Shown piece by piece: positions 1 to 64,000 of a DNA stretch of 64,000 bases; positions within the stretch are counted from its first letter, which is position 1, and every line of letters begins with the position of its first letter. The DNA lies in assembly GCA_016212665.1 (NCBI GenBank), contig JACREZ010000013.1, positions 1 through 64,000 on the forward strand, written 5' to 3'. This DNA comes from Ignavibacteriota bacterium. Lineage in GTDB: Bacteria; Bacteroidota; Ignavibacteria; UBA10030; SZUA-254. The notes under the pieces are model-generated. The model saw only the letters and a program-made list of their open reading frames with translations. It searched no databases and had not been told where the DNA came from. The position numbers were made by a program, and so were the translations under genes.

Positions 1-545
1 CCGGTAATTGAACCGTTCGAACCCGCATTGTATGTCAACGTGTAAGTGTTAATTGCAAAGTTCGCGGTTACCGTAATATCGCTCTGGACGTTCATATCTG
101 TCCGTGGATTATCGGTAGATGCATCACTCCAATCTACAAAGTGATAACCAGTATCTGCAACTGCTGTTACTGCGCTTCCGTCTGAACCATGATTCACTGT
201 CTGCGGTGTCGTTCCGGTAATTGAACCGTTCGAACCCGCATTGTAAGTTAATATGTAGCTGTTGATTGAAAAGTAAGCATCAATCGTGTGGTCAGTTACA
301 ACTGAATAAAATGTATAACTTCCCGTGGAATCTGTTTTTACTCCATCAACTACAACACTATCTATGTGGTAACCAGCATCCGCAGTGATTACGAAAATTT
401 GGTCGGCCGGTGTTGGAATACTCACTGTTCCCGACGGCGAAATCGTTCCTCCTGTGCTAGCGGTTGCATTGATAGTTGCACCACCGGCATAGGTTATGCT
501 TGTCACTACTACAAGCATCATAACTATTATTAAAAATTTGTTCAT
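1..545 (-). CDS. Partial exported protein with InlB/Listeria-Bacteroides (Flg_new) repeats, N-terminal 181 residues
   Basis: Only the N-terminal part is present; the frame runs off the left edge. The start is ATG at 545-543, preceded by an AGGG ribosome-binding site. A signal peptide (MNKFLIIVMMLVVVTSITYA) leads into a Gly/Thr/Ser-rich segment. A GYH-DSVVVDG stretch follows, then modules of the type NSYILTYNAGSNGSITG...GYHFVDWSD...DITVTANFAI, which is the beta-grasp InlB B-repeat family found in many surface proteins. The repeat period is 213 bp (71 residues): 32 bases at 1-32 recur exactly at 214-245. Function is probably adhesive or structural. The remainder, including any T9SS sorting domain, lies outside the window. 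The gene is read in the same direction as the upstream PorV-like gene, about 80 bp away. Confidence 0.85.
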   Translation of the reverse strand, partial: MNKFLIIVMMLVVVTSITYAGGATINATASTGGTISPSGTVSIPTPADQIFVITADAGYHIDSVVVDGVKTDSTGSYTFYSVVTDHTIDAYFSINSYILTYNAGSNGSITGTTPQTVNHGSDGSAVTAVADTGYHFVDWSDASTDNPRTDMNVQSDITVTANFAINTYTLTYNAGSNGSIT

Positions 546-623
546 TTTTATCCCTGTAATTAATTGTTGAATTATGTATATATCATTGATGTAATATATA
601 CTTATTTTATTAAAAATCTCCTA

Positions 624-1661
624 TTAAAACCTTACTCCGACCGAAAAGTGTTGCGTCATATCCAAAATTCCGAATTCCTGATACGCATAGTTAACGTTGA
701 CAATAAAACTTGTTGAAAACTCATGTTTCAATCCCAAACCAAGCGTCAATCCTTCTTCAGTGTTCTCAAGCAGTAAGGATTTATATCCTGCTCTGAGCAT
801 AACATTCTCGTTGAAGGAATATTCTGCTCCAAGATTCAGTGACTCGGCATTGTCATTCGGATGGGTTGCATCAACAGCGACAGTCAGACGGTTCATGTCG
901 TTCAACATAAAATCTTTTGCTAATCCAACACGGAACATGAGAGGAAGGGGATAGTAATCAGTTTCCAACGATACAAGATTCCTGTCGTTGTTTCCGTAGA
1001 CATCAGGATTACTATCATATAATCTCAACAAATCTTTCCCGCTCATTTTCATTTCGGTTCCGAAGTTTGAAATTGAAGCGCCGATTCTCAAACCATAAAT
1101 ATCCGAGATGAACAACGTACCAACATCTACAGCAAAACCGCTTGCCGATGAATTCCAGATATTTTGATTGATGTACTTCATTGTCAGACCAAGTGAAAAA
1201 CGGTCGGTGAGATTATACCCGTATGAAAGTCCCAATGCAATATCAGTCGGACTATAAAATTCGCCAGTTCCATCCTGCTCATTGATGGTCGTAACTTCGA
1301 TGTCACCATAATCAATGTACGTTAAATTCAATCCGACCGTACCAATATCACCCATTGTCACCATTGCACCTACCCAATTATAATTGATGTCGGCAAACCA
1401 TTTTGTGTGTGAGAACATCACTTCATTTGCGCTCACCCGAGCCGCGCCTGCAGAATTCCAATAAAGTGAAGTTGCATCATTAGCCGTAGCAACAAACGCT
1501 CCGCCCATTGAAATAGCGCGCGGACCGATTGCAATATTCAGAAACGGCGCCGCAGTAGAACCTACTTTGGTTTGTCCAACAAGCATAGTTGAACATATCA
1601 ATACGAGAATAAGAATATTTTTCATGGGTTGTATATTTTTCGATGTAATTTCATTGTTCAT
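624..1661 (-). CDS. PorV/PorQ-family outer-membrane protein
   Basis: A 345-residue predicted outer-membrane beta-barrel of the PorV/PorQ (UPF0164-like) family. Members with this fold include the T9SS component PorV (LptO), which shuttles cargo to the sortase. Family features visible here are a signal peptide (MKNILILVLICSTMLVGQ, from Met13), then KVGSTAAPFLNIAIGPRAIS-MGGAFVA, ATSLYWNSAGAA and alternating barrel strands ending in an aromatic FSVGVRF. The ATG at 1661 has a GAGG ribosome-binding site and lies 14 bp after the upstream gene, so it may be translationally coupled. Met13 (1625) would give a tighter signal peptide. It is the third gene of a likely operon with the TonB receptor and the 1201-residue protein. 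Several PorV paralogues are usual per genome, so a role as the T9SS core subunit cannot be assumed. Confidence 0.85.
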   Translation of the reverse strand: MNNEITSKNIQPMKNILILVLICSTMLVGQTKVGSTAAPFLNIAIGPRAISMGGAFVATANDATSLYWNSAGAARVSANEVMFSHTKWFADINYNWVGAMVTMGDIGTVGLNLTYIDYGDIEVTTINEQDGTGEFYSPTDIALGLSYGYNLTDRFSLGLTMKYINQNIWNSSASGFAVDVGTLFISDIYGLRIGASISNFGTEMKMSGKDLLRLYDSNPDVYGNNDRNLVSLETDYYPLPLMFRVGLAKDFMLNDMNRLTVAVDATHPNDNAESLNLGAEYSFNENVMLRAGYKSLLLENTEEGLTLGLGLKHEFSTSFIVNVNYAYQEFGILDMTQHFSVGVRF

Positions 1662-1675
1662 TTCGGTTCCTCACA

Positions 1676-4600
1676 TTATTTTATCAACGCAAACTTACCC
1701 GTCTTCGTCCCAATTTCGGGCGCTTCCACGACGAAAATGTAGACACCATACGCCGCATCTAAATTTTCTTCCGTGCGTAAATTCCATTTCACATCACCAA
1801 CCGAGAGATAATCGTGTGTCAATTTTCTGACCAATTCACCTCGTACGGTGAAGATGGAAATTGTAGAACCCGGAGGAACATGTGTGAACCTGATGAATCG
1901 TTCACCACGGCCGCTTTGTTGGAGTGAAAGCAACCTTGGTTCCAAATCATGCATCACCACATACGGATTCGGGACTACTTTAATCTCGTCTAACAACGTT
2001 GCGGCTTTCGGTTTATCAATGTGTGGACCGACCATTGTAAAGGTGTATGAATCATACGTACTGAAAGGCTTCAAAGTATAGATACTCAACGTACCTGTTT
2101 GTTCGATGGGGACAACTGATTTGTAATTAAAATTAACACGCCATGTACGATATTTTTTCCCATTAATAACTTCTTTAAACCAGATATTATGGATGACACT
2201 GATTGAGCCGGTTGTGAAATAAACGACATCAATGTAATTACCTGTAGTCAGATTTTTCACTTTGAATGTAATAGGTATCGCAGGCTTTCTGTTTGTGGAT
2301 GTATTCGGATAAAGGGTATCTGCTACAGAGGTATCTACGATTGTGTTGTAAAATTCGAATTGGTAATTGTAAGGTACACGACGTCCATTATAGGTGCTAG
2401 CCCGGCCTGTCTCTGCCCAAAAGAATGGAGCAAATGTATACTGTTGAAAATCAGTTAATAATGCCCCTTCAAATTTTGATTTGAGGGTGTCTTTAATGAT
2501 TTCTTTGTCATTCATCATCTGCACTTTAAAGCCATCTTTAATCAGAGTATTTCCAGAGTATGTTGTATCGTGTGCAATCAATGTATCATATCCTGCAGTA
2601 AATGTTGATGCAGTAGAAAAATAAGACTCTCCATTTATCGTAATAGTATCGTTAACCGGAACTGTTACTGAATCTCCGGGTGAAACAATTTTTGTTTCTC
2701 CTGTTGAGTTGATGAGTACTGTATCGGGTGTTGTGTTGTCAACTAACGACCAATTTAAAGTATAGTGTTGTACACCTGAATCTTGAAATACTATTTGGTA
2801 TTTTTTCCCATCTATAACTTTTTTGTCATCTACAATTTCCACCCACGCGTTCCCAGTTGCACGGAACCCATCTGCCTTTGTCAAATTGGATGGCTTCGCT
2901 TCAACATAACCAATTGGCGGTGCGCCGGGAGTTATGTAGCCAGTGTTATCATCGTTAAGGATTTCTCCCGTGTTCGTCTGGAAAATAAACTTTGAATTTT
3001 CAGACGGGAAAATGTTGAGTTTGGAATCTCCGCCATCGTACGAAACGACCGCGTAAAAATATCTCTGCCCCGGAACAACTGTCGAGTCAACAAATTTATT
3101 CATAATTCCCGTGTTGCTTCCAAGCCAATACGTTGTACCACCAACCTGCGCCAGCAACTCGGCTGATGGTGCGAAGTATCCTGAAATTGTATCTTTTAAG
3201 TCGAACTGTGCAATTGGTTTATCGAAGGCAAGAACACCTTTCGCATCGGTAATTTGCCGTGCATCCCTGAAACCAACATCCGTCGCGCGGTAAATTTTAT
3301 AGCCCTGAAAATCTTTTTTCTTCGTGATGAAGTCACGGGAGTTTTCTGTTAGCCTGCCATCCCAATAAATAACCACTTTCCCGTTTTGTTCCGTGAGATT
3401 GATTTTCGGCTTGCGCGGCGGTTGTGGAAACTTGTAACCGGCATTATAAATTTGTTGAACAATTTTCTTGTTTCTTACAACATCTTCATAATCCGCTCCG
3501 AAAAGTAACGCGACAGAAAATCTCTCAACCTGTTTCGGACGCATCGGGAAATATCCCGAAGCATAGATGAAATCACCATCTTGCGGTTGTTGTGGAATTA
3601 CGTCAAACCGCCCGGGTTTCATTCTATCCCAAAGAATCAAATCATTCGCCATATCGGGTGAAGCGGAGATGTTGAAGAAGTTAAAACTCGTCAACCCGAT
3701 TTGGTCGGATTCATCAGGGTCGGTTTTTCCGAAGTTTGGTTCGCCTTGGTCGGGAACTCCATTCCCTTCCGTCCCGTCTAAGTCTGGCCCGAAATAATCG
3801 TTGTCTAACGGACCAACTCCATCCGAACCGACATCATCATTCGCGGCATCCCAATCACCATCTTCGTCGCCTGACCAATGCATGATTTGCGCTGTTGTAC
3901 CGTCGGGATAACGAACCCAATTCAACGCCATCGTTCCTTTATCATTATCGCGTTGCTCGTCAATTAACGGGTCACTCACACCGGCGCCAGTTCGGAAGTT
4001 CTTATATTTAACTGCCGGTTGATTTCTCCTGATTCTCGTTTCATAATGAATTGCCTGGTTTTCATCAACTACTCCATCCAAATCATTATCTAATCCATCA
4101 TAGGCCGACGGATGCGGAGTTGAAACACCGTTGATAATCGAAGCAATATGTCCTTCGCGAAATCCTTTTCCCGGCTTGATGATAAACTGAACACCCAACG
4201 AATAGACTGTTTCAACCGCCGCTGAAACTGTATGAATTGTTCGAACATAGGTCGTCGGGTCAATTAAAACAACTTTGCTTCCAACTGAATATATTGTTGA
4301 ATCGAAATCAGTAATGACAAACATCGGAGAGTTCGGGTCGGGAGAATCGCCATCGTTATCAATTCCATCGTATGGATTTCCGGGTGATTCCAAAAAGGCG
4401 TAGGCAACGTAACCGACTTTCTGTCCTTTGTTTCCTTTGCCATCACTGTCCCATGAGTATGTGATAGCATCGTTCACATCAAAAAATCCAAGGTCGTCCT
4501 GACTATCTCCATCACCCCCTGCAAGTGTCCCGACGACCGTTCCGAAAACTGACTTGCGATATGTATTCGTTCCTTCGTTCGTAATATCATAGAGCCAGAA

Positions 4601-5281
4601 TAAACAATCTTCCGCGAGAAAACTTGACCACTGAAAGCCGCGCACGTTCATCTTTAATCCCATTCCGTTTCTTGAAAGATTCGCGGTGTCCGGTCTGTAA
4701 TACGAATTGAATTCGTCATCCCATTGGTCATCGGCAACAAAATAACTTTCCTGGTCTGCATTAGTAATCCCGCGACCAAAATATCCGTTCCACTGCGTTA
4801 CTCCGTTCGGGTCTTTCCAATCTGGCTGGTCGAACCATCCTTCGATGGGCCATGTATTGGGCATGTGACTCATGGCGATTGCCTGCGCGTTCGGATTCAA
4901 GTAACCCGGACGTGGATTCCATCCCCAAAAATATCCATAGACCGGATGTTTTTCGTTTGATTGATTGTTTCTCGGACCACGGGAAATTGTTACCGAATGA
5001 AGTGTTTCGCCACGAGCATCTACAAACTCAACACCAACGAGCGGGATACAATCTCCGATATAGTTCTCTCCCGAACCAAGAGGCCACTCACCACGAATAT
5101 CAAGTCCGGTATTAAATCCTGCAACCTGACCATCGTTGTAAAATGAAACCCCGATACGGTTTCCTGTATGGTACCCCAGCCGCCGTAACGTTGGATCAGA
5201 AAACGGTTGTGAAAAAGAACTTGCAACAAATAATCCTGTCAGGATAATTACAAGCGGTACGTAAAATCGTTTCATGTTCAT
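1676..5281 (-). CDS. Large exported protein with Ca-binding-like DxDxD motifs and T9SS-type C-terminal domain
   Basis: A 1201-residue exported protein with a signal peptide (about residues 1-24, ending ...VASSFSQ). Acidic calcium-binding-like stretches resembling thrombospondin type 3 or MopE-type repeats occur near residues 310 (YDGIDNDGD), 395 (YDGLDNDLDG) and 470-530. A fibronectin III-like segment follows near 625-700 (GYKIYRATD). The last ~85 residues (EIKVVPNPYVV ... FIRFTHVPPGSTISIFTVRG ... AYGVYIFVVEAP, ending GKFALIK) are a T9SS sorting/FlgD-like beta domain. This suggests secretion through T9SS and surface attachment. It lies 12 bp after the TonB receptor and 14 bp before the PorV-like gene. 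No enzymatic motif was recognised. A role as surface partner of the receptor is inferred from gene order only. Confidence 0.75.
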   Translation of the reverse strand: MNMKRFYVPLVIILTGLFVASSFSQPFSDPTLRRLGYHTGNRIGVSFYNDGQVAGFNTGLDIRGEWPLGSGENYIGDCIPLVGVEFVDARGETLHSVTISRGPRNNQSNEKHPVYGYFWGWNPRPGYLNPNAQAIAMSHMPNTWPIEGWFDQPDWKDPNGVTQWNGYFGRGITNADQESYFVADDQWDDEFNSYYRPDTANLSRNGMGLKMNVRGFQWSSFLAEDCLFWLYDITNEGTNTYRKSVFGTVVGTLAGGDGDSQDDLGFFDVNDAITYSWDSDGKGNKGQKVGYVAYAFLESPGNPYDGIDNDGDSPDPNSPMFVITDFDSTIYSVGSKVVLIDPTTYVRTIHTVSAAVETVYSLGVQFIIKPGKGFREGHIASIINGVSTPHPSAYDGLDNDLDGVVDENQAIHYETRIRRNQPAVKYKNFRTGAGVSDPLIDEQRDNDKGTMALNWVRYPDGTTAQIMHWSGDEDGDWDAANDDVGSDGVGPLDNDYFGPDLDGTEGNGVPDQGEPNFGKTDPDESDQIGLTSFNFFNISASPDMANDLILWDRMKPGRFDVIPQQPQDGDFIYASGYFPMRPKQVERFSVALLFGADYEDVVRNKKIVQQIYNAGYKFPQPPRKPKINLTEQNGKVVIYWDGRLTENSRDFITKKKDFQGYKIYRATDVGFRDARQITDAKGVLAFDKPIAQFDLKDTISGYFAPSAELLAQVGGTTYWLGSNTGIMNKFVDSTVVPGQRYFYAVVSYDGGDSKLNIFPSENSKFIFQTNTGEILNDDNTGYITPGAPPIGYVEAKPSNLTKADGFRATGNAWVEIVDDKKVIDGKKYQIVFQDSGVQHYTLNWSLVDNTTPDTVLINSTGETKIVSPGDSVTVPVNDTITINGESYFSTASTFTAGYDTLIAHDTTYSGNTLIKDGFKVQMMNDKEIIKDTLKSKFEGALLTDFQQYTFAPFFWAETGRASTYNGRRVPYNYQFEFYNTIVDTSVADTLYPNTSTNRKPAIPITFKVKNLTTGNYIDVVYFTTGSISVIHNIWFKEVINGKKYRTWRVNFNYKSVVPIEQTGTLSIYTLKPFSTYDSYTFTMVGPHIDKPKAATLLDEIKVVPNPYVVMHDLEPRLLSLQQSGRGERFIRFTHVPPGSTISIFTVRGELVRKLTHDYLSVGDVKWNLRTEENLDAAYGVYIFVVEAPEIGTKTGKFALIK

Positions 5282-5293
5282 ATCAAATCAAAA

Positions 5294-8143
5294 TTAAAAA
5301 GTAAACGAAGTGCCAAGTTCGATTCTTCTCGGTTCAGAGAAGTTTCCGGGATTGATGTAGTAATCATCAAGCGTGTTATAATATTTGAAATTATACGTCC
5401 TAATGTTTTCTTCAGCCTCCAGTCTGTCAAAGTTGAAGTACGGGTCACCGGAATTCGCGTTCACTGAGCGGGCATTATCTAAATCAAGTAAATTAAAGAC
5501 ACGCATGTAGAACGAAAGGGTCGAACTGCCCAAATGAAAATCCTTGTTCACGCGTAAATCAACATTAAAAATGTTGGGTTTATATTCACTATTATATGGA
5601 TATACATTTTCTTTGACAGCGCTGTTCTTATTGTTGGTTGGTGAATACGGAGTGCCTGTTGAGAAATTCGTAATAACAGACAATCCCCAGTTTTGCGGTT
5701 GAGAATACGCAACAACAACATTAAGTGTATGCGTCTGGTCCCAATCAGCAGGGGCGAGATAGGTTTGGGGTTGCTTCCCGCCAAAGATAGCATTTCTCGA
5801 ATCTGCCGGGTCGCTTGCATTATATTTTGTCATTGAATATGTGTAATCAAGATTTGCCGCGATTCCATCGGAGAAACGTTTTTCTAGTTTCAAAACAACT
5901 CCCTTGGTAAATCCAAAGTCCGTGTTCACATACTTTCTGTAACTTCTGTCTCTTCCAAACACAACAACGTCCGCTGTTTGCGTCCCGACAAGATTTCTGA
6001 AATCTTCAAAGAACATTGTTACATCAGCCGCAATCTCTTCGGTCAATTGTTGTTTCAAGCCGATTTCTCCCTTTACTGTTTTTTGTGGTTCCAAATCAGT
6101 GTTGCCAAACAATCCTTGAATTCCAGAACCGGTTCCGATTTCAAATTCAGGATTGGCGTACATCAATTCATACGAAGGGAGTTGGAAGAAATGTCCGAAG
6201 GAAAAGTGAATTACGCCATCAGCGCTGATGGGGAATGCAAGTCCGAAGCGCGGGCTGATTTGTGTCTTGCTCTTTGCTTTTTTATACCAGTATTCTAAAC
6301 GGTCTGCTACAGTTTTTGTTCGCTCTCCCGCGGCAGTATCCTGAACACCATCTCCATTGTAATCAAAAAATCTATTATCCGGTTTTAACGGGCTATTGAT
6401 ATTCGGGTCATCAACGGTGTATTGATAGTAGAGTGGGTCATTCGGGTCTGAATGTTCATCGTTCAGCACAACACCATCTGGATTGAAGTAATCGAAACGG
6501 AAACCGGCATTCAATATCAAGTTGAATGCTTCAATTTTTGTCTGAAAATATAACGCGCCTTCCGTCGGCTCATGCAAATATTCATCATAACTTTGGCTGG
6601 ATATTGGAGCGACCATCACGTCGTATGGAAATACTTCCAAACCTGCCGAATCAAGTTTCGGTACAAGATTGATATTCTGGTAGAACAATCTGTGTCGTTT
6701 GAAATCGCCGCCAAATTGAACCGCGATTTCTTTTGTGAACTGATTCATCCAATCCAATTTCACTCCCATCGTTCCGGTGTTCCTCTGGAACCGCTCGTGC
6801 TTCGTTCCACCGATTCCAAGCGTGTATGGAGGATTTTGGTTGTTTCGATGGTCAACATACAATGTCGGCATGAAAGGATTCCCCGTGTTAATATCTTCAA
6901 ATAAATAATGACGATAATTTTTGAAGAGATAAGAAAGACTTACATTATAAAAACTTGATGACGATAACGCGTGGTTGATTGTTACAATATTTGAATGTGT
7001 GAAACGAAATCGCTCTAAATTATTATCGGGGGTCATACGAACACTAAAATCAAAATCTCTATACTCTTGGTAATCATAAATATAATTGTAAGAGACTTTT
7101 AAATTCGAGAGGAGACGATATGCTAGTTTACTCTGTAGGAAATTTTTCTTATTTGGATTGAGAGAAACATATTCATCATTACCGGTTTTCCGAATGATAA
7201 AATTTAACTCTGAACTACTCGCGTCTTCAAATGAATAATCATTAAGATTAAAAACTCGCTTCCCCCAATGAAAACCATCGCTACCGAAATACCTCGCGTT
7301 TGCATAAAAATATAACTTATCTGAGATAAGCGGACCGCTTAAACTGACATCAACATTCTTCACAGAGAGCGGACGATAATTTTTCAGGTTCCAGAAAATA
7401 TTATCCCGTTCTGACAAATAACTTCCTGAATACATCTGCACATTACCGGAAATTTTATCTCCGCCATCTTTCGTTACAATGTTGACTATTCCTGACATCG
7501 CCTGCCCATACTCCGCATTGAATGCGCCACTGACAACCTGTAATTCCTGAATTGCATTCGCTCCCAACTCCACGGTGTTGCTTCCATCGTAAGCATCGGA
7601 AACCGGAACGCCATCAATCTGGTAAGCGATTTGTCCTTTTCTTCCACCGCGTAAATGCAAGTCACCGCCTTGAGAAACTATTCCTGCTTGTAACTGAATA
7701 ACATCGCGCATTTCCGTTACGGCAAGATTTGAAATCAGTTCTTTACTCACGATTGATGTTGAAGCGGTTATATCGTGTTGCACCATCGGCTTTTCTGCAA
7801 CAATGACCATCTCTTTTACTTCAACGGTTGTTTCTGTTAATTGGAAATCCTGTTTCGTTGTCAGGTCTATGTTAACGCCAACATTGGTAACACTGACGGA
7901 ATTGTAGCCGATGAGCGATGCCTTCAGCGTGTATGTTGCGGGCGGTACACCGATGATGGAATAATTCCCCTCAAAATCCGTTACTGCACCAAATGCTGTT
8001 CCGACAACATGGATATTCACACCCATGAGTCCTTCAGAATTTTTCGCGTCGGTAACTTTACCGGATATTTTCCCGGTGTTCCCGGCAAAAAGAATGTGAG
8101 AGAAACAGAAAAGAAATACAAAAAGGAGTCGAGCAATCTTCAT
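5294..8143 (-). CDS. TonB-dependent receptor with N-terminal carboxypeptidase-regulatory-like domain
   Basis: A 949-residue outer-membrane receptor. After a signal peptide (MKIARLLFVFLFCFSHILFA), residues ~22-110 form a CarboxypepD_reg-like beta-sandwich (GKISGKVTDAKNSEGLMGVN ... FEGNYSIIGVPPATYTLKAS) typical of SusC/RagA-type receptors. A plug domain follows (~115-230; LHLRGGRKGQIAYQIDGVPV, VVSGAFNAEYGQAMSGIVNI), then a 22-strand-type barrel ending in LGTSFTF with a terminal aromatic. These proteins take up large ligands using energy from TonB-ExbBD. There is no SusD partner; instead it is followed by the 1201-residue protein (12 bp) and the PorV-like gene. The ligand is unknown. It is the first gene of the operon, with the promoter probably in 8144-8400. 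Confidence 0.93.
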   Translation of the reverse strand: MKIARLLFVFLFCFSHILFAGNTGKISGKVTDAKNSEGLMGVNIHVVGTAFGAVTDFEGNYSIIGVPPATYTLKASLIGYNSVSVTNVGVNIDLTTKQDFQLTETTVEVKEMVIVAEKPMVQHDITASTSIVSKELISNLAVTEMRDVIQLQAGIVSQGGDLHLRGGRKGQIAYQIDGVPVSDAYDGSNTVELGANAIQELQVVSGAFNAEYGQAMSGIVNIVTKDGGDKISGNVQMYSGSYLSERDNIFWNLKNYRPLSVKNVDVSLSGPLISDKLYFYANARYFGSDGFHWGKRVFNLNDYSFEDASSSELNFIIRKTGNDEYVSLNPNKKNFLQSKLAYRLLSNLKVSYNYIYDYQEYRDFDFSVRMTPDNNLERFRFTHSNIVTINHALSSSSFYNVSLSYLFKNYRHYLFEDINTGNPFMPTLYVDHRNNQNPPYTLGIGGTKHERFQRNTGTMGVKLDWMNQFTKEIAVQFGGDFKRHRLFYQNINLVPKLDSAGLEVFPYDVMVAPISSQSYDEYLHEPTEGALYFQTKIEAFNLILNAGFRFDYFNPDGVVLNDEHSDPNDPLYYQYTVDDPNINSPLKPDNRFFDYNGDGVQDTAAGERTKTVADRLEYWYKKAKSKTQISPRFGLAFPISADGVIHFSFGHFFQLPSYELMYANPEFEIGTGSGIQGLFGNTDLEPQKTVKGEIGLKQQLTEEIAADVTMFFEDFRNLVGTQTADVVVFGRDRSYRKYVNTDFGFTKGVVLKLEKRFSDGIAANLDYTYSMTKYNASDPADSRNAIFGGKQPQTYLAPADWDQTHTLNVVVAYSQPQNWGLSVITNFSTGTPYSPTNNKNSAVKENVYPYNSEYKPNIFNVDLRVNKDFHLGSSTLSFYMRVFNLLDLDNARSVNANSGDPYFNFDRLEAEENIRTYNFKYYNTLDDYYINPGNFSEPRRIELGTSFTF

Positions 8144-8316
8144 TGCACAGCCTTATTAAGAAGTGAAACTGAATCGAAATGTAAAGCGCGTTGTAACAAC
8201 ATTACATAAATTAAGATGGACTGATGAAACATCAGGTAAATGGTCGTGGCAAACTTACGATTTTTTTTCACCATAATCAAACATTGAAAACGGAAAAATA
8301 CACATAGCTCTTCTCC

Positions 8317-8344
8317 CAAACCGCAACCTGCTACCTGAAACCAT
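8317..8344. repeat. Heptanucleotide tandem repeat, 4 copies
   Basis: Four consecutive 7-bp units (CAAACCG CAACCTG, then CTACCTG, AAACCAT) lie in the 286-bp spacer between the divergent TonB-receptor and ABC-ATPase genes. The units share the pattern NNANCCN. This is one of several heptamer arrays in the window. Confidence 0.5.
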
Positions 8345-8429
8345 CACGAGAACATTATTTGAGTTTCGAGCCGAGTCTCCGTATATTCGTCCCGTTCATT
8401 ATACTCACTTTTCAATTTGGAAAATTCTC

Positions 8430-9530
8430 ATGGCAAGTGTTCGGCTTGAAAACGTTTACAAAAAGTACGACAACAAAAACATCGCGGTGAATAATGTCTC
8501 ATTTACTATTGAAGACAAAGAGTTTATCGTACTCGTCGGTCCATCTGGTTGCGGAAAGTCAACGACACTTCGAATGGTTGCCGGTTTGGAAGAAATTTCC
8601 GAAGGAAAAATTTTTATTGATGAAAAGGTCGTCAATGATGTAGTGCCGAAAGACCGGGACATAGCAATGGTTTTCCAAAACTACGCACTCTATCCGCACA
8701 TGAGCGTCTATGAAAATCTTGCGTTCGGATTGAAAATCCGAAAACATGACAAGTCTGATATTGACACACGAGTTCGGAATGCCGCTCAGATTTTAGGAAT
8801 CGGAGAATATCTTGAACGAAAACCGAAGGCGCTTTCCGGAGGTCAGCGGCAACGCGTGGCGCTCGGTCGCGCAATCGTTCGTAATCCCAAAGTATTTTTG
8901 TTTGATGAACCTCTTAGCAACCTTGATGCAAATTTACGCGTGCAGATGCGAACCGAAATTTCCCGCCTTCACAAACAACTGCAAACCACGATGATTTATG
9001 TTACACATGACCAAATCGAAGCGATGTCGCTCGGCGATAGAATTGTCGTGATGAAAGGCGGCATCGTTCAGCAGATTGATTCGCCGTTAGACATTTACCA
9101 CAAACCTGCAAACAAATTCGTCGCCGGATTCATCGGCAGCCCGACGATGAATTTCATCGAAGGGACAATCACCAACACAAACGGATTTACATTCAAAGAT
9201 TCATCCGGCTCGCTGACACTTCCCTTGACTTCCTCAAAAGAAAAATTATCATCGCTTGCGAATAAAGAGATTACTCTCGGTATCCGTCCCGAATCCATCT
9301 ATGCGAAATCACAGAACGATTCGAGTCACGCACTCACCGCGCAACTCGATGTCACCGAACCGGTCGGGAATGAAATTTTCCTCTATTTCAAAATAGGAAA
9401 ATCCCCTGAGCAATACGTCTCCAGAATTCCATCCGACATTCATCCGATAGCCGGCAAAGAATTTCAACTCTACTTCGATACGTCCAAACTCCACTTCTTC
9501 GACAAGACAACAGGTGAATCACTTTTGTAA
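8430..9530 (+). CDS. ugpC: Sugar-type ABC transporter ATP-binding protein (MalK/UgpC/MsmX family)
   Basis: A 366-residue cytoplasmic ATPase that powers CUT1-family sugar or glycerol-3-phosphate importers. It has Walker A GPSGCGKST (37-45), Q-loop VFQNYALYPHM, signature LSGGQ (135-139), Walker B VFLFDEPLSNLDA (~154-166) and H-loop YVTHDQIEAM. A C-terminal TOBE/MalK-regulatory region (~235-366) contains FIGSPTMNFIEG and LGIRPE. The length matches the family. No permease or binding-protein gene is adjacent, so it is an orphan ATPase that may serve importers elsewhere, as MsmX does in Bacillus (family knowledge). The secreted GH31 alpha-glucosidase 62 bp downstream on the same strand suggests involvement in maltooligosaccharide use. 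The gene symbol follows the usual annotation of the family; the substrate is not proven. Confidence 0.93.
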   Translation: MASVRLENVYKKYDNKNIAVNNVSFTIEDKEFIVLVGPSGCGKSTTLRMVAGLEEISEGKIFIDEKVVNDVVPKDRDIAMVFQNYALYPHMSVYENLAFGLKIRKHDKSDIDTRVRNAAQILGIGEYLERKPKALSGGQRQRVALGRAIVRNPKVFLFDEPLSNLDANLRVQMRTEISRLHKQLQTTMIYVTHDQIEAMSLGDRIVVMKGGIVQQIDSPLDIYHKPANKFVAGFIGSPTMNFIEGTITNTNGFTFKDSSGSLTLPLTSSKEKLSSLANKEITLGIRPESIYAKSQNDSSHALTAQLDVTEPVGNEIFLYFKIGKSPEQYVSRIPSDIHPIAGKEFQLYFDTSKLHFFDKTTGESLL

Positions 9531-9540
9531 TCTCCTCTTA

Positions 9541-9576
9541 AATCACTCTGCGCGTCTCTGCGGTTTATTTAATTTT
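9541..9576 (+). repeat. Intergenic CTCTGCG/CTGCGGTTTA motif, copy 1
   Basis: The spacer before the GH31 gene contains CACTCTGCGCGTCTCTGCGG followed by TTTATTTAA. A similar stretch (TTAGCGTCTTC...CTCTTTGCGGTTTATAAA) occurs before the ammonia-lyase gene at 12069-12108. Both end in GCGGTTTA a few dozen bases before a start codon. Function is unknown; it could be a leader or repeat-family element. Confidence 0.4.
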
Positions 9577-9592
9577 GAATAATCAGATTTCC

Positions 9593-12048
9593 ATGCTTAC
9601 TAAACCTCGACTCCTTCTCCTTTTTTTCCTTTTTCATTTTGCATTACTTCCTCTCAATGGAAATCCATCAGCAACGTTCTTGAGGCAACTCAAACAGACA
9701 ACGGCGCGACATTTTCCTTAGAAGGAGAACAGGTTGATATTTCCATCCTCGCACCGGAAGTCATTAGAGTTCGATATTATCCGGTTGAATATTCCAATGC
9801 AACAGATTTTTCTTGGGCAGTCGTGAACATGAATATCGGTGGAAAGAACTTCAAGTTCGAGAGGTTCGAAGAGAAAACAGTACTCTCCACTTCTCTTCTT
9901 GAACTGAGAGTTGACCACAACCCGTTTCGTCTCTCCATCTACGATAAAAAAGATAGCCTCATCAATCAGGATGACCCGAAGAAAGGAATGGCTCGCTCAG
10001 GAAATGAAATCGCTGTTTGGAAAGTGATGCCGCAGGATGAATTTTATTTTGGACTGGGAGAAAAATCCGGCTCGCTCGACCGGAAAGGAAAATCGTATGC
10101 GAACTGGAACTCCGACATTCCCGCATACAAAGCAGACACCGACCCGCTCTATCAAACAATTCCGTTCTTCTACGGAATCAAAAAGGGAAACGCGTACGGA
10201 ATTTTCTTTGATAATACGTATCGTTCCTATTTCAATTTCGGAAAAGAACATCCCGACCAATATTCGTTCGGCGCGGTTGATGGAGAAATGAATTACTACT
10301 TCATCTATGGACCGAAACCTAAAGACGTTTTGCAAAAATTCAACGCGCTCACCGGGACCATGCCGATGCCGCCGAAATGGTCAATCGGCTTTCAGCAATG
10401 TCGCTGGAGTTACTATCCCGAAACTCGTGTGCGTGAGATTGCAAAAAATTTCCGCGACCGGAAAATTCCGTGCGATGTCATCTATCTCGATATTCACTAC
10501 ATGGATGCATACAAATGCTTTACGTGGGATAACACTCGTTTTCCAAATCCGAAACAAATGACTACTGACCTTGCGAAAGATGGTTTCAAAATCGTTACCA
10601 TCGTTGACCCGGGAATCAAAAAAGAAGAAGGCTATTGGGTGTATGATGAGGGAATGAAAGGAAATCACTTTGCAAAATATCCCGACGGCAAACCGTTTGT
10701 CGGAACAGTGTGGCCAGGCGCATGTGTCTTTCCTGATTTCACGAAACAAGATTCGCGTGATTGGTGGGGTTCACTCTACAAAAGTTTAGTTGATGTTGGT
10801 ATCAAAGGATTTTGGAACGACATGAACGAGCCATCTGTGTTTGATTCACCCAATAAAACATTTGCACTTGAAGTGATGCACGATGCGAACGGCACTCCGT
10901 CCGACCACCGGAAAAATCATAACGTGTACGGAATGCAGATGGCACGCGGAACGTACGAAGGCTTGCTCAAACTCAAACCGAATGAACGCCCCTTTGTTCT
11001 TACCCGCGCAGGGTACGCTGGCGTTCAACGCTACTCTTCAATTTGGACGGGCGACAACATCAGCAACTGGGACCATCTTGAAATGGCAATTCCGATGTGC
11101 CTCGGTCTCAGCATTTCCGGGCAGCCATTTATCGGGACCGATATCGGCGGCTTCGTCGGAAATCCGAGCGGAGAATTGTTTGCTCGCTGGATGCAACTTG
11201 GCGTGTTCACACCGCTCATGCGCGCTCATTCTGTTATTGATGCAATGAACAAAGAGCCGTGGGAATTCGGACCGGAGGTTGAAGCAATCAATAAAAAGTC
11301 AATCGAGATGCGGTACAAATTTTTACCCTACATCTACACACAATTTTACAACGCCGCGACTGACGGCACACCGCTCATGCGTCCGCTCGTGTATGATTAC
11401 CCCGAAGACGGAAACACGCTCTGGAAAGATGATTTGTTTATGTTCGGTGATGCACTTCTCGTCGCTCCTGTTATTGAAGAACGGGCAACAAAGCGAGGCG
11501 TCTATCTTCCCGCAGGCGAATGGTACGATTACTGGTCGAACGAAAAAATTTCCGGCGGGAAAGACATCACTGTTGATGCACCACTCGACAGACTTCCGTT
11601 GTTTGTGAAAGCCGGCTCGATTATTCCGACACAGCAAGTCGTTCAATACACTGACCAGGAACCGATTGACCCGTTGACCTTAGAAATATTTCCTGCTGCC
11701 ATTGCCGAGACTGAGTGGTATGAAGATGATGGTATCAGTCTCGATTATCAACAAGGAAAATATTTCACCCGGGAAGCAACGTTTAGCCAAACGAAAGAGA
11801 ACATGAAAGTTGCTCTTACCCAACCAAAAGGTGACTACAAACCACCGATGCGTACAATCGTCATGAAGTTCAATGCACAATCAAAGAAACCAACGACGGT
11901 TTTCCTTGACCGTGATGAACTACAATTTTCCTCAAAAGAAATCGAACCAACGACGGCGCTTACGTGGGCTTACAATTCTTCACAAAAAATTCTCTGGGTA
12001 CGCATCCCCGATACATTTGGCTTACAAAAAGTTATCGTCCAATATTGA
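9593..12048 (+). CDS. Secreted glycoside hydrolase family 31 alpha-glucosidase, with a frame break in the signal peptide
   Basis: A GH31 enzyme hydrolysing terminal alpha-glucosidic bonds of malto-oligosaccharides. The nucleophile Asp is in GFWNDMNEPSVF (codon 10819-10821) and the acid/base Asp in WTGDN (11053-11055). A galactose-mutarotase-like N domain (...ILAPEVIRVRYYP), a TIM barrel and a C-terminal beta-sandwich are present. The uninterrupted frame can start no earlier than GTG 9823, yet family-like sequence (VLEATQTDNGATFSLEGEQV) continues upstream in that frame to about 9660. A signal peptide, MLTKPRLLLLFFLF, starts at ATG 9593 in another frame. The two join by one -1 shift within T-runs at 9621-9640 (T7, T5, T4). 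The restored protein is about 818 residues. The break may be a one-base sequencing loss, a phase-variable tract or programmed slippage. It follows the ABC ATPase. Confidence 0.88.
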
Positions 12049-12068
12049 ATTTAAGGGAAATCCCTTGT

Positions 12069-12108
12069 GCACTTAGCGTCTTCTTTGGGCTCTTTGCGGT
12101 TTATAAAA
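12069..12108 (+). repeat. Intergenic CTTTGCGGTTTA motif, copy 2
   Basis: This lies between the GH31 gene and the ammonia-lyase gene and is related to the element at 9541-9576, with shared GCGTCT...TTGCGGTTTA words. It starts about 20 bp after the GH31 stop and ends about 35 bp before the next start codon. Confidence 0.35.
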
Positions 12109-12142
12109 TCCCCTTCATTAACAACGAAAGTAGAAAATTGAA

Positions 12143-13669
12143 ATGTCCATAACCTTAGATGGCTCCGGTCTAACAATTGAAAAACTTGTTCGCATAGCAC
12201 GACACAACGAACAAGTTGAACTTCATCCTGACGCGCTGACACGAATCAAAACATGCCGCGCAATGCTTGAAGAAAAAATTCAGGCGCATGAAATCATGTA
12301 CGGCACAAACACCGGCATCGGCGAGTTCTCCGAAATTGTTCTCAACGACGAGCAGGTAAAAGAATTTCAGAAGTATCTGATTTACAACCACGCGGCCGGT
12401 ATCGGCGACCCCGCGCCGATTGAATATGTACGCGGCGCGATGGCAGGAAGAATCAATGTCCATGCACACGGAAACTCTGCGTGTCGTCCCGAAATCACAC
12501 TCACACTTATTGCAATGCTGAACAAGGGTGTCACGCCCGTTGTGTGTCAGAAAGGTTCTGTCGGTGCGTGCGGAGATTTAGCTCCCATGTCGCAAATCGC
12601 TTTGTTGATGATGGGCGAAGGCGAAGCGTGGTATAACGGCGAACGACTTCCCGGCAAAATCGCTCTCGAACGTGCAGGAATTCCTGTTCCCGGACTTCAT
12701 GCACGGGATGGACTTGCAACGATTAACGGCTCGAACCTGCTCACCGCCATGAGCGCGATTCATTTGTACGACATGAATCGTTGGCTGAAACAAGCGGAGA
12801 TTGCCGCGGCGATGTCCCTTGAAGCATTGTATGCGAATATGAAACCGTACGACGTCCGGCTTCATGAACTCCGTGGATTCCCCGGCGCAGTCCGAAGCGC
12901 GAAAGCGATTATCGCGTGCATCAAAGGAAGCGATTTACTTTCCGGCAAGATGAAAACAAAAGTGCAGGATGCGTATTCGATGCGTTCGACTCCGCAAGTC
13001 ATCGGCGCGGCGCATGATGCAATTGCATTTGCTCGAAAGCAGGTTGAGATTGAACTCAACGGCGTCGGCGATAATCCCATTTTCATTCCCGAAGACAAAC
13101 TGACATTAACAGGAGCGAACTTTCAGGGGACGCCTGTCTCTCTTCCGATGGATATGGCAAGTATGGCAATTACAATGGTGAGTGTTCTCTCCGAACGAAG
13201 ATTAAATCGTTTGCTCAATCCCGCGCTCAGTGTCGGACTTCCCGCGTTCCTTACCAAAGGGGCTGGAATGTTTTCCGGTTTGATGTTAAGTCAATACACC
13301 GCGGATTCGCTCATCGTTGAACAACGCATTCTCTCCGCTCCCGCATCCATCGCTTCTATTCCCGCCGCCGCAGACCAGGAAGATTTTGTTTCGATGGGAA
13401 TGAATACAGCAATCAAGAACGGACAAATTCTTGATAACGCATACGGAGTTCTCGGCATTGAATTTATGGCGGCGGCGCAAGCGCTCGATTTCCGCGAGTT
13501 CACTCCCGGCAAAGGCGTTTCCACCGCGAAGCAAATTATCCGCAACCATGTCGAGCATCTCGATGTTGACCGACCGCTCTACCCCGACCATACGAAGATG
13601 AAAGAGGTGGTGAAGTCGTGCGAGATATTGGAAGCGGTGGAAAATAGTGTAGGTAGTCTTGAGAGTTGA
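12143..13669 (+). CDS. hutH: Histidine/aromatic amino-acid ammonia-lyase (HAL/PAL/TAL family) with Ala-Cys-Gly at the MIO site
   Basis: A 508-residue member of the MIO-dependent ammonia-lyase family, which removes ammonia from His, Phe or Tyr to give urocanate, cinnamate or coumarate. Family landmarks are YGTNTGIGEF (N-terminal loop Tyr), GRINVHAHGNSACRPE, KGSVGACGDLAPM, ATINGSNLLTA, QDAYSMRSTPQVIGA and the GDNP stretch. The prosthetic MIO group normally forms from Ala-Ser-Gly; here codons 142-144 (12566-12574) read GCG TGC GGA, giving Ala-Cys-Gly at the same numbering as Pseudomonas HAL. The selectivity segment YLIYNHAAG does not match the usual HAL (LVLSHS) or PAL patterns I know, so the substrate is uncertain and hutH is only the nearest common symbol. 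No other hut genes are nearby. The start ATG lies 94 bp after the GH31 stop. Confidence 0.85.
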   Translation: MSITLDGSGLTIEKLVRIARHNEQVELHPDALTRIKTCRAMLEEKIQAHEIMYGTNTGIGEFSEIVLNDEQVKEFQKYLIYNHAAGIGDPAPIEYVRGAMAGRINVHAHGNSACRPEITLTLIAMLNKGVTPVVCQKGSVGACGDLAPMSQIALLMMGEGEAWYNGERLPGKIALERAGIPVPGLHARDGLATINGSNLLTAMSAIHLYDMNRWLKQAEIAAAMSLEALYANMKPYDVRLHELRGFPGAVRSAKAIIACIKGSDLLSGKMKTKVQDAYSMRSTPQVIGAAHDAIAFARKQVEIELNGVGDNPIFIPEDKLTLTGANFQGTPVSLPMDMASMAITMVSVLSERRLNRLLNPALSVGLPAFLTKGAGMFSGLMLSQYTADSLIVEQRILSAPASIASIPAAADQEDFVSMGMNTAIKNGQILDNAYGVLGIEFMAAAQALDFREFTPGKGVSTAKQIIRNHVEHLDVDRPLYPDHTKMKEVVKSCEILEAVENSVGSLES

Positions 13670-13688
13670 GATTAATATTGGAAAAGAT

Positions 13689-13801
13689 GGAGTCCACCTT
13701 TTCGATAGAAACGATAAACATCTTCAAACCTGTACACTTCGATGAGGCAGGTGGACTCCTTCTGCCCCATCTGCAAACAGAAAGAAAAGAGGGAGTCCAC
13801 C
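13689..13801. repeat. Three alternating-orientation copies of GGAGTCCACC
   Basis: GGAGTCCACC occurs at 13689-13698, its exact reverse complement GGTGGACTCC at 13750-13759, and GGAGTCCACC again at 13792-13801. Neighbouring copies could pair as 10-bp stems. The function is unknown; this could be a repeat-element end or an mRNA 3' structure after the ammonia-lyase gene. Confidence 0.55.
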
Positions 13802-13947
13802 CTCCCCACATCTCTTGCCGATTACAAGATTTTCGCCATCACGCGGATTTCATCCGACCATTGACCGTCCAGAAGGAGTGTGTTGATTGCTGAACCGAAA
13901 CGAATGAGACGAAGATACCACACATCAAATCTCACGTCCGGCAATCC

Positions 13948-14226
13948 GGGCGAGAGTTCCCACGACTGTTTCCGCGAGTCCCCGAATTCGGGCGAGAAGT
14001 CCCTCGACTGTTTCCGCGAGTCCCCGGATTCGGGCGAGAACTCCCACGACTGCTTCCGCGAGTCCCCGGATTCAGCCGAGAAGTCCCACGACTGTTTCCG
14101 CGAGTCCCTGGATTCGGGCGAGAAGTCCCACGACTGTTTCCGCGAGTCCCCGGATTCGGGCGAGAAGTCCCACGACTGCTTCCGCGAGTCCCCGGATTGA
14201 GTCGAAAAGTCCCTCGACTGTTCGGA
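13948..14226. repeat. 42-bp tandem repeat array, six full units plus a partial
   Basis: Units start at 13948, 13990, 14032, 14074, 14116 and 14158, with a decayed seventh from 14200. The unit begins GGGCGAGAAGTCCCACGACT and ends in TTTCCGCGAGTCCCCGGATTC. On the minus strand each unit splits into two related 21-bp halves (GTCGTGGGACTTCTCGCCCG and ATCCGGGGACTCGCGGAAAC), and single 21-bp halves continue to about 14282, so the ancestral period is 21 bp. There are no spacers between units, so it is not a CRISPR. Confidence 0.9.
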
Positions 14227-14377
14227 GAAGTTCCACAACCCGTCCGTAGAACTCCACAACCGTTTTGTGGAAGCCACAACTGCCCAAAGTAGTCTATTTA
14301 TGAAGAAAATGAAAAAAGTACCCCAAGACAGCGATTCCTACCCGCCTGCCTTTTTGTACTTCAGCCATACCGTGCCG

Positions 14378-14716
14378 CTAATTCTTAATAACCAAGAGAA
14401 AGTCCTGATATCGGTGTTCTTCGTTTATGTCTGAATCAGATGAACCGACACTGAAATTATACATAAAGTCCACGTGGTCGGAAAACCATTTGTAAGACGG
14501 GTCATCAATCTTACCGGTCACAAGTAGTTCAAACAACCTGTACGCTCCTTTCAGTCTGAATCCATATCCTTCGGTGGTTAAGTCCTTCCTTCCCAAGGGG
14601 TCAACAATGCGCCCGCCCCGGTACAAAAAGAATTCTATGAAATTCACTTCCCAACCTTTTCGTTTCTCTATCTGTTCGCTTGAGTTACCAAGGATAAAAT
14701 CATGGACAACATTCAA
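14378..14716 (-). CDS. Small hypothetical protein, possibly a C-terminal remnant
   Basis: A 112-residue ORF from a TTG start at 14716, with an in-frame TGA just upstream and no Met until near the end. The sequence has protein-like character (NFIEFFLYRGGR, DLTTEGYGFRLKGAYRLFELL, WFSDHVDFMYNFSVGSSDSD) and a membrane-barrel or exported-protein flavour, but no signal peptide. The poor start and the position beside a repeat array suggest the tail of a decayed longer gene. It could also be a chance ORF. No family was recognised. Confidence 0.35.
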   Translation of the reverse strand: MNVVHDFILGNSSEQIEKRKGWEVNFIEFFLYRGGRIVDPLGRKDLTTEGYGFRLKGAYRLFELLVTGKIDDPSYKWFSDHVDFMYNFSVGSSDSDINEEHRYQDFLLVIKN

Positions 14717-14832
14717 TTTTCAACATTTGACACCAACCTGCCAGTCAAACATAAACAATGTATGCTACTATCAAAATTTTACTCGTTAGTAAAAATCACT
14801 AATCGAAGACATGGCATTGTTGGCATGAATCA

Positions 14833-17800
14833 TCATTTCACCAACAACAACTTCTTCACATCCTGAAACATCACTTCACCGTTGGTTTGCTTCCGTGCGG
14901 TGAGGCGGTAGAAATACATTCCCGAACCGAAGTTGCCGGCGTTCCATGTTGTAACATAACTGCCGGGTTCGTAGAGTGTGTTGTTTAATAATGTTGCAAC
15001 TTCCTGTCCAAGGACATTATAGATTTGCAACGTCACCGTCACTGGCTCGGGAAGATTAAACTGAACTGTTGTTGACGGATTAAACGGGTTCGGATAATTC
15101 TGTTCAAGCGAAAATACTTTCGGAAGTTCTGCGCCGGATTGCATTGTCAATTCCACTTTTGTAATTGCAGGATTATCAATCCTCAGCGAGGACTTTCCAT
15201 CCGCCATGATTGTGCCGAGCCGTGTTCCTCGTTCCGCATCGGAAATAGTTATAAACTGAATTTCATTCCCGACTCCCTCGCACTGAATTGTTACAGGATA
15301 AGCGCTTGATTGAATAATAAGTTTCTTGCTCGTTGTTTGTTTGCCGGATAGCAATTCAACAAATGAGTTTGAAGTAAACCGTGCATCGAACGCATCAGTC
15401 GGAGGAACGGGGGGCAATTCAAATTCCGAAATTGAGCGCGTTAGTGAAGATTCGTTGGCAAGATACAATATTTGCTCTCCCCCTTTTCTGTCGCGAATCA
15501 TGAGTTTATTGAATTGGTGAACGTCAGGAAGTTCAAAGGCGTTTTCCTGTTTTGCAAATCCAGAAGCCGTCACAAATAATTTCCCTGCCTGAGTCGTCTT
15601 CACCCAATATCCTTTCCCCGGTCTGATGGAATCGGTCGGGGAATACCCGCCCGCGTACCCGTAATATGCACCTGACACAATACCCGGCGGATTCGATGAG
15701 ATTCCGGAAGGAGCAACCGCCGATGAGATAGAACCGACCATATTCCATCCTGTTGCAACGGTAAATGTGTCCACTGTACGAACAGTCCCTTCCAATCCTA
15801 CTTTCTCAGCACGATAGAACTTCAGCCAGTACCCCAAACTGTTTTTCAATGTCTCCGCCGCGAAGTATCCGTTCTTGTACCCGAATGCCGTAGAAACTGC
15901 ATTCCGGTAGATATAAGTCTTCAAAGAACTTGTTGTTGCATTGAGCGGGAGCGAAACAATATTCCAATTTTGCAATATATTGATGTAAAACGGAATCTTC
16001 TGTACCAGTTGCACACTCTTGATTGTCGGGTCAGTTATCGTTACCGACGATTGCGTTTTCATATTGATATGAAGTTTCGTTCCTCCCGTTGCCGAATCAA
16101 TAAGGAACAACATACCATCTGCTTTCGATTGAAGATTCCATTGTAACTGAATCGGGTAACCGCCTGTGCCGGGTTGAAACGTGCATGTGTATGTGTTGAC
16201 TGTGTTTGTATTTTCTGTGAACGGACGATAATCAATTGCCGTCGGAATTGCGGATGGCAAAATCCACCGGGCGTCAAATGTTCCTGCCGGTGGTGTTACA
16301 CCAAGTTGAATTTCACCAAGTGAAGGGTCTAACCCTGTCGTCGCGGCTTTCAAGGCACCGAATGAGAGTGCCGAAGTTTCGGCTCCATTATCCGTCACAG
16401 TGAAATTCGCGACAAATTCCTGCGGGTGTTTCGGAAAATGGGAAGCATCTCCCAAATACCATGTCATAAACTCTTTCACTGAATCAAGTCCGGTCGCCAT
16501 ATACTCTTCATCAATAAAATCCGAATTACCTAAGTTGATGAGAAGGTTACTTGAGTCTTTGAAGAACGCAACCTCGTACGGTGACATGTATGATTCTTCC
16601 TCGGCATAGCGGAGAAAGACAGTTGCTTTGTAGTTACTTCCACCGACCGCCGTTCCGACATAATATCGTCTGACATATATCGAATCGGGCATTAATGGAG
16701 AATAAAAATTCGGGAACGAAGTTAAAAGCACATGAGTGGGCGTTGTTCCACCCGGATAAAATCTCACTGTCGTTACAGGACTTTCAAACCGATAGGTTGA
16801 GGTCGAACCGGAAGCAATCGCTCGCTTCACAGTTCCGCCGTTGAAATATCCGTTACCGAAAATTGCCGCGGTATCTGTCGTAACAATCGAAATTGTATCG
16901 TTGCCACGAACGTTGAGAGGCGCATTCAGCGATAAATATTTATTGATATACACATTCCCGCTCGTGCTGACTTTCGAACTTTCCGTTAAGGTTATATGGC
17001 TAAACGTTCCCTTTATAGTTCCTCCTCCATTTAATGTCAAGGTAGAGTTAGCCTGATTCAATTCGCCATTTGTATTGATGATAAATCCGCCGCCGGAGAT
17101 AATATCCGTTTTCGAAGCCGCATCAACTTCGAATCGTCCGTCGAGAATAATTCCATTTGAAACAATCAACTCGGAAATTCCAGAACCAAGAACCAATTGT
17201 CCTCCGGTTCCAACATTCAGTGAAGCAATGTTTATCCGTTGAGCCGTATGTCGTAACGTTGCCCTTCTGGTTGCGGCGGGAATATAAACGCTGTCTGCAA
17301 ACTCCGGAACTCCTGTCGGCTGCCAGTTGAGTTCATTGTCCCAGAGAGAATCCCTACTACCCGTCCACTTCCGTAACGAGAGTGGAGATAACGCTGAAGA
17401 AAGAATGGTATTTCCTTGTCCGGCGGCGAAAAGCAATGCTCCGGTCGTTGTGGGAATAACCTGCACATTGAACAGTGTATTCTGTGTGCCGGATGATTGT
17501 AGTTTCCATGTCGTCCCTGCATCAGTCGAAGCAAGAATAACACCGTAATCTCCAACCGCCCAACCATTCACTCCATTGTTATACATTGCAATATCGTACA
17601 GCAACTCTGATGTTGTACCATCCGTAACTTGCATTTGATGCCAGGTAGCGCCACCATCATTCGTTCGTAGTATCACCCCGAAATCACCCGAAACAAAAAC
17701 AGTATTCTGGTCAACAATATCAATTGAATACAAGGGGAAGTTCACGCCAGATTCCTGAAGAGTCCAGTTGTCTCCTCCATCAATTGTTTTCATAATCGTT

Positions 17801-19212
17801 CCGTCGGTACCGACAGTCCAGCCAATACTCCTATTAAAGAATTTAATTTTTTGCAAATCAGAACCGACATCGGTTGTTTCATGTTGCCAGACTAGCCCGC
17901 CATTCGTCGTTCTTAAAATTATTCCGAATGTACTTCCGCAAGCCCAGCCATACGTTCCATCAACAAAATAGACTGAGTACAACGGCAACATATCTTCCTC
18001 CAAGCCGGAAGTTTGTCGGGAAAAATTTACACCGTTTCCGGTTTTGAGGATAAGTCCGCTATCACCGACAACCCAGCCGGTGTTTTCATTCACAAACATG
18101 ACACCGTACATCCAAAGATAATATCCGAGGTCTAACTTTCTCCAACTATATCCGCCGTCTGTTGTTTTCAAGCAAGCGCCTTCTTCACCGACCGAGTAAC
18201 CAACTTTTGTGCTGGCAAAATATGTTTGAGACATCTCTGTTTTCGGCTCTGTGGAAAGGTGAATCCATGTTGAGCCGCCATTTGTTGTTTTGAAAATTGT
18301 ACCGAAATCACCCATCGCCCAACCATTGGTCGCGCTGGAAAATCTGACGTGGAAAAAATCCTTGTACGTATCAACATTTTCAAATAATTCCCATGTTGAA
18401 CCGGCATCGGTTGATTTCAACACCATGCCAAATGAACCGGCAATATAAGCAACGGTCGAAGTGACAAAGTGAACTCCCCACAATGTTCCGAATCCTAAAT
18501 TTTCAACGGGCAACCACGAAGCGCCTCCATCGTTCGTTTTATATACCAAGCCGTAATCACCGGAAATAATTCCCGTTGATGTTGAGGTGAAACTCATTCC
18601 ATACAAAAATCGTGTTGTGGGAGAAGTAAGACTTTGCCATGTTGTTCCCCCGTTGGTCGTCTTTAAAATTTTCCCGCCGGAACCAACCGCAAATCCCGTC
18701 GATGAATTGAGAAATTGAATTGTCCAGAGTAGCGCGTTGGTAGAAGTCGTCTGAGGAGTCCACGTTGTTCCACCATCGGTTGTTTTGATAATTGTTCCAT
18801 ATTCTCCACACGCCCAACCCGTTGTTGAAGAAATAAAATTGACAGAGTAAATAAACGCGGCAGTTGGCAATTGTTGTCGAATCCAACTGACACCTCCGTT
18901 GGTCGTTTTCAACATCACACCGTTTTCACCCGCAACCCAACCGAGGGTTCCGGTAAAAAAATGAATTGCGTGGAATTCTTCCGTAGAGCCATTCAGATTA
19001 ATATCTACGTTCCATGTCTGTCCTCCGTTGACCGAACTCATGAATGTCCCCATCAATCCGCACGCGAAAAGCGTGTCCTGATTTACAACAGAAATTTCGT
19101 TGAGAACATTTCCTTGCGGCAACGGACTCACCGGCTGCCACGAAGTTTGTTGAGTGTGAACAAACGAAATGTAGATGAAAAGAATACTGAAAGAATAAAC
19201 GATGCGTCTCAT
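14833..19212 (-). CDS. Giant T9SS-secreted protein with 13-repeat Ycf48/BNR beta-propeller
   Basis: A 1459-residue exported protein. After a signal peptide (MRRIVYSFSILFIYISFVHT) there is a long propeller region (~25-615) with about 13 repeats carrying the BNR/Asp-box-like signature T(T/N)(N/D)GG-x-(T/S)W, as in the Ycf48/HCF136 and sortilin-VPS10 families. A chassis shared with the proteins at 46955 and 50977 follows: an LWDNELNWQPTGVP module at ~625, an YRFESP module, two WN(I/M)VxS modules (~1085-1230) and the T9SS C-terminal domain from ~1365 (SLEQNYPNPFNPSTTVQF ... ending KKLLLVK). Ycf48 itself is a photosystem II assembly factor, but here the fold is an extracellular propeller. The protein is probably surface-attached, binding a polymer or protein; no catalytic residues were identified. 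It is preceded by a probable anti-sigma factor gene. Confidence 0.88.
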   Translation of the reverse strand: MRRIVYSFSILFIYISFVHTQQTSWQPVSPLPQGNVLNEISVVNQDTLFACGLMGTFMSSVNGGQTWNVDINLNGSTEEFHAIHFFTGTLGWVAGENGVMLKTTNGGVSWIRQQLPTAAFIYSVNFISSTTGWACGEYGTIIKTTDGGTTWTPQTTSTNALLWTIQFLNSSTGFAVGSGGKILKTTNGGTTWQSLTSPTTRFLYGMSFTSTSTGIISGDYGLVYKTNDGGASWLPVENLGFGTLWGVHFVTSTVAYIAGSFGMVLKSTDAGSTWELFENVDTYKDFFHVRFSSATNGWAMGDFGTIFKTTNGGSTWIHLSTEPKTEMSQTYFASTKVGYSVGEEGACLKTTDGGYSWRKLDLGYYLWMYGVMFVNENTGWVVGDSGLILKTGNGVNFSRQTSGLEEDMLPLYSVYFVDGTYGWACGSTFGIILRTTNGGLVWQHETTDVGSDLQKIKFFNRSIGWTVGTDGTIMKTIDGGDNWTLQESGVNFPLYSIDIVDQNTVFVSGDFGVILRTNDGGATWHQMQVTDGTTSELLYDIAMYNNGVNGWAVGDYGVILASTDAGTTWKLQSSGTQNTLFNVQVIPTTTGALLFAAGQGNTILSSALSPLSLRKWTGSRDSLWDNELNWQPTGVPEFADSVYIPAATRRATLRHTAQRINIASLNVGTGGQLVLGSGISELIVSNGIILDGRFEVDAASKTDIISGGGFIINTNGELNQANSTLTLNGGGTIKGTFSHITLTESSKVSTSGNVYINKYLSLNAPLNVRGNDTISIVTTDTAAIFGNGYFNGGTVKRAIASGSTSTYRFESPVTTVRFYPGGTTPTHVLLTSFPNFYSPLMPDSIYVRRYYVGTAVGGSNYKATVFLRYAEEESYMSPYEVAFFKDSSNLLINLGNSDFIDEEYMATGLDSVKEFMTWYLGDASHFPKHPQEFVANFTVTDNGAETSALSFGALKAATTGLDPSLGEIQLGVTPPAGTFDARWILPSAIPTAIDYRPFTENTNTVNTYTCTFQPGTGGYPIQLQWNLQSKADGMLFLIDSATGGTKLHINMKTQSSVTITDPTIKSVQLVQKIPFYINILQNWNIVSLPLNATTSSLKTYIYRNAVSTAFGYKNGYFAAETLKNSLGYWLKFYRAEKVGLEGTVRTVDTFTVATGWNMVGSISSAVAPSGISSNPPGIVSGAYYGYAGGYSPTDSIRPGKGYWVKTTQAGKLFVTASGFAKQENAFELPDVHQFNKLMIRDRKGGEQILYLANESSLTRSISEFELPPVPPTDAFDARFTSNSFVELLSGKQTTSKKLIIQSSAYPVTIQCEGVGNEIQFITISDAERGTRLGTIMADGKSSLRIDNPAITKVELTMQSGAELPKVFSLEQNYPNPFNPSTTVQFNLPEPVTVTLQIYNVLGQEVATLLNNTLYEPGSYVTTWNAGNFGSGMYFYRLTARKQTNGEVMFQDVKKLLLVK

Positions 19213-19336
19213 ATCTATCCCATGTTAATAAATAAAATTATAGAGAAGTCCCTAAAAACAGCACAATCATACAAAGAAAAGTTGAATGAACCAAGCACAT
19301 TCACCGAAAAATTATGGTGTCAAATGAAGGAGCGGA

Positions 19337-20191
19337 TTACTCCGGTTTAATTTTCTGTTTTTGCTGAAGAAGTTTCTTTTGCAAAGCTTTTTGAATCGAA
19401 TCTATTCTGAGAGAGTCGGCAATTCTGATACTGTCCCGGCTCCTACCACCCTTTACTTTTTGTGGCTCTGCGGCGAATTCTGTCAGAGGAAATTTTTCTG
19501 TAGTGTTTTTCATTTTTTGCAATTGCTGTAACGGCTGAGTCATTTTCATTTGGATTTCTTGCGCCGGTTCTGCGGCTTGCATTTCGATATTCTGCTGAAC
19601 TGCTTTTTTTTCCAACTCTTCCTGTGCAACGACACCTTTTTCTGCATTATCCTGAACCGAAACAGCCGCTTGTTCATCCGATTCAATGTTGGGTTCTCGT
19701 GAACGTCCCGCTACTTCAGGCGCAACTTGAGTTGCCTTCTCTTGTAACTTCAAAGCAGGAAAAACAGTTTCCTTCTTGCTCTTGATTTCTTCATCTTTCC
19801 GGACCAAAATATCTTGGGATGTTTCCAACTGATTTGATTCCTGTTCAACCGCTCTACCGTCTGCTTGATTCGGTGGTTGCGGCTCAGAACTTTCTGCAAT
19901 TGTGGGATGCTGAGGAGTTGTTGAAGCAGATTCATCGCGGTTTTTCATAAATACAACATACGAAATCACACTCACCGCGAGCAAAGCAAGAATTGAAGTT
20001 GCAAAGACAGGAACACGACGCGGAAAGAAAAGAATATCAAATAAACTCTTTCTTTCGCTCTCCTCTTTCGATGAAACAATTCTCCGATGAAGTCTCGCTT
20101 CAAAATCAGGAGACGCTTTCACGCGCGGCAAGTCCTTCAGCAACTTACTGACACTGCTTTCATCTTTAATATGTTTTTTCTTTTCATCCAT
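19337..20191 (-). CDS. Probable anti-sigma factor-like membrane protein
   Basis: A 284-residue protein with a short cytoplasmic N-terminus (SKLLKDLPRVKASPDFEARL-HRRI, a segment common in anti-sigma factor-like proteins). One transmembrane helix (~60-80, VPVFATSILALLAVSVISYVVF) precedes a long charged, Gln/Glu/Lys-rich periplasmic tail with repeated EQ/KE/MKM words, likely extended or coiled. It sits 133 bp downstream of the ECF sigma factor on the same strand, the usual place for a cognate anti-sigma factor. No zinc-binding HxxxCxxC motif is visible, so it is not a standard ZAS protein. The role is inferred from order and topology. Confidence 0.6.
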   Translation of the reverse strand: MDEKKKHIKDESSVSKLLKDLPRVKASPDFEARLHRRIVSSKEESERKSLFDILFFPRRVPVFATSILALLAVSVISYVVFMKNRDESASTTPQHPTIAESSEPQPPNQADGRAVEQESNQLETSQDILVRKDEEIKSKKETVFPALKLQEKATQVAPEVAGRSREPNIESDEQAAVSVQDNAEKGVVAQEELEKKAVQQNIEMQAAEPAQEIQMKMTQPLQQLQKMKNTTEKFPLTEFAAEPQKVKGGRSRDSIRIADSLRIDSIQKALQKKLLQQKQKIKPE

Positions 20192-20198
20192 TTCTTAT

Positions 20199-20226
20199 GG
20201 TTACCGGTTTGAGGTTCCTGGTTTTT
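20199..20226. repeat. Heptanucleotide tandem repeat, 4 copies (GGTTNNN)
   Basis: GGTTACC, GGTTTGA, GGTTCCT and GGTTTTT follow in strict 7-bp phase in the spacer between the sigma factor and its presumed anti-sigma factor. Confidence 0.6.
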
Positions 20227-20251
20227 ATTTTTCGTTTTTTAGTAATCTACT

Positions 20252-20300
20252 GAATGACAAATGACAAATGACTAATGACTAATGACTAATGACTATTGAC
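20252..20300. repeat. Heptanucleotide tandem repeat, 7 copies (NAATGAC)
   Basis: Seven uninterrupted 7-bp units (GAATGAC, AAATGAC x2, TAATGAC x3, TATTGAC) in the 133-bp spacer between the ECF sigma factor and the anti-sigma-like gene. This is the clearest heptamer array of the window. Confidence 0.85.
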
Positions 20301-20324
20301 TTTCAACATACAAACCGCACACTA

Positions 20325-20921
20325 CTACTCACTTACAAATTCTTTAAGCAGTAACTGCAACTTCGCACGAGCGCGATTAAGTCTTGACTTCACCGTTCCC
20401 ATATTCTGTCCTGTGATTTCACAAATTTCTTCGTAGGATTTTTCTTCGATTTCATACAGCACTATCACTTCACGAAAGACCGGCGCGAGTTTGTTCAACG
20501 CTTGTTGAATCTGTTCATGCAACAACGAACCATCAGCAATCGCATCGGGCAGTAGTTGTTCATCGCGTAACTCTTGGCTTCGTTCATCATCCTCATCATC
20601 TCTATGCCCGAACGAAAAAATTCCCCATCGCTTTCGTCGCTGATATTGTGTGCGGGCAAGGTTTGTTGCAATAGTGTAAATCCATGTTGAAAATTTAGCA
20701 ATAGGTTGATATTGGTCAATGTGCCGGAACACCCGGACAAACGTATCCTGAACTATATCATCCGCTTCATCGAAATCTCCAAGGTACCTATAGATATAAT
20801 TGACGAGCGGGTCTTTGAAGCGTCCGATTAATTCATTGAATGCTTCGACTTTGCCGCTTTTGAACACCGTTACAAGTTCTTCGTCGGTCAGGTCGCGGAG
20901 CGGTCGTTGTTCAGCCATCAA
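20325..20921 (-). CDS. ECF-family RNA polymerase sigma factor
   Basis: A 198-residue sigma-70 family regulator. Region 2 spans ~20-90 (FNELIGRFKDPLVNYIYRYL, DEADDIVQDTFVRVFRHIDQ, FSTWIYTIATNLARTQYQRR). Region 4 spans ~135-190 (LNKLAPVFREVIVLYEIEEK, YEEICEITGQNMGTVKSRLN RARAKL) and includes the helix-turn-helix. It directs RNA polymerase to a stress- or envelope-responsive regulon. The downstream membrane protein at 19337 is the likely anti-sigma factor; the T9SS propeller gene follows and could be a target. holA ends about 60 bp upstream on the same strand. Confidence 0.95.
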   Translation of the reverse strand: MMAEQRPLRDLTDEELVTVFKSGKVEAFNELIGRFKDPLVNYIYRYLGDFDEADDIVQDTFVRVFRHIDQYQPIAKFSTWIYTIATNLARTQYQRRKRWGIFSFGHRDDEDDERSQELRDEQLLPDAIADGSLLHEQIQQALNKLAPVFREVIVLYEIEEKSYEEICEITGQNMGTVKSRLNRARAKLQLLLKEFVSE

Positions 20922-20979
20922 CCCGTGGATTAAACTTGTGGCGACTCATTTTGTTCCCGAATGACTATTTGATAATTCT

Positions 20980-22014
20980 TCAAACCGCTTCGTATTCAAG
21001 CGTTTTAACTCTATTGAGCATTTTGTAGAGCAACACCGTCATAGTCAATTTTTCATCTGCTGAAAATTTTAACGCTTCGTCTGCTTCGAGGAGGTGACGG
21101 AAACAGAATTCGATTTCATGGGGCGGGAAGTTTCTTGCCGCTTGCGCGTACTCATCTAAAAAGTAGGGATTGATTCTGAATTTCCCCGCAATCGTTGCGT
21201 CGTTCAACTTCTGTGCTTTGTATTCATGATACAGCCACAACTTTTGTAAATACTTGGTTACTTGTGTCACCATATAGATTGCGCTTTCCCCTGAGTCGAG
21301 CATTCGCTCCATAATTTCATGTGTGCGTTCGCTTTGCAATTTACCGAGCATCTTTTGCAGTTCGAAGATGTTGTACTGTTTCGACATGCCGACGACTTCT
21401 TCTACATCGTCGAGTGCAATTTCTTTTTTCTCTCCAACGTAGATAAACAGTTTATCAATTTCGCTCTGCACTACACGAAGCGCATTTCCTGTTCGTGCGT
21501 GAAGAAGTTGACTTGCTTCAAGACTAATATTCTTTCCGAGTTTCTTCACTCGCGTCTGAATCCAATCCGGCATTTGATTATCGTACGGAGATTTTCCTTC
21601 GACAAGAATTGCATTGGTTTTCAGAGTTGAAAATACTTTCTGCCGGAAATCCGGTTTGGTCGTCATCAACATCAAACAGGTAGATGGAGATGGTTTTTCA
21701 AAATAGGAAACAAGCGATTCTTTGTTATTCACTTTTTCAAACTCACGAACGATGACCACACGCCGTTCCGCCATCATCGGATATGATGATGCAACTGCCA
21801 ACACCTGCCTCGCCTCAACATCGCTCCCGTACAGCACATCAAGATTAAATCCGCTCGTCGCTTCATCTACTGCGTGCTTGATAAGCAACTGCATTGCTTC
21901 CGCCGCAAGAAAATCTTCCTCGCCGAACACAAGATACAGTGACGAGAACTGTTGCTTCTTCAGCAACCGTTCAAGTTCTGCAACGGGAATTCCTTCAATC
22001 TTTGTGCTTGCCAT
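20980..22014 (-). CDS. holA: DNA polymerase III delta subunit
   Basis: The clamp-loader delta subunit, which opens the beta clamp during replication. It has the family N-terminus with an AAA+-like fold lacking an ATP site (FSSLYLVFGEEDFLAAEAMQ, DVLYGSDVEARQVLAVASSY, RRVVIVREFEK), the mid-domain NALRVVQSEIDKLFIYVG and the C-terminal collar domain (DSGESAIYMVTQVTKYLQKL ... FPPHEIEFCFRHLLEADEAL). The frame is open to an upstream ATG at 22065, but that would cover the terminator hairpin at 22031-22063. The start at ATG 22014 (MASTKIEGIPVAELERLL) gives a normal length of 344 residues. Confidence 0.92.
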   Translation of the reverse strand: MASTKIEGIPVAELERLLKKQQFSSLYLVFGEEDFLAAEAMQLLIKHAVDEATSGFNLDVLYGSDVEARQVLAVASSYPMMAERRVVIVREFEKVNNKESLVSYFEKPSPSTCLMLMTTKPDFRQKVFSTLKTNAILVEGKSPYDNQMPDWIQTRVKKLGKNISLEASQLLHARTGNALRVVQSEIDKLFIYVGEKKEIALDDVEEVVGMSKQYNIFELQKMLGKLQSERTHEIMERMLDSGESAIYMVTQVTKYLQKLWLYHEYKAQKLNDATIAGKFRINPYFLDEYAQAARNFPPHEIEFCFRHLLEADEALKFSADEKLTMTVLLYKMLNRVKTLEYEAV

Positions 22015-22016
22015 GT

Positions 22017-22063
22017 GTAAAAAATAAAGCGGGATTAGTTTACCGAATCGGCAAACTAATCCC
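22017..22063 (-). terminator. Rho-independent terminator after the cyclophilin gene
   Basis: An 11-bp perfect stem (GGGATTAGTTT at 22031-22041 with AAACTAATCCC at 22053-22063), extended by a wobble and CCG/CGG around an ATT loop. On the minus strand it is followed by GCTTTATTTTTT. It separates the cyclophilin gene from holA. Confidence 0.85.
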
Positions 22064-22084
22064 AAATACTTTCACCAAAAAATA

Positions 22085-22723
22085 TTACTTCTTTGGTTCT
22101 TCTTTCTTTTCACCTTTCACATACACGCTTTTCATGGTTACAGGTGTAAGCGGTTTGTTTCCTTGCGGGGAAACTTTCACTTTTCCGATTGCTTCGACAA
22201 CATCCATTCCCGCAACGACCTGTCCGAAGATGGTGTGTTTATTGTTCAACCACGGCGTTGGCACGAGCGTGATGAAAAACTGACTGCCGTTTGTCCCAGG
22301 CCCGGCGTTCGCCATTGCGAGTATGCCTTTTTTATCGAATTGATATTTGGGGCTGAACTCGTCTTCAAATTTTTTCCCGTAGATACTTTCGCCGCCCATT
22401 CCGGTTCCGGTCGGGTCGCCGCCTTGAATCATGAATTGGTCAATAACACGGTGAAAAATTATTCCGTTGTAGTACCCTTTTTTCGAGAGTTGGACAAAGT
22501 TCTCGACTGTCTTCGGTGCATCGCCACGGAACATTTGAATTTCAATTGTTCCCATGGATGTTTCTATCACGACGATTTCCGGAGTTTTCGGAACAGGGTT
22601 TTTCGGTTCTGCTTGATTTTCCATTTTCTTTGGTTCTTCCTTTTTGGTTTTATCTTGCGCATTAAGTGCAACGATGCCAACGAAGGCAATCATTGCAACG
22701 ATGAAAAAAAGATTTCGAATCAT
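22085..22723 (-). CDS. Exported cyclophilin-type peptidyl-prolyl cis-trans isomerase
   Basis: A 212-residue PPIase catalysing proline isomerisation during folding. The N-terminal export signal ([22 protein letters not shown]) is followed by a charged linker. The cyclophilin domain (~48-200) contains [14 protein letters not shown], the catalytic region [40 protein letters not shown] and [20 protein letters not shown]. Active-site Arg (FHR), Gln (QGGD), Phe and Asn are present. The position outside the cytoplasm suggests a periplasmic foldase for envelope proteins. A GAGG ribosome-binding site precedes the ATG. The gene is monocistronic, with its own terminator downstream. Confidence 0.93.
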
Positions 22724-22796
22724 AGATTCCTCTTTGATTGTTAATTGATGATGGTTAATTATAATATTTTTATTGTATTAAAAACTATTTGACTAC

Positions 22797-22918
22797 GAAA
22801 TTCTAAATCCGAATTTCAAAATTCTAAACAAATTCAAATCTCGAAATCCTAAAGTAAGCAATTGATTCGTTATTAGGATTTAGGATTTGTTTAGATATTC
22901 AAAATTAGACATTAGAGT
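22797..22918. repeat. AT-rich heptamer array with inverted-repeat arms
   Basis: Units such as GAAATTC, TAAATCC, GAATTTC, AAAATTC and, after a 4-bp slip, CAAATTC, AAATCTC, GAAATCC run in 7-bp steps. A complementary arm (TTATTAG, GATTTAG, GATTTGT...) follows. CTAAACAAAT at 22823-22832 is the reverse complement of ATTTGTTTAG at 22885-22894. It lies between the flippase and cyclophilin genes and is related to the element at 32119-32228. Confidence 0.65.
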
Positions 22919-23942
22919 TTTCCACTGTTTCCTTGACTGTCCGTTCCGCTTTCATCACTTCCGACATGTGCAGTTTATCTTTGAAGAAATAGACTGCACC
23001 GAGAAGTGTGACACCGACAAATCCGACTGCGTGAGTTATGGTTGCATAACTTCGGGCGACATCTTCGTTCACATTATACAACTTCGTCAATGTTTGAATC
23101 GTGAAGTAGTGATACGGTCCGGTTGCGCCGGGAGTCGGAATCACAATACCGATGCTTGAGATTGCCTGAACAACAAACGCAGATGCAAAATCAAGATTGT
23201 ATGTCGTCGTCATTCCAAATGCGTAAAACGGGAGATACATCATTAAGATATATAATCCCCAAATGACGACCGTTTGAAAACCCATGACAAGATAATTCTT
23301 CGGGTCTTTCAAAAACAAAAATCCGTCAAGAAACGAATGAACGATATGTTCTACTAACTGTGCTTTTCGTTCGGATAATTTTCGCGTAATGAATTTAAGA
23401 AATCTCTCAACAATATCCCGACGGAACATGAGATAAATGAACAATCCAAGAAACGCTAAGGTAACAACGGTAAGCCATATTCCGGTTTCCTCCAGCCACG
23501 GAAAATTTTCCGTCAGCGGTCCGTTATACATGAACGGAATCAACATTATTAACACCATGAACGACAGAATATCAAATATTCGCTCAATAAGCACGGTTCC
23601 GAACGCGGCGCTTCGAGAAACTCCTTCCAACTTTCCGATAGCATACGGTCGAACAAACTCCCCCGCCCTCGGCAGGACGTTATTCATCATGTACCCGACT
23701 ATCAACGACGAAAATAAATTCCGGTACTTTATATCCTTTTTGACAGGTCGAAGAAAATATTCCCATCGCCACGCCCGCACTGCATGACTCAACACCAACA
23801 ACGGAAACATCGCGAGCGCCCACCAATAGTTCGCCTGCGAAAGTGTTTCCCACAACTTTCCGAAATCCGTTCCGCGAAACGCGAAGAACAGAAACACTCC
23901 CATCAGCAACAGGCTTGATAATGTTTTTAACGTTGATTTCAC
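22905..23942 (-). CDS. Flippase-like integral membrane protein (YbhN/AglD/LPG-synthase TM family)
   Basis: About 345 residues, with some eight transmembrane helices of the lysylphosphatidylglycerol synthase TM/UPF0104 family. Typical motifs are AWRWEYFLRP, NNVLPARGEFVRPY-like (here NNVLPRAGEFVRPYAIGK), SRSAAFGTVLIERIFDI and the C-terminal IPTPGATGPYHYF. Members are linked to transfer or flipping of lipid-linked groups. The frame is open to ATG 23996, but those 18 residues overlap a heptamer repeat (23948-24010), so GTG 23942 (VKSTLKTLSSLLLM) is preferred. It is the last gene of the RNase E/G-to-lolA gene run, after a repeat-filled spacer. Confidence 0.85.
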   Translation of the reverse strand: MKSTLKTLSSLLLMGVFLFFAFRGTDFGKLWETLSQANYWWALAMFPLLVLSHAVRAWRWEYFLRPVKKDIKYRNLFSSLIVGYMMNNVLPRAGEFVRPYAIGKLEGVSRSAAFGTVLIERIFDILSFMVLIMLIPFMYNGPLTENFPWLEETGIWLTVVTLAFLGLFIYLMFRRDIVERFLKFITRKLSERKAQLVEHIVHSFLDGFLFLKDPKNYLVMGFQTVVIWGLYILMMYLPFYAFGMTTTYNLDFASAFVVQAISSIGIVIPTPGATGPYHYFTIQTLTKLYNVNEDVARSYATITHAVGFVGVTLLGAVYFFKDKLHMSEVMKAERTVKETVENSNV

Positions 23943-23947
23943 TCGTG

Positions 23948-24010
23948 TTAGTTTGTAGTTTTTGGTTTGTAGTTTTGGTTCTTTGTTATTAGTCAATCGT
24001 CATTGGTCAT
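23948..24010. repeat. Heptanucleotide tandem repeat, about 9 copies
   Basis: TTAGTTT, GTAGTTT, TTGGTTT, GTAGTTT, TGGTTCT, TTGTTAT, TAGTCAA, TCGTCAT and TGGTCAT follow in strict 7-bp phase. The word changes from NNNGTTT to NNGTCAN within the array. Confidence 0.7.
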
Positions 24011-24035
24011 TTGAGAATCTTCGATGCTCATTGTC

Positions 24036-24070
24036 CACATCGCATATCTCATATCCCACATCGCATATCA
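24036..24070. repeat. Heptanucleotide tandem repeat, 5 copies (CANATCN)
   Basis: CACATCG, CATATCT, CATATCC, CACATCG and CATATCA in 7-bp phase. The array runs into the lolA stop codon (24068-24070). Confidence 0.7.
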
Positions 24071-24706
24071 TCTCATGTCAATGACTTCTACACCTTTCGG
24101 TGCGTTGAACATGAAGAGAGAATCAGAAATCCCTGTGTTCAATTTGATTTCATCAATGCTGTATGTTGTCGTATTTCCATTGAGATAATGAATTTGAATT
24201 TTTCGCATCAGCCATGCCGATTCATCAACCCAAGCCTGCATGAATTGCATTGAAGATTTTTCTTTCGGAAAAAGTTTGATGACTGTCGTGTTGAGAGAGC
24301 CGAGTTTTTCTTTACCGATTGTTTCGCTTGTGAATTGCTTTGGCAACGCAGTCATGATTTTATCGGGTGTGAGCATATCTTCCTCTTCCTGATAATCATT
24401 CACTAACACTTGCTTATTTGATTTTGAATACGTCCAGACTGTTTTGCCGTTGGTGATAATCGTTTGTTCACCGACTTCAATTTTGTATTTGTTTCCTTTC
24501 TTGAAGGTCAACTTTCCGACGAACGATTGTTCTTTCTTTGAAACGGTGAACTGCATCTTCTGAGCGAACGAAATCGTGGCGTCTTTTAGTCCATCATACT
24601 TCTTTTGAAGTTGAGAGAGGATTTTTTCTGAATCGTCGGCGAATGTGAAATTCGGGGCGAGAATTACAATCAATAAAAGATAATATGTGAGATTTGTTTT
24701 TTGCAT
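24068..24706 (-). CDS. lolA: LolA-like outer-membrane lipoprotein carrier protein
   Basis: A 212-residue periplasmic carrier that moves lipoproteins from the inner to the outer membrane. The signal peptide is MQKTNLTYYLLLIVILAPNF TFA. The LolA/LppX beta-fold includes ILSQLQKKYDGLKDATISFA, FVGKLTFKKGNKYKIE, IITNGKTVWTYSKSNKQVLV NDY and PKEKSSMQFMQAWVDESAWL. Length and pattern match LolA of Bacteroidota. The start lies 3 bp after the ftsK stop, so it is translationally coupled. Confidence 0.9.
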   Translation of the reverse strand: MQKTNLTYYLLLIVILAPNFTFADDSEKILSQLQKKYDGLKDATISFAQKMQFTVSKKEQSFVGKLTFKKGNKYKIEVGEQTIITNGKTVWTYSKSNKQVLVNDYQEEEDMLTPDKIMTALPKQFTSETIGKEKLGSLNTTVIKLFPKEKSSMQFMQAWVDESAWLMRKIQIHYLNGNTTTYSIDEIKLNTGISDSLFMFNAPKGVEVIDMR

Positions 24707-24709
24707 TAA

Positions 24710-27049
24710 CTATGGCAACATCATCGGATTCTCAAGAATCCGCTCCAATTGTTCTTCGTTTTCAACGAGTACTTGGCGTGCTTTACTTCCATCAAATGGA
24801 CCGACTATTCCGGCGGCTTCGAGTTCGTCAATCAAACGGGCGGCGCGGGAGTAACCGACTTTCAATCGCCGCTGAATCAGCGAAACGGAACCTTGTTGAT
24901 GACGCACCACAAGACTTGCCGCTTCTTCAAAGAACTCATCTCTCTCACCTGTAGTTCCCCCCATTCTCGATGACTTCCGTTCGACAATTGAAGGAAGCAT
25001 GAACGGTTTGCTGTATCCTTGTTGCTTTGCGATATGATTTGTCAACCGCTCGACTTCATCGGAGGAAATAAATGCGTTCTGAATACGCGTCGGCTTGGGC
25101 GAACCGGAAGGCAAGTACAACATGTCGCCGCTTCCAAGTAATTGTTCCGCTCCGTTCATATCGAGAATGGTTCGCGAATCTGTTTTCGATGCAACCTGAA
25201 ACGCAATGCGTGCAGGAAAGTTTGCTTTGATGACGCCGGTAATAACATCAACCGACGGTCGTTGCGTTGCAAGAATGAGATGAATCCCGACGGCGCGCGC
25301 AAGTTGTGCGAGACGTGCAATCGGTTCTTCCACTTCTTTCGCGGCAGTAATCATCAGGTCAGCCAATTCATCTATCACGACAATAATGTAAGGCATTTTC
25401 CTATGCTTGATTGTTTCCGTGTCTTTCAGTCGTCCGTCTTTTAACCGCTCGTTGTAATCCTGAAGGTTGCGAACACCGCCTGCGGCAAGTCGGTCGTAAC
25501 GTTTTTCCATTTCCAACTCAACGCTTCGTAACACGCTCACCGCGTTGTCCGGAGTCGTGATGATCTCTTCGCGCATATCGGGTGAACATGCAAGGAAATG
25601 CTGCCGGAGCCGTTTATAATTCGTCAACTCGATTTTCTTCGGGTCAATGATAACAAACTTCACTTCCGACGGATGCATCTTAAACAACAGACTTGCAAGA
25701 ATTGTGTTGATGCCGACACTCTTTCCTGAACCGGTCGAGCCGGCAATTAACAAGTGTGGCATCTTCGATAAATCATCAACAAACACCTCGCCTGAAATTG
25801 TCTTGCCGAGTGCAATCGGGAGCGATGATTTTTGCTCGCGGAATTTGTTCGAAACAATAACACTCTTGAGATAGACGATTGACGGATTCTTGTTCGGAAT
25901 TTCGATGCCGACAGCGCTTTTTCCGGGGATCGGAGCGATAATGCGGATTCCTTTCGCCGCAAGCGCGAGCGCAATATCATCTTCCAAACTCACGATGCGG
26001 CTGATTTTCACTCCCGATGCCGGAACCAATTCATACAACGTAATCACGGGACCGGGGACAACACTGACGCTTTCTATTTCAATTCCAAAGTTGGCAAGTT
26101 TCGCCCGAACAAGTTCTGCGTTCGCTTTCAGTTCTTCTTCCGGAATTTCCTCACCGCCGCGAACCATGTCAAGTAAATCAGCCGAAGGAAATACGTACTC
26201 GATTTCTTCGTTTTCATTTTCTGCCGGAGGCAGTGGCTCAACTTCATTCTCGTTGTTTGATTCAACTTCCTGTACTACTCGCTTTGGTTGAGGTTGCTTT
26301 TTCGGAGGTGGTTCTACTTCTTCTTCCTCTTCATCAACCGGCTCGTGTGGTCGGACAACGATTTCCATTTCTCTCGGAGGCGCTTCTTCCTCCTCATCAT
26401 TGTCTTCGACTTCAGGTTCTTCTTCTTGTTCGATGTCTTCTTCCCTGCGAACAGCAAACTCCATTTCTGATTCTTCTTCGACTTCTTCCTTCTCTGATTT
26501 TTTTGAAAGCGAACCTGTCATCTCCTTCCAAAGATTTTCCAATCGCTCAAGCGATTTATGAATATCTAAATCAACTGCGAGGATGATGGTAACGAGCATC
26601 AATGTTACAACGATTATCGAAGAACCGATACTTCCGAGAAGTTCAACAAGAATTTCTGCCGAGAATCCACCAATCGCACCAAACCATTCGCTCCGGATAT
26701 CGCCGACAACAAGATTGGATATTCCCATCGCCGTTGAAAAGAGAAGTACGAAAATGAGTGTGTAGTTTGTGAAAATAACCGGCTTGCGCTTATCAAGTTT
26801 GCGCAGAGCCACCCAACCCCACATCACCATGAGCGATGCCAAAGCAATCGAAGCAAACCCGACAGTCGCGTTGACAAAAAAATCAGAAACCACCTTTCCG
26901 ACGATACCAAGACTGTTCCCCTCTTCGTTGTAAAAAATAATACTGAGGAAAGAGAACAGACCAAGCACAATGACGCCGAGCGCGGTAAGTTGTTTCCAAC
27001 GCTCCGGGTTCGATTGTTTCTTCGGAGTTTTTTTCGGGGCTTGCTTCAC
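24710..27049 (-). CDS. ftsK: DNA translocase FtsK/SpoIIIE
   Basis: The septal DNA pump that clears chromosome termini during division. Four N-terminal transmembrane helices are followed by a very acidic linker (poly-Glu/Asp, with Pro). The alpha/beta motor domain has Walker A AGSTGSGKSVGIN, Walker B IVVIDELADLM and RPSVDVITGVIKANFPARIA. A C-terminal gamma winged helix (GSVSLIQRRLKVGYSRAARL IDELE) reads KOPS-type sequences. ATG 27157 would give 815 residues but overlaps comB by 92 bp; GTG 27049 (VKQAPKKTPKK), 16 bp after the comB stop, gives 779 and is preferred. It lies in the same run as comB and lolA. Confidence 0.95.
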   Translation of the reverse strand: MKQAPKKTPKKQSNPERWKQLTALGVIVLGLFSFLSIIFYNEEGNSLGIVGKVVSDFFVNATVGFASIALASLMVMWGWVALRKLDKRKPVIFTNYTLIFVLLFSTAMGISNLVVGDIRSEWFGAIGGFSAEILVELLGSIGSSIIVVTLMLVTIILAVDLDIHKSLERLENLWKEMTGSLSKKSEKEEVEEESEMEFAVRREEDIEQEEEPEVEDNDEEEEAPPREMEIVVRPHEPVDEEEEEVEPPPKKQPQPKRVVQEVESNNENEVEPLPPAENENEEIEYVFPSADLLDMVRGGEEIPEEELKANAELVRAKLANFGIEIESVSVVPGPVITLYELVPASGVKISRIVSLEDDIALALAAKGIRIIAPIPGKSAVGIEIPNKNPSIVYLKSVIVSNKFREQKSSLPIALGKTISGEVFVDDLSKMPHLLIAGSTGSGKSVGINTILASLLFKMHPSEVKFVIIDPKKIELTNYKRLRQHFLACSPDMREEIITTPDNAVSVLRSVELEMEKRYDRLAAGGVRNLQDYNERLKDGRLKDTETIKHRKMPYIIVVIDELADLMITAAKEVEEPIARLAQLARAVGIHLILATQRPSVDVITGVIKANFPARIAFQVASKTDSRTILDMNGAEQLLGSGDMLYLPSGSPKPTRIQNAFISSDEVERLTNHIAKQQGYSKPFMLPSIVERKSSRMGGTTGERDEFFEEAASLVVRHQQGSVSLIQRRLKVGYSRAARLIDELEAAGIVGPFDGSKARQVLVENEEQLERILENPMMLP

Positions 27050-27065
27050 TGAAGTCGCCGGTGAG

Positions 27066-27839
27066 TTAGTTCGCCTGCTTACTGTGTGAGTTCGTCGCGT
27101 CGGTGCTGAGTTTGATGACTCCGCCCGCAAGCATCGGCACGGAACCGTACGAATCAATCTCCGAACAGAATTTCAAATCATCTTCAAACCCGATTTCGAC
27201 AAGATACTTTCCGTGGTCTGAATGTTTCATCATCTTCAACACATTGCTTCCGAATGTTTTATCGAGTGCGACGGCTGAGCGTGCGCTATCATCGAGAAGC
27301 AGTTTGTCTTCCTCGTTGTCCATCAAAGCGGAAATAATTTTCCCGGCGCAGATGGTATCTTCAAGCGAGAAACGATTTGCCTGACCGGAACAAACGATGA
27401 CGACGTCGCTCTTCCAACTTTGAATGAGATTTACCACGCTCGTTAAATTGATGAAGGACGCGACGAGTAGATTTTTTGCATAACGTGCCTTCACCATCGC
27501 GGCGGTTCCGTTCGTCGTGAGAAGAACGATAGATTTTCCTTTGACTTTTTCTTCCGTGAAGGTGAGCGGAGAATTGCCAAGGTCGAATCCTTCAATCATC
27601 TTTCCGTTTCGTTCGCCGCACCGCAGAGTTACTTCCCTCGTTAAATTGCTGAAGACTTTGTAGCCGCTTTCCATATCGCCGACGGGAATAATTTCCCGCG
27701 CGCCATTCGTCAGGGCAACCACAATAGTTGATGCAGAACGAAGCACATCTATCACGATGACATTTTTGCCGGTGAGCAATTCTTCATCAACACTTGATGG
27801 TGTAAAGTGAACTTCGATTTTATTTTTGTTTGATTTCAT
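27066..27839 (-). CDS. comB: 2-phosphosulfolactate phosphatase family protein
   Basis: A 257-residue ComB-family, Mg-dependent acid phosphatase. In methanogens ComB makes sulfolactate for coenzyme M; bacterial homologues lacking coenzyme M are common and their role is unclear. Recognisable family segments are VIDVLRSASTIVVALTNGA, LRCGERNGKMIEGFDLGNSP, LLTTNGTAAM and CSGQANRFSLEDTICAGKII. It starts 3 bp after gcvT. No other coenzyme M genes are seen, so the substrate is unknown. Confidence 0.9.
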   Translation of the reverse strand: MKSNKNKIEVHFTPSSVDEELLTGKNVIVIDVLRSASTIVVALTNGAREIIPVGDMESGYKVFSNLTREVTLRCGERNGKMIEGFDLGNSPLTFTEEKVKGKSIVLLTTNGTAAMVKARYAKNLLVASFINLTSVVNLIQSWKSDVVIVCSGQANRFSLEDTICAGKIISALMDNEEDKLLLDDSARSAVALDKTFGSNVLKMMKHSDHGKYLVEIGFEDDLKFCSEIDSYGSVPMLAGGVIKLSTDATNSHSKQAN

Positions 27840-27842
27840 GTT

Positions 27843-28931
27843 TTACTTTTTGAGAAACGGAAGTTTCGTTACACGCGCATTGATGGTTTTATTCCGAATT
27901 ACTACTTCGATAGTAGAATCCGGTTGAGAAAATTCAGGCGACACATAGCCCATCCCGATTCCTTTTTCAAGAACCGGTGAAAGCGTTCCGCTCGTAACCG
28001 CTCCGATGGAAACATTCGTGGAACGAAGTTCATAACCATGACGGGGAAATGCTTTTTCATCCTCAATGATGAAGCCCACTAATTTTCTTTTCAAACCATC
28101 TTGCTGAATTGTTTGCAAGGCATCTCGTCCGATAAAGTCGCCCTTGTTCAGTTTTGTAATCCACCCCAAACCTGCTTCTAGCGGATTCGTTGTTTGGTCA
28201 ATATCATTACCGTAAAGGCAAAATCCCATTTCAAGCCGGAGTGTATCCCGCGCTCCAAGTCCTATTGGTTTGATGTTAAACTCCTTCCCCGCATCCATGA
28301 GCACACTCCAGACGTTTTCACCCAACAATTGATTGGAATCGAAATACAATTCAAAACCAAGTTCGCCGGTGTAACCGGTTCGTGAAACGAGCATCTCAAC
28401 TCCTGCAACCTTCGCATGAACGAATGTATAGTACGGCATCTCGTTCAACTTCGCATCGGTAAGTTTCTGAACTGTTGCCAAGGATTGCGGACCTTGCACT
28501 GCAAGTAATGAATACTCATCGCTTCTGTTCGTCACTTCTGCCTGAAGCGAACCAACGTTCGACTTCATCCATTCAAAATCTTTCTGCAGGTTCGATGCGT
28601 TCACAACAAGCATGTACGAATCGCCCAAGCAATAGACAAGTAAGTCATCCACGATGCCGCCATCAGGATAACACATCGCTGAGTATTGAACTTTTCCGTG
28701 AGTCAGTTTTGAAGCATCGTTCGTCGTAAGTCGTTGAACAAGTGCAAGAGCATCGGTCCCTGTAATGAAAATTTCACCCATGTGCGAAACATCAAACACG
28801 CCGACGGACGAACGTACGGCTTTATGTTCTTCAATGATGCCGGTATAATGGACAGGCATCTCAAATCCACCGAACTCAATTAACTTTGCACCAAGTTGCC
28901 GATGAATTTGGGTAAATGCGGTTTGTTTCAT
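27843..28931 (-). CDS. gcvT: Aminomethyltransferase, glycine cleavage system T protein
   Basis: About 362 residues. The T protein releases ammonia from the aminomethyl-lipoyl H protein and passes the methylene to tetrahydrofolate. Motifs are [64 protein letters not shown] and the C-terminal [19 protein letters not shown] 28931 overlaps the upstream aldolase stop by 4 bp (ATGA), indicating coupling; the TTG or other starts up to 28952 are less likely. gcvH and gcvP are not in the window. Confidence 0.95.
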
Positions 28932-29575
28932 TTTGCCTGAACTTTTTTCCAATCTTCAAGGAAACGAGTCAAGCCAATATCGGTGAGAGGATGTTTGATG
29001 AGTTGCGTCCAGACACCGTACGGCATTGTGGCAATGTCTGCGCCAAGCATTGCTGACTCAACAACGTGAACAGGATTGCGGATGCTTGCAACAAGCACTT
29101 GCGTATCGAAATTGTAGTTCCGGTAAATCGTGATAATTTGGCTGATGAGTTCCATGCCTGTTTGACTGATGTCATCAAGCCGACCGATGAATGGACTGAT
29201 AATGTACGCGCCAGCTTTTGCGGCGAGTAATGCTTGCGTCGGAGAAAAGCACAACGTCACGTTGCAACGAATTCCCTCCGCGCTGAATCGCTGAACGGCA
29301 ATCAAGCCATCTTTGATAAGCGGAACTTTCACGACAACATTGTCAGAGATTTTTGCAAGTTCACGTCCTTCGATTAGCATTCCTTCGACATCCGTGGCAG
29401 TTACTTCGGCGCTTACATCGCCTTTCACAATTCCACAAATATCTTTGATAATGTCTTTGAACGGACGGTTTTCTTTTGCAACAAGACTTGGGTTCGTAGT
29501 TACTCCATCGAGTAAACCCGTGCTTGCCGCTTCACGGATTTCATTGAAGTTTGCAGTGTCAAGAAAAATTTTCAT
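28928..29575 (-). CDS. fsa: Transaldolase/fructose-6-phosphate aldolase family protein
   Basis: A 215-residue member of the short (TalC/FSA) transaldolase subfamily, a TIM barrel that forms a Schiff base on Lys83 (NVVVKVPLI). Other motifs are [53 protein letters not shown] and ASIRNPVHV. It is annotated either as transaldolase (sedoheptulose-7-P plus glyceraldehyde-3-P) or fructose-6-phosphate aldolase; sequence alone does not decide. It lies 8 bp after the RNase E/G gene and overlaps gcvT by 4 bp. Confidence 0.92.
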
Positions 29576-29583
29576 AGTCAGTG

Positions 29584-31236
29584 TTAATTAGATTCAAATG
29601 TTTCGGTAATGTCTTTGTTTTGCTTGATTGAGAAAAAGCGATATTCTGCAACGGGCATCTTCGGGTCTTCTTCCAATTTGATGATGACACGAAATCTCAG
29701 CATAAATTCCCGCCGTTTATTCCAGAATCCCTGGTTCAAATATGCCGCAAGACTTGGATGGAGTTTGAGGATGATACGCAATTCGGGACCCTCAGATTTA
29801 AATCGTCGCAACCATCGTTCAATATGATTGACCACTGTTGCCTTCGATTGAACAAGACCAGCGCCGCCGCAAACGGGGCACGGCTCACTGAAACTGTGCA
29901 GAACACTCTGACGGATTCTTTGTCTTGTTATTTGAACGATACCAAATTCAGTCATCGGGAGAACCGTTACTTTTGCGCGGTCTCTACGGAATTCCTTCCT
30001 CAACTCATCATATACTTTCTTTTTGCTTGAATCATCTTCGAGGTCAATAAAATCAACAACGATGATTCCACCTATGTCGCGCAGTCGAAGTTGACGACAC
30101 AATTCACGCGATGCTTCAAGATTTGTTCGAAGCGAGTTTTGTTCCTGTTCCCGTTTCGCCGCGTAGCGTCCGCTGTTGACATCAACAACAACCATCGCTT
30201 CGGTTTGTTCGATGATAATGTAGCCGCCACTCTTCAGCCAGACTTTTCTACCGAACGAGGTGGCAATTTCTTTTTCAACACCATACGCATCAAAGATTGG
30301 TTCGCGGTCTTTGTACAGTTCGACTTTATCAATCAGATGTGCCGAGTTTTGGTCTAAGTACGTGCGGATTTCTTTGTGAAGTCTCTTTGAGTCAGTTACA
30401 ACGCGCTCAACATTGTCCGTAAACAAATCGCGAATCACATGCGATGTTGTGGACATATCTTTGTACAACAATGTTGGCGGTTGCTCTGCTTTTACTTTCT
30501 TTTCAACTTCACGCCACGTTTCAATCAGTTTCTCAAGGTCTTGCTTAATGGCTGATTCTTCACGATCGGTTGCAACCGTTCGAATAATCACGCCGAAACC
30601 ATTGGGTAAGATGCTTCTGACAATTCTTCGTAATCTTCGCTTTTCACGGAAATTGGGAATCTTTTTAGAAACTCCAATCCGTCCGTTGAACGGCATCAAA
30701 ACAATAAAGCGTCCGGGGAGAGAAATTTCCGAAGTGACACGAACACCTTTTCGCCCAACAGGTTCTTTCGTCACCTGAACGATGATGTCCTGTCCGGCAG
30801 TTAAATTTGGATTCGTTCGTTTGTTTTCCGGCGGACGACCATATCGTTGTCTTGGTCTGGAATCTTGACGACTTTTTGTTACGGGAGTTGCAGGAACTTC
30901 TTCGAGGGAGTTAGCGCCGGGGATTTCATCGTCTTCATCGGAATCATCATCATCGTCATCATCAATATCAGCATCGTCTTCACCAACCAATGCAGAATAT
31001 TCATTGAATGATTCGCCGATGTCTGAAAAATGAAGGAAGGCGTCTTGCTTATGTCCGATATCAATAAATGCCGCCCGGATACCCGGCATAACCCGGGCAA
31101 TTTTACCGAAAAAGATATCGCCTACAAGGCGTTCTTTCTCCGGTGTTTCAACGTACAGTTCCGCAAGTCGTTTATCTTCTGTAATTGCAATGCGTATTTC
31201 ATTCGCTGTTTCGTTGATGATGATTTCTTTTTTCAT
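29584..31236 (-). CDS. rng: Ribonuclease E/G family protein with acidic insert in the S1 domain
   Basis: A 550-residue endoribonuclease for rRNA/mRNA processing. The N-terminal S1 domain (~35-190: [23 protein letters not shown]) is split by an insert at ~85-150 rich in Asp ([14 protein letters not shown]) followed by basic RQRYGRPP. The DNase I-like catalytic region carries the two metal-binding Asp motifs ([19 protein letters not shown]). The Zn-link CPVCGG lies near 460. Length and lack of a degradosome scaffold fit RNase G. It is the first gene of a run that continues through fsa, gcvT, comB, ftsK and lolA. The upstream spacer has a small hairpin. Confidence 0.94.
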
Positions 31237-31647
31237 GTAGAGTACCTCGTTCCTTTCGATAGCTGTCGTTCGGACAGCCGCTCCAAAAATAATCCCGCTG
31301 TAAGAATTGTCGCCGGTAAGAATGTGTGCAACGTAGCAGCCGGACCTTTGCCGGAGCGAAGTAACGGAACGAAGTGGGCAATTGTTCCCTGATGAAATCG
31401 GGGGAAAACACTCGTTGAAGAAAGATACCCAGTATCGTTAACCAGAAACTTGTTGCGTTATCAAATGCCATGTTAAATTTGTACAGCAAACTGAGTTAAA
31501 TAGTTTATTAAATGTCGGGTCTAAATTAACTATTTTTTTCAAGTATTGCAAGGGATTCTTCTGACTTTCATCAATTTTCATTGAAGGAATTGGCACCCTT
31601 GTATTATTTTTCCAAAATGATTATTTTTGTCCCATCGAAAATGAGCG
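31237..31647. other. Intergenic region between divergent rng and smpB
   Basis: A 411-bp region likely holding two divergent promoters. A perfect 6-bp hairpin, GCTGTC-GTTCG-GACAGC, occurs at 31262-31278, close to the rng start, in what would be its 5' leader. No convincing gene: the short ORFs here have no start signal or recognisable sequence. No further repeat is seen. Confidence 0.5.
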
Positions 31648-32115
31648 ATGAGCAAACCACCACAGACCGACGAACGAAAAGTCGTCGTTACCAATCGCAA
31701 AGCCCAGCATGATTATTTCATCGAAGAAACGTTTGAAGCAGGCATTGCGCTGAAAGGAACCGAAGTCAAGTCGTTGCGGCTGAATCAGGCAAATTTGCAG
31801 GATAGTTACGCGGCAATTCGTGACGGCTCGGTCTGGTTGGTCGGAATGCACATCAACCAATTTGAAAAAGGAAACATCAACAATCACGACCCGAAACGGG
31901 AACGGAGATTACTCCTTCACAAACGGGAAATCAGACGCCTGAAAGCGCGTGTCGTTGATAAGGGACTTACCCTTGTCCCAATTTCTGTCTATTTTGTCAA
32001 GAACATTGCAAAGATTGAACTTGCAGTTGCCCGCGGGAAGAAGTCGTATGACAAACGTGAGACAATTGCCAAGCGAGATGCCGAGCGGGAAATCCGCAGA
32101 CGCAATACTGAATAA
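31648..32115 (+). CDS. smpB: SsrA-binding protein
   Basis: A 155-residue SmpB, which binds tmRNA and brings it to stalled ribosomes. Motifs are VVTNRKAQHDYFIEETFEAG, GIALKGTEVKSLR, NLQDSYAAIRDGSVWLVGMH, KRERRLLLHKREIRRL and the basic C-terminal tail KKSYDKRETIAKRDAERE. Length is normal. The ATG at 31648 is used; another ATG eight bases upstream is out of frame. ssrA is not in the window. Confidence 0.97.
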   Translation: MSKPPQTDERKVVVTNRKAQHDYFIEETFEAGIALKGTEVKSLRLNQANLQDSYAAIRDGSVWLVGMHINQFEKGNINNHDPKRERRLLLHKREIRRLKARVVDKGLTLVPISVYFVKNIAKIELAVARGKKSYDKRETIAKRDAEREIRRRNTE

Positions 32116-32118
32116 ATA

Positions 32119-32228
32119 CTAAATCCGAATATCTAAATCCTAAACAAATTCTAATATCAAAACTTCAAACTAATTTGTGAATTTTCGACATTAGAATTTG
32201 TTTAGAAATTCGTTTTTAGAATTTAGGA
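32119..32228. repeat. AT-rich heptamer array with 16-bp inverted-repeat arms
   Basis: CTAAATC, CGAATAT, CTAAATC, CTAAACA, AATTCTA, ATATCAA... run in 7-bp steps. GACATTA, GAATTTG, TTTAGAA, ATTCGTT, TTTAGAA, TTTAGGA follow on the other side. CTAAACAAATTCTAAT (32140-32155) and its exact reverse complement (32190-32205) could form a 16-bp stem. Same family as 22797-22918. Confidence 0.75.
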
Positions 32229-32310
32229 TTTCTGTTTCAAGTTTTATTTAGCAAAACAATACAATAAATTATGTCACAAATATCATTACTTAATTTCAAG
32301 GATTACTAAG

Positions 32311-32856
32311 TTGTACGTACCAACTCGTCTCTTCTTTACCAAAGGCGTGGGTCGCCATAAAGATTACCTCCAATCATTTGAGTTAGCATTGCGCGATGCA
32401 AAAATCGAAAAATGCAATCTCGTCACTGTCTCCAGTATTTATCCCCCCGGATGCAAACGCATTCCCACCGATGAAGGATTAAAAGCCCTTCAACCCGGAC
32501 AAATTACGTTTGCAGTCATTGCCCGCAACGCAACGAACGAACCGAATCGTCTTATTGCATCTTCAATCGGTGTTGCAGTCCCCGCAGATAGCACGCAGTA
32601 CGGTTATCTGTCCGAGCATCATCCCTTCGGTGAAACCGATGAAAAAGCGGGCGAGTACGCGGAAGACCTTGCGGCTACAATGTTGGCAACTACATTAGGA
32701 GTCGAGTTTAATCCCGACACAGCATGGGATGAACGAGAGAAACAGTACAAGATGAGCGGAAAGATTGTGCGGACGTTTAACATCACGCAATCTGCGGAAG
32801 GCGATAAGAACGGGTTGTGGACGACAGTGCTTGCTTCGGCGATATTGTTGCCGTAG
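32311..32856 (+). CDS. pdaD: Pyruvoyl-dependent arginine decarboxylase
   Basis: A 181-residue proenzyme converting arginine to agmatine for polyamine synthesis. Family motifs are [52 protein letters not shown] and the C-terminal [22 protein letters not shown]. Self-cleavage is expected between Ser41 and Ser42 (TVSSI), with Ser42 becoming the pyruvoyl group. The start codon is TTG at 32311, preceded by AAGGA; an ATG is absent. Such enzymes are common in archaea, Chlorobi and Bacteroidota. It is monocistronic; agmatine-processing genes are not nearby. Confidence 0.93.
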
Positions 32857-32881
32857 GTCTCAGTAATCCTGTTATAGAAAA

Positions 32882-33157
32882 TTAAGTAGCTCCTACAAGT
32901 TGTTGATTCATTTCTTCCTCTTGTAGGAGTTTACTTTCTGCATATAATGTATCTGGGCATAAGTCCTGACCATTCATCCATTGTACACTTCCTAAAAACG
33001 GCTTGACTGTGTAAAATAAGTTTTTATCTTTCAGTTCTTTAAATATTCCGATTGATAAATACGGTTTCATATCAAATAATTTACTCTCTCCATTTTCAAA
33101 TTTAAGCACAAGAGTAAAATCGTTATTCGGCTTTACAGATTTAACACGCGGATTCAT
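32882..33157 (-). CDS. DUF2442 domain-containing protein
   Basis: A 91-residue small protein with the DUF2442 pattern: VKSVKPNNDFTLVLKFENGE, FDMKPYL, F-ELKD, VKPFLGSVQWMNGQDLCPDTLY. It is preceded, 9 bp upstream, by a DUF4160 protein. The two families are often adjacent in bacterial genomes and have been suspected to form toxin-antitoxin-like pairs; function is unproven. A 10-bp inverted repeat (32890-32929) lies inside the 3' end of the gene. Confidence 0.88.
   Translation of the reverse strand: MNPRVKSVKPNNDFTLVLKFENGESKLFDMKPYLSIGIFKELKDKNLFYTVKPFLGSVQWMNGQDLCPDTLYAESKLLQEEEMNQQLVGAT
32890..32929. terminator. Inverted repeat at the convergent 3' ends of pdaD and DUF2442
   Basis: CTCCTACAAG (32890-32899) pairs with CTTGTAGGAG (32920-32929). 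It overlaps the end of the DUF2442 gene and lies just past pdaD. A terminator or attenuating structure is plausible, but no U-tract follows closely. Confidence 0.4.
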
Positions 33158-33166
33158 ATTTCCCTT

Positions 33167-33436
33167 CTACTTTAATGGTTCAATCTTAAAAACATTTTCC
33201 CCTTTCGAAGCAAGTTCCCAATCTGCCATGAGGTCTTCCTTATGAATTTCTATCCATGCTTGAATCAGTTTCATTTTATTTGATTTAAGATCACCTTCAA
33301 GCAATTCTCCGTTCGGAATAGCAAAAACCGCTTCTTCTTCTTGATACCGTACATGAATGTGTGGAACATTATGTCGTTTGTTATCCAAATAGTACATCGA
33401 GATAATCAAACCATAAAACATTGAAATAACTGCCAT
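33167..33436 (-). CDS. DUF4160 domain-containing protein
   Basis: About 89 residues from ATG 33436 (MAVISMFYGLIISMYYLD). It shows the DUF4160 hallmark NVPHIHVRYQEEEAVFAIPN GE and LIQAWIEIHKEDLMADWELA. An upstream in-frame ATG at 33481 would overlap the RpiB-like gene, so it was not used. Paired with DUF2442 downstream. Possibly a toxin-antitoxin-like module; inference only. Confidence 0.88.
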   Translation of the reverse strand: MAVISMFYGLIISMYYLDNKRHNVPHIHVRYQEEEAVFAIPNGELLEGDLKSNKMKLIQAWIEIHKEDLMADWELASKGENVFKIEPLK

Positions 33437-33458
33437 AACTTGCCCGCTGGATTGCTTC

Positions 33459-34115
33459 TTACTTCCCAAACCTCTTCTCAATTTCCATAATCATCTCCAC
33501 ACGCTTCACATGTCTGCCACCGCCGAACCATGTTTCGAGCCATGCTTTAACAATTGCTTTTGCTAACTCGCTTCCGAGAACGCGGCCGCCGAGCGTGAGA
33601 ACATTTGCATCATTATGTTCACGACTGCTTCGTGCAGTGAATTCGTTATGACAACATGCTGCACGAATTTTCGGAACTTTGTTTGCCACCATCGCCGATG
33701 CGGCACCGACTGCATCTATCATAATTCCCTTTGATGCTTCGCCAAGCGAGACCATTCGAGCAACTGCATACGCAAAAGATGGATAATCGCACGCTTCTTC
33801 CGAATACGTGCCGACATCAACAACTTTATATCCCAAACTTTCGATGAACGGCTTCAATTGTTCTTTTAGTTGAAATCCGCCGTGGTCGCTTCCGATGGCG
33901 ACGGTTTCTCCTTTTCCGTCCGTCTTTGGTTGTGGCATCGCGGGGGTTGATGGCTTTGCTGATTCCTTCGCTTGCTCGGTTAATTTCACACCGAGAAGTC
34001 TTGCCCGCTCTTTTGCCGCCATCGTTACGAGCGTTCCTTTTTCATACGTGATGTTTTTCTCACCGCGTTGCGATGCTTCGAAAACTGTCTGTTCGCTGAT
34101 TAACTTTTTTGCCAT
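33459..34115 (-). CDS. RpiB/LacA-like sugar-phosphate isomerase with EutQ-like N-terminal domain; catalytic Cys missing
   Basis: 218 residues in two parts. Residues ~70-218 are an RpiB/LacAB fold: VAIGSDHGGFQLKEQL, GYKVVDVGTYSEEACDYPSF A, CHNEFTARSSREHNDANVLT LGGR and the phosphate-binding RHVKRV. The active-site loop normally reading CGTG is DAVG here (residues 134-137), so the RpiB base Cys65 is absent; LacA, the partner subunit of galactose-6-phosphate isomerase, has a similar DAYG. Residues 1-50 (LISEQTVFEASQRGEKNI, VTMAAKERARLLGV) resemble the start of EutQ and other microcompartment-linked proteins, followed by a Pro/Lys linker. An altered reaction, a heteromer with a true RpiB, or a structural role are possible. 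Confidence 0.82.
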   Translation of the reverse strand: MAKKLISEQTVFEASQRGEKNITYEKGTLVTMAAKERARLLGVKLTEQAKESAKPSTPAMPQPKTDGKGETVAIGSDHGGFQLKEQLKPFIESLGYKVVDVGTYSEEACDYPSFAYAVARMVSLGEASKGIMIDAVGAASAMVANKVPKIRAACCHNEFTARSSREHNDANVLTLGGRVLGSELAKAIVKAWLETWFGGGRHVKRVEMIMEIEKRFGK

Positions 34116-34118
34116 AAT

Positions 34119-34543
34119 TTATTTTTCAGGAGTTACGGGACCAAGTTCGATTACTTCAAGTCGCACACGAGCGGTTCCTGGACCAATCATGTCAATCTCT
34201 TTAGCAGCAGAAACCGAGAGGTCAATAATCCTGTCGCCGACAAACGGACCTCGGTCGTTGATGCGGACTTCTGTTGTTTTCATGTTTGTAAGATTTGTTA
34301 CTTTTACTCGTGTATTGAACGGCAATGTCTGATGTGCCGCAGTCATTTTATACATGTCATATATTTCACCGTTCGATGTTTGTTGTCCGTGATACGGCTC
34401 TGCATAATACGAAGCAATTCCTTCTTCTACCAATTGATAATTTCCATCGCCGACATATCGCGAGGTAAAACGCGGCGATGAGGTACAGCCAATCAAGAGA
34501 AGGCATGCAAATATAAAATAAAAACAAACAATCTTGTTTTCAT
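34119..34543 (-). CDS. rlpA: RlpA-like double-psi beta-barrel lipoprotein, signal peptide out of frame
   Basis: An RlpA-family septal-ring/lytic-transglycosylase-like lipoprotein: [59 protein letters not shown]. The DPBB catalytic Asp (NDRGPF) and His-loop are present. The lipobox LLLIGC is in the main frame, but the upstream codons there have no good start. The ATG at 34543 opens another frame (MKTRLFVFI) that ends at 34493. One extra T in the T5 run at 34520-34524 would join them into [20 protein letters not shown], a textbook lipoprotein signal. The ORF extension to 34646 runs through a repeat element and is unlikely to be translated. It precedes the RpiB-like gene by 3 bp. Confidence 0.85.
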
Positions 34544-34710
34544 TGTGAGCGTAGCGAAGCAATCTCGCACTCGAATGATGCACTGAGAGTGGGATTGCTT
34601 CACCCCGCTGAAGCGGGATTCGCAATGACTCGAAATTCATTGTCATTGCGAATCCCGTTCATCATTTATCAGAACGGGATGAAGCAATCTCGCTCCCGAA
34701 CAAAGAAGAA
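34544..34710. repeat. Palindromic intergenic element (GATTGCTTC...GCAATGAC type)
   Basis: The first half contains GATTGCTTCACCCCGC...CGGGATTCGCAATGAC. The second half carries GTCATTGCGAATCCCGTTC and GAACGGGATGAAGCAATCTC in inverse order, making a large imperfect palindrome. AGCGAAGCAATCTCGC also recurs as AAGCAATCTCGC. It has the look of the REP/MITE-like sequences common in environmental genomes and supplies the false N-terminal extension of the rlpA frame. Confidence 0.65.
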
Positions 34711-34770
34711 AATAAGAGATCGCTTTAACTGATAAATAGGATTTGCGAAGACTGTGTCGTTTCGTTTGCA

Positions 34771-35859
34771 TCAAAGATAGTCGTTGAGTTGTTTCCGTCG
34801 CAGGTAATCCACAACTTCTTTCACGTCTTGTGAGTGGTCTTTCTTACACACAAGGACAGAATCATCTGTTACAATCACAATCAAATTATCAACATCAACA
34901 GAAGCGACGAATTTATTTCCGGCATGAACATACGTATTCTTTGAATTATGGAAAAATACTTTGCCACTGCTTGAATTTCCATGCTCATCCTTCGACGCAA
35001 GTCGCATCACTTCGTCCCACGAACCGACATCGCTCCATCCGAAATTTCCTTTAATAACATAGACGCTCTTCGCCTTCTCCATGACACCATAGTCAATGGA
35101 AATTCCGCGGATTGTCCGGTACGCAGTATCAAACACCTGCTCGAACTTGTCGCTTCCGAATGCCTTGTCAATCTTGAGCAACTCCTCATTCATTTCAGGA
35201 AGAAGCAATTGAATTTCTCTTAGGATTGCGTCCACGCGCCAGATGAACATACCGCTGTTCCAAAGAAAATCGCCGCTTTCCAAAAAGCGATACGCAGTCG
35301 GAAGATTTGGCTTTTCGGCAAACGTACGCACCCGGTAAACACCTTTTTCAAAATACGGATTATCCTTATCCTCGTCATCTCGAACCTGAATATAGCCGTA
35401 ACCTGTTTCCGGTCTTGTCGGTTGAATGCCGACGGTGATGAGACTTCCCGATTCTTCAGCGACCCAGATTGCCAGTCGAAGTACACGCCGAAATTCTTCT
35501 TCGTCTTGCATGATGTGGTCGGCGGGAAGCACGACCATTACCGCTTCCGGGTCGAAGCGACGGATGTACATTGCGGCAAGTCCGATGCACGGCGCAGTGT
35601 TTCGTCCGACCGGTTCTAGCAGAATATTTTCAAGCGGAATTTCCGGCAGTTGCCGCACAAGCGCTTGCTTCTGCGTTTTATTAGTGACGATGACAATTTT
35701 GCGCGGGTCAATCAAATCACGAAGACGACCAACCGTATTTTGTATCATCGTTCCTTTACCAACAATTTCCAGCAATTGCTTGGGAGTTTTTTCGCGGCTT
35801 CGGGGCCAAAACCTCGTGCCGACTCCCCCTGCCATGATTACTGCATAAACATTAGGCAT
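34771..35859 (-). CDS. manC: Mannose-1-phosphate guanylyltransferase
   Basis: A 362-residue nucleotidyltransferase making GDP-mannose for surface glycans. The signature is IMAGGVGTRFWPRSREKTPK QLL near the N-terminus, with LPADHIMQDEEEF, FAEKPNLPTAYRFLESGDFLWNSGMF motifs split over ~165-190, and DYGVMEKAKSVYVIKGNFGW SDVGSW near 265. It lacks the C-terminal isomerase half of bifunctional ManC/AlgA, so it is the short form. It may supply the GT39 enzymes at 40872-45154; that link is inference. Confidence 0.95.
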   Translation of the reverse strand: MPNVYAVIMAGGVGTRFWPRSREKTPKQLLEIVGKGTMIQNTVGRLRDLIDPRKIVIVTNKTQKQALVRQLPEIPLENILLEPVGRNTAPCIGLAAMYIRRFDPEAVMVVLPADHIMQDEEEFRRVLRLAIWVAEESGSLITVGIQPTRPETGYGYIQVRDDEDKDNPYFEKGVYRVRTFAEKPNLPTAYRFLESGDFLWNSGMFIWRVDAILREIQLLLPEMNEELLKIDKAFGSDKFEQVFDTAYRTIRGISIDYGVMEKAKSVYVIKGNFGWSDVGSWDEVMRLASKDEHGNSSSGKVFFHNSKNTYVHAGNKFVASVDVDNLIVIVTDDSVLVCKKDHSQDVKEVVDYLRRKQLNDYL

Positions 35860-35887
35860 ACATTTCCTTAGTTACAATCTTCATTTA

Positions 35888-35943
35888 CGTGTTTAGAGTT
35901 TCGTGTTTTGAGTTTTAGTTTGATGTTTCATGTTTTGGGCTTT
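35888..35943. repeat. Heptanucleotide tandem repeat, 8 copies
   Basis: CGTGTTT, AGAGTTT, CGTGTTT, TGAGTTT, TAGTTTG, ATGTTTC, ATGTTTT and GGGCTTT follow in 7-bp phase in the spacer between alr and manC. Confidence 0.7.
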
Positions 35944-35954
35944 GAGTTGTATCA

Positions 35955-37082
35955 TCAATATTTTCCATCATTGATAATAATTCGGGGGACACGTTCAGAA
36001 ATATTCGTCAGAATTTCATACGGAATTGTACCGAGTTTTTCTGCAAGTTCCCACGCAGTAATTGTTTCATCTCCCGATGTTCCAATCAGCACAACATCTT
36101 CGCCGACATGAATTGTCGAGTGCATTCCAACATCAACCATGATTTGGTCCATGCAAATCGTTCCAACCACCGGAAAGCGTTTGCTGTGAATGAGTACTTC
36201 CGCTTTATTACTCAAACCACGATTGTATCCGTCTCCATATCCAATTGGTACTGTGGCAATCTTCGTTGCAGTTTTGGTGAAGTACCTTCTTCCGTAACTG
36301 ATGCTCGTATTTGCGGGTGATACTTTCCAAAAATTCATGGTTGATTTTAATGAGAGAACCGCTTTCAATCCGTTACTCGTTTTCATTTCTCTTGATGGAT
36401 GAATTCCGTAAAGTGCGATGCCGGGACGAACCATCGAAAAATATGTTTCGGGCATTTCAAGTACAGCCGCGCTGTTTGCAATATGAATAAACGGAATTTG
36501 AATTTTCAACCGCTCAAGTTCTGCAAGAATGTGTTTGAATTGTGCAAGTTGGTAATATGCAAACGATTTATCCTGTTCATCCGAATTTGCAAAGTGACTG
36601 TACAATCCAACCACATTCAATCTACTCAACGAACACGCACGTTCAATAAACTGAATCGCCCTCTCGGTTCTCACCCCGATTCTTCCCATTCCCGTATCAA
36701 TCTTCAAATGAACATTGGCTTTTGTTTTGCCAAGTTTTTCCAACTCCGACTGTAAGTATTCTGCTTTCTCAACCGATGGAATGGAAACATCGAGTTCGTT
36801 TTCAACAATCGTATGAATCTCATCTTTCTGAAATCCGACAAGCACGAGCACCGGAGTTTTGATTCCGTTCTGACGAAGAATCACTCCTTCATCTGCATGT
36901 GCAATGGCGAGATAATCCGCTCCATATTGCTCAAGAGATTTCGCAATCTGAATCATTCCATGTCCGTACGCATTATCTTTCACCACCGCCATGATTTTAA
37001 CATCTTTGCCAACCTTCTGCTTTACGTACGAGAAGTTGTGCTGAAGTGCGGAAAGATTTATTTCGACTCGGGAGACTCTCAC
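35955..37082 (-). CDS. alr: Alanine racemase
   Basis: A 375-residue PLP enzyme that makes D-alanine for peptidoglycan. PLP-lysine motif: VKIMAVVKDNAYGHGM (near residue 35). Also HLKIDTGMGRIGVR, FIHIANSAAVLEMPETYFSM VRPGIALYG and the catalytic Tyr region of the C-terminal domain (ISYGRRYFTKTATKIATVPI GYGDGYNRGLSNKAEVLI). Also GTICMDQIMVDVG. Length is normal. Heptamer repeats lie on both sides. Confidence 0.96.
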   Translation of the reverse strand: MRVSRVEINLSALQHNFSYVKQKVGKDVKIMAVVKDNAYGHGMIQIAKSLEQYGADYLAIAHADEGVILRQNGIKTPVLVLVGFQKDEIHTIVENELDVSIPSVEKAEYLQSELEKLGKTKANVHLKIDTGMGRIGVRTERAIQFIERACSLSRLNVVGLYSHFANSDEQDKSFAYYQLAQFKHILAELERLKIQIPFIHIANSAAVLEMPETYFSMVRPGIALYGIHPSREMKTSNGLKAVLSLKSTMNFWKVSPANTSISYGRRYFTKTATKIATVPIGYGDGYNRGLSNKAEVLIHSKRFPVVGTICMDQIMVDVGMHSTIHVGEDVVLIGTSGDETITAWELAEKLGTIPYEILTNISERVPRIIINDGKY

Positions 37083-37093
37083 AATTAATGTTT

Positions 37094-37121
37094 GCAGGTT
37101 ATAGGTTTGTGGTTTCAGGTT
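37094..37121. repeat. Heptanucleotide tandem repeat, 4 copies (NNNGGTT)
   Basis: GCAGGTT, ATAGGTT, TGTGGTT and TCAGGTT in exact 7-bp phase between alr and hicA. Confidence 0.65.
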
Positions 37122-37158
37122 TTATTGTTTGTTGTAATTAGTATTGATGAAACAACAC

Positions 37159-37380
37159 TCAAAGCAGTTCGGTGAATTGTTCAACTGATATTCCTGCTTG
37201 ACGAATGATTGCCCTCAGCGTCCCTCTGTCAAGTTCCTTATGGTCAGGAACAACTAACTGACTAAAGGGTTCTGTCCTTCTGAGTATGATGTGACTTCCT
37301 TCTTGCCGCTTATAGAAATATCCAATTTTATTTAGTGCTTTTACACAATCACGGCCGGAAATATTCGGTAACTTACTCAT
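37159..37380 (-). CDS. hicA: HicA-family mRNA interferase toxin
   Basis: A 73-residue double-stranded-RNA-binding-like toxin (YcfA/HicA). Motifs: ISGRDCVKALNKIGYFYKRQ, the active-site GSHIILRR and the GTLRAIIRQAGIS ending. It overlaps hicB by 4 bp (ATGA at 37380-37377). Antitoxin first, toxin second, as in several chromosomal hicBA pairs. Confidence 0.93.
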   Translation of the reverse strand: MSKLPNISGRDCVKALNKIGYFYKRQEGSHIILRRTEPFSQLVVPDHKELDRGTLRAIIRQAGISVEQFTELL

Positions 37381-37583
37381 ACAGCGACAAGCATAGTATC
37401 AAAATGTTCTTCCGGAACTTCAATACCATCTTCTCGCAACGCATTAATATATCCTTGAATTGCTTCTTTGATATTACACATCGCTTCTTCTTTATTCAAC
37501 CCCTGACTGATACATCCTGGAAGACTTGGACACTCGGCTACCCAATAGCCATCGTCGCCCGGATGGATTACGACTTGTCTCAT
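37377..37583 (-). CDS. hicB: HicB-family antitoxin
   Basis: About 68 residues from ATG 37583 (MRQVVIHPGDDGYWVAECPS LPGC). The degenerate RNase H-like fold of short HicB is clear: WVAECPSLPGCISQGLNKEE A and IKEAIQGYINAL. An upstream in-frame ATG at 37661 adds 26 residues that overlap the atpC terminator, so it was not used. No DNA-binding C-terminal domain is present, so this is the short form. Confidence 0.9.
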   Translation of the reverse strand: MRQVVIHPGDDGYWVAECPSLPGCISQGLNKEEAMCNIKEAIQGYINALREDGIEVPEEHFDTMLVAV

Positions 37584-37649
37584 AGTTATTTTACTGTTAT
37601 TGCTAAATATGACACTTTTAGGAAGCAAAGATACAATTTCTTCATCAAA

Positions 37650-37686
37650 CAAAAAACCCACTCCGAAAATAATTCCAAAGTGGGTT
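37650..37686 (-). terminator. Terminator after atpDC
   Basis: AACCCACT (37655-37662) pairs with AGTGGGTT (37679-37686). On the minus strand the stem is followed by TTTTTTG. It lies 22 bp past the atpC stop. Confidence 0.85.
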
Positions 37687-37707
37687 GAGATTCAATGACA
37701 ATGAAGA

Positions 37708-38118
37708 TTATGCACGTCCTGCAATTTTCAATCTGTTTAGCGCACGGGCTAAAGCGGCTCTCGCTCGTTCAATATCTATTTCTTTTGGATGCTGTTCGAG
37801 TCTATCTTTCGCGCGGGATTTTGCTTTCTCCGCTCGTTGAACATCTATCTCGTTCGAGCGTTCTGCTGATTCTGCAAGCATCACGACACGATTGTTCATC
37901 ACTTCAACAAAGCCGCCGCTTGTTGCATACTTGATTTCGTTGCCTTGTGTATCGCGCATCTTCGCTTCACCAACACCAATGGCAGAAAGCAACGGTGCGT
38001 GGTTCACCAACACCTGAAAACTTCCCATCACTCCGGGTGCAGTAAAACTTTCCACATCGCCTTTGAAGACAACGCGTTGTGGCGTTACAATTTCTAGCTG
38101 GAATTTTTTGTCTGACAT
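37708..38118 (-). CDS. atpC: ATP synthase F1 epsilon subunit
   Basis: A 136-residue epsilon subunit, linking the rotor gamma subunit to the c-ring. N-terminal beta domain: FQLEIVTPQRVVFKGDVESF TAPGVMGSFQVLVNHAPLLS AIG. A C-terminal helical hairpin rich in Ala/Arg follows (RAKDRLEQHPKEIDIERARA ALARALNRL). It lies 5 bp after atpD and shares its terminator. Confidence 0.95.
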   Translation of the reverse strand: MSDKKFQLEIVTPQRVVFKGDVESFTAPGVMGSFQVLVNHAPLLSAIGVGEAKMRDTQGNEIKYATSGGFVEVMNNRVVMLAESAERSNEIDVQRAEKAKSRAKDRLEQHPKEIDIERARAALARALNRLKIAGRA

Positions 38119-38123
38119 GAACC

Positions 38124-39527
<1,404 letters not shown>

Positions 39528-39695
39528 TCAGTTCCTTTCCGCCCAAGGCGGATTGTTTAGATAAAATTGCGTAAGAAAGCCCAACTTTTCAGGTTTGAGT
39601 GCTGGGATTGTAAGAAAATTCGGCACAAATATAGCAGATTGAAGGGAATTTACCAAACGAATTTTTCCTTTGCCTGAGCGTAAGGGGTAGGATGC

Positions 39696-40766
39696 TTATC
39701 TGTTCCCGAAAGAAATTCCGGGGAGCCAGATGGTTGAAATCCCTCCGATTATATTCCCATGTCTTGAAACGGAGAGCCAAACTCCCGGTGAAAATGTTTC
39801 GTTGCCGAGCACTCCCGGATATACATTCACATTCACAAGATTATTCTCCAATCCACTGAACAGAACACTTGCAAGCAATGAATTATCTTTATCATAAAAG
39901 AAGCCTACGTTCCACGCCAACTCTGCCGACTTTTGGTTTGTCGAAGGGTCAATCAATCGTAAATGTTTTGAGCGAAGACCGGCACCGACAGAAAACGATT
40001 GGGCGTGTTCATCTTTGTAAGAAACACCAAGCAATCCGTTCATGCCGAAATAATAAAAGAGATGCCATTGCTCGGAGAAAGGAAATTTCCATTTGAGCGA
40101 ATAATATTGTCCGTTGTTCTGAAGTGTGGATTGTGAAACTCCATAGGATGGTTGTAGAGACCAATCAGCAAGATTCAATGTGCGACTGAAAAATTCATTC
40201 ACTCCATCAAAACTGAAAAGTACAATTCCGCCAGCATCAAATAAAAAAATGTCGGCAATCGGGTCAACATTATCTCCTTCGTAATTTCCGTTCTCGACGA
40301 ATTCATTCAACGTGTGAGTCATTGCCATCGTTGCGATTGAAAAAACTGCTGGCGAAGGAAATCCATGCTCGCTGTACCATTCGCGCGTAGCGACGTAGTT
40401 CATTCCGCCGCCAACCAAATGAAGTTCATAGTTCGGAAGCCACTGCCCGCCTGATGATGACCAGTTGAGCGGGAACACTTCGTTCTGTAAAAATCTTCCC
40501 CAACCATACCGATTGATAGTTGCAAACGGACTCCCTAAATTTCTCATAACATTGTTTGATGAAATGCGATATGGATATGAAAAGACATCCCGCGGATACT
40601 CTTCAAGTTGAAGAATATCGAAACTACTGTTCAGAAGAAGTGTTACGGGATTGAATAATGCCTCGCTGCCGAAGTTTCTGCCATGATAATAATATCGTTC
40701 CTGTGCGAACGATACCTGCAAAGAGAGTAATAAACTAAGAACAAAAATCCTGATGAACACAAACAA
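39696..40766 (-). CDS. Hypothetical exported protein, possible outer-membrane barrel
   Basis: A 356-residue protein with a signal peptide (MFVFIRIFVLSLLLSLQVSF A). The remainder is rich in aromatic residues and Gly with alternating strand-like segments (YYSLKWKFPFSEQWHLFYYF GMNG, FSVGAGLRSKHLRL, LAWNVGFFYDKDNSLLASVL FS), ending GISTIWLPGISFGNR. That pattern fits an outer-membrane barrel or exported beta protein. No family was recognised. It stands alone, divergent from the GT39 pair. Confidence 0.7.
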   Translation of the reverse strand: MFVFIRIFVLSLLLSLQVSFAQERYYYHGRNFGSEALFNPVTLLLNSSFDILQLEEYPRDVFSYPYRISSNNVMRNLGSPFATINRYGWGRFLQNEVFPLNWSSSGGQWLPNYELHLVGGGMNYVATREWYSEHGFPSPAVFSIATMAMTHTLNEFVENGNYEGDNVDPIADIFLFDAGGIVLFSFDGVNEFFSRTLNLADWSLQPSYGVSQSTLQNNGQYYSLKWKFPFSEQWHLFYYFGMNGLLGVSYKDEHAQSFSVGAGLRSKHLRLIDPSTNQKSAELAWNVGFFYDKDNSLLASVLFSGLENNLVNVNVYPGVLGNETFSPGVWLSVSRHGNIIGGISTIWLPGISFGNR

Positions 40767-40871
40767 CTGATAAATGATGGAACAAGATACAAAGTTGAGG
40801 TGAAATATCGAAGCGGGAAAATTTTATCTGCAATTGTTCACCTACGGATTTTTTTTTATGTTCACACGCTC

Positions 40872-43022
40872 ATGAAGAAACTGTTTGATTTCATAACCGC
40901 ACAGAAATACATCCTCCTCATCCTTGGAGTTGGAATCGCAGTGCGTTTGTGGAATATCAATTGGTCTCTCCCGTTCATTTATGAGGAAGCCTACCCGTTC
41001 AGAACTGCATGGAACTTCTGGATTTGGGGAAAGCCAGGTTTCGATTTTAATCCTCACATTTTCAATTATGCGGCTTTGAGTTTTTATGTGCAGTTTCTGA
41101 TTCAGGTTCTTCATTTCGCCGTAGGAACAATCTTTGGGATTTATTCCAACCTCGAAGCCTTTCATCAAGCGTTTGAAACTGACACAACAAGTTTTTTAAT
41201 TCATGCTCGTATGGCATCGCTCGTTTTCGATGTTGGAACAATGCTCGTTACATATCTTTTCGTCATGCGAAATTTTCGTAAACCAGCCGCGTTTTTAAGT
41301 GCGATATTTCTTGCAATAAATCCGTTACACATTAAAGAGACACATCTTGTAAATGTTGATACGCCGCTGACATTTTTTGTCTTGCTCGGAGTCTTCTGCA
41401 TTTTTCAGGTTTATCATTCTCCATCCCGAAAATGGTATCTCCTCAGTGGACTGTGTATCGGACTTGCGATGGCGACAAAATATACCGGAGCGTTTCTATT
41501 CGCCGGACTTGTATTCGCTCACGTTCTTCGTTCATCTTCAATCAAAGAAGCGTTTATATCTCTGAAATCATCTCATCTGACTTTCTCCGGAATCATAGCG
41601 TTAGCGATATTTTTTCTTCTCAATCCATACATCATCCTGAGTTTCGATGAATTCTTTCACCGCGTATCCTTCATCTACTACAATGTAATTTCGTATGGAC
41701 ATTTAGGCGTCGTCTCATCGGAGAGCAGCATCGCCTTTTACTTATTCCAATCAATTCCATCTCACTTAGGAATTCCATTGACGCTGACAATCGTCGGAAC
41801 AATTTTCTATTTGATGTGGAAGCGAGAAAAACAGAGTTTCCTCTTACTTTTTTTCCCTCTTATTTATTTGATTGTCATTGCACAATGGGAATATCGGGCA
41901 GATAGATATATTCTCCCCATCGTTCCACTTCTTACTATCATTGGAACTATAGGAACGATAACGCTGTGGAATCAAATCAACGCAAAAATTAAAGGGCGCG
42001 AAGACTCAAACAAGAAGTTAGCATTTGTAACTCCTGCGATTCTTCTCGTGCTCGTACTTGTGCTGTCCTTCCCGATGGCGTTGCACTCGTACGAATATCA
42101 ACGCTCACAATCGCTTCCCAACACACGCACCGTTGCACGAGAATGGATTTTGAAAAACATTCCCTCTCAATCTTCTGTTGCGATGGTTCCTTTTGGAATG
42201 GAATTACCTCCGAACAAATTTATCCAAATCAATATCCCGTATCATCCGGTAACTCCTCACGCACTGTTACCTTTTTATGATGCTCGTTGGTTCACTGATG
42301 TTGATATTCTTATTTGCAGCAGTTACGATTACGACCGATACGCTCTTGAGCCGGAAAAATATGGAGCGTTCCTGAAATTTTATAGTGTCATCAAATCACA
42401 GTGTTTACTTGTGCATGAAATCAAACCGGAACAACATCAGAATGGACCGACTGTTTGGTTGTATCATCCGCCGCAAAGCACAGAAGAATTATTTGACATG
42501 AACTTAGTTCGCGGGTTAGGGATTTTAGCAGAGACTACACTCGTAACTACATTTCTCGATAGACTTGCATATTCACTTTTTTCTAAGGGAAAACTGCAAA
42601 AAAGCGAACAGTTGATGGAACACGCTCTCATGTTCGACCCGCTCAATCTTCGATTGCTGAAAGAACTAACGTGGACTCTTTTTCGATTAGGCAAGTTTGA
42701 ACGAGCATTGAGTTACTCTCAACTCTCACTTAACATCGAGCCAAAGCAAGCGGAAGTAATCGCTCTTGAAGGCGGCTCCCTCCTTCGGCTCAATCGGTTC
42801 GAGGAAGCCGAGCAACGACTTCTCTACGCACTCACCATCAATGATAAATTTGAATTTCCGTATCTTGACCTTGAAATGATGTACAGAAAAACAAGAAATA
42901 TTTCCAAGCAAATTGATATTTTGAAACGCTACCAATCAATTCTCCCGAACGAAAGCGAAGCAACTTTTCTCGTTCAACAACGGATTGAAGAGTTACAACA
43001 ATCAGCACAATCAAGTAAATGA
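40872..43022 (+). CDS. GT39-type (PMT/ArnT-like) membrane glycosyltransferase with C-terminal TPR
   Basis: About 716 residues. Several N-terminal transmembrane helices carry the GT-C layout: VRLWNINWSLPFIYEEAYPF RTAW, with acidic residues in the first periplasmic loop, NPLHIKETHLVNVDTPLTFF and SKYTGAFL-like GLAMATKYTGAFLFAGL. The central extracytoplasmic domain (~430-560) is followed by TPR-like helices (~580-716: LEGGSLLRLNRFEEAEQRLL). ATG 40872 is preferred over the 40800 start because the first 24 residues lack sense. Such enzymes use polyprenyl-phosphate sugars. The stop codon overlaps the next, paralogous gene by 4 bp. Confidence 0.85.
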   Translation: MKKLFDFITAQKYILLILGVGIAVRLWNINWSLPFIYEEAYPFRTAWNFWIWGKPGFDFNPHIFNYAALSFYVQFLIQVLHFAVGTIFGIYSNLEAFHQAFETDTTSFLIHARMASLVFDVGTMLVTYLFVMRNFRKPAAFLSAIFLAINPLHIKETHLVNVDTPLTFFVLLGVFCIFQVYHSPSRKWYLLSGLCIGLAMATKYTGAFLFAGLVFAHVLRSSSIKEAFISLKSSHLTFSGIIALAIFFLLNPYIILSFDEFFHRVSFIYYNVISYGHLGVVSSESSIAFYLFQSIPSHLGIPLTLTIVGTIFYLMWKREKQSFLLLFFPLIYLIVIAQWEYRADRYILPIVPLLTIIGTIGTITLWNQINAKIKGREDSNKKLAFVTPAILLVLVLVLSFPMALHSYEYQRSQSLPNTRTVAREWILKNIPSQSSVAMVPFGMELPPNKFIQINIPYHPVTPHALLPFYDARWFTDVDILICSSYDYDRYALEPEKYGAFLKFYSVIKSQCLLVHEIKPEQHQNGPTVWLYHPPQSTEELFDMNLVRGLGILAETTLVTTFLDRLAYSLFSKGKLQKSEQLMEHALMFDPLNLRLLKELTWTLFRLGKFERALSYSQLSLNIEPKQAEVIALEGGSLLRLNRFEEAEQRLLYALTINDKFEFPYLDLEMMYRKTRNISKQIDILKRYQSILPNESEATFLVQQRIEELQQSAQSSK

Positions 43023-45154
43023 AATTATTTTTGAAGACTCTCTTAAAAGAGAACAGAATTCTCCTCTCAATCATTTTTGTCGGAGCGATTCTCAGGGTAC
43101 TTTTTATCAACTGGGGCTTACCGGAATTGTACGAAGAAGCTACGCCTCTCACAGTTTCGTGGAAACTCTGGAACTTTGAAGGAAAAGGATTCGATTTCAA
43201 TCCACATTTTTTTAATTATCCCGCGCTTACATTCTATCTCAATTTTGCTGTTCAGGCAATTCATTATTGGGTTGGACATCTACTTGGCTTTTATTCAAGT
43301 CTTCAGGACTTCGGAGTGACGCAAGACCCGCTCATCATCTCTTCACGATTGCTAACCGTTGTATTTGAAGTTGCAACTATCATTGCAGTGTTTCTCCTCG
43401 CACAAGAACTCTCAAACAAAAAAACAGCATTGATTGCATCTGCACTTCTTGCGTTTAATCCGTTGCATATTCAGCAGGCACATCTCATTCAGGTAGATTC
43501 ACCGCTTGCATTTTTCTGCACGTTGAGTTTGTACTTCATCGTTCGTTCATATCGTCAGCCATCGAACAGAAATTATTTGCTTTCGGGAATTACAATCGGA
43601 TTAGCAGCGGCTTCAAAATATACAGGTGCATTTTTGATACCTGTGTTTCTCGTTTCGCATCTGCTTCGTTTCAGTTCTTTCAAACTCGCTCTCAATCATC
43701 TCCAAGAAAGAAAACTTCTTGTCGGACTTATTGCTTCGGCATTCACATTCTTTTTGCTCAACCCATACATCATTCTCAGTTTCAATGAATTCCTCGCAGA
43801 TTTTTCATTCGAACAGTATCATGTTTCCTACGGTCATCTCGGATTGCTGACAACCGAATCCACCATCGGATATTATCTCTTTGATGTGTTTGGAAATCAA
43901 TTGAGTTGGCTTGTGTATGCGTTCGTTTTCGTTGGTGCCTGGTATTGCATCAAACAGAAAGAAAAAAGAAATTACATTCTCCTGAGTTTCCCTGTAATAT
44001 TTTTGATAGTCCTTTCTTCGTGGCAGATGCGTGCGGAGCGTTACATCCTTCCTGCGTTTCCGACTCTACTTGTCATTGCTTCTATTGGAATATTTTTTTT
44101 GTTTGATTTGATTATCAAGTTCATTTCAAAACATAAAGAGGGAATTTACCCCGCATCGAAGACAATGAACATCGCTGTTGCATCGGTTTTTGCTCTACTC
44201 TTTCTTATCCAGCCGACGATGAGTAACTACCGCAATCTTCGTTCGCTTACCTTGCCGGATACGCGAACACTTACAAAAAAATGGATTCAGGAAAACATCA
44301 AACAAGGTTCAGTTATAGCGTCCGGTCCGTATGGAGTTTACTTTGATGAAAAAGAATACATCACGCTTAAAATTCCGTTTATTTCTGTCGAGACAGAAAA
44401 AGTCGCTCCGTTTTATGATGCCCGATGGTATGATGAAGTTGATGTTTTGATTACGTCGGATTATGACGGCGGAAGATTCAGACGTGAACCAGAACGGTTC
44501 AAAGATTTTCTCTCGTACTATGCGTCTCTTAATAAACAGTGGAACGTTCTGTTTGAAATAACCCCGTCGGATGAAGTAACGGGACCTTCGTTCAAACTCT
44601 ATCGCTGTCCGAAAGAAATGATTCAACCGAGTTTCGATGAGAGTCTCCTTAACAGACTTCAGTCAAATCCTGAAAGTTTACATATCAGTAAATTTCTGAA
44701 ACAACTGAATTTGATTTTATATCGAAAAGGAAAATTAGAAAAGAGTTCTCAACTCCTGCGCGAGATATTAACGGTAGAAGTGGAAAATATTGCATTGAGA
44801 AATCAACTTGCGTCAGTGTATTTCGAATTAGAACGTTATGACGATGCTCTCCAGCAATTGCAAGTCTCGTTGAAATATAATCCCAAGCAAGCGGGTGTTT
44901 TCGGATTGGCTGGAAGAGCGTTGTTGCGTTTGAATAAAATGAAGGAAGCGGAAGCAACGTTAGTGAAAGCGTTGAATATGGACCCAAAGAATGAAGCCGC
45001 GTATGAAGATTTATATCAACTCTATTTCACACTCAAACGACCTGATAACATGAGGGTGGTACTTGAGCAGTATGCAAAAATACTCCCTCCAAATTCTCCG
45101 AAGAGAGAAATAATAAAAAAACAACTCGGAGAATTACCACAAACTACAAAATGA
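43019..45154 (+). CDS. GT39-type membrane glycosyltransferase with C-terminal TPR, tandem paralogue
   Basis: A 711-residue paralogue of the upstream gene, aligned over its length: INWGLPELYEEATPLTVSWK, FDFNPHFFNYPALTFYLNF, NPLHIQQAHLIQVDSPLAFF and PFYDARWYDEVDVLITSDYD versus PFYDARWFTDVDILICSSYD. The C-terminal TPR region (~540-711) contains ELERYDDALQQLQVSLKYNP KQA. It starts with ATG inside the stop of the first gene (ATGA), so it is coupled. The pair may act as a heteromer on one acceptor (inference). Confidence 0.85.
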   Translation: MKLFLKTLLKENRILLSIIFVGAILRVLFINWGLPELYEEATPLTVSWKLWNFEGKGFDFNPHFFNYPALTFYLNFAVQAIHYWVGHLLGFYSSLQDFGVTQDPLIISSRLLTVVFEVATIIAVFLLAQELSNKKTALIASALLAFNPLHIQQAHLIQVDSPLAFFCTLSLYFIVRSYRQPSNRNYLLSGITIGLAAASKYTGAFLIPVFLVSHLLRFSSFKLALNHLQERKLLVGLIASAFTFFLLNPYIILSFNEFLADFSFEQYHVSYGHLGLLTTESTIGYYLFDVFGNQLSWLVYAFVFVGAWYCIKQKEKRNYILLSFPVIFLIVLSSWQMRAERYILPAFPTLLVIASIGIFFLFDLIIKFISKHKEGIYPASKTMNIAVASVFALLFLIQPTMSNYRNLRSLTLPDTRTLTKKWIQENIKQGSVIASGPYGVYFDEKEYITLKIPFISVETEKVAPFYDARWYDEVDVLITSDYDGGRFRREPERFKDFLSYYASLNKQWNVLFEITPSDEVTGPSFKLYRCPKEMIQPSFDESLLNRLQSNPESLHISKFLKQLNLILYRKGKLEKSSQLLREILTVEVENIALRNQLASVYFELERYDDALQQLQVSLKYNPKQAGVFGLAGRALLRLNKMKEAEATLVKALNMDPKNEAAYEDLYQLYFTLKRPDNMRVVLEQYAKILPPNSPKREIIKKQLGELPQTTK

Positions 45155-45159
45155 TTTCA

Positions 45160-45195
45160 ATAGATTGCAGTCGGCTTAAGTCAACGGCAATCTAT
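45160..45195. terminator. Bidirectional terminator between the GT39 gene and ypdA
   Basis: ATAGATTGC (45160-45168) pairs with GCAATCTAT (45187-45195); the inside continues an imperfect stem centred on CTTAAG. It lies at the meeting of convergent genes and includes the last codons of the ypdA-like gene. Confidence 0.7.
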
Positions 45196-46177
45196 GATTC
45201 AATTTTTTCTTCAGCGCTTCAATAATGTTCTTCCCGTGTTCTCTCCCGTTTTCGATGAACACTTTATTGTTGAATTTTCCTCCAACTAATCCGCCGGCAA
45301 CGAAGAGACCAGGAACATTTGTCTCGAATGTTTCAGGATGACATTGCGGTGCGAGTGTTTCTACATCCACATTGATGCCGACACTTCTTAAAAATGCAAC
45401 ATCCGGAAGATAACCAATCAAGACAAATGCAAAATCCGTTTTGATTTCTGTCCTTGTTCCATTTTGATTTTCGACAATAGTCATGCCTTGCCTGAATTCT
45501 TTCACAACAGTCTTCAACTGTAGCGTGATTGAACCTTCCTTCACCCTGTTTTCAAAATCCGGGAGAATCCAATACTTCACTCCGGGACTCAACGCATCTC
45601 CTCGATGAACAACTGTAACCGAAGCGCCATGACGATACAAATCTAACGCGGCTTCCACAGCAGAATTTTTTCCACCAACGATAAGAACATGTTGCTTATA
45701 AAATGGTAGCGCATCGCGATAAAAATGCGATACATGAGGAAGTTCCTCACCCGGAACATTGAGCGGTGTTGGAGTGTCATAATAACCGGTCGCAATCACA
45801 ACTGCTTTGGATTGAAAAGTGTTTCCCGTAGAAGATCCAAGAAAAAATATTCCATCGTGCTTCTTCACGCCAATAATGTCTTGATAAAATTGAATTGCCA
45901 GATTGTAATGTTCGACTACCCTACGATAATACTTCACACAATCGAGTGAAGTGGGTCGAGTGGTTGGAACGATGAAGGGAACATTTCCTATTTCAAGCAA
46001 TTCAGGTGTCGAAAAGAAAAACATGTCGCGTTGAAATTGTTGAATGGAGTTTACCACTCCACCTTTATCAACCAGAAGATACTTCAAGCCTGATTTGTGA
46101 GATTCGATCGCGCAGGCAATCCCCGCCGGACCGGCACCTATGATTATTACATCAAATAGTTTATTCATAACATTCAT
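45176..46177 (-). CDS. ypdA: YpdA-family FAD/NAD(P)-binding reductase (bacillithiol-disulfide reductase-like)
   Basis: A 333-residue flavoprotein of the thioredoxin-reductase superfamily: FAD motif VIIIGAGPAGIACAIES, a second Rossmann motif VLIVGGKNSAVEAALDLYRH GA and an ATGYYDTP joining segment. It lacks the CxxC redox pair of thioredoxin reductase, which is a mark of YpdA/Bdr, proposed to reduce bacillithiol disulfide. Relatives in Chlorobi and Bacteroidota may act on (N-methyl)bacillithiol. ATG 46177 (MNVMNKLFDVIIIG) is used; Met4 is an alternative. Confidence 0.88.
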   Translation of the reverse strand: MNVMNKLFDVIIIGAGPAGIACAIESHKSGLKYLLVDKGGVVNSIQQFQRDMFFFSTPELLEIGNVPFIVPTTRPTSLDCVKYYRRVVEHYNLAIQFYQDIIGVKKHDGIFFLGSSTGNTFQSKAVVIATGYYDTPTPLNVPGEELPHVSHFYRDALPFYKQHVLIVGGKNSAVEAALDLYRHGASVTVVHRGDALSPGVKYWILPDFENRVKEGSITLQLKTVVKEFRQGMTIVENQNGTRTEIKTDFAFVLIGYLPDVAFLRSVGINVDVETLAPQCHPETFETNVPGLFVAGGLVGGKFNNKVFIENGREHGKNIIEALKKKLNHRLPLT

Positions 46178-46181
46178 TCAA

Positions 46182-46217
46182 TAAAAAAATCCTGTCTCAA
46201 AAAAATTGAGACAGGAT
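46182..46217 (-). terminator. Terminator after tRNA-Thr
   Basis: ATCCTGTCTCAA (46189-46200) pairs exactly with TTGAGACAGGAT (46206-46217), 12 bp with a 5-nt loop. On the minus strand T7 follows. It is 8-9 bp past the tRNA 3' end. Confidence 0.9.
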
Positions 46218-46225
46218 TGTGTGTG

Positions 46226-46298
46226 AGCTGAAGGAGAGACTTGAACTCTCGACCTGCTGATTACGAATCAGCTGCTCTACCAGCTGAGCTACTTCAGC
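46226..46298 (-). tRNA. tRNA-Thr (anticodon CGU)
   Basis: On the minus strand the 73 bases fold as a full cloverleaf: acceptor GCTGAAG/CTTCAGC, D-arm GCTC...GAGC, anticodon stem GCTGA/TCAGC with loop TTCGTAA, T-arm GAGAG TTCAAGT CTCTC, discriminator T. Anticodon CGT reads ACG (Thr). No CCA is encoded. It begins 6 bp after the ferredoxin stop codon and ends at a strong terminator, suggesting cotranscription with the ferredoxin. Confidence 0.97.
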
Positions 46299-46304
46299 GA
46301 AAAT

Positions 46305-46706
46305 TTATACTGTAGGTTTCTGACCGTAAAATACGGTCGGGAAAAATTCTGAAACCTCTGCGTTTCCACTGGACATCCATTCTTTATCAGGAAGTACCGT
46401 TCGCAATGTCCAATCTTTTGCAATATCGCCCGCCGTTTCACTTTCAATCATTTCGATTGTTTCCCATGGGCAATATTTCACGCAGAGCTTACACCCGATA
46501 CATATATCAAGGTCTATCTCAACTACTTTCTTGTGTACATCGTAATCAGGTCCGGAAACGACGTAAATACAATCAACAGGACAAAATTCGAGGCAAACCT
46601 CGCATCCGGTACAACCTTCCTGATTAACTACAGCTAATTCTTTCGGTCGTTTCTTTCGAGCCGGAGCGGATGGTTTCGGTGCGGCAACTGCTTGTGGAGT
46701 TTCCAT
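46305..46706 (-). CDS. Dicluster 4Fe-4S ferredoxin-type protein
   Basis: About 133 residues. Two Cys motifs bind 4Fe-4S clusters: CTGCEVCLEFCPVDC and CIGCKLCVKYCPWE. A Pro/Ala/Lys-rich N-terminal tail (~25 residues) and a C-terminal extension (AKDWTLRTVLPDKEWMSSGN) flank them. It acts as an electron carrier or small subunit; the partner is not in the window. The ATG at 46706 is chosen over TTG 46709. The tRNA-Thr gene follows directly. Confidence 0.9.
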   Translation of the reverse strand: METPQAVAAPKPSAPARKKRPKELAVVNQEGCTGCEVCLEFCPVDCIYVVSGPDYDVHKKVVEIDLDICIGCKLCVKYCPWETIEMIESETAGDIAKDWTLRTVLPDKEWMSSGNAEVSEFFPTVFYGQKPTV

Positions 46707-46827
46707 CAATTTTCAGAACATTTTCATTTGATTCGGTGCAAATTAACAAAAAAAACGGCAGTTATCCAAATGCTTGATTTTCACTTCTTTTCTATTTCGA
46801 TTTTGTTTTTTACTGTGACACCAAAGT

Positions 46828-46856
46828 TTGACATTCCCAAACTATTTTCTTATAGT
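46828..46856 (+). promoter_or_regulatory. Sigma-70-like promoter for the FN3/LamG surface-protein gene
   Basis: TTGACA (46828-46833), a 17-bp spacer and TATAGT (46851-46856) match the classical consensus almost fully. A transcript would start near 46863, leaving a leader of about 90 bases before ATG 46955. Bacteroidota often use a different -33/-7 consensus, so activity is inference. Confidence 0.55.
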
Positions 46857-46954
46857 TGTCTCAGAATTATCAGGAATTACTTTAATCTTGATTCCGTAAC
46901 TAAATAATTTTCTTGTTTATTACAATTCATCATCTTGTGCGTAAAGGTATAAAT

Positions 46955-49900
46955 ATGTTTACTCGTTCCATTCTTGTTCTTCTTAGTGCAACCTTGATTA
47001 TTTTTTCAACGCTTACATTTGCACAATCCAACAAAGAGAACTCTACATACAACATCAAGCCGAATCTTGATGTTACTCTTGCTACACCTCCGACTGTAGT
47101 TACAAACCCTGCAACTATCGCGAGTGCTTTATCTGCCGTTCTCAATGGAACTGTTAATCCACAAGGCAAATTAACTGCCGCACAGTTTCAATGGGGAACA
47201 ACCCTATCGTACGGAAATGTTACAACACTTACTAATGTGGGAAGTGGCAACACGAATGTTCCGTTTACTGCACTACTCACCGGATTAACTCCAAACACAC
47301 AATATCATTTCCGCATCACGGCTACCAATTCCGATGGAACATCAAATGGAGTGGATAAAAGCTTTACCACACCGTCCGCCCCTACTCCGACTGTCTATGT
47401 TCGACCTCCTTCTGACATAGATTTAACTTCTGCCACGTTTCAGGGCGAAGTCAATCCCAACGGGTATAACACTACTGCGTGGTTTACATGGGGAAAAGAC
47501 TCTCTCTTGAATGTTACTTCACCGGTAAATATTGGTTCCGACACATTGTTTCACCCTTACACCACAGTTGTAAACAATTTACAACCGAACACGACGTATC
47601 AGTATTTTGCAAATGCATTAAATGTCGGCGGCGCATCAACCAGTTTTAATACAATGATGTTTACAACTCTTGCTTCATCGAATGAATACTTACCGGACGG
47701 TTACACCGTCGGACTTTATCATTTGAACGACGCAAAAGAATTCATACAAGATTACAGCGGGCAAGAGAATAATGGTACTGTTGATACGTTATCGGGATCA
47801 ACTTCGCCGGAGATCATTCCAGGTAAATATGGTTACGCACGTGACTTCACTCGGTTGACTCAACAAATTGAAATCATTTCAAATGCTTCACTTGAATTTA
47901 CTGATGAAAGTTTTACACTCGAAGCTTGGGTGAATCCTGAATTTTATGGAGGAGGTGAAGTTCTGATTATTGGTCATGGTTCTCCCCTGGATAGTTCGTT
48001 AGCATTTCAATTCAAAATTAATCCCTTTTATCAACTCGAAGTTAATCTTAGTAGCGATGGAACTTTCCAATCACAAACATCTACAATAAGTTATCCGTTG
48101 CAAGCAAATACCTGGCAACACGTTGCGGCAATCATTGATTTGGTGAATTTTGAAGTCAGAATTTTCCACAACGGATTGTTACAACCAACAACTTCCGTTG
48201 GCAGTTTTCCAACTTCGCTATACATTTCCCCTGCACCTGTTACGGTGGGAACATTCTCAGGTATTGGAAAAACATCAACAGGTGTATTGCACTGCTCTAT
48301 TGATGAAATCCGCATATCCAACATTGCCCGACAACCATCCGAATTCAAGATTCCGGGTTCTGTCTCCGGTATAAAATTCTGGGATAGAGTAAATTTGGGA
48401 TATTATGATGAAACCTCAGGCGACACTGTGTTGGGAAATTGGGGAATTATTTTGCAACAACTTCCTACTAACTCAGACATTACAAACACGTTTAAAGCAG
48501 AAACAACATACACTAACGAATTCGGTTTCTTTTCTTTTACTGATTTAGACGAAGGCATTTATCAACTTTCGGAAGTACAACAAATTAGTTGGCTTCAAAC
48601 ATATCCCGCGGGAAATGGAAAATACCAATTGACAATCTCCGGTGGAACTTCTCATACCAATATCAATTTCGGAAACGCTTCTGGTTATAAATTCAGCGGA
48701 CCTCCTGGTGGTTCATGGAATGACCCGGGGAACTGGGAAGGTGGCGACATTCCCGGAAACGATACACCTGTATATTTTGATTCAGTAGAAATTGTATATG
48801 ATGTTCCATTCGATGATTCTATTGGGGCATTACGTATCGGTCCGGGCGGTAGACTTACATTTAATACTTTATCAAAATCCAAACTAAATTCCGGCGGTGG
48901 TTCTCTGTACATTGAAGGTAAATTACAGATTGATGAAGAAGCAATTTTAGATGGAGGCTCTGGAAACACATGGTTATACTGTGATGGTGATTTTGAAAAT
49001 CAAGGGAATTTCCAGGCAGGAAACTCAACTATCGTCTTTACGGGAACGGACAATAAAACTATCATCTACAATCCGCCCGCGAATAGTTTCTCCTTGAAAA
49101 AGAGCCCAGAGGTGAAAGCAATTACCGGAAATACATTTTTCAATCTAACCATTACCGGGACAAATACTTCTACCAATGGAAATGTTGTTGTAAATAATCA
49201 ACTTGATTTAGTTGAATCGTTATCCTTAGGCGAAGATGATACATTATCGCTTGAAAATCCCAATGCCGGTTCACTATCAGGTTCGGGATTAATACCAACG
49301 GGTACATTAAGGAGAAAAGTTACTCAGAACAACCAGTACAGATTTGAAAGTGATGACTCTTTTATTCAATTTGATGAAACTGGCGCGCCGGAATATATTT
49401 CGGTAACTCCTCAGCCAGACGCGCACCCTGATTCAACAACCTTACGCTGGAAAAAGGTTGATGCAATTCAAAACACCACAACGAATACATTTACTGTTTC
49501 GGGACTCGACCATTTTTCAAAATGGGTATTGGGTAAACCGGGCACCGGATACCGTAAAGGGACGGCATCAAATCCTGATTATGTTGTTCCAAAAGCGTCA
49601 AGGACATACACGGTACTTGCAGAAGGCGGCAGTTCATTCAATGCTACTCTCCAACTGCGGTATGAAGACGGAGATATTTATGATGGCCAAAATGAAGAGG
49701 ATTTGGAACTTGCGTATGGAGCGTTCTATGTTGATTCGGTTCGTGGACGATGGAACATGCTTTCATTACCCGTTCTTCCCGATGATACACAAAAGGATTC
49801 TGTGTTCAGAAATTCCACCTCTGATGCATTTCGATTTGACAATTTTGCAGGATATACATCTTCTCAATCGTTATCATTTGGAACCGGATATTGGTTAAAA

Positions 49901-50860
49901 TATCCACAAACTGAGGAAATTTCCATTCTCGGTAACGACCAAACTTCAAACGTCGTTAATCTAGAAGAAGGTTGGAACATGATTGGAACAATCAGCTATC
50001 CTATAGACCCATCGGCTATCTATTACTACAACAATGAAAATGATAAAGAATATTTTACTTCTTCATCGTTCTTTGGTTATGATAATGGATATGAACTTGC
50101 AACCGTACTCGAACCTATGAGAGCATATTGGGTAAAATCTTCGTCTGCGCTTGAAATTGTTCTGGATATGAATGAGCCAACACCCTCTCCCAAATCTTCC
50201 GTTGATGAGATACTGAAGCAAAGCAATTCAATTTCATTCAGCGACGCATCAGGTTCAAAGCAATCGTTGTATTTCACATACAAAAAGAATTTGAATTCGA
50301 GTCGGTTTGAACTTCCACCAATAGCGCCACAAGGAATTTTTGATGCGCGATTTGCTTCAGGAAATATGCTTGAAGATTTGACAAATCAATCATCGAAATT
50401 ACTCCCTGTCACGCTTTCATCAACGACTACACCATTAACCATATCATGGAACATTACAAATAAGTCGGGAAATGCAACTTTGCTTGTTGACGGGAAAGAA
50501 ATTCCGTTGTGGACAAATGGAAAAATTACTGTAACCAATCCGGCTGTTTCTGTTGCTTTAAAACTCAATACCACTCCATCACCGGAGTTCCCGCAATCAT
50601 TCGCATTGTATCAGAATTACCCGAATCCTTTCAACCCCACAACGACTATTTCCTTCGACCTTCCCAAGGATGAACTTGTTACTTTGAAAATATTCAACAT
50701 TCTCGGACAGGAAATTGTCACAGCCATTAATAATTCAGAATTCAAAGCAGGACACCACTCACTGTCGTTCAATACAACAGATTGGTCAAGTGGAGTCTAC
50801 TTCTATAAGTTGACTGCCGGCTCATTTTCTGATATGAAAAAAATGATATTAGCGCGGTAA
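46955..50860 (+). CDS. Modular T9SS-secreted surface protein (FN3 x2, LamG, SdrD-like, shared chassis)
   Basis: About 1301 residues from ATG 46955. Signal peptide MFTRSILVLLSATLIIFSTL TFAQ. Two fibronectin-like domains (~45-245: LTGLTPNTQYHFRITATNSD G, QGEVNPNGYNTTAWFTWG), a LamG/concanavalin-like jellyroll (~247-465: LYHLNDAKEFIQDYSGQENN, FTLEAWVNPEFYGGG) and one SdrD/Cna-like domain (~468-575: GIKFWDRVNLG). The shared chassis then begins at ~582 (GSWNDPGNWEGGDIPGN). The C-terminal T9SS domain starts near 1216 (FALYQNYPNPFNPTTTISFD LP, ending KKMILAR). A carbohydrate- or surface-binding role is plausible from LamG/FN3; no catalytic motif. TTG 46913 upstream is less likely. Confidence 0.88.
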   Translation: MFTRSILVLLSATLIIFSTLTFAQSNKENSTYNIKPNLDVTLATPPTVVTNPATIASALSAVLNGTVNPQGKLTAAQFQWGTTLSYGNVTTLTNVGSGNTNVPFTALLTGLTPNTQYHFRITATNSDGTSNGVDKSFTTPSAPTPTVYVRPPSDIDLTSATFQGEVNPNGYNTTAWFTWGKDSLLNVTSPVNIGSDTLFHPYTTVVNNLQPNTTYQYFANALNVGGASTSFNTMMFTTLASSNEYLPDGYTVGLYHLNDAKEFIQDYSGQENNGTVDTLSGSTSPEIIPGKYGYARDFTRLTQQIEIISNASLEFTDESFTLEAWVNPEFYGGGEVLIIGHGSPLDSSLAFQFKINPFYQLEVNLSSDGTFQSQTSTISYPLQANTWQHVAAIIDLVNFEVRIFHNGLLQPTTSVGSFPTSLYISPAPVTVGTFSGIGKTSTGVLHCSIDEIRISNIARQPSEFKIPGSVSGIKFWDRVNLGYYDETSGDTVLGNWGIILQQLPTNSDITNTFKAETTYTNEFGFFSFTDLDEGIYQLSEVQQISWLQTYPAGNGKYQLTISGGTSHTNINFGNASGYKFSGPPGGSWNDPGNWEGGDIPGNDTPVYFDSVEIVYDVPFDDSIGALRIGPGGRLTFNTLSKSKLNSGGGSLYIEGKLQIDEEAILDGGSGNTWLYCDGDFENQGNFQAGNSTIVFTGTDNKTIIYNPPANSFSLKKSPEVKAITGNTFFNLTITGTNTSTNGNVVVNNQLDLVESLSLGEDDTLSLENPNAGSLSGSGLIPTGTLRRKVTQNNQYRFESDDSFIQFDETGAPEYISVTPQPDAHPDSTTLRWKKVDAIQNTTTNTFTVSGLDHFSKWVLGKPGTGYRKGTASNPDYVVPKASRTYTVLAEGGSSFNATLQLRYEDGDIYDGQNEEDLELAYGAFYVDSVRGRWNMLSLPVLPDDTQKDSVFRNSTSDAFRFDNFAGYTSSQSLSFGTGYWLKYPQTEEISILGNDQTSNVVNLEEGWNMIGTISYPIDPSAIYYYNNENDKEYFTSSSFFGYDNGYELATVLEPMRAYWVKSSSALEIVLDMNEPTPSPKSSVDEILKQSNSISFSDASGSKQSLYFTYKKNLNSSRFELPPIAPQGIFDARFASGNMLEDLTNQSSKLLPVTLSSTTTPLTISWNITNKSGNATLLVDGKEIPLWTNGKITVTNPAVSVALKLNTTPSPEFPQSFALYQNYPNPFNPTTTISFDLPKDELVTLKIFNILGQEIVTAINNSEFKAGHHSLSFNTTDWSSGVYFYKLTAGSFSDMKKMILAR

Positions 50861-50976
50861 CGTGAGACTATGAATTCATCAATGTATTTTCATTTTTTAT
50901 TTGAGGACACATAGAGTAAACACTCTTGCTTCCGTACCGGTAATTTTCTTTAACAATCATCTGTGGAGATATTTGT

Positions 50977-53900
50977 ATGAAAAACAGCATCAGACGAATT
51001 TATTCGTCAATCATTCGCATTGTAATTTTCATTTCCATTGCGATAAGCATCATAGGGATTTGTTCATCCTCTGTTCTTTCTCAATCCAAACCGAAAAATA
51101 CTTCTTCAGAAGTTTCTCGTTCAATCCTTGCTGAAGAAAATCACATTGAAGTACAATCATTTGTACATTCACAAACAGAACCTCCACGTTCTGTTTCGTC
51201 CACCCCGATTTCCGGTGACCATTTTGTAGGTTCCGGGCAAGAGTTTACTAAACTTATAGATGCTATATCTGCTCTTAAACTCAACGGCATTTCAGGGCAG
51301 GTCCGACTTCTTCTCACCGATTCGGTTTACATTGAACCACCGATAATAATCGACGGAATTGCAGGCGCAGGTGGATTCAATACTATTACCATTCAACCCT
51401 CGCTCGGAGTAAATTCTTGTGTTGTTTCTGTTGGCATTGATAATACTGAAAACGGATGCCTCGTCATCAAACAAATCAGCAATGTTGTCATCAATGGAAT
51501 GAATGCAAATGGGACGAGCCTTAATGCCTTGACAATAAAATACGATGAGAATCAATCTGAACCCGTAAATCAATATGCAGGCGCCATTCGAATTATCTCA
51601 AGTTCAAACATTCAAATTCTCAACACAAAAATTCTTGGAAGATTCAACCCAGCCCGAACTAAAGGTTACGATGCAATTTCAACTTTAAGTTCTGTTGGAA
51701 CAGGTTCGTGTAATTCTATCAACATCCAGTACTGTATCATAACACGCGGGCGGTATGGAATTAACCAGAACGGCGCTTCTTCATCACAACCTGACAAATA
51801 TTGGTTCGTGTCAATGAACAAATTCGGAGGCGGATTTGCTGATATTGCTTCATCTATTTTGATGTTCGACATTCGCGACTCACTTAGTTCAGGTGGTATT
51901 TTACTTAATAGAATTGATTCATCAAGCATTGAATCGAATTTGATAGATGGTGTTCGGATGCCTGCTCAAATTATATTTTCTACTATTGATAACCGAATAG
52001 CAGGAATAACAACACTTTCAACAACTAACACTACTCTTCGAGCTAACACAATCAATAATGTTGTCTGGGACAGAACCGATGGCTCTACAGCATCTTCATC
52101 AGGCATTAGAGTTACCGGAAATTTATCACTTGCTTCGCCCGGAAATAATTTGCTGGCAAACAACAGCATTTCATCTGTTAATTCACATAAAGACCTTAGT
52201 TCGAATCCAAAATCAGCCGTTTTGGTTTCAGGAATTCATCTTACATTAGATAGACAGCCGAAGATATACTACAACTCCGTTTGGCTTTCTCAAGCAAGTT
52301 CAAATAGCGGAATAAATACTTGTCTTTATGTTCAAGGGGATAGCATGTTATCGTCGGAAGCAAATGTCCGGAACAATGCTTTTATGAACTCCTCTACAAA
52401 CGGAAACGGTTTGGTAACAGTTTTATTTTCCGATAAGAGGTGTTCGGATTTTTCTTATGAAGACCATAATGTTCTCTACTCTCCCAATGGAAGCATTTAT
52501 CAAGGAATTCCAAATATTGAAGGATGGAATTCACAATGCGGACTTAGCCAAACAAGTGTGAGCGGTGACCCCGGCTTCATAAGTCCCACAGACCTTCATC
52601 TGGCAAACTTCGGAACTTCGTATGCAAATAATCTTGGTGTTCAAATTACAGAAGTTGCAAACGATAGAGATGGAGAAATGCGAAACGGCATGAGCCCCGA
52701 TGCCGGATGCGATGAAAATGTCACCCTGCAATCTTTCAGTGATATTCAACTTTTTAATATCTCTGCAGGATATTTGTACGGCTCACCGGAAGGACAACCG
52801 CTCAACTTAACCGTTCGGGGAAAAAACAATGGTTCATCAACTGAAAATATTGTATTGCTTGTTTCTGTATTAAATGAAAACGGAACTGCTATATACTACG
52901 GTACTGTAACTCTCACCGCACCACCATTTGATTTTTTTTCAGCAACCGTACCCGCGCCATGGGCACCACCGACACTCAGTTCATTAGAATTATATACAAT
53001 ACAGGCAGTGAGTCAACATGCTACAGATTCCTACCCTGCTAATGATTCATCATTCAAATCCCACAGAGTTTTTCCGATTTTCGACGGAAACAATTACTCA
53101 AGTACATTTGAAACAAACACTGAAACAGAAGGCTGGTTGGGAACAGGTGATTGGGAATTAGGTAATCCTCAAAAATTAGGTGGCACTCATTCAGGTACTA
53201 AGGCTTGGACAACAAAACTCACGGATGAATATTCTCCTAAAAAACATTCATTCTTATTTTCACCCTACTTTGATGTGAGTAACAATTTTTTCCCCAAGAT
53301 TCAATTTGCGCACAGTATTCGTACCGAACCATCCTGGGATGGAAGCGTATTTCAATTCACTACAAATATGGGCGCAACTTGGGAAAACATGGAAAACCTC
53401 AGCGCACCTTATTCCGGTTATTGGTATGATGAATCCGTTTATCAAAATTCTGGCGGTTCTCAAAATTGCTTCGACCAAACTGCCGCCGTCGCTCCGGATG
53501 GTTCCATGTTCCCACAAGGACCGAAATGGACAAGCAATGGTGATTGTTTAGGAAATGACATTGCAGAGGGTCCGTTTGGATATTTTACTTCATTCCGGCA
53601 AACTCAGGAAGTAGCAGGAAAACCACTCGTTCAATTTCGTTACTGGACTTACTCCGATGTAATGAGTGTCGATAGCGGCTGGGCGTTTGATGATTTTTCA
53701 TTAAAGGTTGATAGCGGCGGAAGTATCTCGGGTTACAAATTTGAAGATATAAACAAGAACGGAACTCGCGATGCAAGCGAACCAGGAATCGCAGGTTGGA
53801 CAATCAACCTACAAGGTCCTGCTTCTCTTACAACACAAACAGATGCGAACGGAAATTACCTGTTTCAGCATTTACCTGAAGGTATTTACATCGTAACAGA

Positions 53901-56900
53901 ATCATTGAAAACCGGATGGATAAAGACATATCCTACATTTGAATTTTATAATATTTCGATTCATCCCGGAAGTCTAACAAATGAAAATATAAATTTTGGT
54001 AATTTCGAGTTAGGCAAAATACGAATAGACCTTGCAATTGATATTGACGGTGACGGAACTGTTGATTCCGTTGACAATGCACCACTCCCCGCAGGAGAGT
54101 TGGCGACATTTGTTCTCAGACAAGATACTACCATTATTTCAGAATTTGTTCATGGAGACGGTTTATTAAGTTATCCTGTTGTGTTAGATGCTGGAACGTA
54201 TGAAGTAGAGCAAATCTCATCGACAAGCGGTTGGATGATTACTTCATTCGATACATTTACTTTCACCATTTCTGAAAGTGGTTTCGAAGATAGTATTCGC
54301 TTTCTGAATTTTAAGAAAATTTCATTAAGCGGAAAGAAATTCAATGACCTCAACATAAATAGTAATTTTGATACCAACGAGCCTGGTCTATCGGGTTGGG
54401 TTATAACATTGAACAACGGGACATCTGTTACGACTGATAGCACAGGATATTTCGAGTTCAGAAACATCGGTCCCGGTAGTCATAGCCTAATTGAAACTAA
54501 TCAGGCTGGGTGGACACAAACGTTTCCCGGAAGTTCAAATTATTCTTTTACTGCATTGAGTGGAAATAACATAACTGGGATTAATTTCGGCAACTATAAT
54601 TTCGGTAATATCAGCGGTATCAAATTTTATGATGCTAATAATAATGGTGCAAGGGACACTAATGAAACAGGTTTATCAAACTGGAAAATCGTTCTAAAAG
54701 GAACTGTCAACGAAACAACATTCACTTCATCCGACGGATATTATGAATTTAACAATCTTCCTGCCGGAGCGTACAGAATTCATGAAGTGTATCAGGCAGG
54801 ATGGCAACAGACGTATCCGGCTAACCTCCGTTATTTTGATACTATCAAAACAAGCGGGCAAAGAATTACTAATCAGGATTTCGGTAATTATAAATTACCA
54901 AATTCTTTGAGTGGAATGAAGTTCTTTGACATCAATGCAAACGGAGTAAAAGATTCTCTTGAACCGGGTTTAGAAAACTGGAAAATAAAATTATTTGATT
55001 CGTCCCGAAGCACTGTCATGGTAGATACAACTGATTCACTTGGGAATTATTCATTCCAGAATCTTCCCGACGGTGTGTATATCATCAAAGAAGTTTTGAA
55101 AGATGAATGGGTACAAACATATCCTCGTTCGGTGGATGTAGCAACCGGTTATCAACCGGGAATTTACATTCTGAAATTATCGCAGGGAATAAGTAAGACC
55201 GGACTTGATTTTGGGAACACGATAGCGTGCCGTTATATCGGGCAGGTAGGTGGTTCATGGCAAGACCCGGCAAATTGGAGCTGCGGTCATCCGCCCGATG
55301 CCGGGACTCCGATAATTATTCCTCGTGATACTTCTGTCGTGATAGATTCATTACCATCTGATAGTATTCATTCTGTTCGTATTCAACAAGGAGGGAGAAT
55401 TCATTTTGGATTGTTAAACATGTTTCTCCGCATTCAAGGGAGATTACAAATTGATTCGGGCGGGACACTTTCTTTCGATGGCGGGACAATGTCATCCCTT
55501 ACCAACGCTCAATCCGGACTTGTACTATATGGCGATTGGATTAACTATGGAATATTTGCTCCAGGACAATCAACTATTGTTTTCAAGGGAGATTCTGCAA
55601 AATCAATTGTTGCCGGTGATATAGTTAATGAAAGTGAAACAATTACTCTTCCGGGAAAAGAGAGAACTCCAAATGATTATACATCAAATAGTTTCTATAA
55701 TCTTGTCATTGATGGCGAGAACACAAATCTAATTGGCAATATGAGAATTCAAAACAGTCTTGCGTTGTACAGGTCGTTGAATACGCGGGCTGAGGATACG
55801 ATTACTATTGAGAATCCTTCGCCCGATGCTATCGACAGTACAGGAATTTTGCCCCGTGGTTCCATCAGAAGAGTGATTAACACAATCAGTGGCGGAACAT
55901 ATAGATTTGAAAGTACATCCTCCTCTCTATCATTTAACGCAGGAGAAGAATTACCGGACACCGTACTTATTACAACGTTGCCCGATACAACCACCGATGT
56001 TTTCGATTTTCACTGGAAGGTAGTTGGCGGTGTGCTTGATACAATTTCAAATACAGTGACAGTTGATTCGATTGGAAAATTCTCGAAGTGGGTGCTCGGC
56101 AAACCCGGTACTGGATATAACAAAGCAACCAACACTTCAATCAACTATGGTTCTCCTACAGTGAGCAGGATGTACACAATTACAAATTCAGGCGGAGGTA
56201 ATTTTAACGCAACGCTACAACTACGTTACGACGACGATGAATTATTTGAAGGTCAATCACAATCCGACCTTCGGTTATTGCAGGGTCCAATCGTGGCAGA
56301 TACAATGCACCAAAACTGGAATATGATTTCAATCCCGGTACTCCCGGAAACAACCTACGAGGTTGCCGCACTGTTTCCTTCAGCAAATTCAAATGCTTTT
56401 AAATTCAACCAGAATAGTGGCTATCTTCAGCAATCTTCACTTGATATTGGCTCAGGTTACTGGTTAAAATTTCCTGCAACAGAGTTCGTTGGCATCCTTG
56501 GTGAAGAACAACGCACCCTCACAGTAGATGTTGAAAGCGGTTGGAATTTGGTCGGAACTATTAGTTTTCCAATTGCCGCATCATCAGTCACTGATACTAC
56601 CGGAGCAGAAATTTCCGGTGTATTTTTTGGGTATCGTAACGGGTATTTTGTATCAGATACTCTTCGTGCTCTTCATGCATATTGGATAAAAGTTAATAAT
56701 GCTGGAAGTTTGACGTTCCAACAAAGTTCTCAGGGTACTGCGAAAACATCTTCAGCGTATAGAATACTAAAAAGTCTTGGAGAAATGTTGGTATCCGATG
56801 CAAATGGGAATAACCAATCACTCTATTTTGGTTCGAGTAATGAAATCACGGAAAGTACATTTGAAATGCCGCCATTGTCGCCATCCGGTATTTTCGATGC

Positions 56901-57444
56901 ACGATTCGCTCATAATTCAATCGCAGCCATTCGGCACAAAGAAATCGTTAGAGAAATTCCGATTCAAATCACCTCAGCGAAATACCCGCTCACAATTTCA
57001 TGGGAAACGTTGGAACACTCTTCCATTTCCGCAGACCTCGTAATTGACAAACGCAGTATACCGCTTTTGGGAAAAGGACAAACAACAGTATTAACACCCA
57101 CATCGTATGTAGGGTTAAGATTATTGCCGTCCAGAGACGTATCAATTCCTATGAAGTTTGCGTTGTATCAGAACTATCCAAATCCGTTCAATCCATCAAC
57201 AACAATTCGATACGATATTCCAACCGACGGATTTGTAACACTGAAAGTGTTTAACGTATTGGGGCAACTCGTTGCTACACTCATTGAAAACAAACAACAA
57301 CAGGCGGGGAAATATTCAGAGTTGTTTAACAACGAGGTATTATCAAGTGGCGTTTATTTTTATAGTATTACTGTCACTGATGCCTCAACATCAAATCATA
57401 AAGTTATGTATCAGACACAACGCAAAATGCTTCTGATGAAATAG
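50977..57444 (+). CDS. Giant T9SS adhesin: beta-helix, four SdrD-like repeats, shared chassis
   Basis: 2155 residues. A long signal peptide (to ~36, SSSVLSQ) leads a right-handed parallel beta-helix-like region (~65-600: NVVINGMNANGTSLNALTIK, SNIQILNTKILG, NNISIQYCIITRG-like turns). An MAM/jellyroll-like part (~690-910: FETNTETEGWLGTGDWELGN PQ, GWAFDDFSLKVD) follows. Four SdrD/Cna B-like repeats sit at about 914, 1116, 1212 and 1309 (GYKFEDINKNGTRDASEPGI, FYDANNNGARDTNETGL, FFDINANGVKDSLEPGL). The chassis starts ~1422 (GGSWQDPANWSCGHPPDAG) and the T9SS domain ~2062 (ALYQNYPNPFNPSTTIRYDI P). The SdrD repeats carry EF-hand-like Asp/Asn loops, suggesting Ca-stiffened stalks. The gene follows its paralogue by 116 bp. 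Confidence 0.87.
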   Translation: MKNSIRRIYSSIIRIVIFISIAISIIGICSSSVLSQSKPKNTSSEVSRSILAEENHIEVQSFVHSQTEPPRSVSSTPISGDHFVGSGQEFTKLIDAISALKLNGISGQVRLLLTDSVYIEPPIIIDGIAGAGGFNTITIQPSLGVNSCVVSVGIDNTENGCLVIKQISNVVINGMNANGTSLNALTIKYDENQSEPVNQYAGAIRIISSSNIQILNTKILGRFNPARTKGYDAISTLSSVGTGSCNSINIQYCIITRGRYGINQNGASSSQPDKYWFVSMNKFGGGFADIASSILMFDIRDSLSSGGILLNRIDSSSIESNLIDGVRMPAQIIFSTIDNRIAGITTLSTTNTTLRANTINNVVWDRTDGSTASSSGIRVTGNLSLASPGNNLLANNSISSVNSHKDLSSNPKSAVLVSGIHLTLDRQPKIYYNSVWLSQASSNSGINTCLYVQGDSMLSSEANVRNNAFMNSSTNGNGLVTVLFSDKRCSDFSYEDHNVLYSPNGSIYQGIPNIEGWNSQCGLSQTSVSGDPGFISPTDLHLANFGTSYANNLGVQITEVANDRDGEMRNGMSPDAGCDENVTLQSFSDIQLFNISAGYLYGSPEGQPLNLTVRGKNNGSSTENIVLLVSVLNENGTAIYYGTVTLTAPPFDFFSATVPAPWAPPTLSSLELYTIQAVSQHATDSYPANDSSFKSHRVFPIFDGNNYSSTFETNTETEGWLGTGDWELGNPQKLGGTHSGTKAWTTKLTDEYSPKKHSFLFSPYFDVSNNFFPKIQFAHSIRTEPSWDGSVFQFTTNMGATWENMENLSAPYSGYWYDESVYQNSGGSQNCFDQTAAVAPDGSMFPQGPKWTSNGDCLGNDIAEGPFGYFTSFRQTQEVAGKPLVQFRYWTYSDVMSVDSGWAFDDFSLKVDSGGSISGYKFEDINKNGTRDASEPGIAGWTINLQGPASLTTQTDANGNYLFQHLPEGIYIVTESLKTGWIKTYPTFEFYNISIHPGSLTNENINFGNFELGKIRIDLAIDIDGDGTVDSVDNAPLPAGELATFVLRQDTTIISEFVHGDGLLSYPVVLDAGTYEVEQISSTSGWMITSFDTFTFTISESGFEDSIRFLNFKKISLSGKKFNDLNINSNFDTNEPGLSGWVITLNNGTSVTTDSTGYFEFRNIGPGSHSLIETNQAGWTQTFPGSSNYSFTALSGNNITGINFGNYNFGNISGIKFYDANNNGARDTNETGLSNWKIVLKGTVNETTFTSSDGYYEFNNLPAGAYRIHEVYQAGWQQTYPANLRYFDTIKTSGQRITNQDFGNYKLPNSLSGMKFFDINANGVKDSLEPGLENWKIKLFDSSRSTVMVDTTDSLGNYSFQNLPDGVYIIKEVLKDEWVQTYPRSVDVATGYQPGIYILKLSQGISKTGLDFGNTIACRYIGQVGGSWQDPANWSCGHPPDAGTPIIIPRDTSVVIDSLPSDSIHSVRIQQGGRIHFGLLNMFLRIQGRLQIDSGGTLSFDGGTMSSLTNAQSGLVLYGDWINYGIFAPGQSTIVFKGDSAKSIVAGDIVNESETITLPGKERTPNDYTSNSFYNLVIDGENTNLIGNMRIQNSLALYRSLNTRAEDTITIENPSPDAIDSTGILPRGSIRRVINTISGGTYRFESTSSSLSFNAGEELPDTVLITTLPDTTTDVFDFHWKVVGGVLDTISNTVTVDSIGKFSKWVLGKPGTGYNKATNTSINYGSPTVSRMYTITNSGGGNFNATLQLRYDDDELFEGQSQSDLRLLQGPIVADTMHQNWNMISIPVLPETTYEVAALFPSANSNAFKFNQNSGYLQQSSLDIGSGYWLKFPATEFVGILGEEQRTLTVDVESGWNLVGTISFPIAASSVTDTTGAEISGVFFGYRNGYFVSDTLRALHAYWIKVNNAGSLTFQQSSQGTAKTSSAYRILKSLGEMLVSDANGNNQSLYFGSSNEITESTFEMPPLSPSGIFDARFAHNSIAAIRHKEIVREIPIQITSAKYPLTISWETLEHSSISADLVIDKRSIPLLGKGQTTVLTPTSYVGLRLLPSRDVSIPMKFALYQNYPNPFNPSTTIRYDIPTDGFVTLKVFNVLGQLVATLIENKQQQAGKYSELFNNEVLSSGVYFYSITVTDASTSNHKVMYQTQRKMLLMK

Positions 57445-57462
57445 TGTCAAAGGTATTAATGA

Positions 57463-57492
57463 AAAAGCCGGTCAATGAACTGACCGGCTTTT
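57463..57492. terminator. Bidirectional terminator between convergent giant-adhesin and cyclase genes
   Basis: AAAAGCCGGTCA (57463-57474) pairs with TGACCGGCTTTT (57481-57492) around a 6-nt loop. The A/T ends give a U-tract in both directions. It sits 18 bp past the adhesin stop and 18 bp before the cyclase stop. Confidence 0.93.
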
Positions 57493-57510
57493 CACAGTTG
57501 GCGTTGGTAA

Positions 57511-59796
57511 CTACCGTTTAGCAGCTATAATCAAGTCTGCTTCATTCCGATACGTTTGTAAATCAATATCATTTGTTATAAATGCCTCATCATATTCCGG
57601 ATTCATAGCACGTGCACGCGAAAACCAGGAAATCATTTCTTGCTTCTTACCCAGAATTGCATACACCCGCGCTGCACCCATGAGATTGTTTTCTGAGGAA
57701 TCCATTTTCACTGCTGTCAGTATATTTGAAATTGCTTTTTCATTTTCTCCAAGTCGGGCGGAAAATAATCCAACAAAATAATAATGTTCTGCAACATTGG
57801 GATTGAGCTTTGTATTTTCTTCTGCAAGACTTAGTCCATCACGCCAGGCTTTTACCGCAACATCCTTTTTCGCGCGACGATATTGTGTTATCCCCAATGT
57901 ATAAATCAACCGATAATTCGAAGGCTCATACTTTAAGCATGCTACTATTGTTGATTCTGCCTTTGTATAATTACCTTTATTGAGAAAAAGAATACCGAGA
58001 TATTCAGCGGTGATAGGATTCGCCGGATTGAGTTTCAATGCATTTTCATAAGAAAGAAGCGCGCTGTCTTGTTTACCCAATATCTCGTACAGGTATGCCA
58101 AGTTAATCCATGGTAATTCATGTTCCGGATTTAATTTTGTGGCTCGCCTGAAGACTTCAACAGACTCATCATATTTCTTCATCATGGCGTAACCAACAGC
58201 TAAGTTGACGGAAATGTTATAGTTTGTCGGTTCTATTTCAAACGCTTTCAACAACACACTGATTGCTTTTGGGGGGTCATTAAGATTTAATAAGTATTCA
58301 TTCGCTAAGGTGACATATGCCCGCATCAGATTAGGATCCATTTGAATTGAACGTTCCAAATATTCCACTCCCTTTTTTCTATCTCCTCGCTCGATGTTCA
58401 GTCGACCGAGCAACAAATATGCTTCAGAATTTGTACTATCGAAAGATAATACTTTTCGAATATTTTTTTCTGCCTCAATTAACCATCTCTCATTTAAATC
58501 ATAGCCTCGTTCGTGATTCAGTAACTGTGTGCTTGCTAGTTTTATGTATGCAGGGAGAAATTTTTCATCTTTTTCAATCGCCTGAGTTAGTTCGGATATT
58601 GCTAATTGGTTATCTTCCTTCCGTTCTCGTCGGTCATATTCTAATCCAGCCATGAAATGCTCATACGCTTCCGGCTTCGGAACATAATCTCCCTTGATTT
58701 GTGATTCAAATAATGAAACAACTTGTCGAAGTATTTCACCTCGAATTTTCGACATATCCTTTTTCTTAAGATAAGAGAAATCCCGGCTTTCAATGTCCCG
58801 TTGTTCATGTGGTTCAACCAATCGGAACCGTATCGTTAAATCATCATCTTGAAATTCTAAAGACCCTCTTAACAAATACCGCACATTTAATTCTTTGGCA
58901 ATTTCATCTTCTCCTTTTTTAGTGTTTCTATATCCGTCAGTACTTCCTGATTGAAGAACTTTAATATGAGTCATGTTTTGCAAGGAAGTACGAATGTCAT
59001 CTGTAAAACTACCAGCGAGATATGAAAAAGATGAGTCACCTTTATAGTCGAATGGTAAAACTGCTAACGAATTGGGCGGTGGTTCCGGCGCAAACACAAA
59101 AATATAAACTGCAGCAAGAACAAGAATGGTTGCAAATCCATATGCAATTCTCTTCTTCGTTTTTTTTCGCTTGAGGATTGTTTTCGCCACATACAAGTTT
59201 GTTGAAAATTTCCCGCTCGCCTTGTCTGTCGGAATGACAATGATTTGATAAACTTTTATCGGTTGGTCAATTCCCTTCAACTGCGGGACACCAAGATTCA
59301 ACACCTTGATGTTTAGTTTCATCCTTACTTGCTGATAGACACTTTCCGATATGTTGACACCGCCAACTTCAGCAATGGATTGAACACGGGAAGCGATATT
59401 GACGCCATCACCAAAAACATCGTTTTCTTTAACAAACACATCACCAAGATGGACGCCGATTCGAACGGTGATTTTTTCGTCTTCGTTTTTGATTTGGGAA
59501 TTGTATTGAAGGAAACTTTGCTGAACTTCGACTGCGCATTGAGTCGCACTCACAACGCTGTCGAAGGTAACAAGAAATGCATCCCCGATGGTTTTAATAA
59601 CAACGCCTCCGTACTTATGTACTGCTTCGGTCATCATCCTGTTATGAATGCCGAGCATACGCATGGTGCCTACTTCATCACGCTGCATTTTGCCGGAAAA
59701 ATCTTTGATGTCCGTAAACATGATTGCGCAAAGTTTACGGACACCTTTTTCCGATTCCTGATTGTGTATTGAGTTTATATTGTTTTCGTCAGCCAT
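57511..59796 (-). CDS. Adenylate/guanylate cyclase with TolB-like and TPR domains
   Basis: 761 residues. Class III cyclase domain at ~25-190 with metal-binding Asp in FTDIKDFS and GDAFLVTF, and the NIASRVQ motif (Asn, Arg). One transmembrane helix (~217-236, FATILVLAAVYIFVFA), then a TolB-like beta-propeller-precursor domain (~245-365: LAVLPFDYKGDSSFSYLAGS FTDDI). At least nine TPRs run to the C-terminus. The substrate (ATP or GTP) is not decided here. The domain order cyclase-TM-TolB_N-TPR is a known type of signal protein in soil and marine bacteria. The cyclase is cytoplasmic and the TPR part probably periplasmic. Monocistronic. Confidence 0.9.
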   Translation of the reverse strand: MADENNINSIHNQESEKGVRKLCAIMFTDIKDFSGKMQRDEVGTMRMLGIHNRMMTEAVHKYGGVVIKTIGDAFLVTFDSVVSATQCAVEVQQSFLQYNSQIKNEDEKITVRIGVHLGDVFVKENDVFGDGVNIASRVQSIAEVGGVNISESVYQQVRMKLNIKVLNLGVPQLKGIDQPIKVYQIIVIPTDKASGKFSTNLYVAKTILKRKKTKKRIAYGFATILVLAAVYIFVFAPEPPPNSLAVLPFDYKGDSSFSYLAGSFTDDIRTSLQNMTHIKVLQSGSTDGYRNTKKGEDEIAKELNVRYLLRGSLEFQDDDLTIRFRLVEPHEQRDIESRDFSYLKKKDMSKIRGEILRQVVSLFESQIKGDYVPKPEAYEHFMAGLEYDRRERKEDNQLAISELTQAIEKDEKFLPAYIKLASTQLLNHERGYDLNERWLIEAEKNIRKVLSFDSTNSEAYLLLGRLNIERGDRKKGVEYLERSIQMDPNLMRAYVTLANEYLLNLNDPPKAISVLLKAFEIEPTNYNISVNLAVGYAMMKKYDESVEVFRRATKLNPEHELPWINLAYLYEILGKQDSALLSYENALKLNPANPITAEYLGILFLNKGNYTKAESTIVACLKYEPSNYRLIYTLGITQYRRAKKDVAVKAWRDGLSLAEENTKLNPNVAEHYYFVGLFSARLGENEKAISNILTAVKMDSSENNLMGAARVYAILGKKQEMISWFSRARAMNPEYDEAFITNDIDLQTYRNEADLIIAAKR

Positions 59797-59920
59797 GTAT
59801 TATTTTCGGGCATATATGTACGAAATTCAAACTACTAAAGCAAGAATAATTTCTCTTGTTTACTCAACACAAGTACTTTTGTTTCGCCTCCCGAAAAATT
59901 TCCCCGATATTCAATCACCG

Positions 59921-62092
59921 TTAGATAAACAACGGAGCTAACACAAGGGTAATGGTTGAGAGTAATTTGATTAACACGTGAAGCGATGGACCGGCTGTAT
60001 CTTTGAACGGGTCACCCACTGTATCGCCCACAACCGATGCTTTGTGCGGGTCGGATTTTTTTCCACCGTACGCGCCGGTTTCTATGTATTTCTTTGCATT
60101 ATCCCACGCGCCGCCGCTGTTATTGAGGAAGAGCGCCATGAGAATTCCCACAATCGTTCCAACCATGAGAAAACCACCGACAACTTCAGCGCCGCTCGCT
60201 CCATGAACAGGAGAACCTTGAGAAACAAATAACCATTTGAAGACAAGTCCAACCACAACAGGCATTCCAACCACTAGCAAACCCGGCAGAACCATTTCTT
60301 TCAATGCCGCTCGTGTTGCAATATCAACGCATTGTCCATAATCCGGTTTTGTTGTTCCCAACATAATTCCTGGATTGTTTTTGAATTGGTCACGTACATT
60401 GTTGATGATTGCATAGGCGGCACGACCAACTGCTTTAATCGCCATCGAGGAGAATAAAAATACTAACACCGCGCCGAATAACGCACCGACAAACACTTCC
60501 GGTTTGTTGAGATTGATGACTCCTTCAAACGTCGGCATGTAAATTTTCACTTCATCAATGTAAGCGCTGAACAGAAGGAATGCGGCAAGCGCGGCTGAAC
60601 CAACTGCGTAACCTTTCGTTAAGGCTTTTGTTGTGTTTCCGACAGAATCAAGTCGGTCTGTTCGCTCGCGAATTTCATGCGGTTGTTGACTCATTTCAAC
60701 AATTCCACCTGCGTTATCGGTGATGGGTCCAAACGTATCCATTGCAAGAATATACGCGGCAGTTCCTAACATTCCCATCGTAGCAACCGCAGTTCCGAAC
60801 AATCCAGCGTGTTCAAGTCCAGAGTTTGCGCCGAGGAAATATGCGCTTACAATTGCGGCGGCAATAACAAGTACCGGATAACCGGTTGATTCCATCCCGA
60901 TTGCAATACCACTGATAATGTTTGTTGCGGGTCCGGTTTGCGATGCCTCTGCAATAAACTTCACAGGACGATATTTGTATTCAGTGTAATACTGAGTTAT
61001 GAGAACGAATGCTATCGAAGTCAACACTCCAATCAAACCACATAAGAAGAAATTGAAATAATATTGTTCACCTAACAACCAACGTGAGGCAACAAAAAAT
61101 CCGATAATTGCCAGAACTGAGGTTATCCAATAACCACGGTTCAATGCTTTCATCGGGTCTTCTTTTTCATTTTTCACTTTGACCATCATGATTCCGACGA
61201 TGGATGCAAGAATACCAAATGCACGCGCTACAAGCGGGAAGAGTAAAACACCAATAAGTGTCAAACCATGACTTTCAAAAATACCGACGTTAGCTTTGTA
61301 CAAACCCGCCGCGAGAATCATTGCTCCGATATTTTCTGCCGCTGTTGATTCAAACAAGTCAGCGCCACGACCGGCACAATCACCGACATTATCACCGACA
61401 AGGTCAGCGACCACAGCAGGATTGCGGGGGTCATCTTCGGGAATTCCGGCTTCGACTTTTCCAACAAGGTCTGCGCCGACATCAGCCGCCTTTGTATAAA
61501 TTCCTCCACCAAGTTGTGCAAAAAGCGCAACGAAACTTGCACCGAAACCATAACCGACAATCAACAAAGGAATTTTTGTCACATCGTCAGTAACTCCGGC
61601 GGCATCCACTAAAGCAAACAATCCTGCGACGCCAAGCAAACTCATTGCTACGACAAAGAATCCTGAAACAGCACCGCCTCGTAACGCCGGTTGCAATGCG
61701 CTGTTCATATCTTTCAATGCGCCCGCGGCAGTACGAATATTTGAGCGGATAGAAACCCACATCCCCATATACCCAGCGGCAACAGAACATGCAGCGCCGA
61801 GAATAAAAGAAAGCGTAGTCCAAAGCGCAAGGTCGGCTTGAGACGCAGGGTCGTGCTCGTTATGCGCACGAACGAAGGCGTATAAAATGTAAATAAGAAG
61901 TCCGAGCGCAAGCGCAAGGTAGATGATGGTTTTGTTTTGGCGACGCAAGAAGGCTTCCGCTCCCTGCTTAATCGCGTTGGAAATTTCCTGCATCTTTTCA
62001 CTTCCGGTCGGTCGCCTCATTACATCCTTGATGAGATACAACGCAAAGAGTAAACCGAAGATACTGATGCCTAAAATAAGAGTTAATTCCAT
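59921..62092 (-). CDS. hppA: K+-independent membrane-bound H+-translocating pyrophosphatase
   Basis: 723 residues, about 16 transmembrane helices. Pyrophosphate-binding region DVGADLVGKVEAGIPEDDPR NPAVVADLVGDNVGDCAGRG ADLFES, EFAVR-like ITDNAGGIVEM and the C-terminal GGAWDNAKKYIETG / KASVVGDTVGDPFKDTAGPS. The GNTTKA motif has Lys where K+-dependent enzymes have Ala, so it belongs to the K+-independent, proton-pumping class. It couples PPi hydrolysis to ion export. The left end has a short spacer to the next gene; the upstream 356-bp spacer is described separately. Confidence 0.97.
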   Translation of the reverse strand: MELTLILGISIFGLLFALYLIKDVMRRPTGSEKMQEISNAIKQGAEAFLRRQNKTIIYLALALGLLIYILYAFVRAHNEHDPASQADLALWTTLSFILGAACSVAAGYMGMWVSIRSNIRTAAGALKDMNSALQPALRGGAVSGFFVVAMSLLGVAGLFALVDAAGVTDDVTKIPLLIVGYGFGASFVALFAQLGGGIYTKAADVGADLVGKVEAGIPEDDPRNPAVVADLVGDNVGDCAGRGADLFESTAAENIGAMILAAGLYKANVGIFESHGLTLIGVLLFPLVARAFGILASIVGIMMVKVKNEKEDPMKALNRGYWITSVLAIIGFFVASRWLLGEQYYFNFFLCGLIGVLTSIAFVLITQYYTEYKYRPVKFIAEASQTGPATNIISGIAIGMESTGYPVLVIAAAIVSAYFLGANSGLEHAGLFGTAVATMGMLGTAAYILAMDTFGPITDNAGGIVEMSQQPHEIRERTDRLDSVGNTTKALTKGYAVGSAALAAFLLFSAYIDEVKIYMPTFEGVINLNKPEVFVGALFGAVLVFLFSSMAIKAVGRAAYAIINNVRDQFKNNPGIMLGTTKPDYGQCVDIATRAALKEMVLPGLLVVGMPVVVGLVFKWLFVSQGSPVHGASGAEVVGGFLMVGTIVGILMALFLNNSGGAWDNAKKYIETGAYGGKKSDPHKASVVGDTVGDPFKDTAGPSLHVLIKLLSTITLVLAPLFI

Positions 62093-62448
62093 AGTGCTAT
62101 CTAAAATTCCTTAGTTGTCAACGAGAACGCCTTAGGCGATTCGTCGTTGGGTGGATAGTTATTGGTTACGATTAATATTGATGGAAAATGCAATTCCCGG
62201 TTTGCGCAAACGAAAGATTAGAAATATTTGTAGAAGGTAATGATACGAACACTCATAATCTGAGAAAATAAGTCAATAACCTTAAATAATATTACTAACG
62301 AGAAGGGAAAATTTGCACACGGTTCCGGGAAAAATGACACGTTCCGCCCCACTTTGACAGAGGCGGAACGGCATCACCGTTCAGAACGGTGCAAAATTAC
62401 AGAAAAAAAATGTAAAAACCGAATCAGTCCCGGAGAACCAATTATTTC
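62093..62448. other. Intergenic region between hppA and the TPR gene
   Basis: A 356-bp region with no gene. It should hold the hppA promoter (near 62093-62200; TTGACA occurs 27 bp before the ATG but has no matching -10). A probable terminator for the TPR gene lies at 62341-62369 with a further small hairpin at 62371-62392. No heptamer repeat was noticed. Confidence 0.55.
62341..62392 (-). terminator. Double hairpin downstream of the TPR gene
   Basis: GTTCCGCC (62341-62348) pairs with GGCGGAAC (62362-62369), and a second hairpin pairs ACCGT/ACGGT within 62371-62392. On the minus strand a TTTTT run follows a few bases past the first stem. It lies 57-110 bp past the TPR gene stop. Confidence 0.55.
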
Positions 62449-63948
62449 TTATTTACAATCTCCATTCACGACACCGATGAACGCGGCTAATTTCTTCGCA
62501 TCTTCATTTTTCGGACATTGATTGAGTACTTTGCAAAGATACTTTTTTGCATCGTCGTTCTTCTTTTGAACTGCATAACACTGTGCAATAAGTAAATTTG
62601 TCTGGCAATTCTTCGGGTCGAGTTGATAGGCTTTTAAAAGGTTTGTCAAAGCACGGTCATAATTTTTTTCTGTGAAGGAAATAATTCCTTCAACTCGATA
62701 TGCTTCTTCTAACTTTCCTTTGTTCTTCTCTAAACTCTCTTCCCCACCAGTGGTTATCAATTCAATTACTTTTTGATTTGCAATGCGTTGCTGAGCAGTC
62801 GAGTCTTCCATCTGTGCATAACATGCCGCGAGGGAACTCCATCCTTGTAAATAGTCGGGACGAATTTCAAGACTTGCTTTGATATGTGCAAGCGATGCGT
62901 TGTATTCTTTCAACTGCATCAAACACAAACCGGCATTAAGATGCGAAGCAAATTGATAACCGGAAGTTGTATCGGTTGCAATCTTTCGTTCAAAATTTTC
63001 TGCCGCCTCTTTATACATTTTCTTTCCCATGTATAATGAACCGAGGTCATAAAAAATTGCAGTGAGAGTTGAATCTTTTTGTTTTGCTTTTTCATAATAA
63101 ACAATTGCTGAATCATTTTTCTCCATCGCCTTTAACGCCTTAGCAAGTTCAAGATATTCTTCAGCAGTCAACGTATCTTTTTGTTCAAGTTTCAGATATG
63201 AAATTTCGGCATTCGCATAATCTTTCGCTTTCACATAGCCGTAAGAAACCATTCTCAGCACATCTATTTTGGTAGAGTCAGATTTTAAAAGATTCTCACC
63301 ATAAGGAATCAACTCCGCAAAACGATTAGTCAGATACATCGCGTTGACGACTGAATATTTTTCTTCTATTGCGTTGGTGTCTCTTGAAACGTAATGAACG
63401 AGAAACGGTAATGAGTTGGCATATTGTTTCGCTTTATACAATAGGTTGCCGAGTTTTTTAAACATCTCTAAGTTTGATGTATCACGGGCAATAACTCTGC
63501 GATAGGCAGTTGCGGCTTCTGTGTATTGGCGGGTCTTCATATAGGCATCGGCTAATTTTTCATGATAGTTAGGATTTAAACTATCCATGTCAGCCGCTTT
63601 TTTATAAAAATCAATCGAGACAGAATAAAGATTTTGCTTTACGTACGCGTCACCGAGTAGCACATACACTTCAATGTTTGCAGTATCTAACTCACGCGCT
63701 TGAATCAATTCCGGAACAGCGGCTTCAGCAGAATCAATAGCAAGCAATGCTTTTCCAAGATAGAAAAATCCTTTCGGGTTTTTCTTGTCTTTGCGATTGG
63801 CTTCTCTCAGGCAGGGAATTGCAGATGCATAATCTTTTTTATTGAATGCGTCCATACAATTCAAATATCTATCGTCAGCATGAGTTGATGTTGCAACGAT
63901 AAGAGTGACAAGAACGAATGAGCAAATGTTTTTGATAATTGTTTTCAC
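62449..63948 (-). CDS. Exported TPR-repeat protein
   Basis: A 499-residue protein with a signal peptide (MKTIIKNICSFVLVTLIVAT STHA) followed by about 12 TPR-like 34-residue repeats (PKGFFYLGKALLAIDSAEAA, IEVYVLLGDAYVKQNLYSVS, PNYHEKLADAYMKTRQYTEA, AIFYDLGSLYMGKKMYKEAA). TPR solenoids hold protein complexes together; no other domain was found. It acts outside the cytoplasm. The ATG at 63948 fits the signal peptide. The partner cannot be named from sequence. Confidence 0.85.
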   Translation of the reverse strand: MKTIIKNICSFVLVTLIVATSTHADDRYLNCMDAFNKKDYASAIPCLREANRKDKKNPKGFFYLGKALLAIDSAEAAVPELIQARELDTANIEVYVLLGDAYVKQNLYSVSIDFYKKAADMDSLNPNYHEKLADAYMKTRQYTEAATAYRRVIARDTSNLEMFKKLGNLLYKAKQYANSLPFLVHYVSRDTNAIEEKYSVVNAMYLTNRFAELIPYGENLLKSDSTKIDVLRMVSYGYVKAKDYANAEISYLKLEQKDTLTAEEYLELAKALKAMEKNDSAIVYYEKAKQKDSTLTAIFYDLGSLYMGKKMYKEAAENFERKIATDTTSGYQFASHLNAGLCLMQLKEYNASLAHIKASLEIRPDYLQGWSSLAACYAQMEDSTAQQRIANQKVIELITTGGEESLEKNKGKLEEAYRVEGIISFTEKNYDRALTNLLKAYQLDPKNCQTNLLIAQCYAVQKKNDDAKKYLCKVLNQCPKNEDAKKLAAFIGVVNGDCK

Positions 63949-64000
63949 GGGTTAATCTCTCTTTTTGTTAATTCAACCAGACGGACGGGCATTGTTGCCG

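Follow-up and report, generated by a model that had tools for sequence, protein, structure and literature searches.

A GH31 alpha-glucosidase gene of an Ignavibacteriota bacterium with its signal peptide out of frame, probably through a recent frameshift mutation

The window analysed here, a stretch of 64,000 nucleotides of contig C13 from a 3.9-Mb, 45-contig genome, contains a gene for a GH31 alpha-glucosidase whose putative signal peptide and enzyme lie in different reading frames. This raises the question of whether the gene was broken by a mutation, whether a base is missing from the consensus, or whether export of the enzyme is governed by a change of frame. Searches of open-access papers, at the level of titles and abstracts, turned up no precedent for this frame arrangement.

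The frame opened by ATG 9593 reads MLTKPRLLLLFFLFHFALLPLNGNPSATFLRQLKQTTARHFP and ends at the TAG at 9719-9721. This ORF (9593 to 9721, on the plus strand like the other features of this gene) starts with the n- and h-region MLTKPRLLLLFFLF..., in which a basic n-region is followed by a Leu/Phe-rich core (MLTKPRLLLLFFLFHFALLPLNGN...), and as sequenced it yields a 42-residue peptide. The enzyme frame is -1 relative to ATG 9593. It is closed on its upstream side by the TAA at 9601-9603 and stays open for 814 codons, from 9604 to 12048, and no ATG, GTG or TTG occurs in it between 9604 and the GTG at 9823. The enzyme frame reads ...PFSFCITSSQWKSISNVLEATQTDNG, in which the end of a signal peptide and a mature start are recognisable, but in the wrong frame with respect to ATG 9593. 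By homology, the mature protein starts near the Q at 9655. Resemblance to the family can be followed upstream in the enzyme frame as far as QWKSI at 9655, or weakly as far as FxFC at about 9634, and an independent codon-usage HMM extended coding back to 9645 without encountering a start codon. The anatomy proposed in the preliminary description was therefore borne out, namely a signal-peptide start at ATG 9593 in a frame closed at 9719, a mature enzyme in the next frame with a TAA at 9601, family-like sequence to about 9660 and a T7 run at 9621-9627; the accompanying T5 and T4 runs lie at 9630-9634 and 9637-9640. Upstream of the gene, TAATTTTG (9570 to 9577), 15 nt before the ATG, resembles TAnnTTTG, the -7 promoter consensus of Bacteroidota; the resemblance is suggestive only, and a sigma-70 promoter scan gave no match.

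The enzyme frame carries the complete GH31 set of Pfam domains (N-domain, TIM barrel, C-terminal domain and DUF5110; families PF13802, PF01055, PF21365 and PF17137), with matches far above the cut-offs. The WNDMNEP motif at 10813-10833, of the WxDMNE type, is intact, and is taken here, from established GH31 knowledge, to be the region of the catalytic nucleophile. The closest solved structures are 6jr6, 6jr7 and 6jr8. The gene is predicted to be that of a secreted GH31 alpha-glucosidase starting at ATG 9593. The N-terminal domain (PF13802, Gal_mutarotas_2) spans 9733 to 10233, that is residues 44-210 of the open frame, and the first conventional start of the enzyme frame, GTG 9823-9825, is residue 74, inside this domain. 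As a start there would cut about 30 residues off the domain, GTG 9823 is not a credible native start.

The same-genus ortholog L004 (genome G002) is 88% identical in amino acids to the window enzyme and, as in the window, is preceded by a gene for an UgpC/MalK-type ATPase. Its N-terminus, MNNRTRPFLLFFLFTFYFCLAPAQWKSIGNVLEATQTDDG, is read in a single frame, and its signal peptide, MNNRTRPFLLFFLFTFYFCLAPA-QWKSIGN, joins AQWKSIGN directly; the out-of-frame signal-peptide ORF of the window aligns with it. Moreover, every readable ortholog at the family and order level (L005-L024, 42-62% identity) has an in-frame signal peptide that leads straight into the conserved QW-SIG or an equivalent of it; L026 is masked in that region and L025 is without its N-terminus. 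The window gene is the sole broken one among the orthologs checked. More distant GH31 proteins of Pedobacter and Flavobacteriaceae (within L039-L112) have no signal peptide, whereas L004-L024 have one, so that export characterises this clade and the enzyme is located differently from one clade to another.

These signal-peptide-free relatives, together with the position of GTG 9823 as first conventional in-frame start, would fit a cytoplasmic enzyme made from that GTG or from a rare non-canonical start. Such a protein would lack the conserved QW-SIG segment besides part of the Gal_mutarotas_2 domain, and the HMM placed coding signal 177 nt further upstream; this origin is considered extremely unlikely. 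Of the earlier suggestion that the enzyme might be made only from GTG 9823, the predicted loss of part of the N-domain stands and the production itself does not seem probable. Peptides from QWKSISNVLEATQTDNGATFSLEGEQVDISILAPEVIR, if present in a proteome, would indicate that the upstream part is made.

The in-frame sister ortholog and the ortholog group as a whole support a single -1 discrepancy within 9604-9718, as had been proposed. The distance from the ATG to the conserved TGG measures 68 nt in the window, against 75 nt in L004, and is thus one short modulo 3. The best alignments to L004 place the gap or gaps in the C/T-rich tract at 9610 to 9641, which holds the T7, T5 and T4 runs. A single 7-nt gap, positioned anywhere in approximately 9632-9641, gave 48/68 matches, while a 1-nt gap in T7 combined with a 6-nt gap gave 50/68. 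The T7 of the window corresponds to T8 in L004, which at the tract reads CTTTTTACTTTTTAC, with a tandem CTTTTTA that is absent from the window. The lesion thus most likely lies in 9610-9641, where the two gap models fit about equally, and it can be either a homopolymer slip or the contraction of a 7-nt repeat.

Several repeats were noted in the sampled DNA. A dispersed repeat invading the signal-peptide region was considered in view of a 23-nt exact match to the signal-peptide tract at G000:C22:11185-11207. This match sits between tRNA genes, and its 16-nt core has only 4 copies genome-wide, against 0 in a reversed control, so it was regarded as a minor coincidence or small repeat and not as the cause of the shift. 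Related intergenic sequences lie on either side of the GH31 gene, at 9548-9570 and 12074-12104 (CTCTGCGCGTCTCTGCGGTTTAT and CTCTTTGCGGTTTAT); the pattern for CTCTTTGCGGTTTAT occurs 7 times genome-wide with one mismatch allowed. Elsewhere in the window, a 42-bp minisatellite of 6.6 copies with a 21-bp sub-period and several open frames lies at 13947-14222, downstream of a histidine ammonia-lyase gene, and similar short-period repeats were seen in L128 (about 7490-7700, minus strand), L171 (about 14600-15050) and L120 (about 10360-10560). At 20253-20301, in an intergenic region near a sigma-factor-like ORF, AATGACT is repeated seven times in tandem (95% matches), a unit of 7 bp whose number of copies could vary.

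The age of the break was approached through the constraint on the mature enzyme. Compared with L004, dS was 0.86 and dN 0.065, giving a dN/dS of 0.076 (0.128 in the N-domain and 0.058 in the barrel), and the enzyme body is thus under strong purifying selection. No nonsense change was seen on the window branch, where about 45 would be expected without constraint, so that any relaxed period would cover less than about 7% of that branch. A conserved body free of stops means that the break is either young or unreal. Polarised amino acid changes numbered 19 for the window branch and 11 for the sister branch, which hints at relaxation without reaching significance. At otherwise invariant positions, the corresponding numbers were 6/185 and 1/180 (binomial p of about 0.13), again a non-significant hint.

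An unreal break would be one in which a base was lost from the T-rich tract of the consensus, the real gene being an ordinary in-frame secreted GH31. The break does sit in a homopolymer-rich tract, a 1-nt gap falls, in one of the best alignments, in the run that is T8 in L004 and T7 in the window, and the enzyme body appears fully functional. The frequency of such breaks in the rest of the genome bears directly on this point. The codon-usage HMM was applied to 364 kb and then to 1.16 Mb of the same genome (1.08 Mb coding), comprising 656 coding segments longer than 450 nt. Coding signal at least 75 nt upstream of the first in-frame start was found in 2 of the 656 segments, the GH31 gene and L166:18016, which is prfB. 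This demonstrated that the two-frame signature of the GH31 gene is not due to chance. The prfB gene (L166, about 17950-19051; G000:C3, about 57950-59051) has the classical +1 element CGGAGGTATCTTTGAC and was recovered blindly; it is a true programmed frameshift and serves as an internal control for the scan. Further HMM candidates could be put down to overlaps within operons, to adjacent genes, to repeats between genes or to noise. The 1.16 Mb showed no further unexplained frame break, in a scan that is not exhaustive, since under stricter settings on the 364 kb 41 of 80 planted mid-gene deletions, about half, gave a same-strand frame switch nearby. Meanwhile, 260 A/T runs of at least 7 lie inside intact coding segments. 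A single unexplained break beside 260 in-frame runs suggests that indel errors are rare in this assembly, which favours a true mutation. A sequencing loss, one of the causes initially put forward, is judged rather unlikely in a genome otherwise free of such breaks, although it is the next most likely explanation after a recent mutation.

The same tract could also be read as a regulatory device. Control of export by frame changes in the T tract, be it T7/T8 phase variation or -1 recoding at U UUU UUC, is considered improbable as a whole; if it were true, only a fraction of cells or of translation events would export the enzyme. Under phase variation, slipped-strand changes of the T tract would turn export on and off. 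The difference between T7 in the window and T8 in the sister species, which falls in the signal peptide of an enzyme of the cell surface or periplasm, is compatible with this. Contingency loci, however, carry a long repeat conserved among relatives, and a run of 7 bases is short for such a locus. Most orthologs (L005, L006, L008, L010 and L015-L022) have no T run of at least 5 at this place, which indicates that the tract is not maintained, and the 255 A/T runs of 7-8 inside other genes show how common a run of this length is. The phase-variable switch suggested at the outset found no positive support, and it is deemed very unlikely.

Programmed -1 ribosomal frameshifting, or slippage of RNA polymerase at U7, would instead provide some full-length exported enzyme. 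U UUU UUC at 9622-9628 is a canonical X XXY YYZ heptamer in the proper register; worked out by hand, slipping by -1 at this site would give MLTKPRLLLLFF-PFSFCITSS-QWKSISN, a plausible signal peptide. Such heptamers are commonplace, however: the sampled coding sequence contains 40 in-frame copies of TTTTTTC, and about 400 of the seven heptamers considered taken together. The downstream RNA fold was only slightly better than shuffled sequences (z = -1.5, with 15/200 shuffles as good), no Shine-Dalgarno-like stimulator was noticed upstream on reading, and the two-frame arrangement is found in none of the readable orthologs, all of which are in frame. This last proposal of the preliminary description therefore gained no positive support either, and recoding appears even less probable than phase variation.

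Taken together, these data moderately favour a recent frameshift mutation of the lineage that was sequenced, ahead of a consensus error and well ahead of a built-in switch. On this view the C/T-rich tract of the signal peptide changed in length not long ago, through the loss of 1 nt from a T run or through a short contraction, for instance of 7 nt, and the export signal thereby lost its register with the enzyme, so that ATG 9593 would now give only the 42-residue peptide and the full-length exported enzyme would be absent or nearly so. Both the reality of the mutation, as against a consensus error, and the loss of export are inferred from sequence. The in-frame signal peptides of L004 and of all readable family- and order-level orthologs speak for a recent mutation, as do the open body with its intact catalytic motifs and low dN/dS, and the rarity of other breaks; the strong conservation of the body would be equally expected if the gene were intact in living cells. 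Moreover, a second, distant GH31 gene with an in-frame signal peptide and a GTG start is present in the same genome (G000:C2:106885-109122), and it may make the loss of export tolerable. A recent real mutation was missing among the options first offered for this locus; the anatomy and the -1 discrepancy proposed there are retained.

Should the break be real, one alpha-glucosidase has only just ceased to be exported in this lineage, which retains a second GH31. The locus is also an annotation hazard, as automatic calling would give a truncated cytosolic enzyme from GTG 9823 although the family is secreted. Apart from these two aspects the case is ordinary.

The window gene shares all four domains and the catalytic motifs with the GH31 alpha-glucosidase family, and differs from its closest orthologs in having the signal peptide out of frame. 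With prfB, the gene of release factor 2, it shares main-frame coding signal upstream of any start codon. But prfB shifts by +1 at the conserved CGGAGGTATCTTTGAC element, while the GH31 gene needs a -1 shift, has no evident stimulator and shows an arrangement seen in no relative. No difference was identified from young pseudogenes, i.e. recently frameshifted bacterial genes: in both, the length of a low-complexity tract has changed once, the ORF is otherwise intact and constrained, and sister species have intact orthologs.
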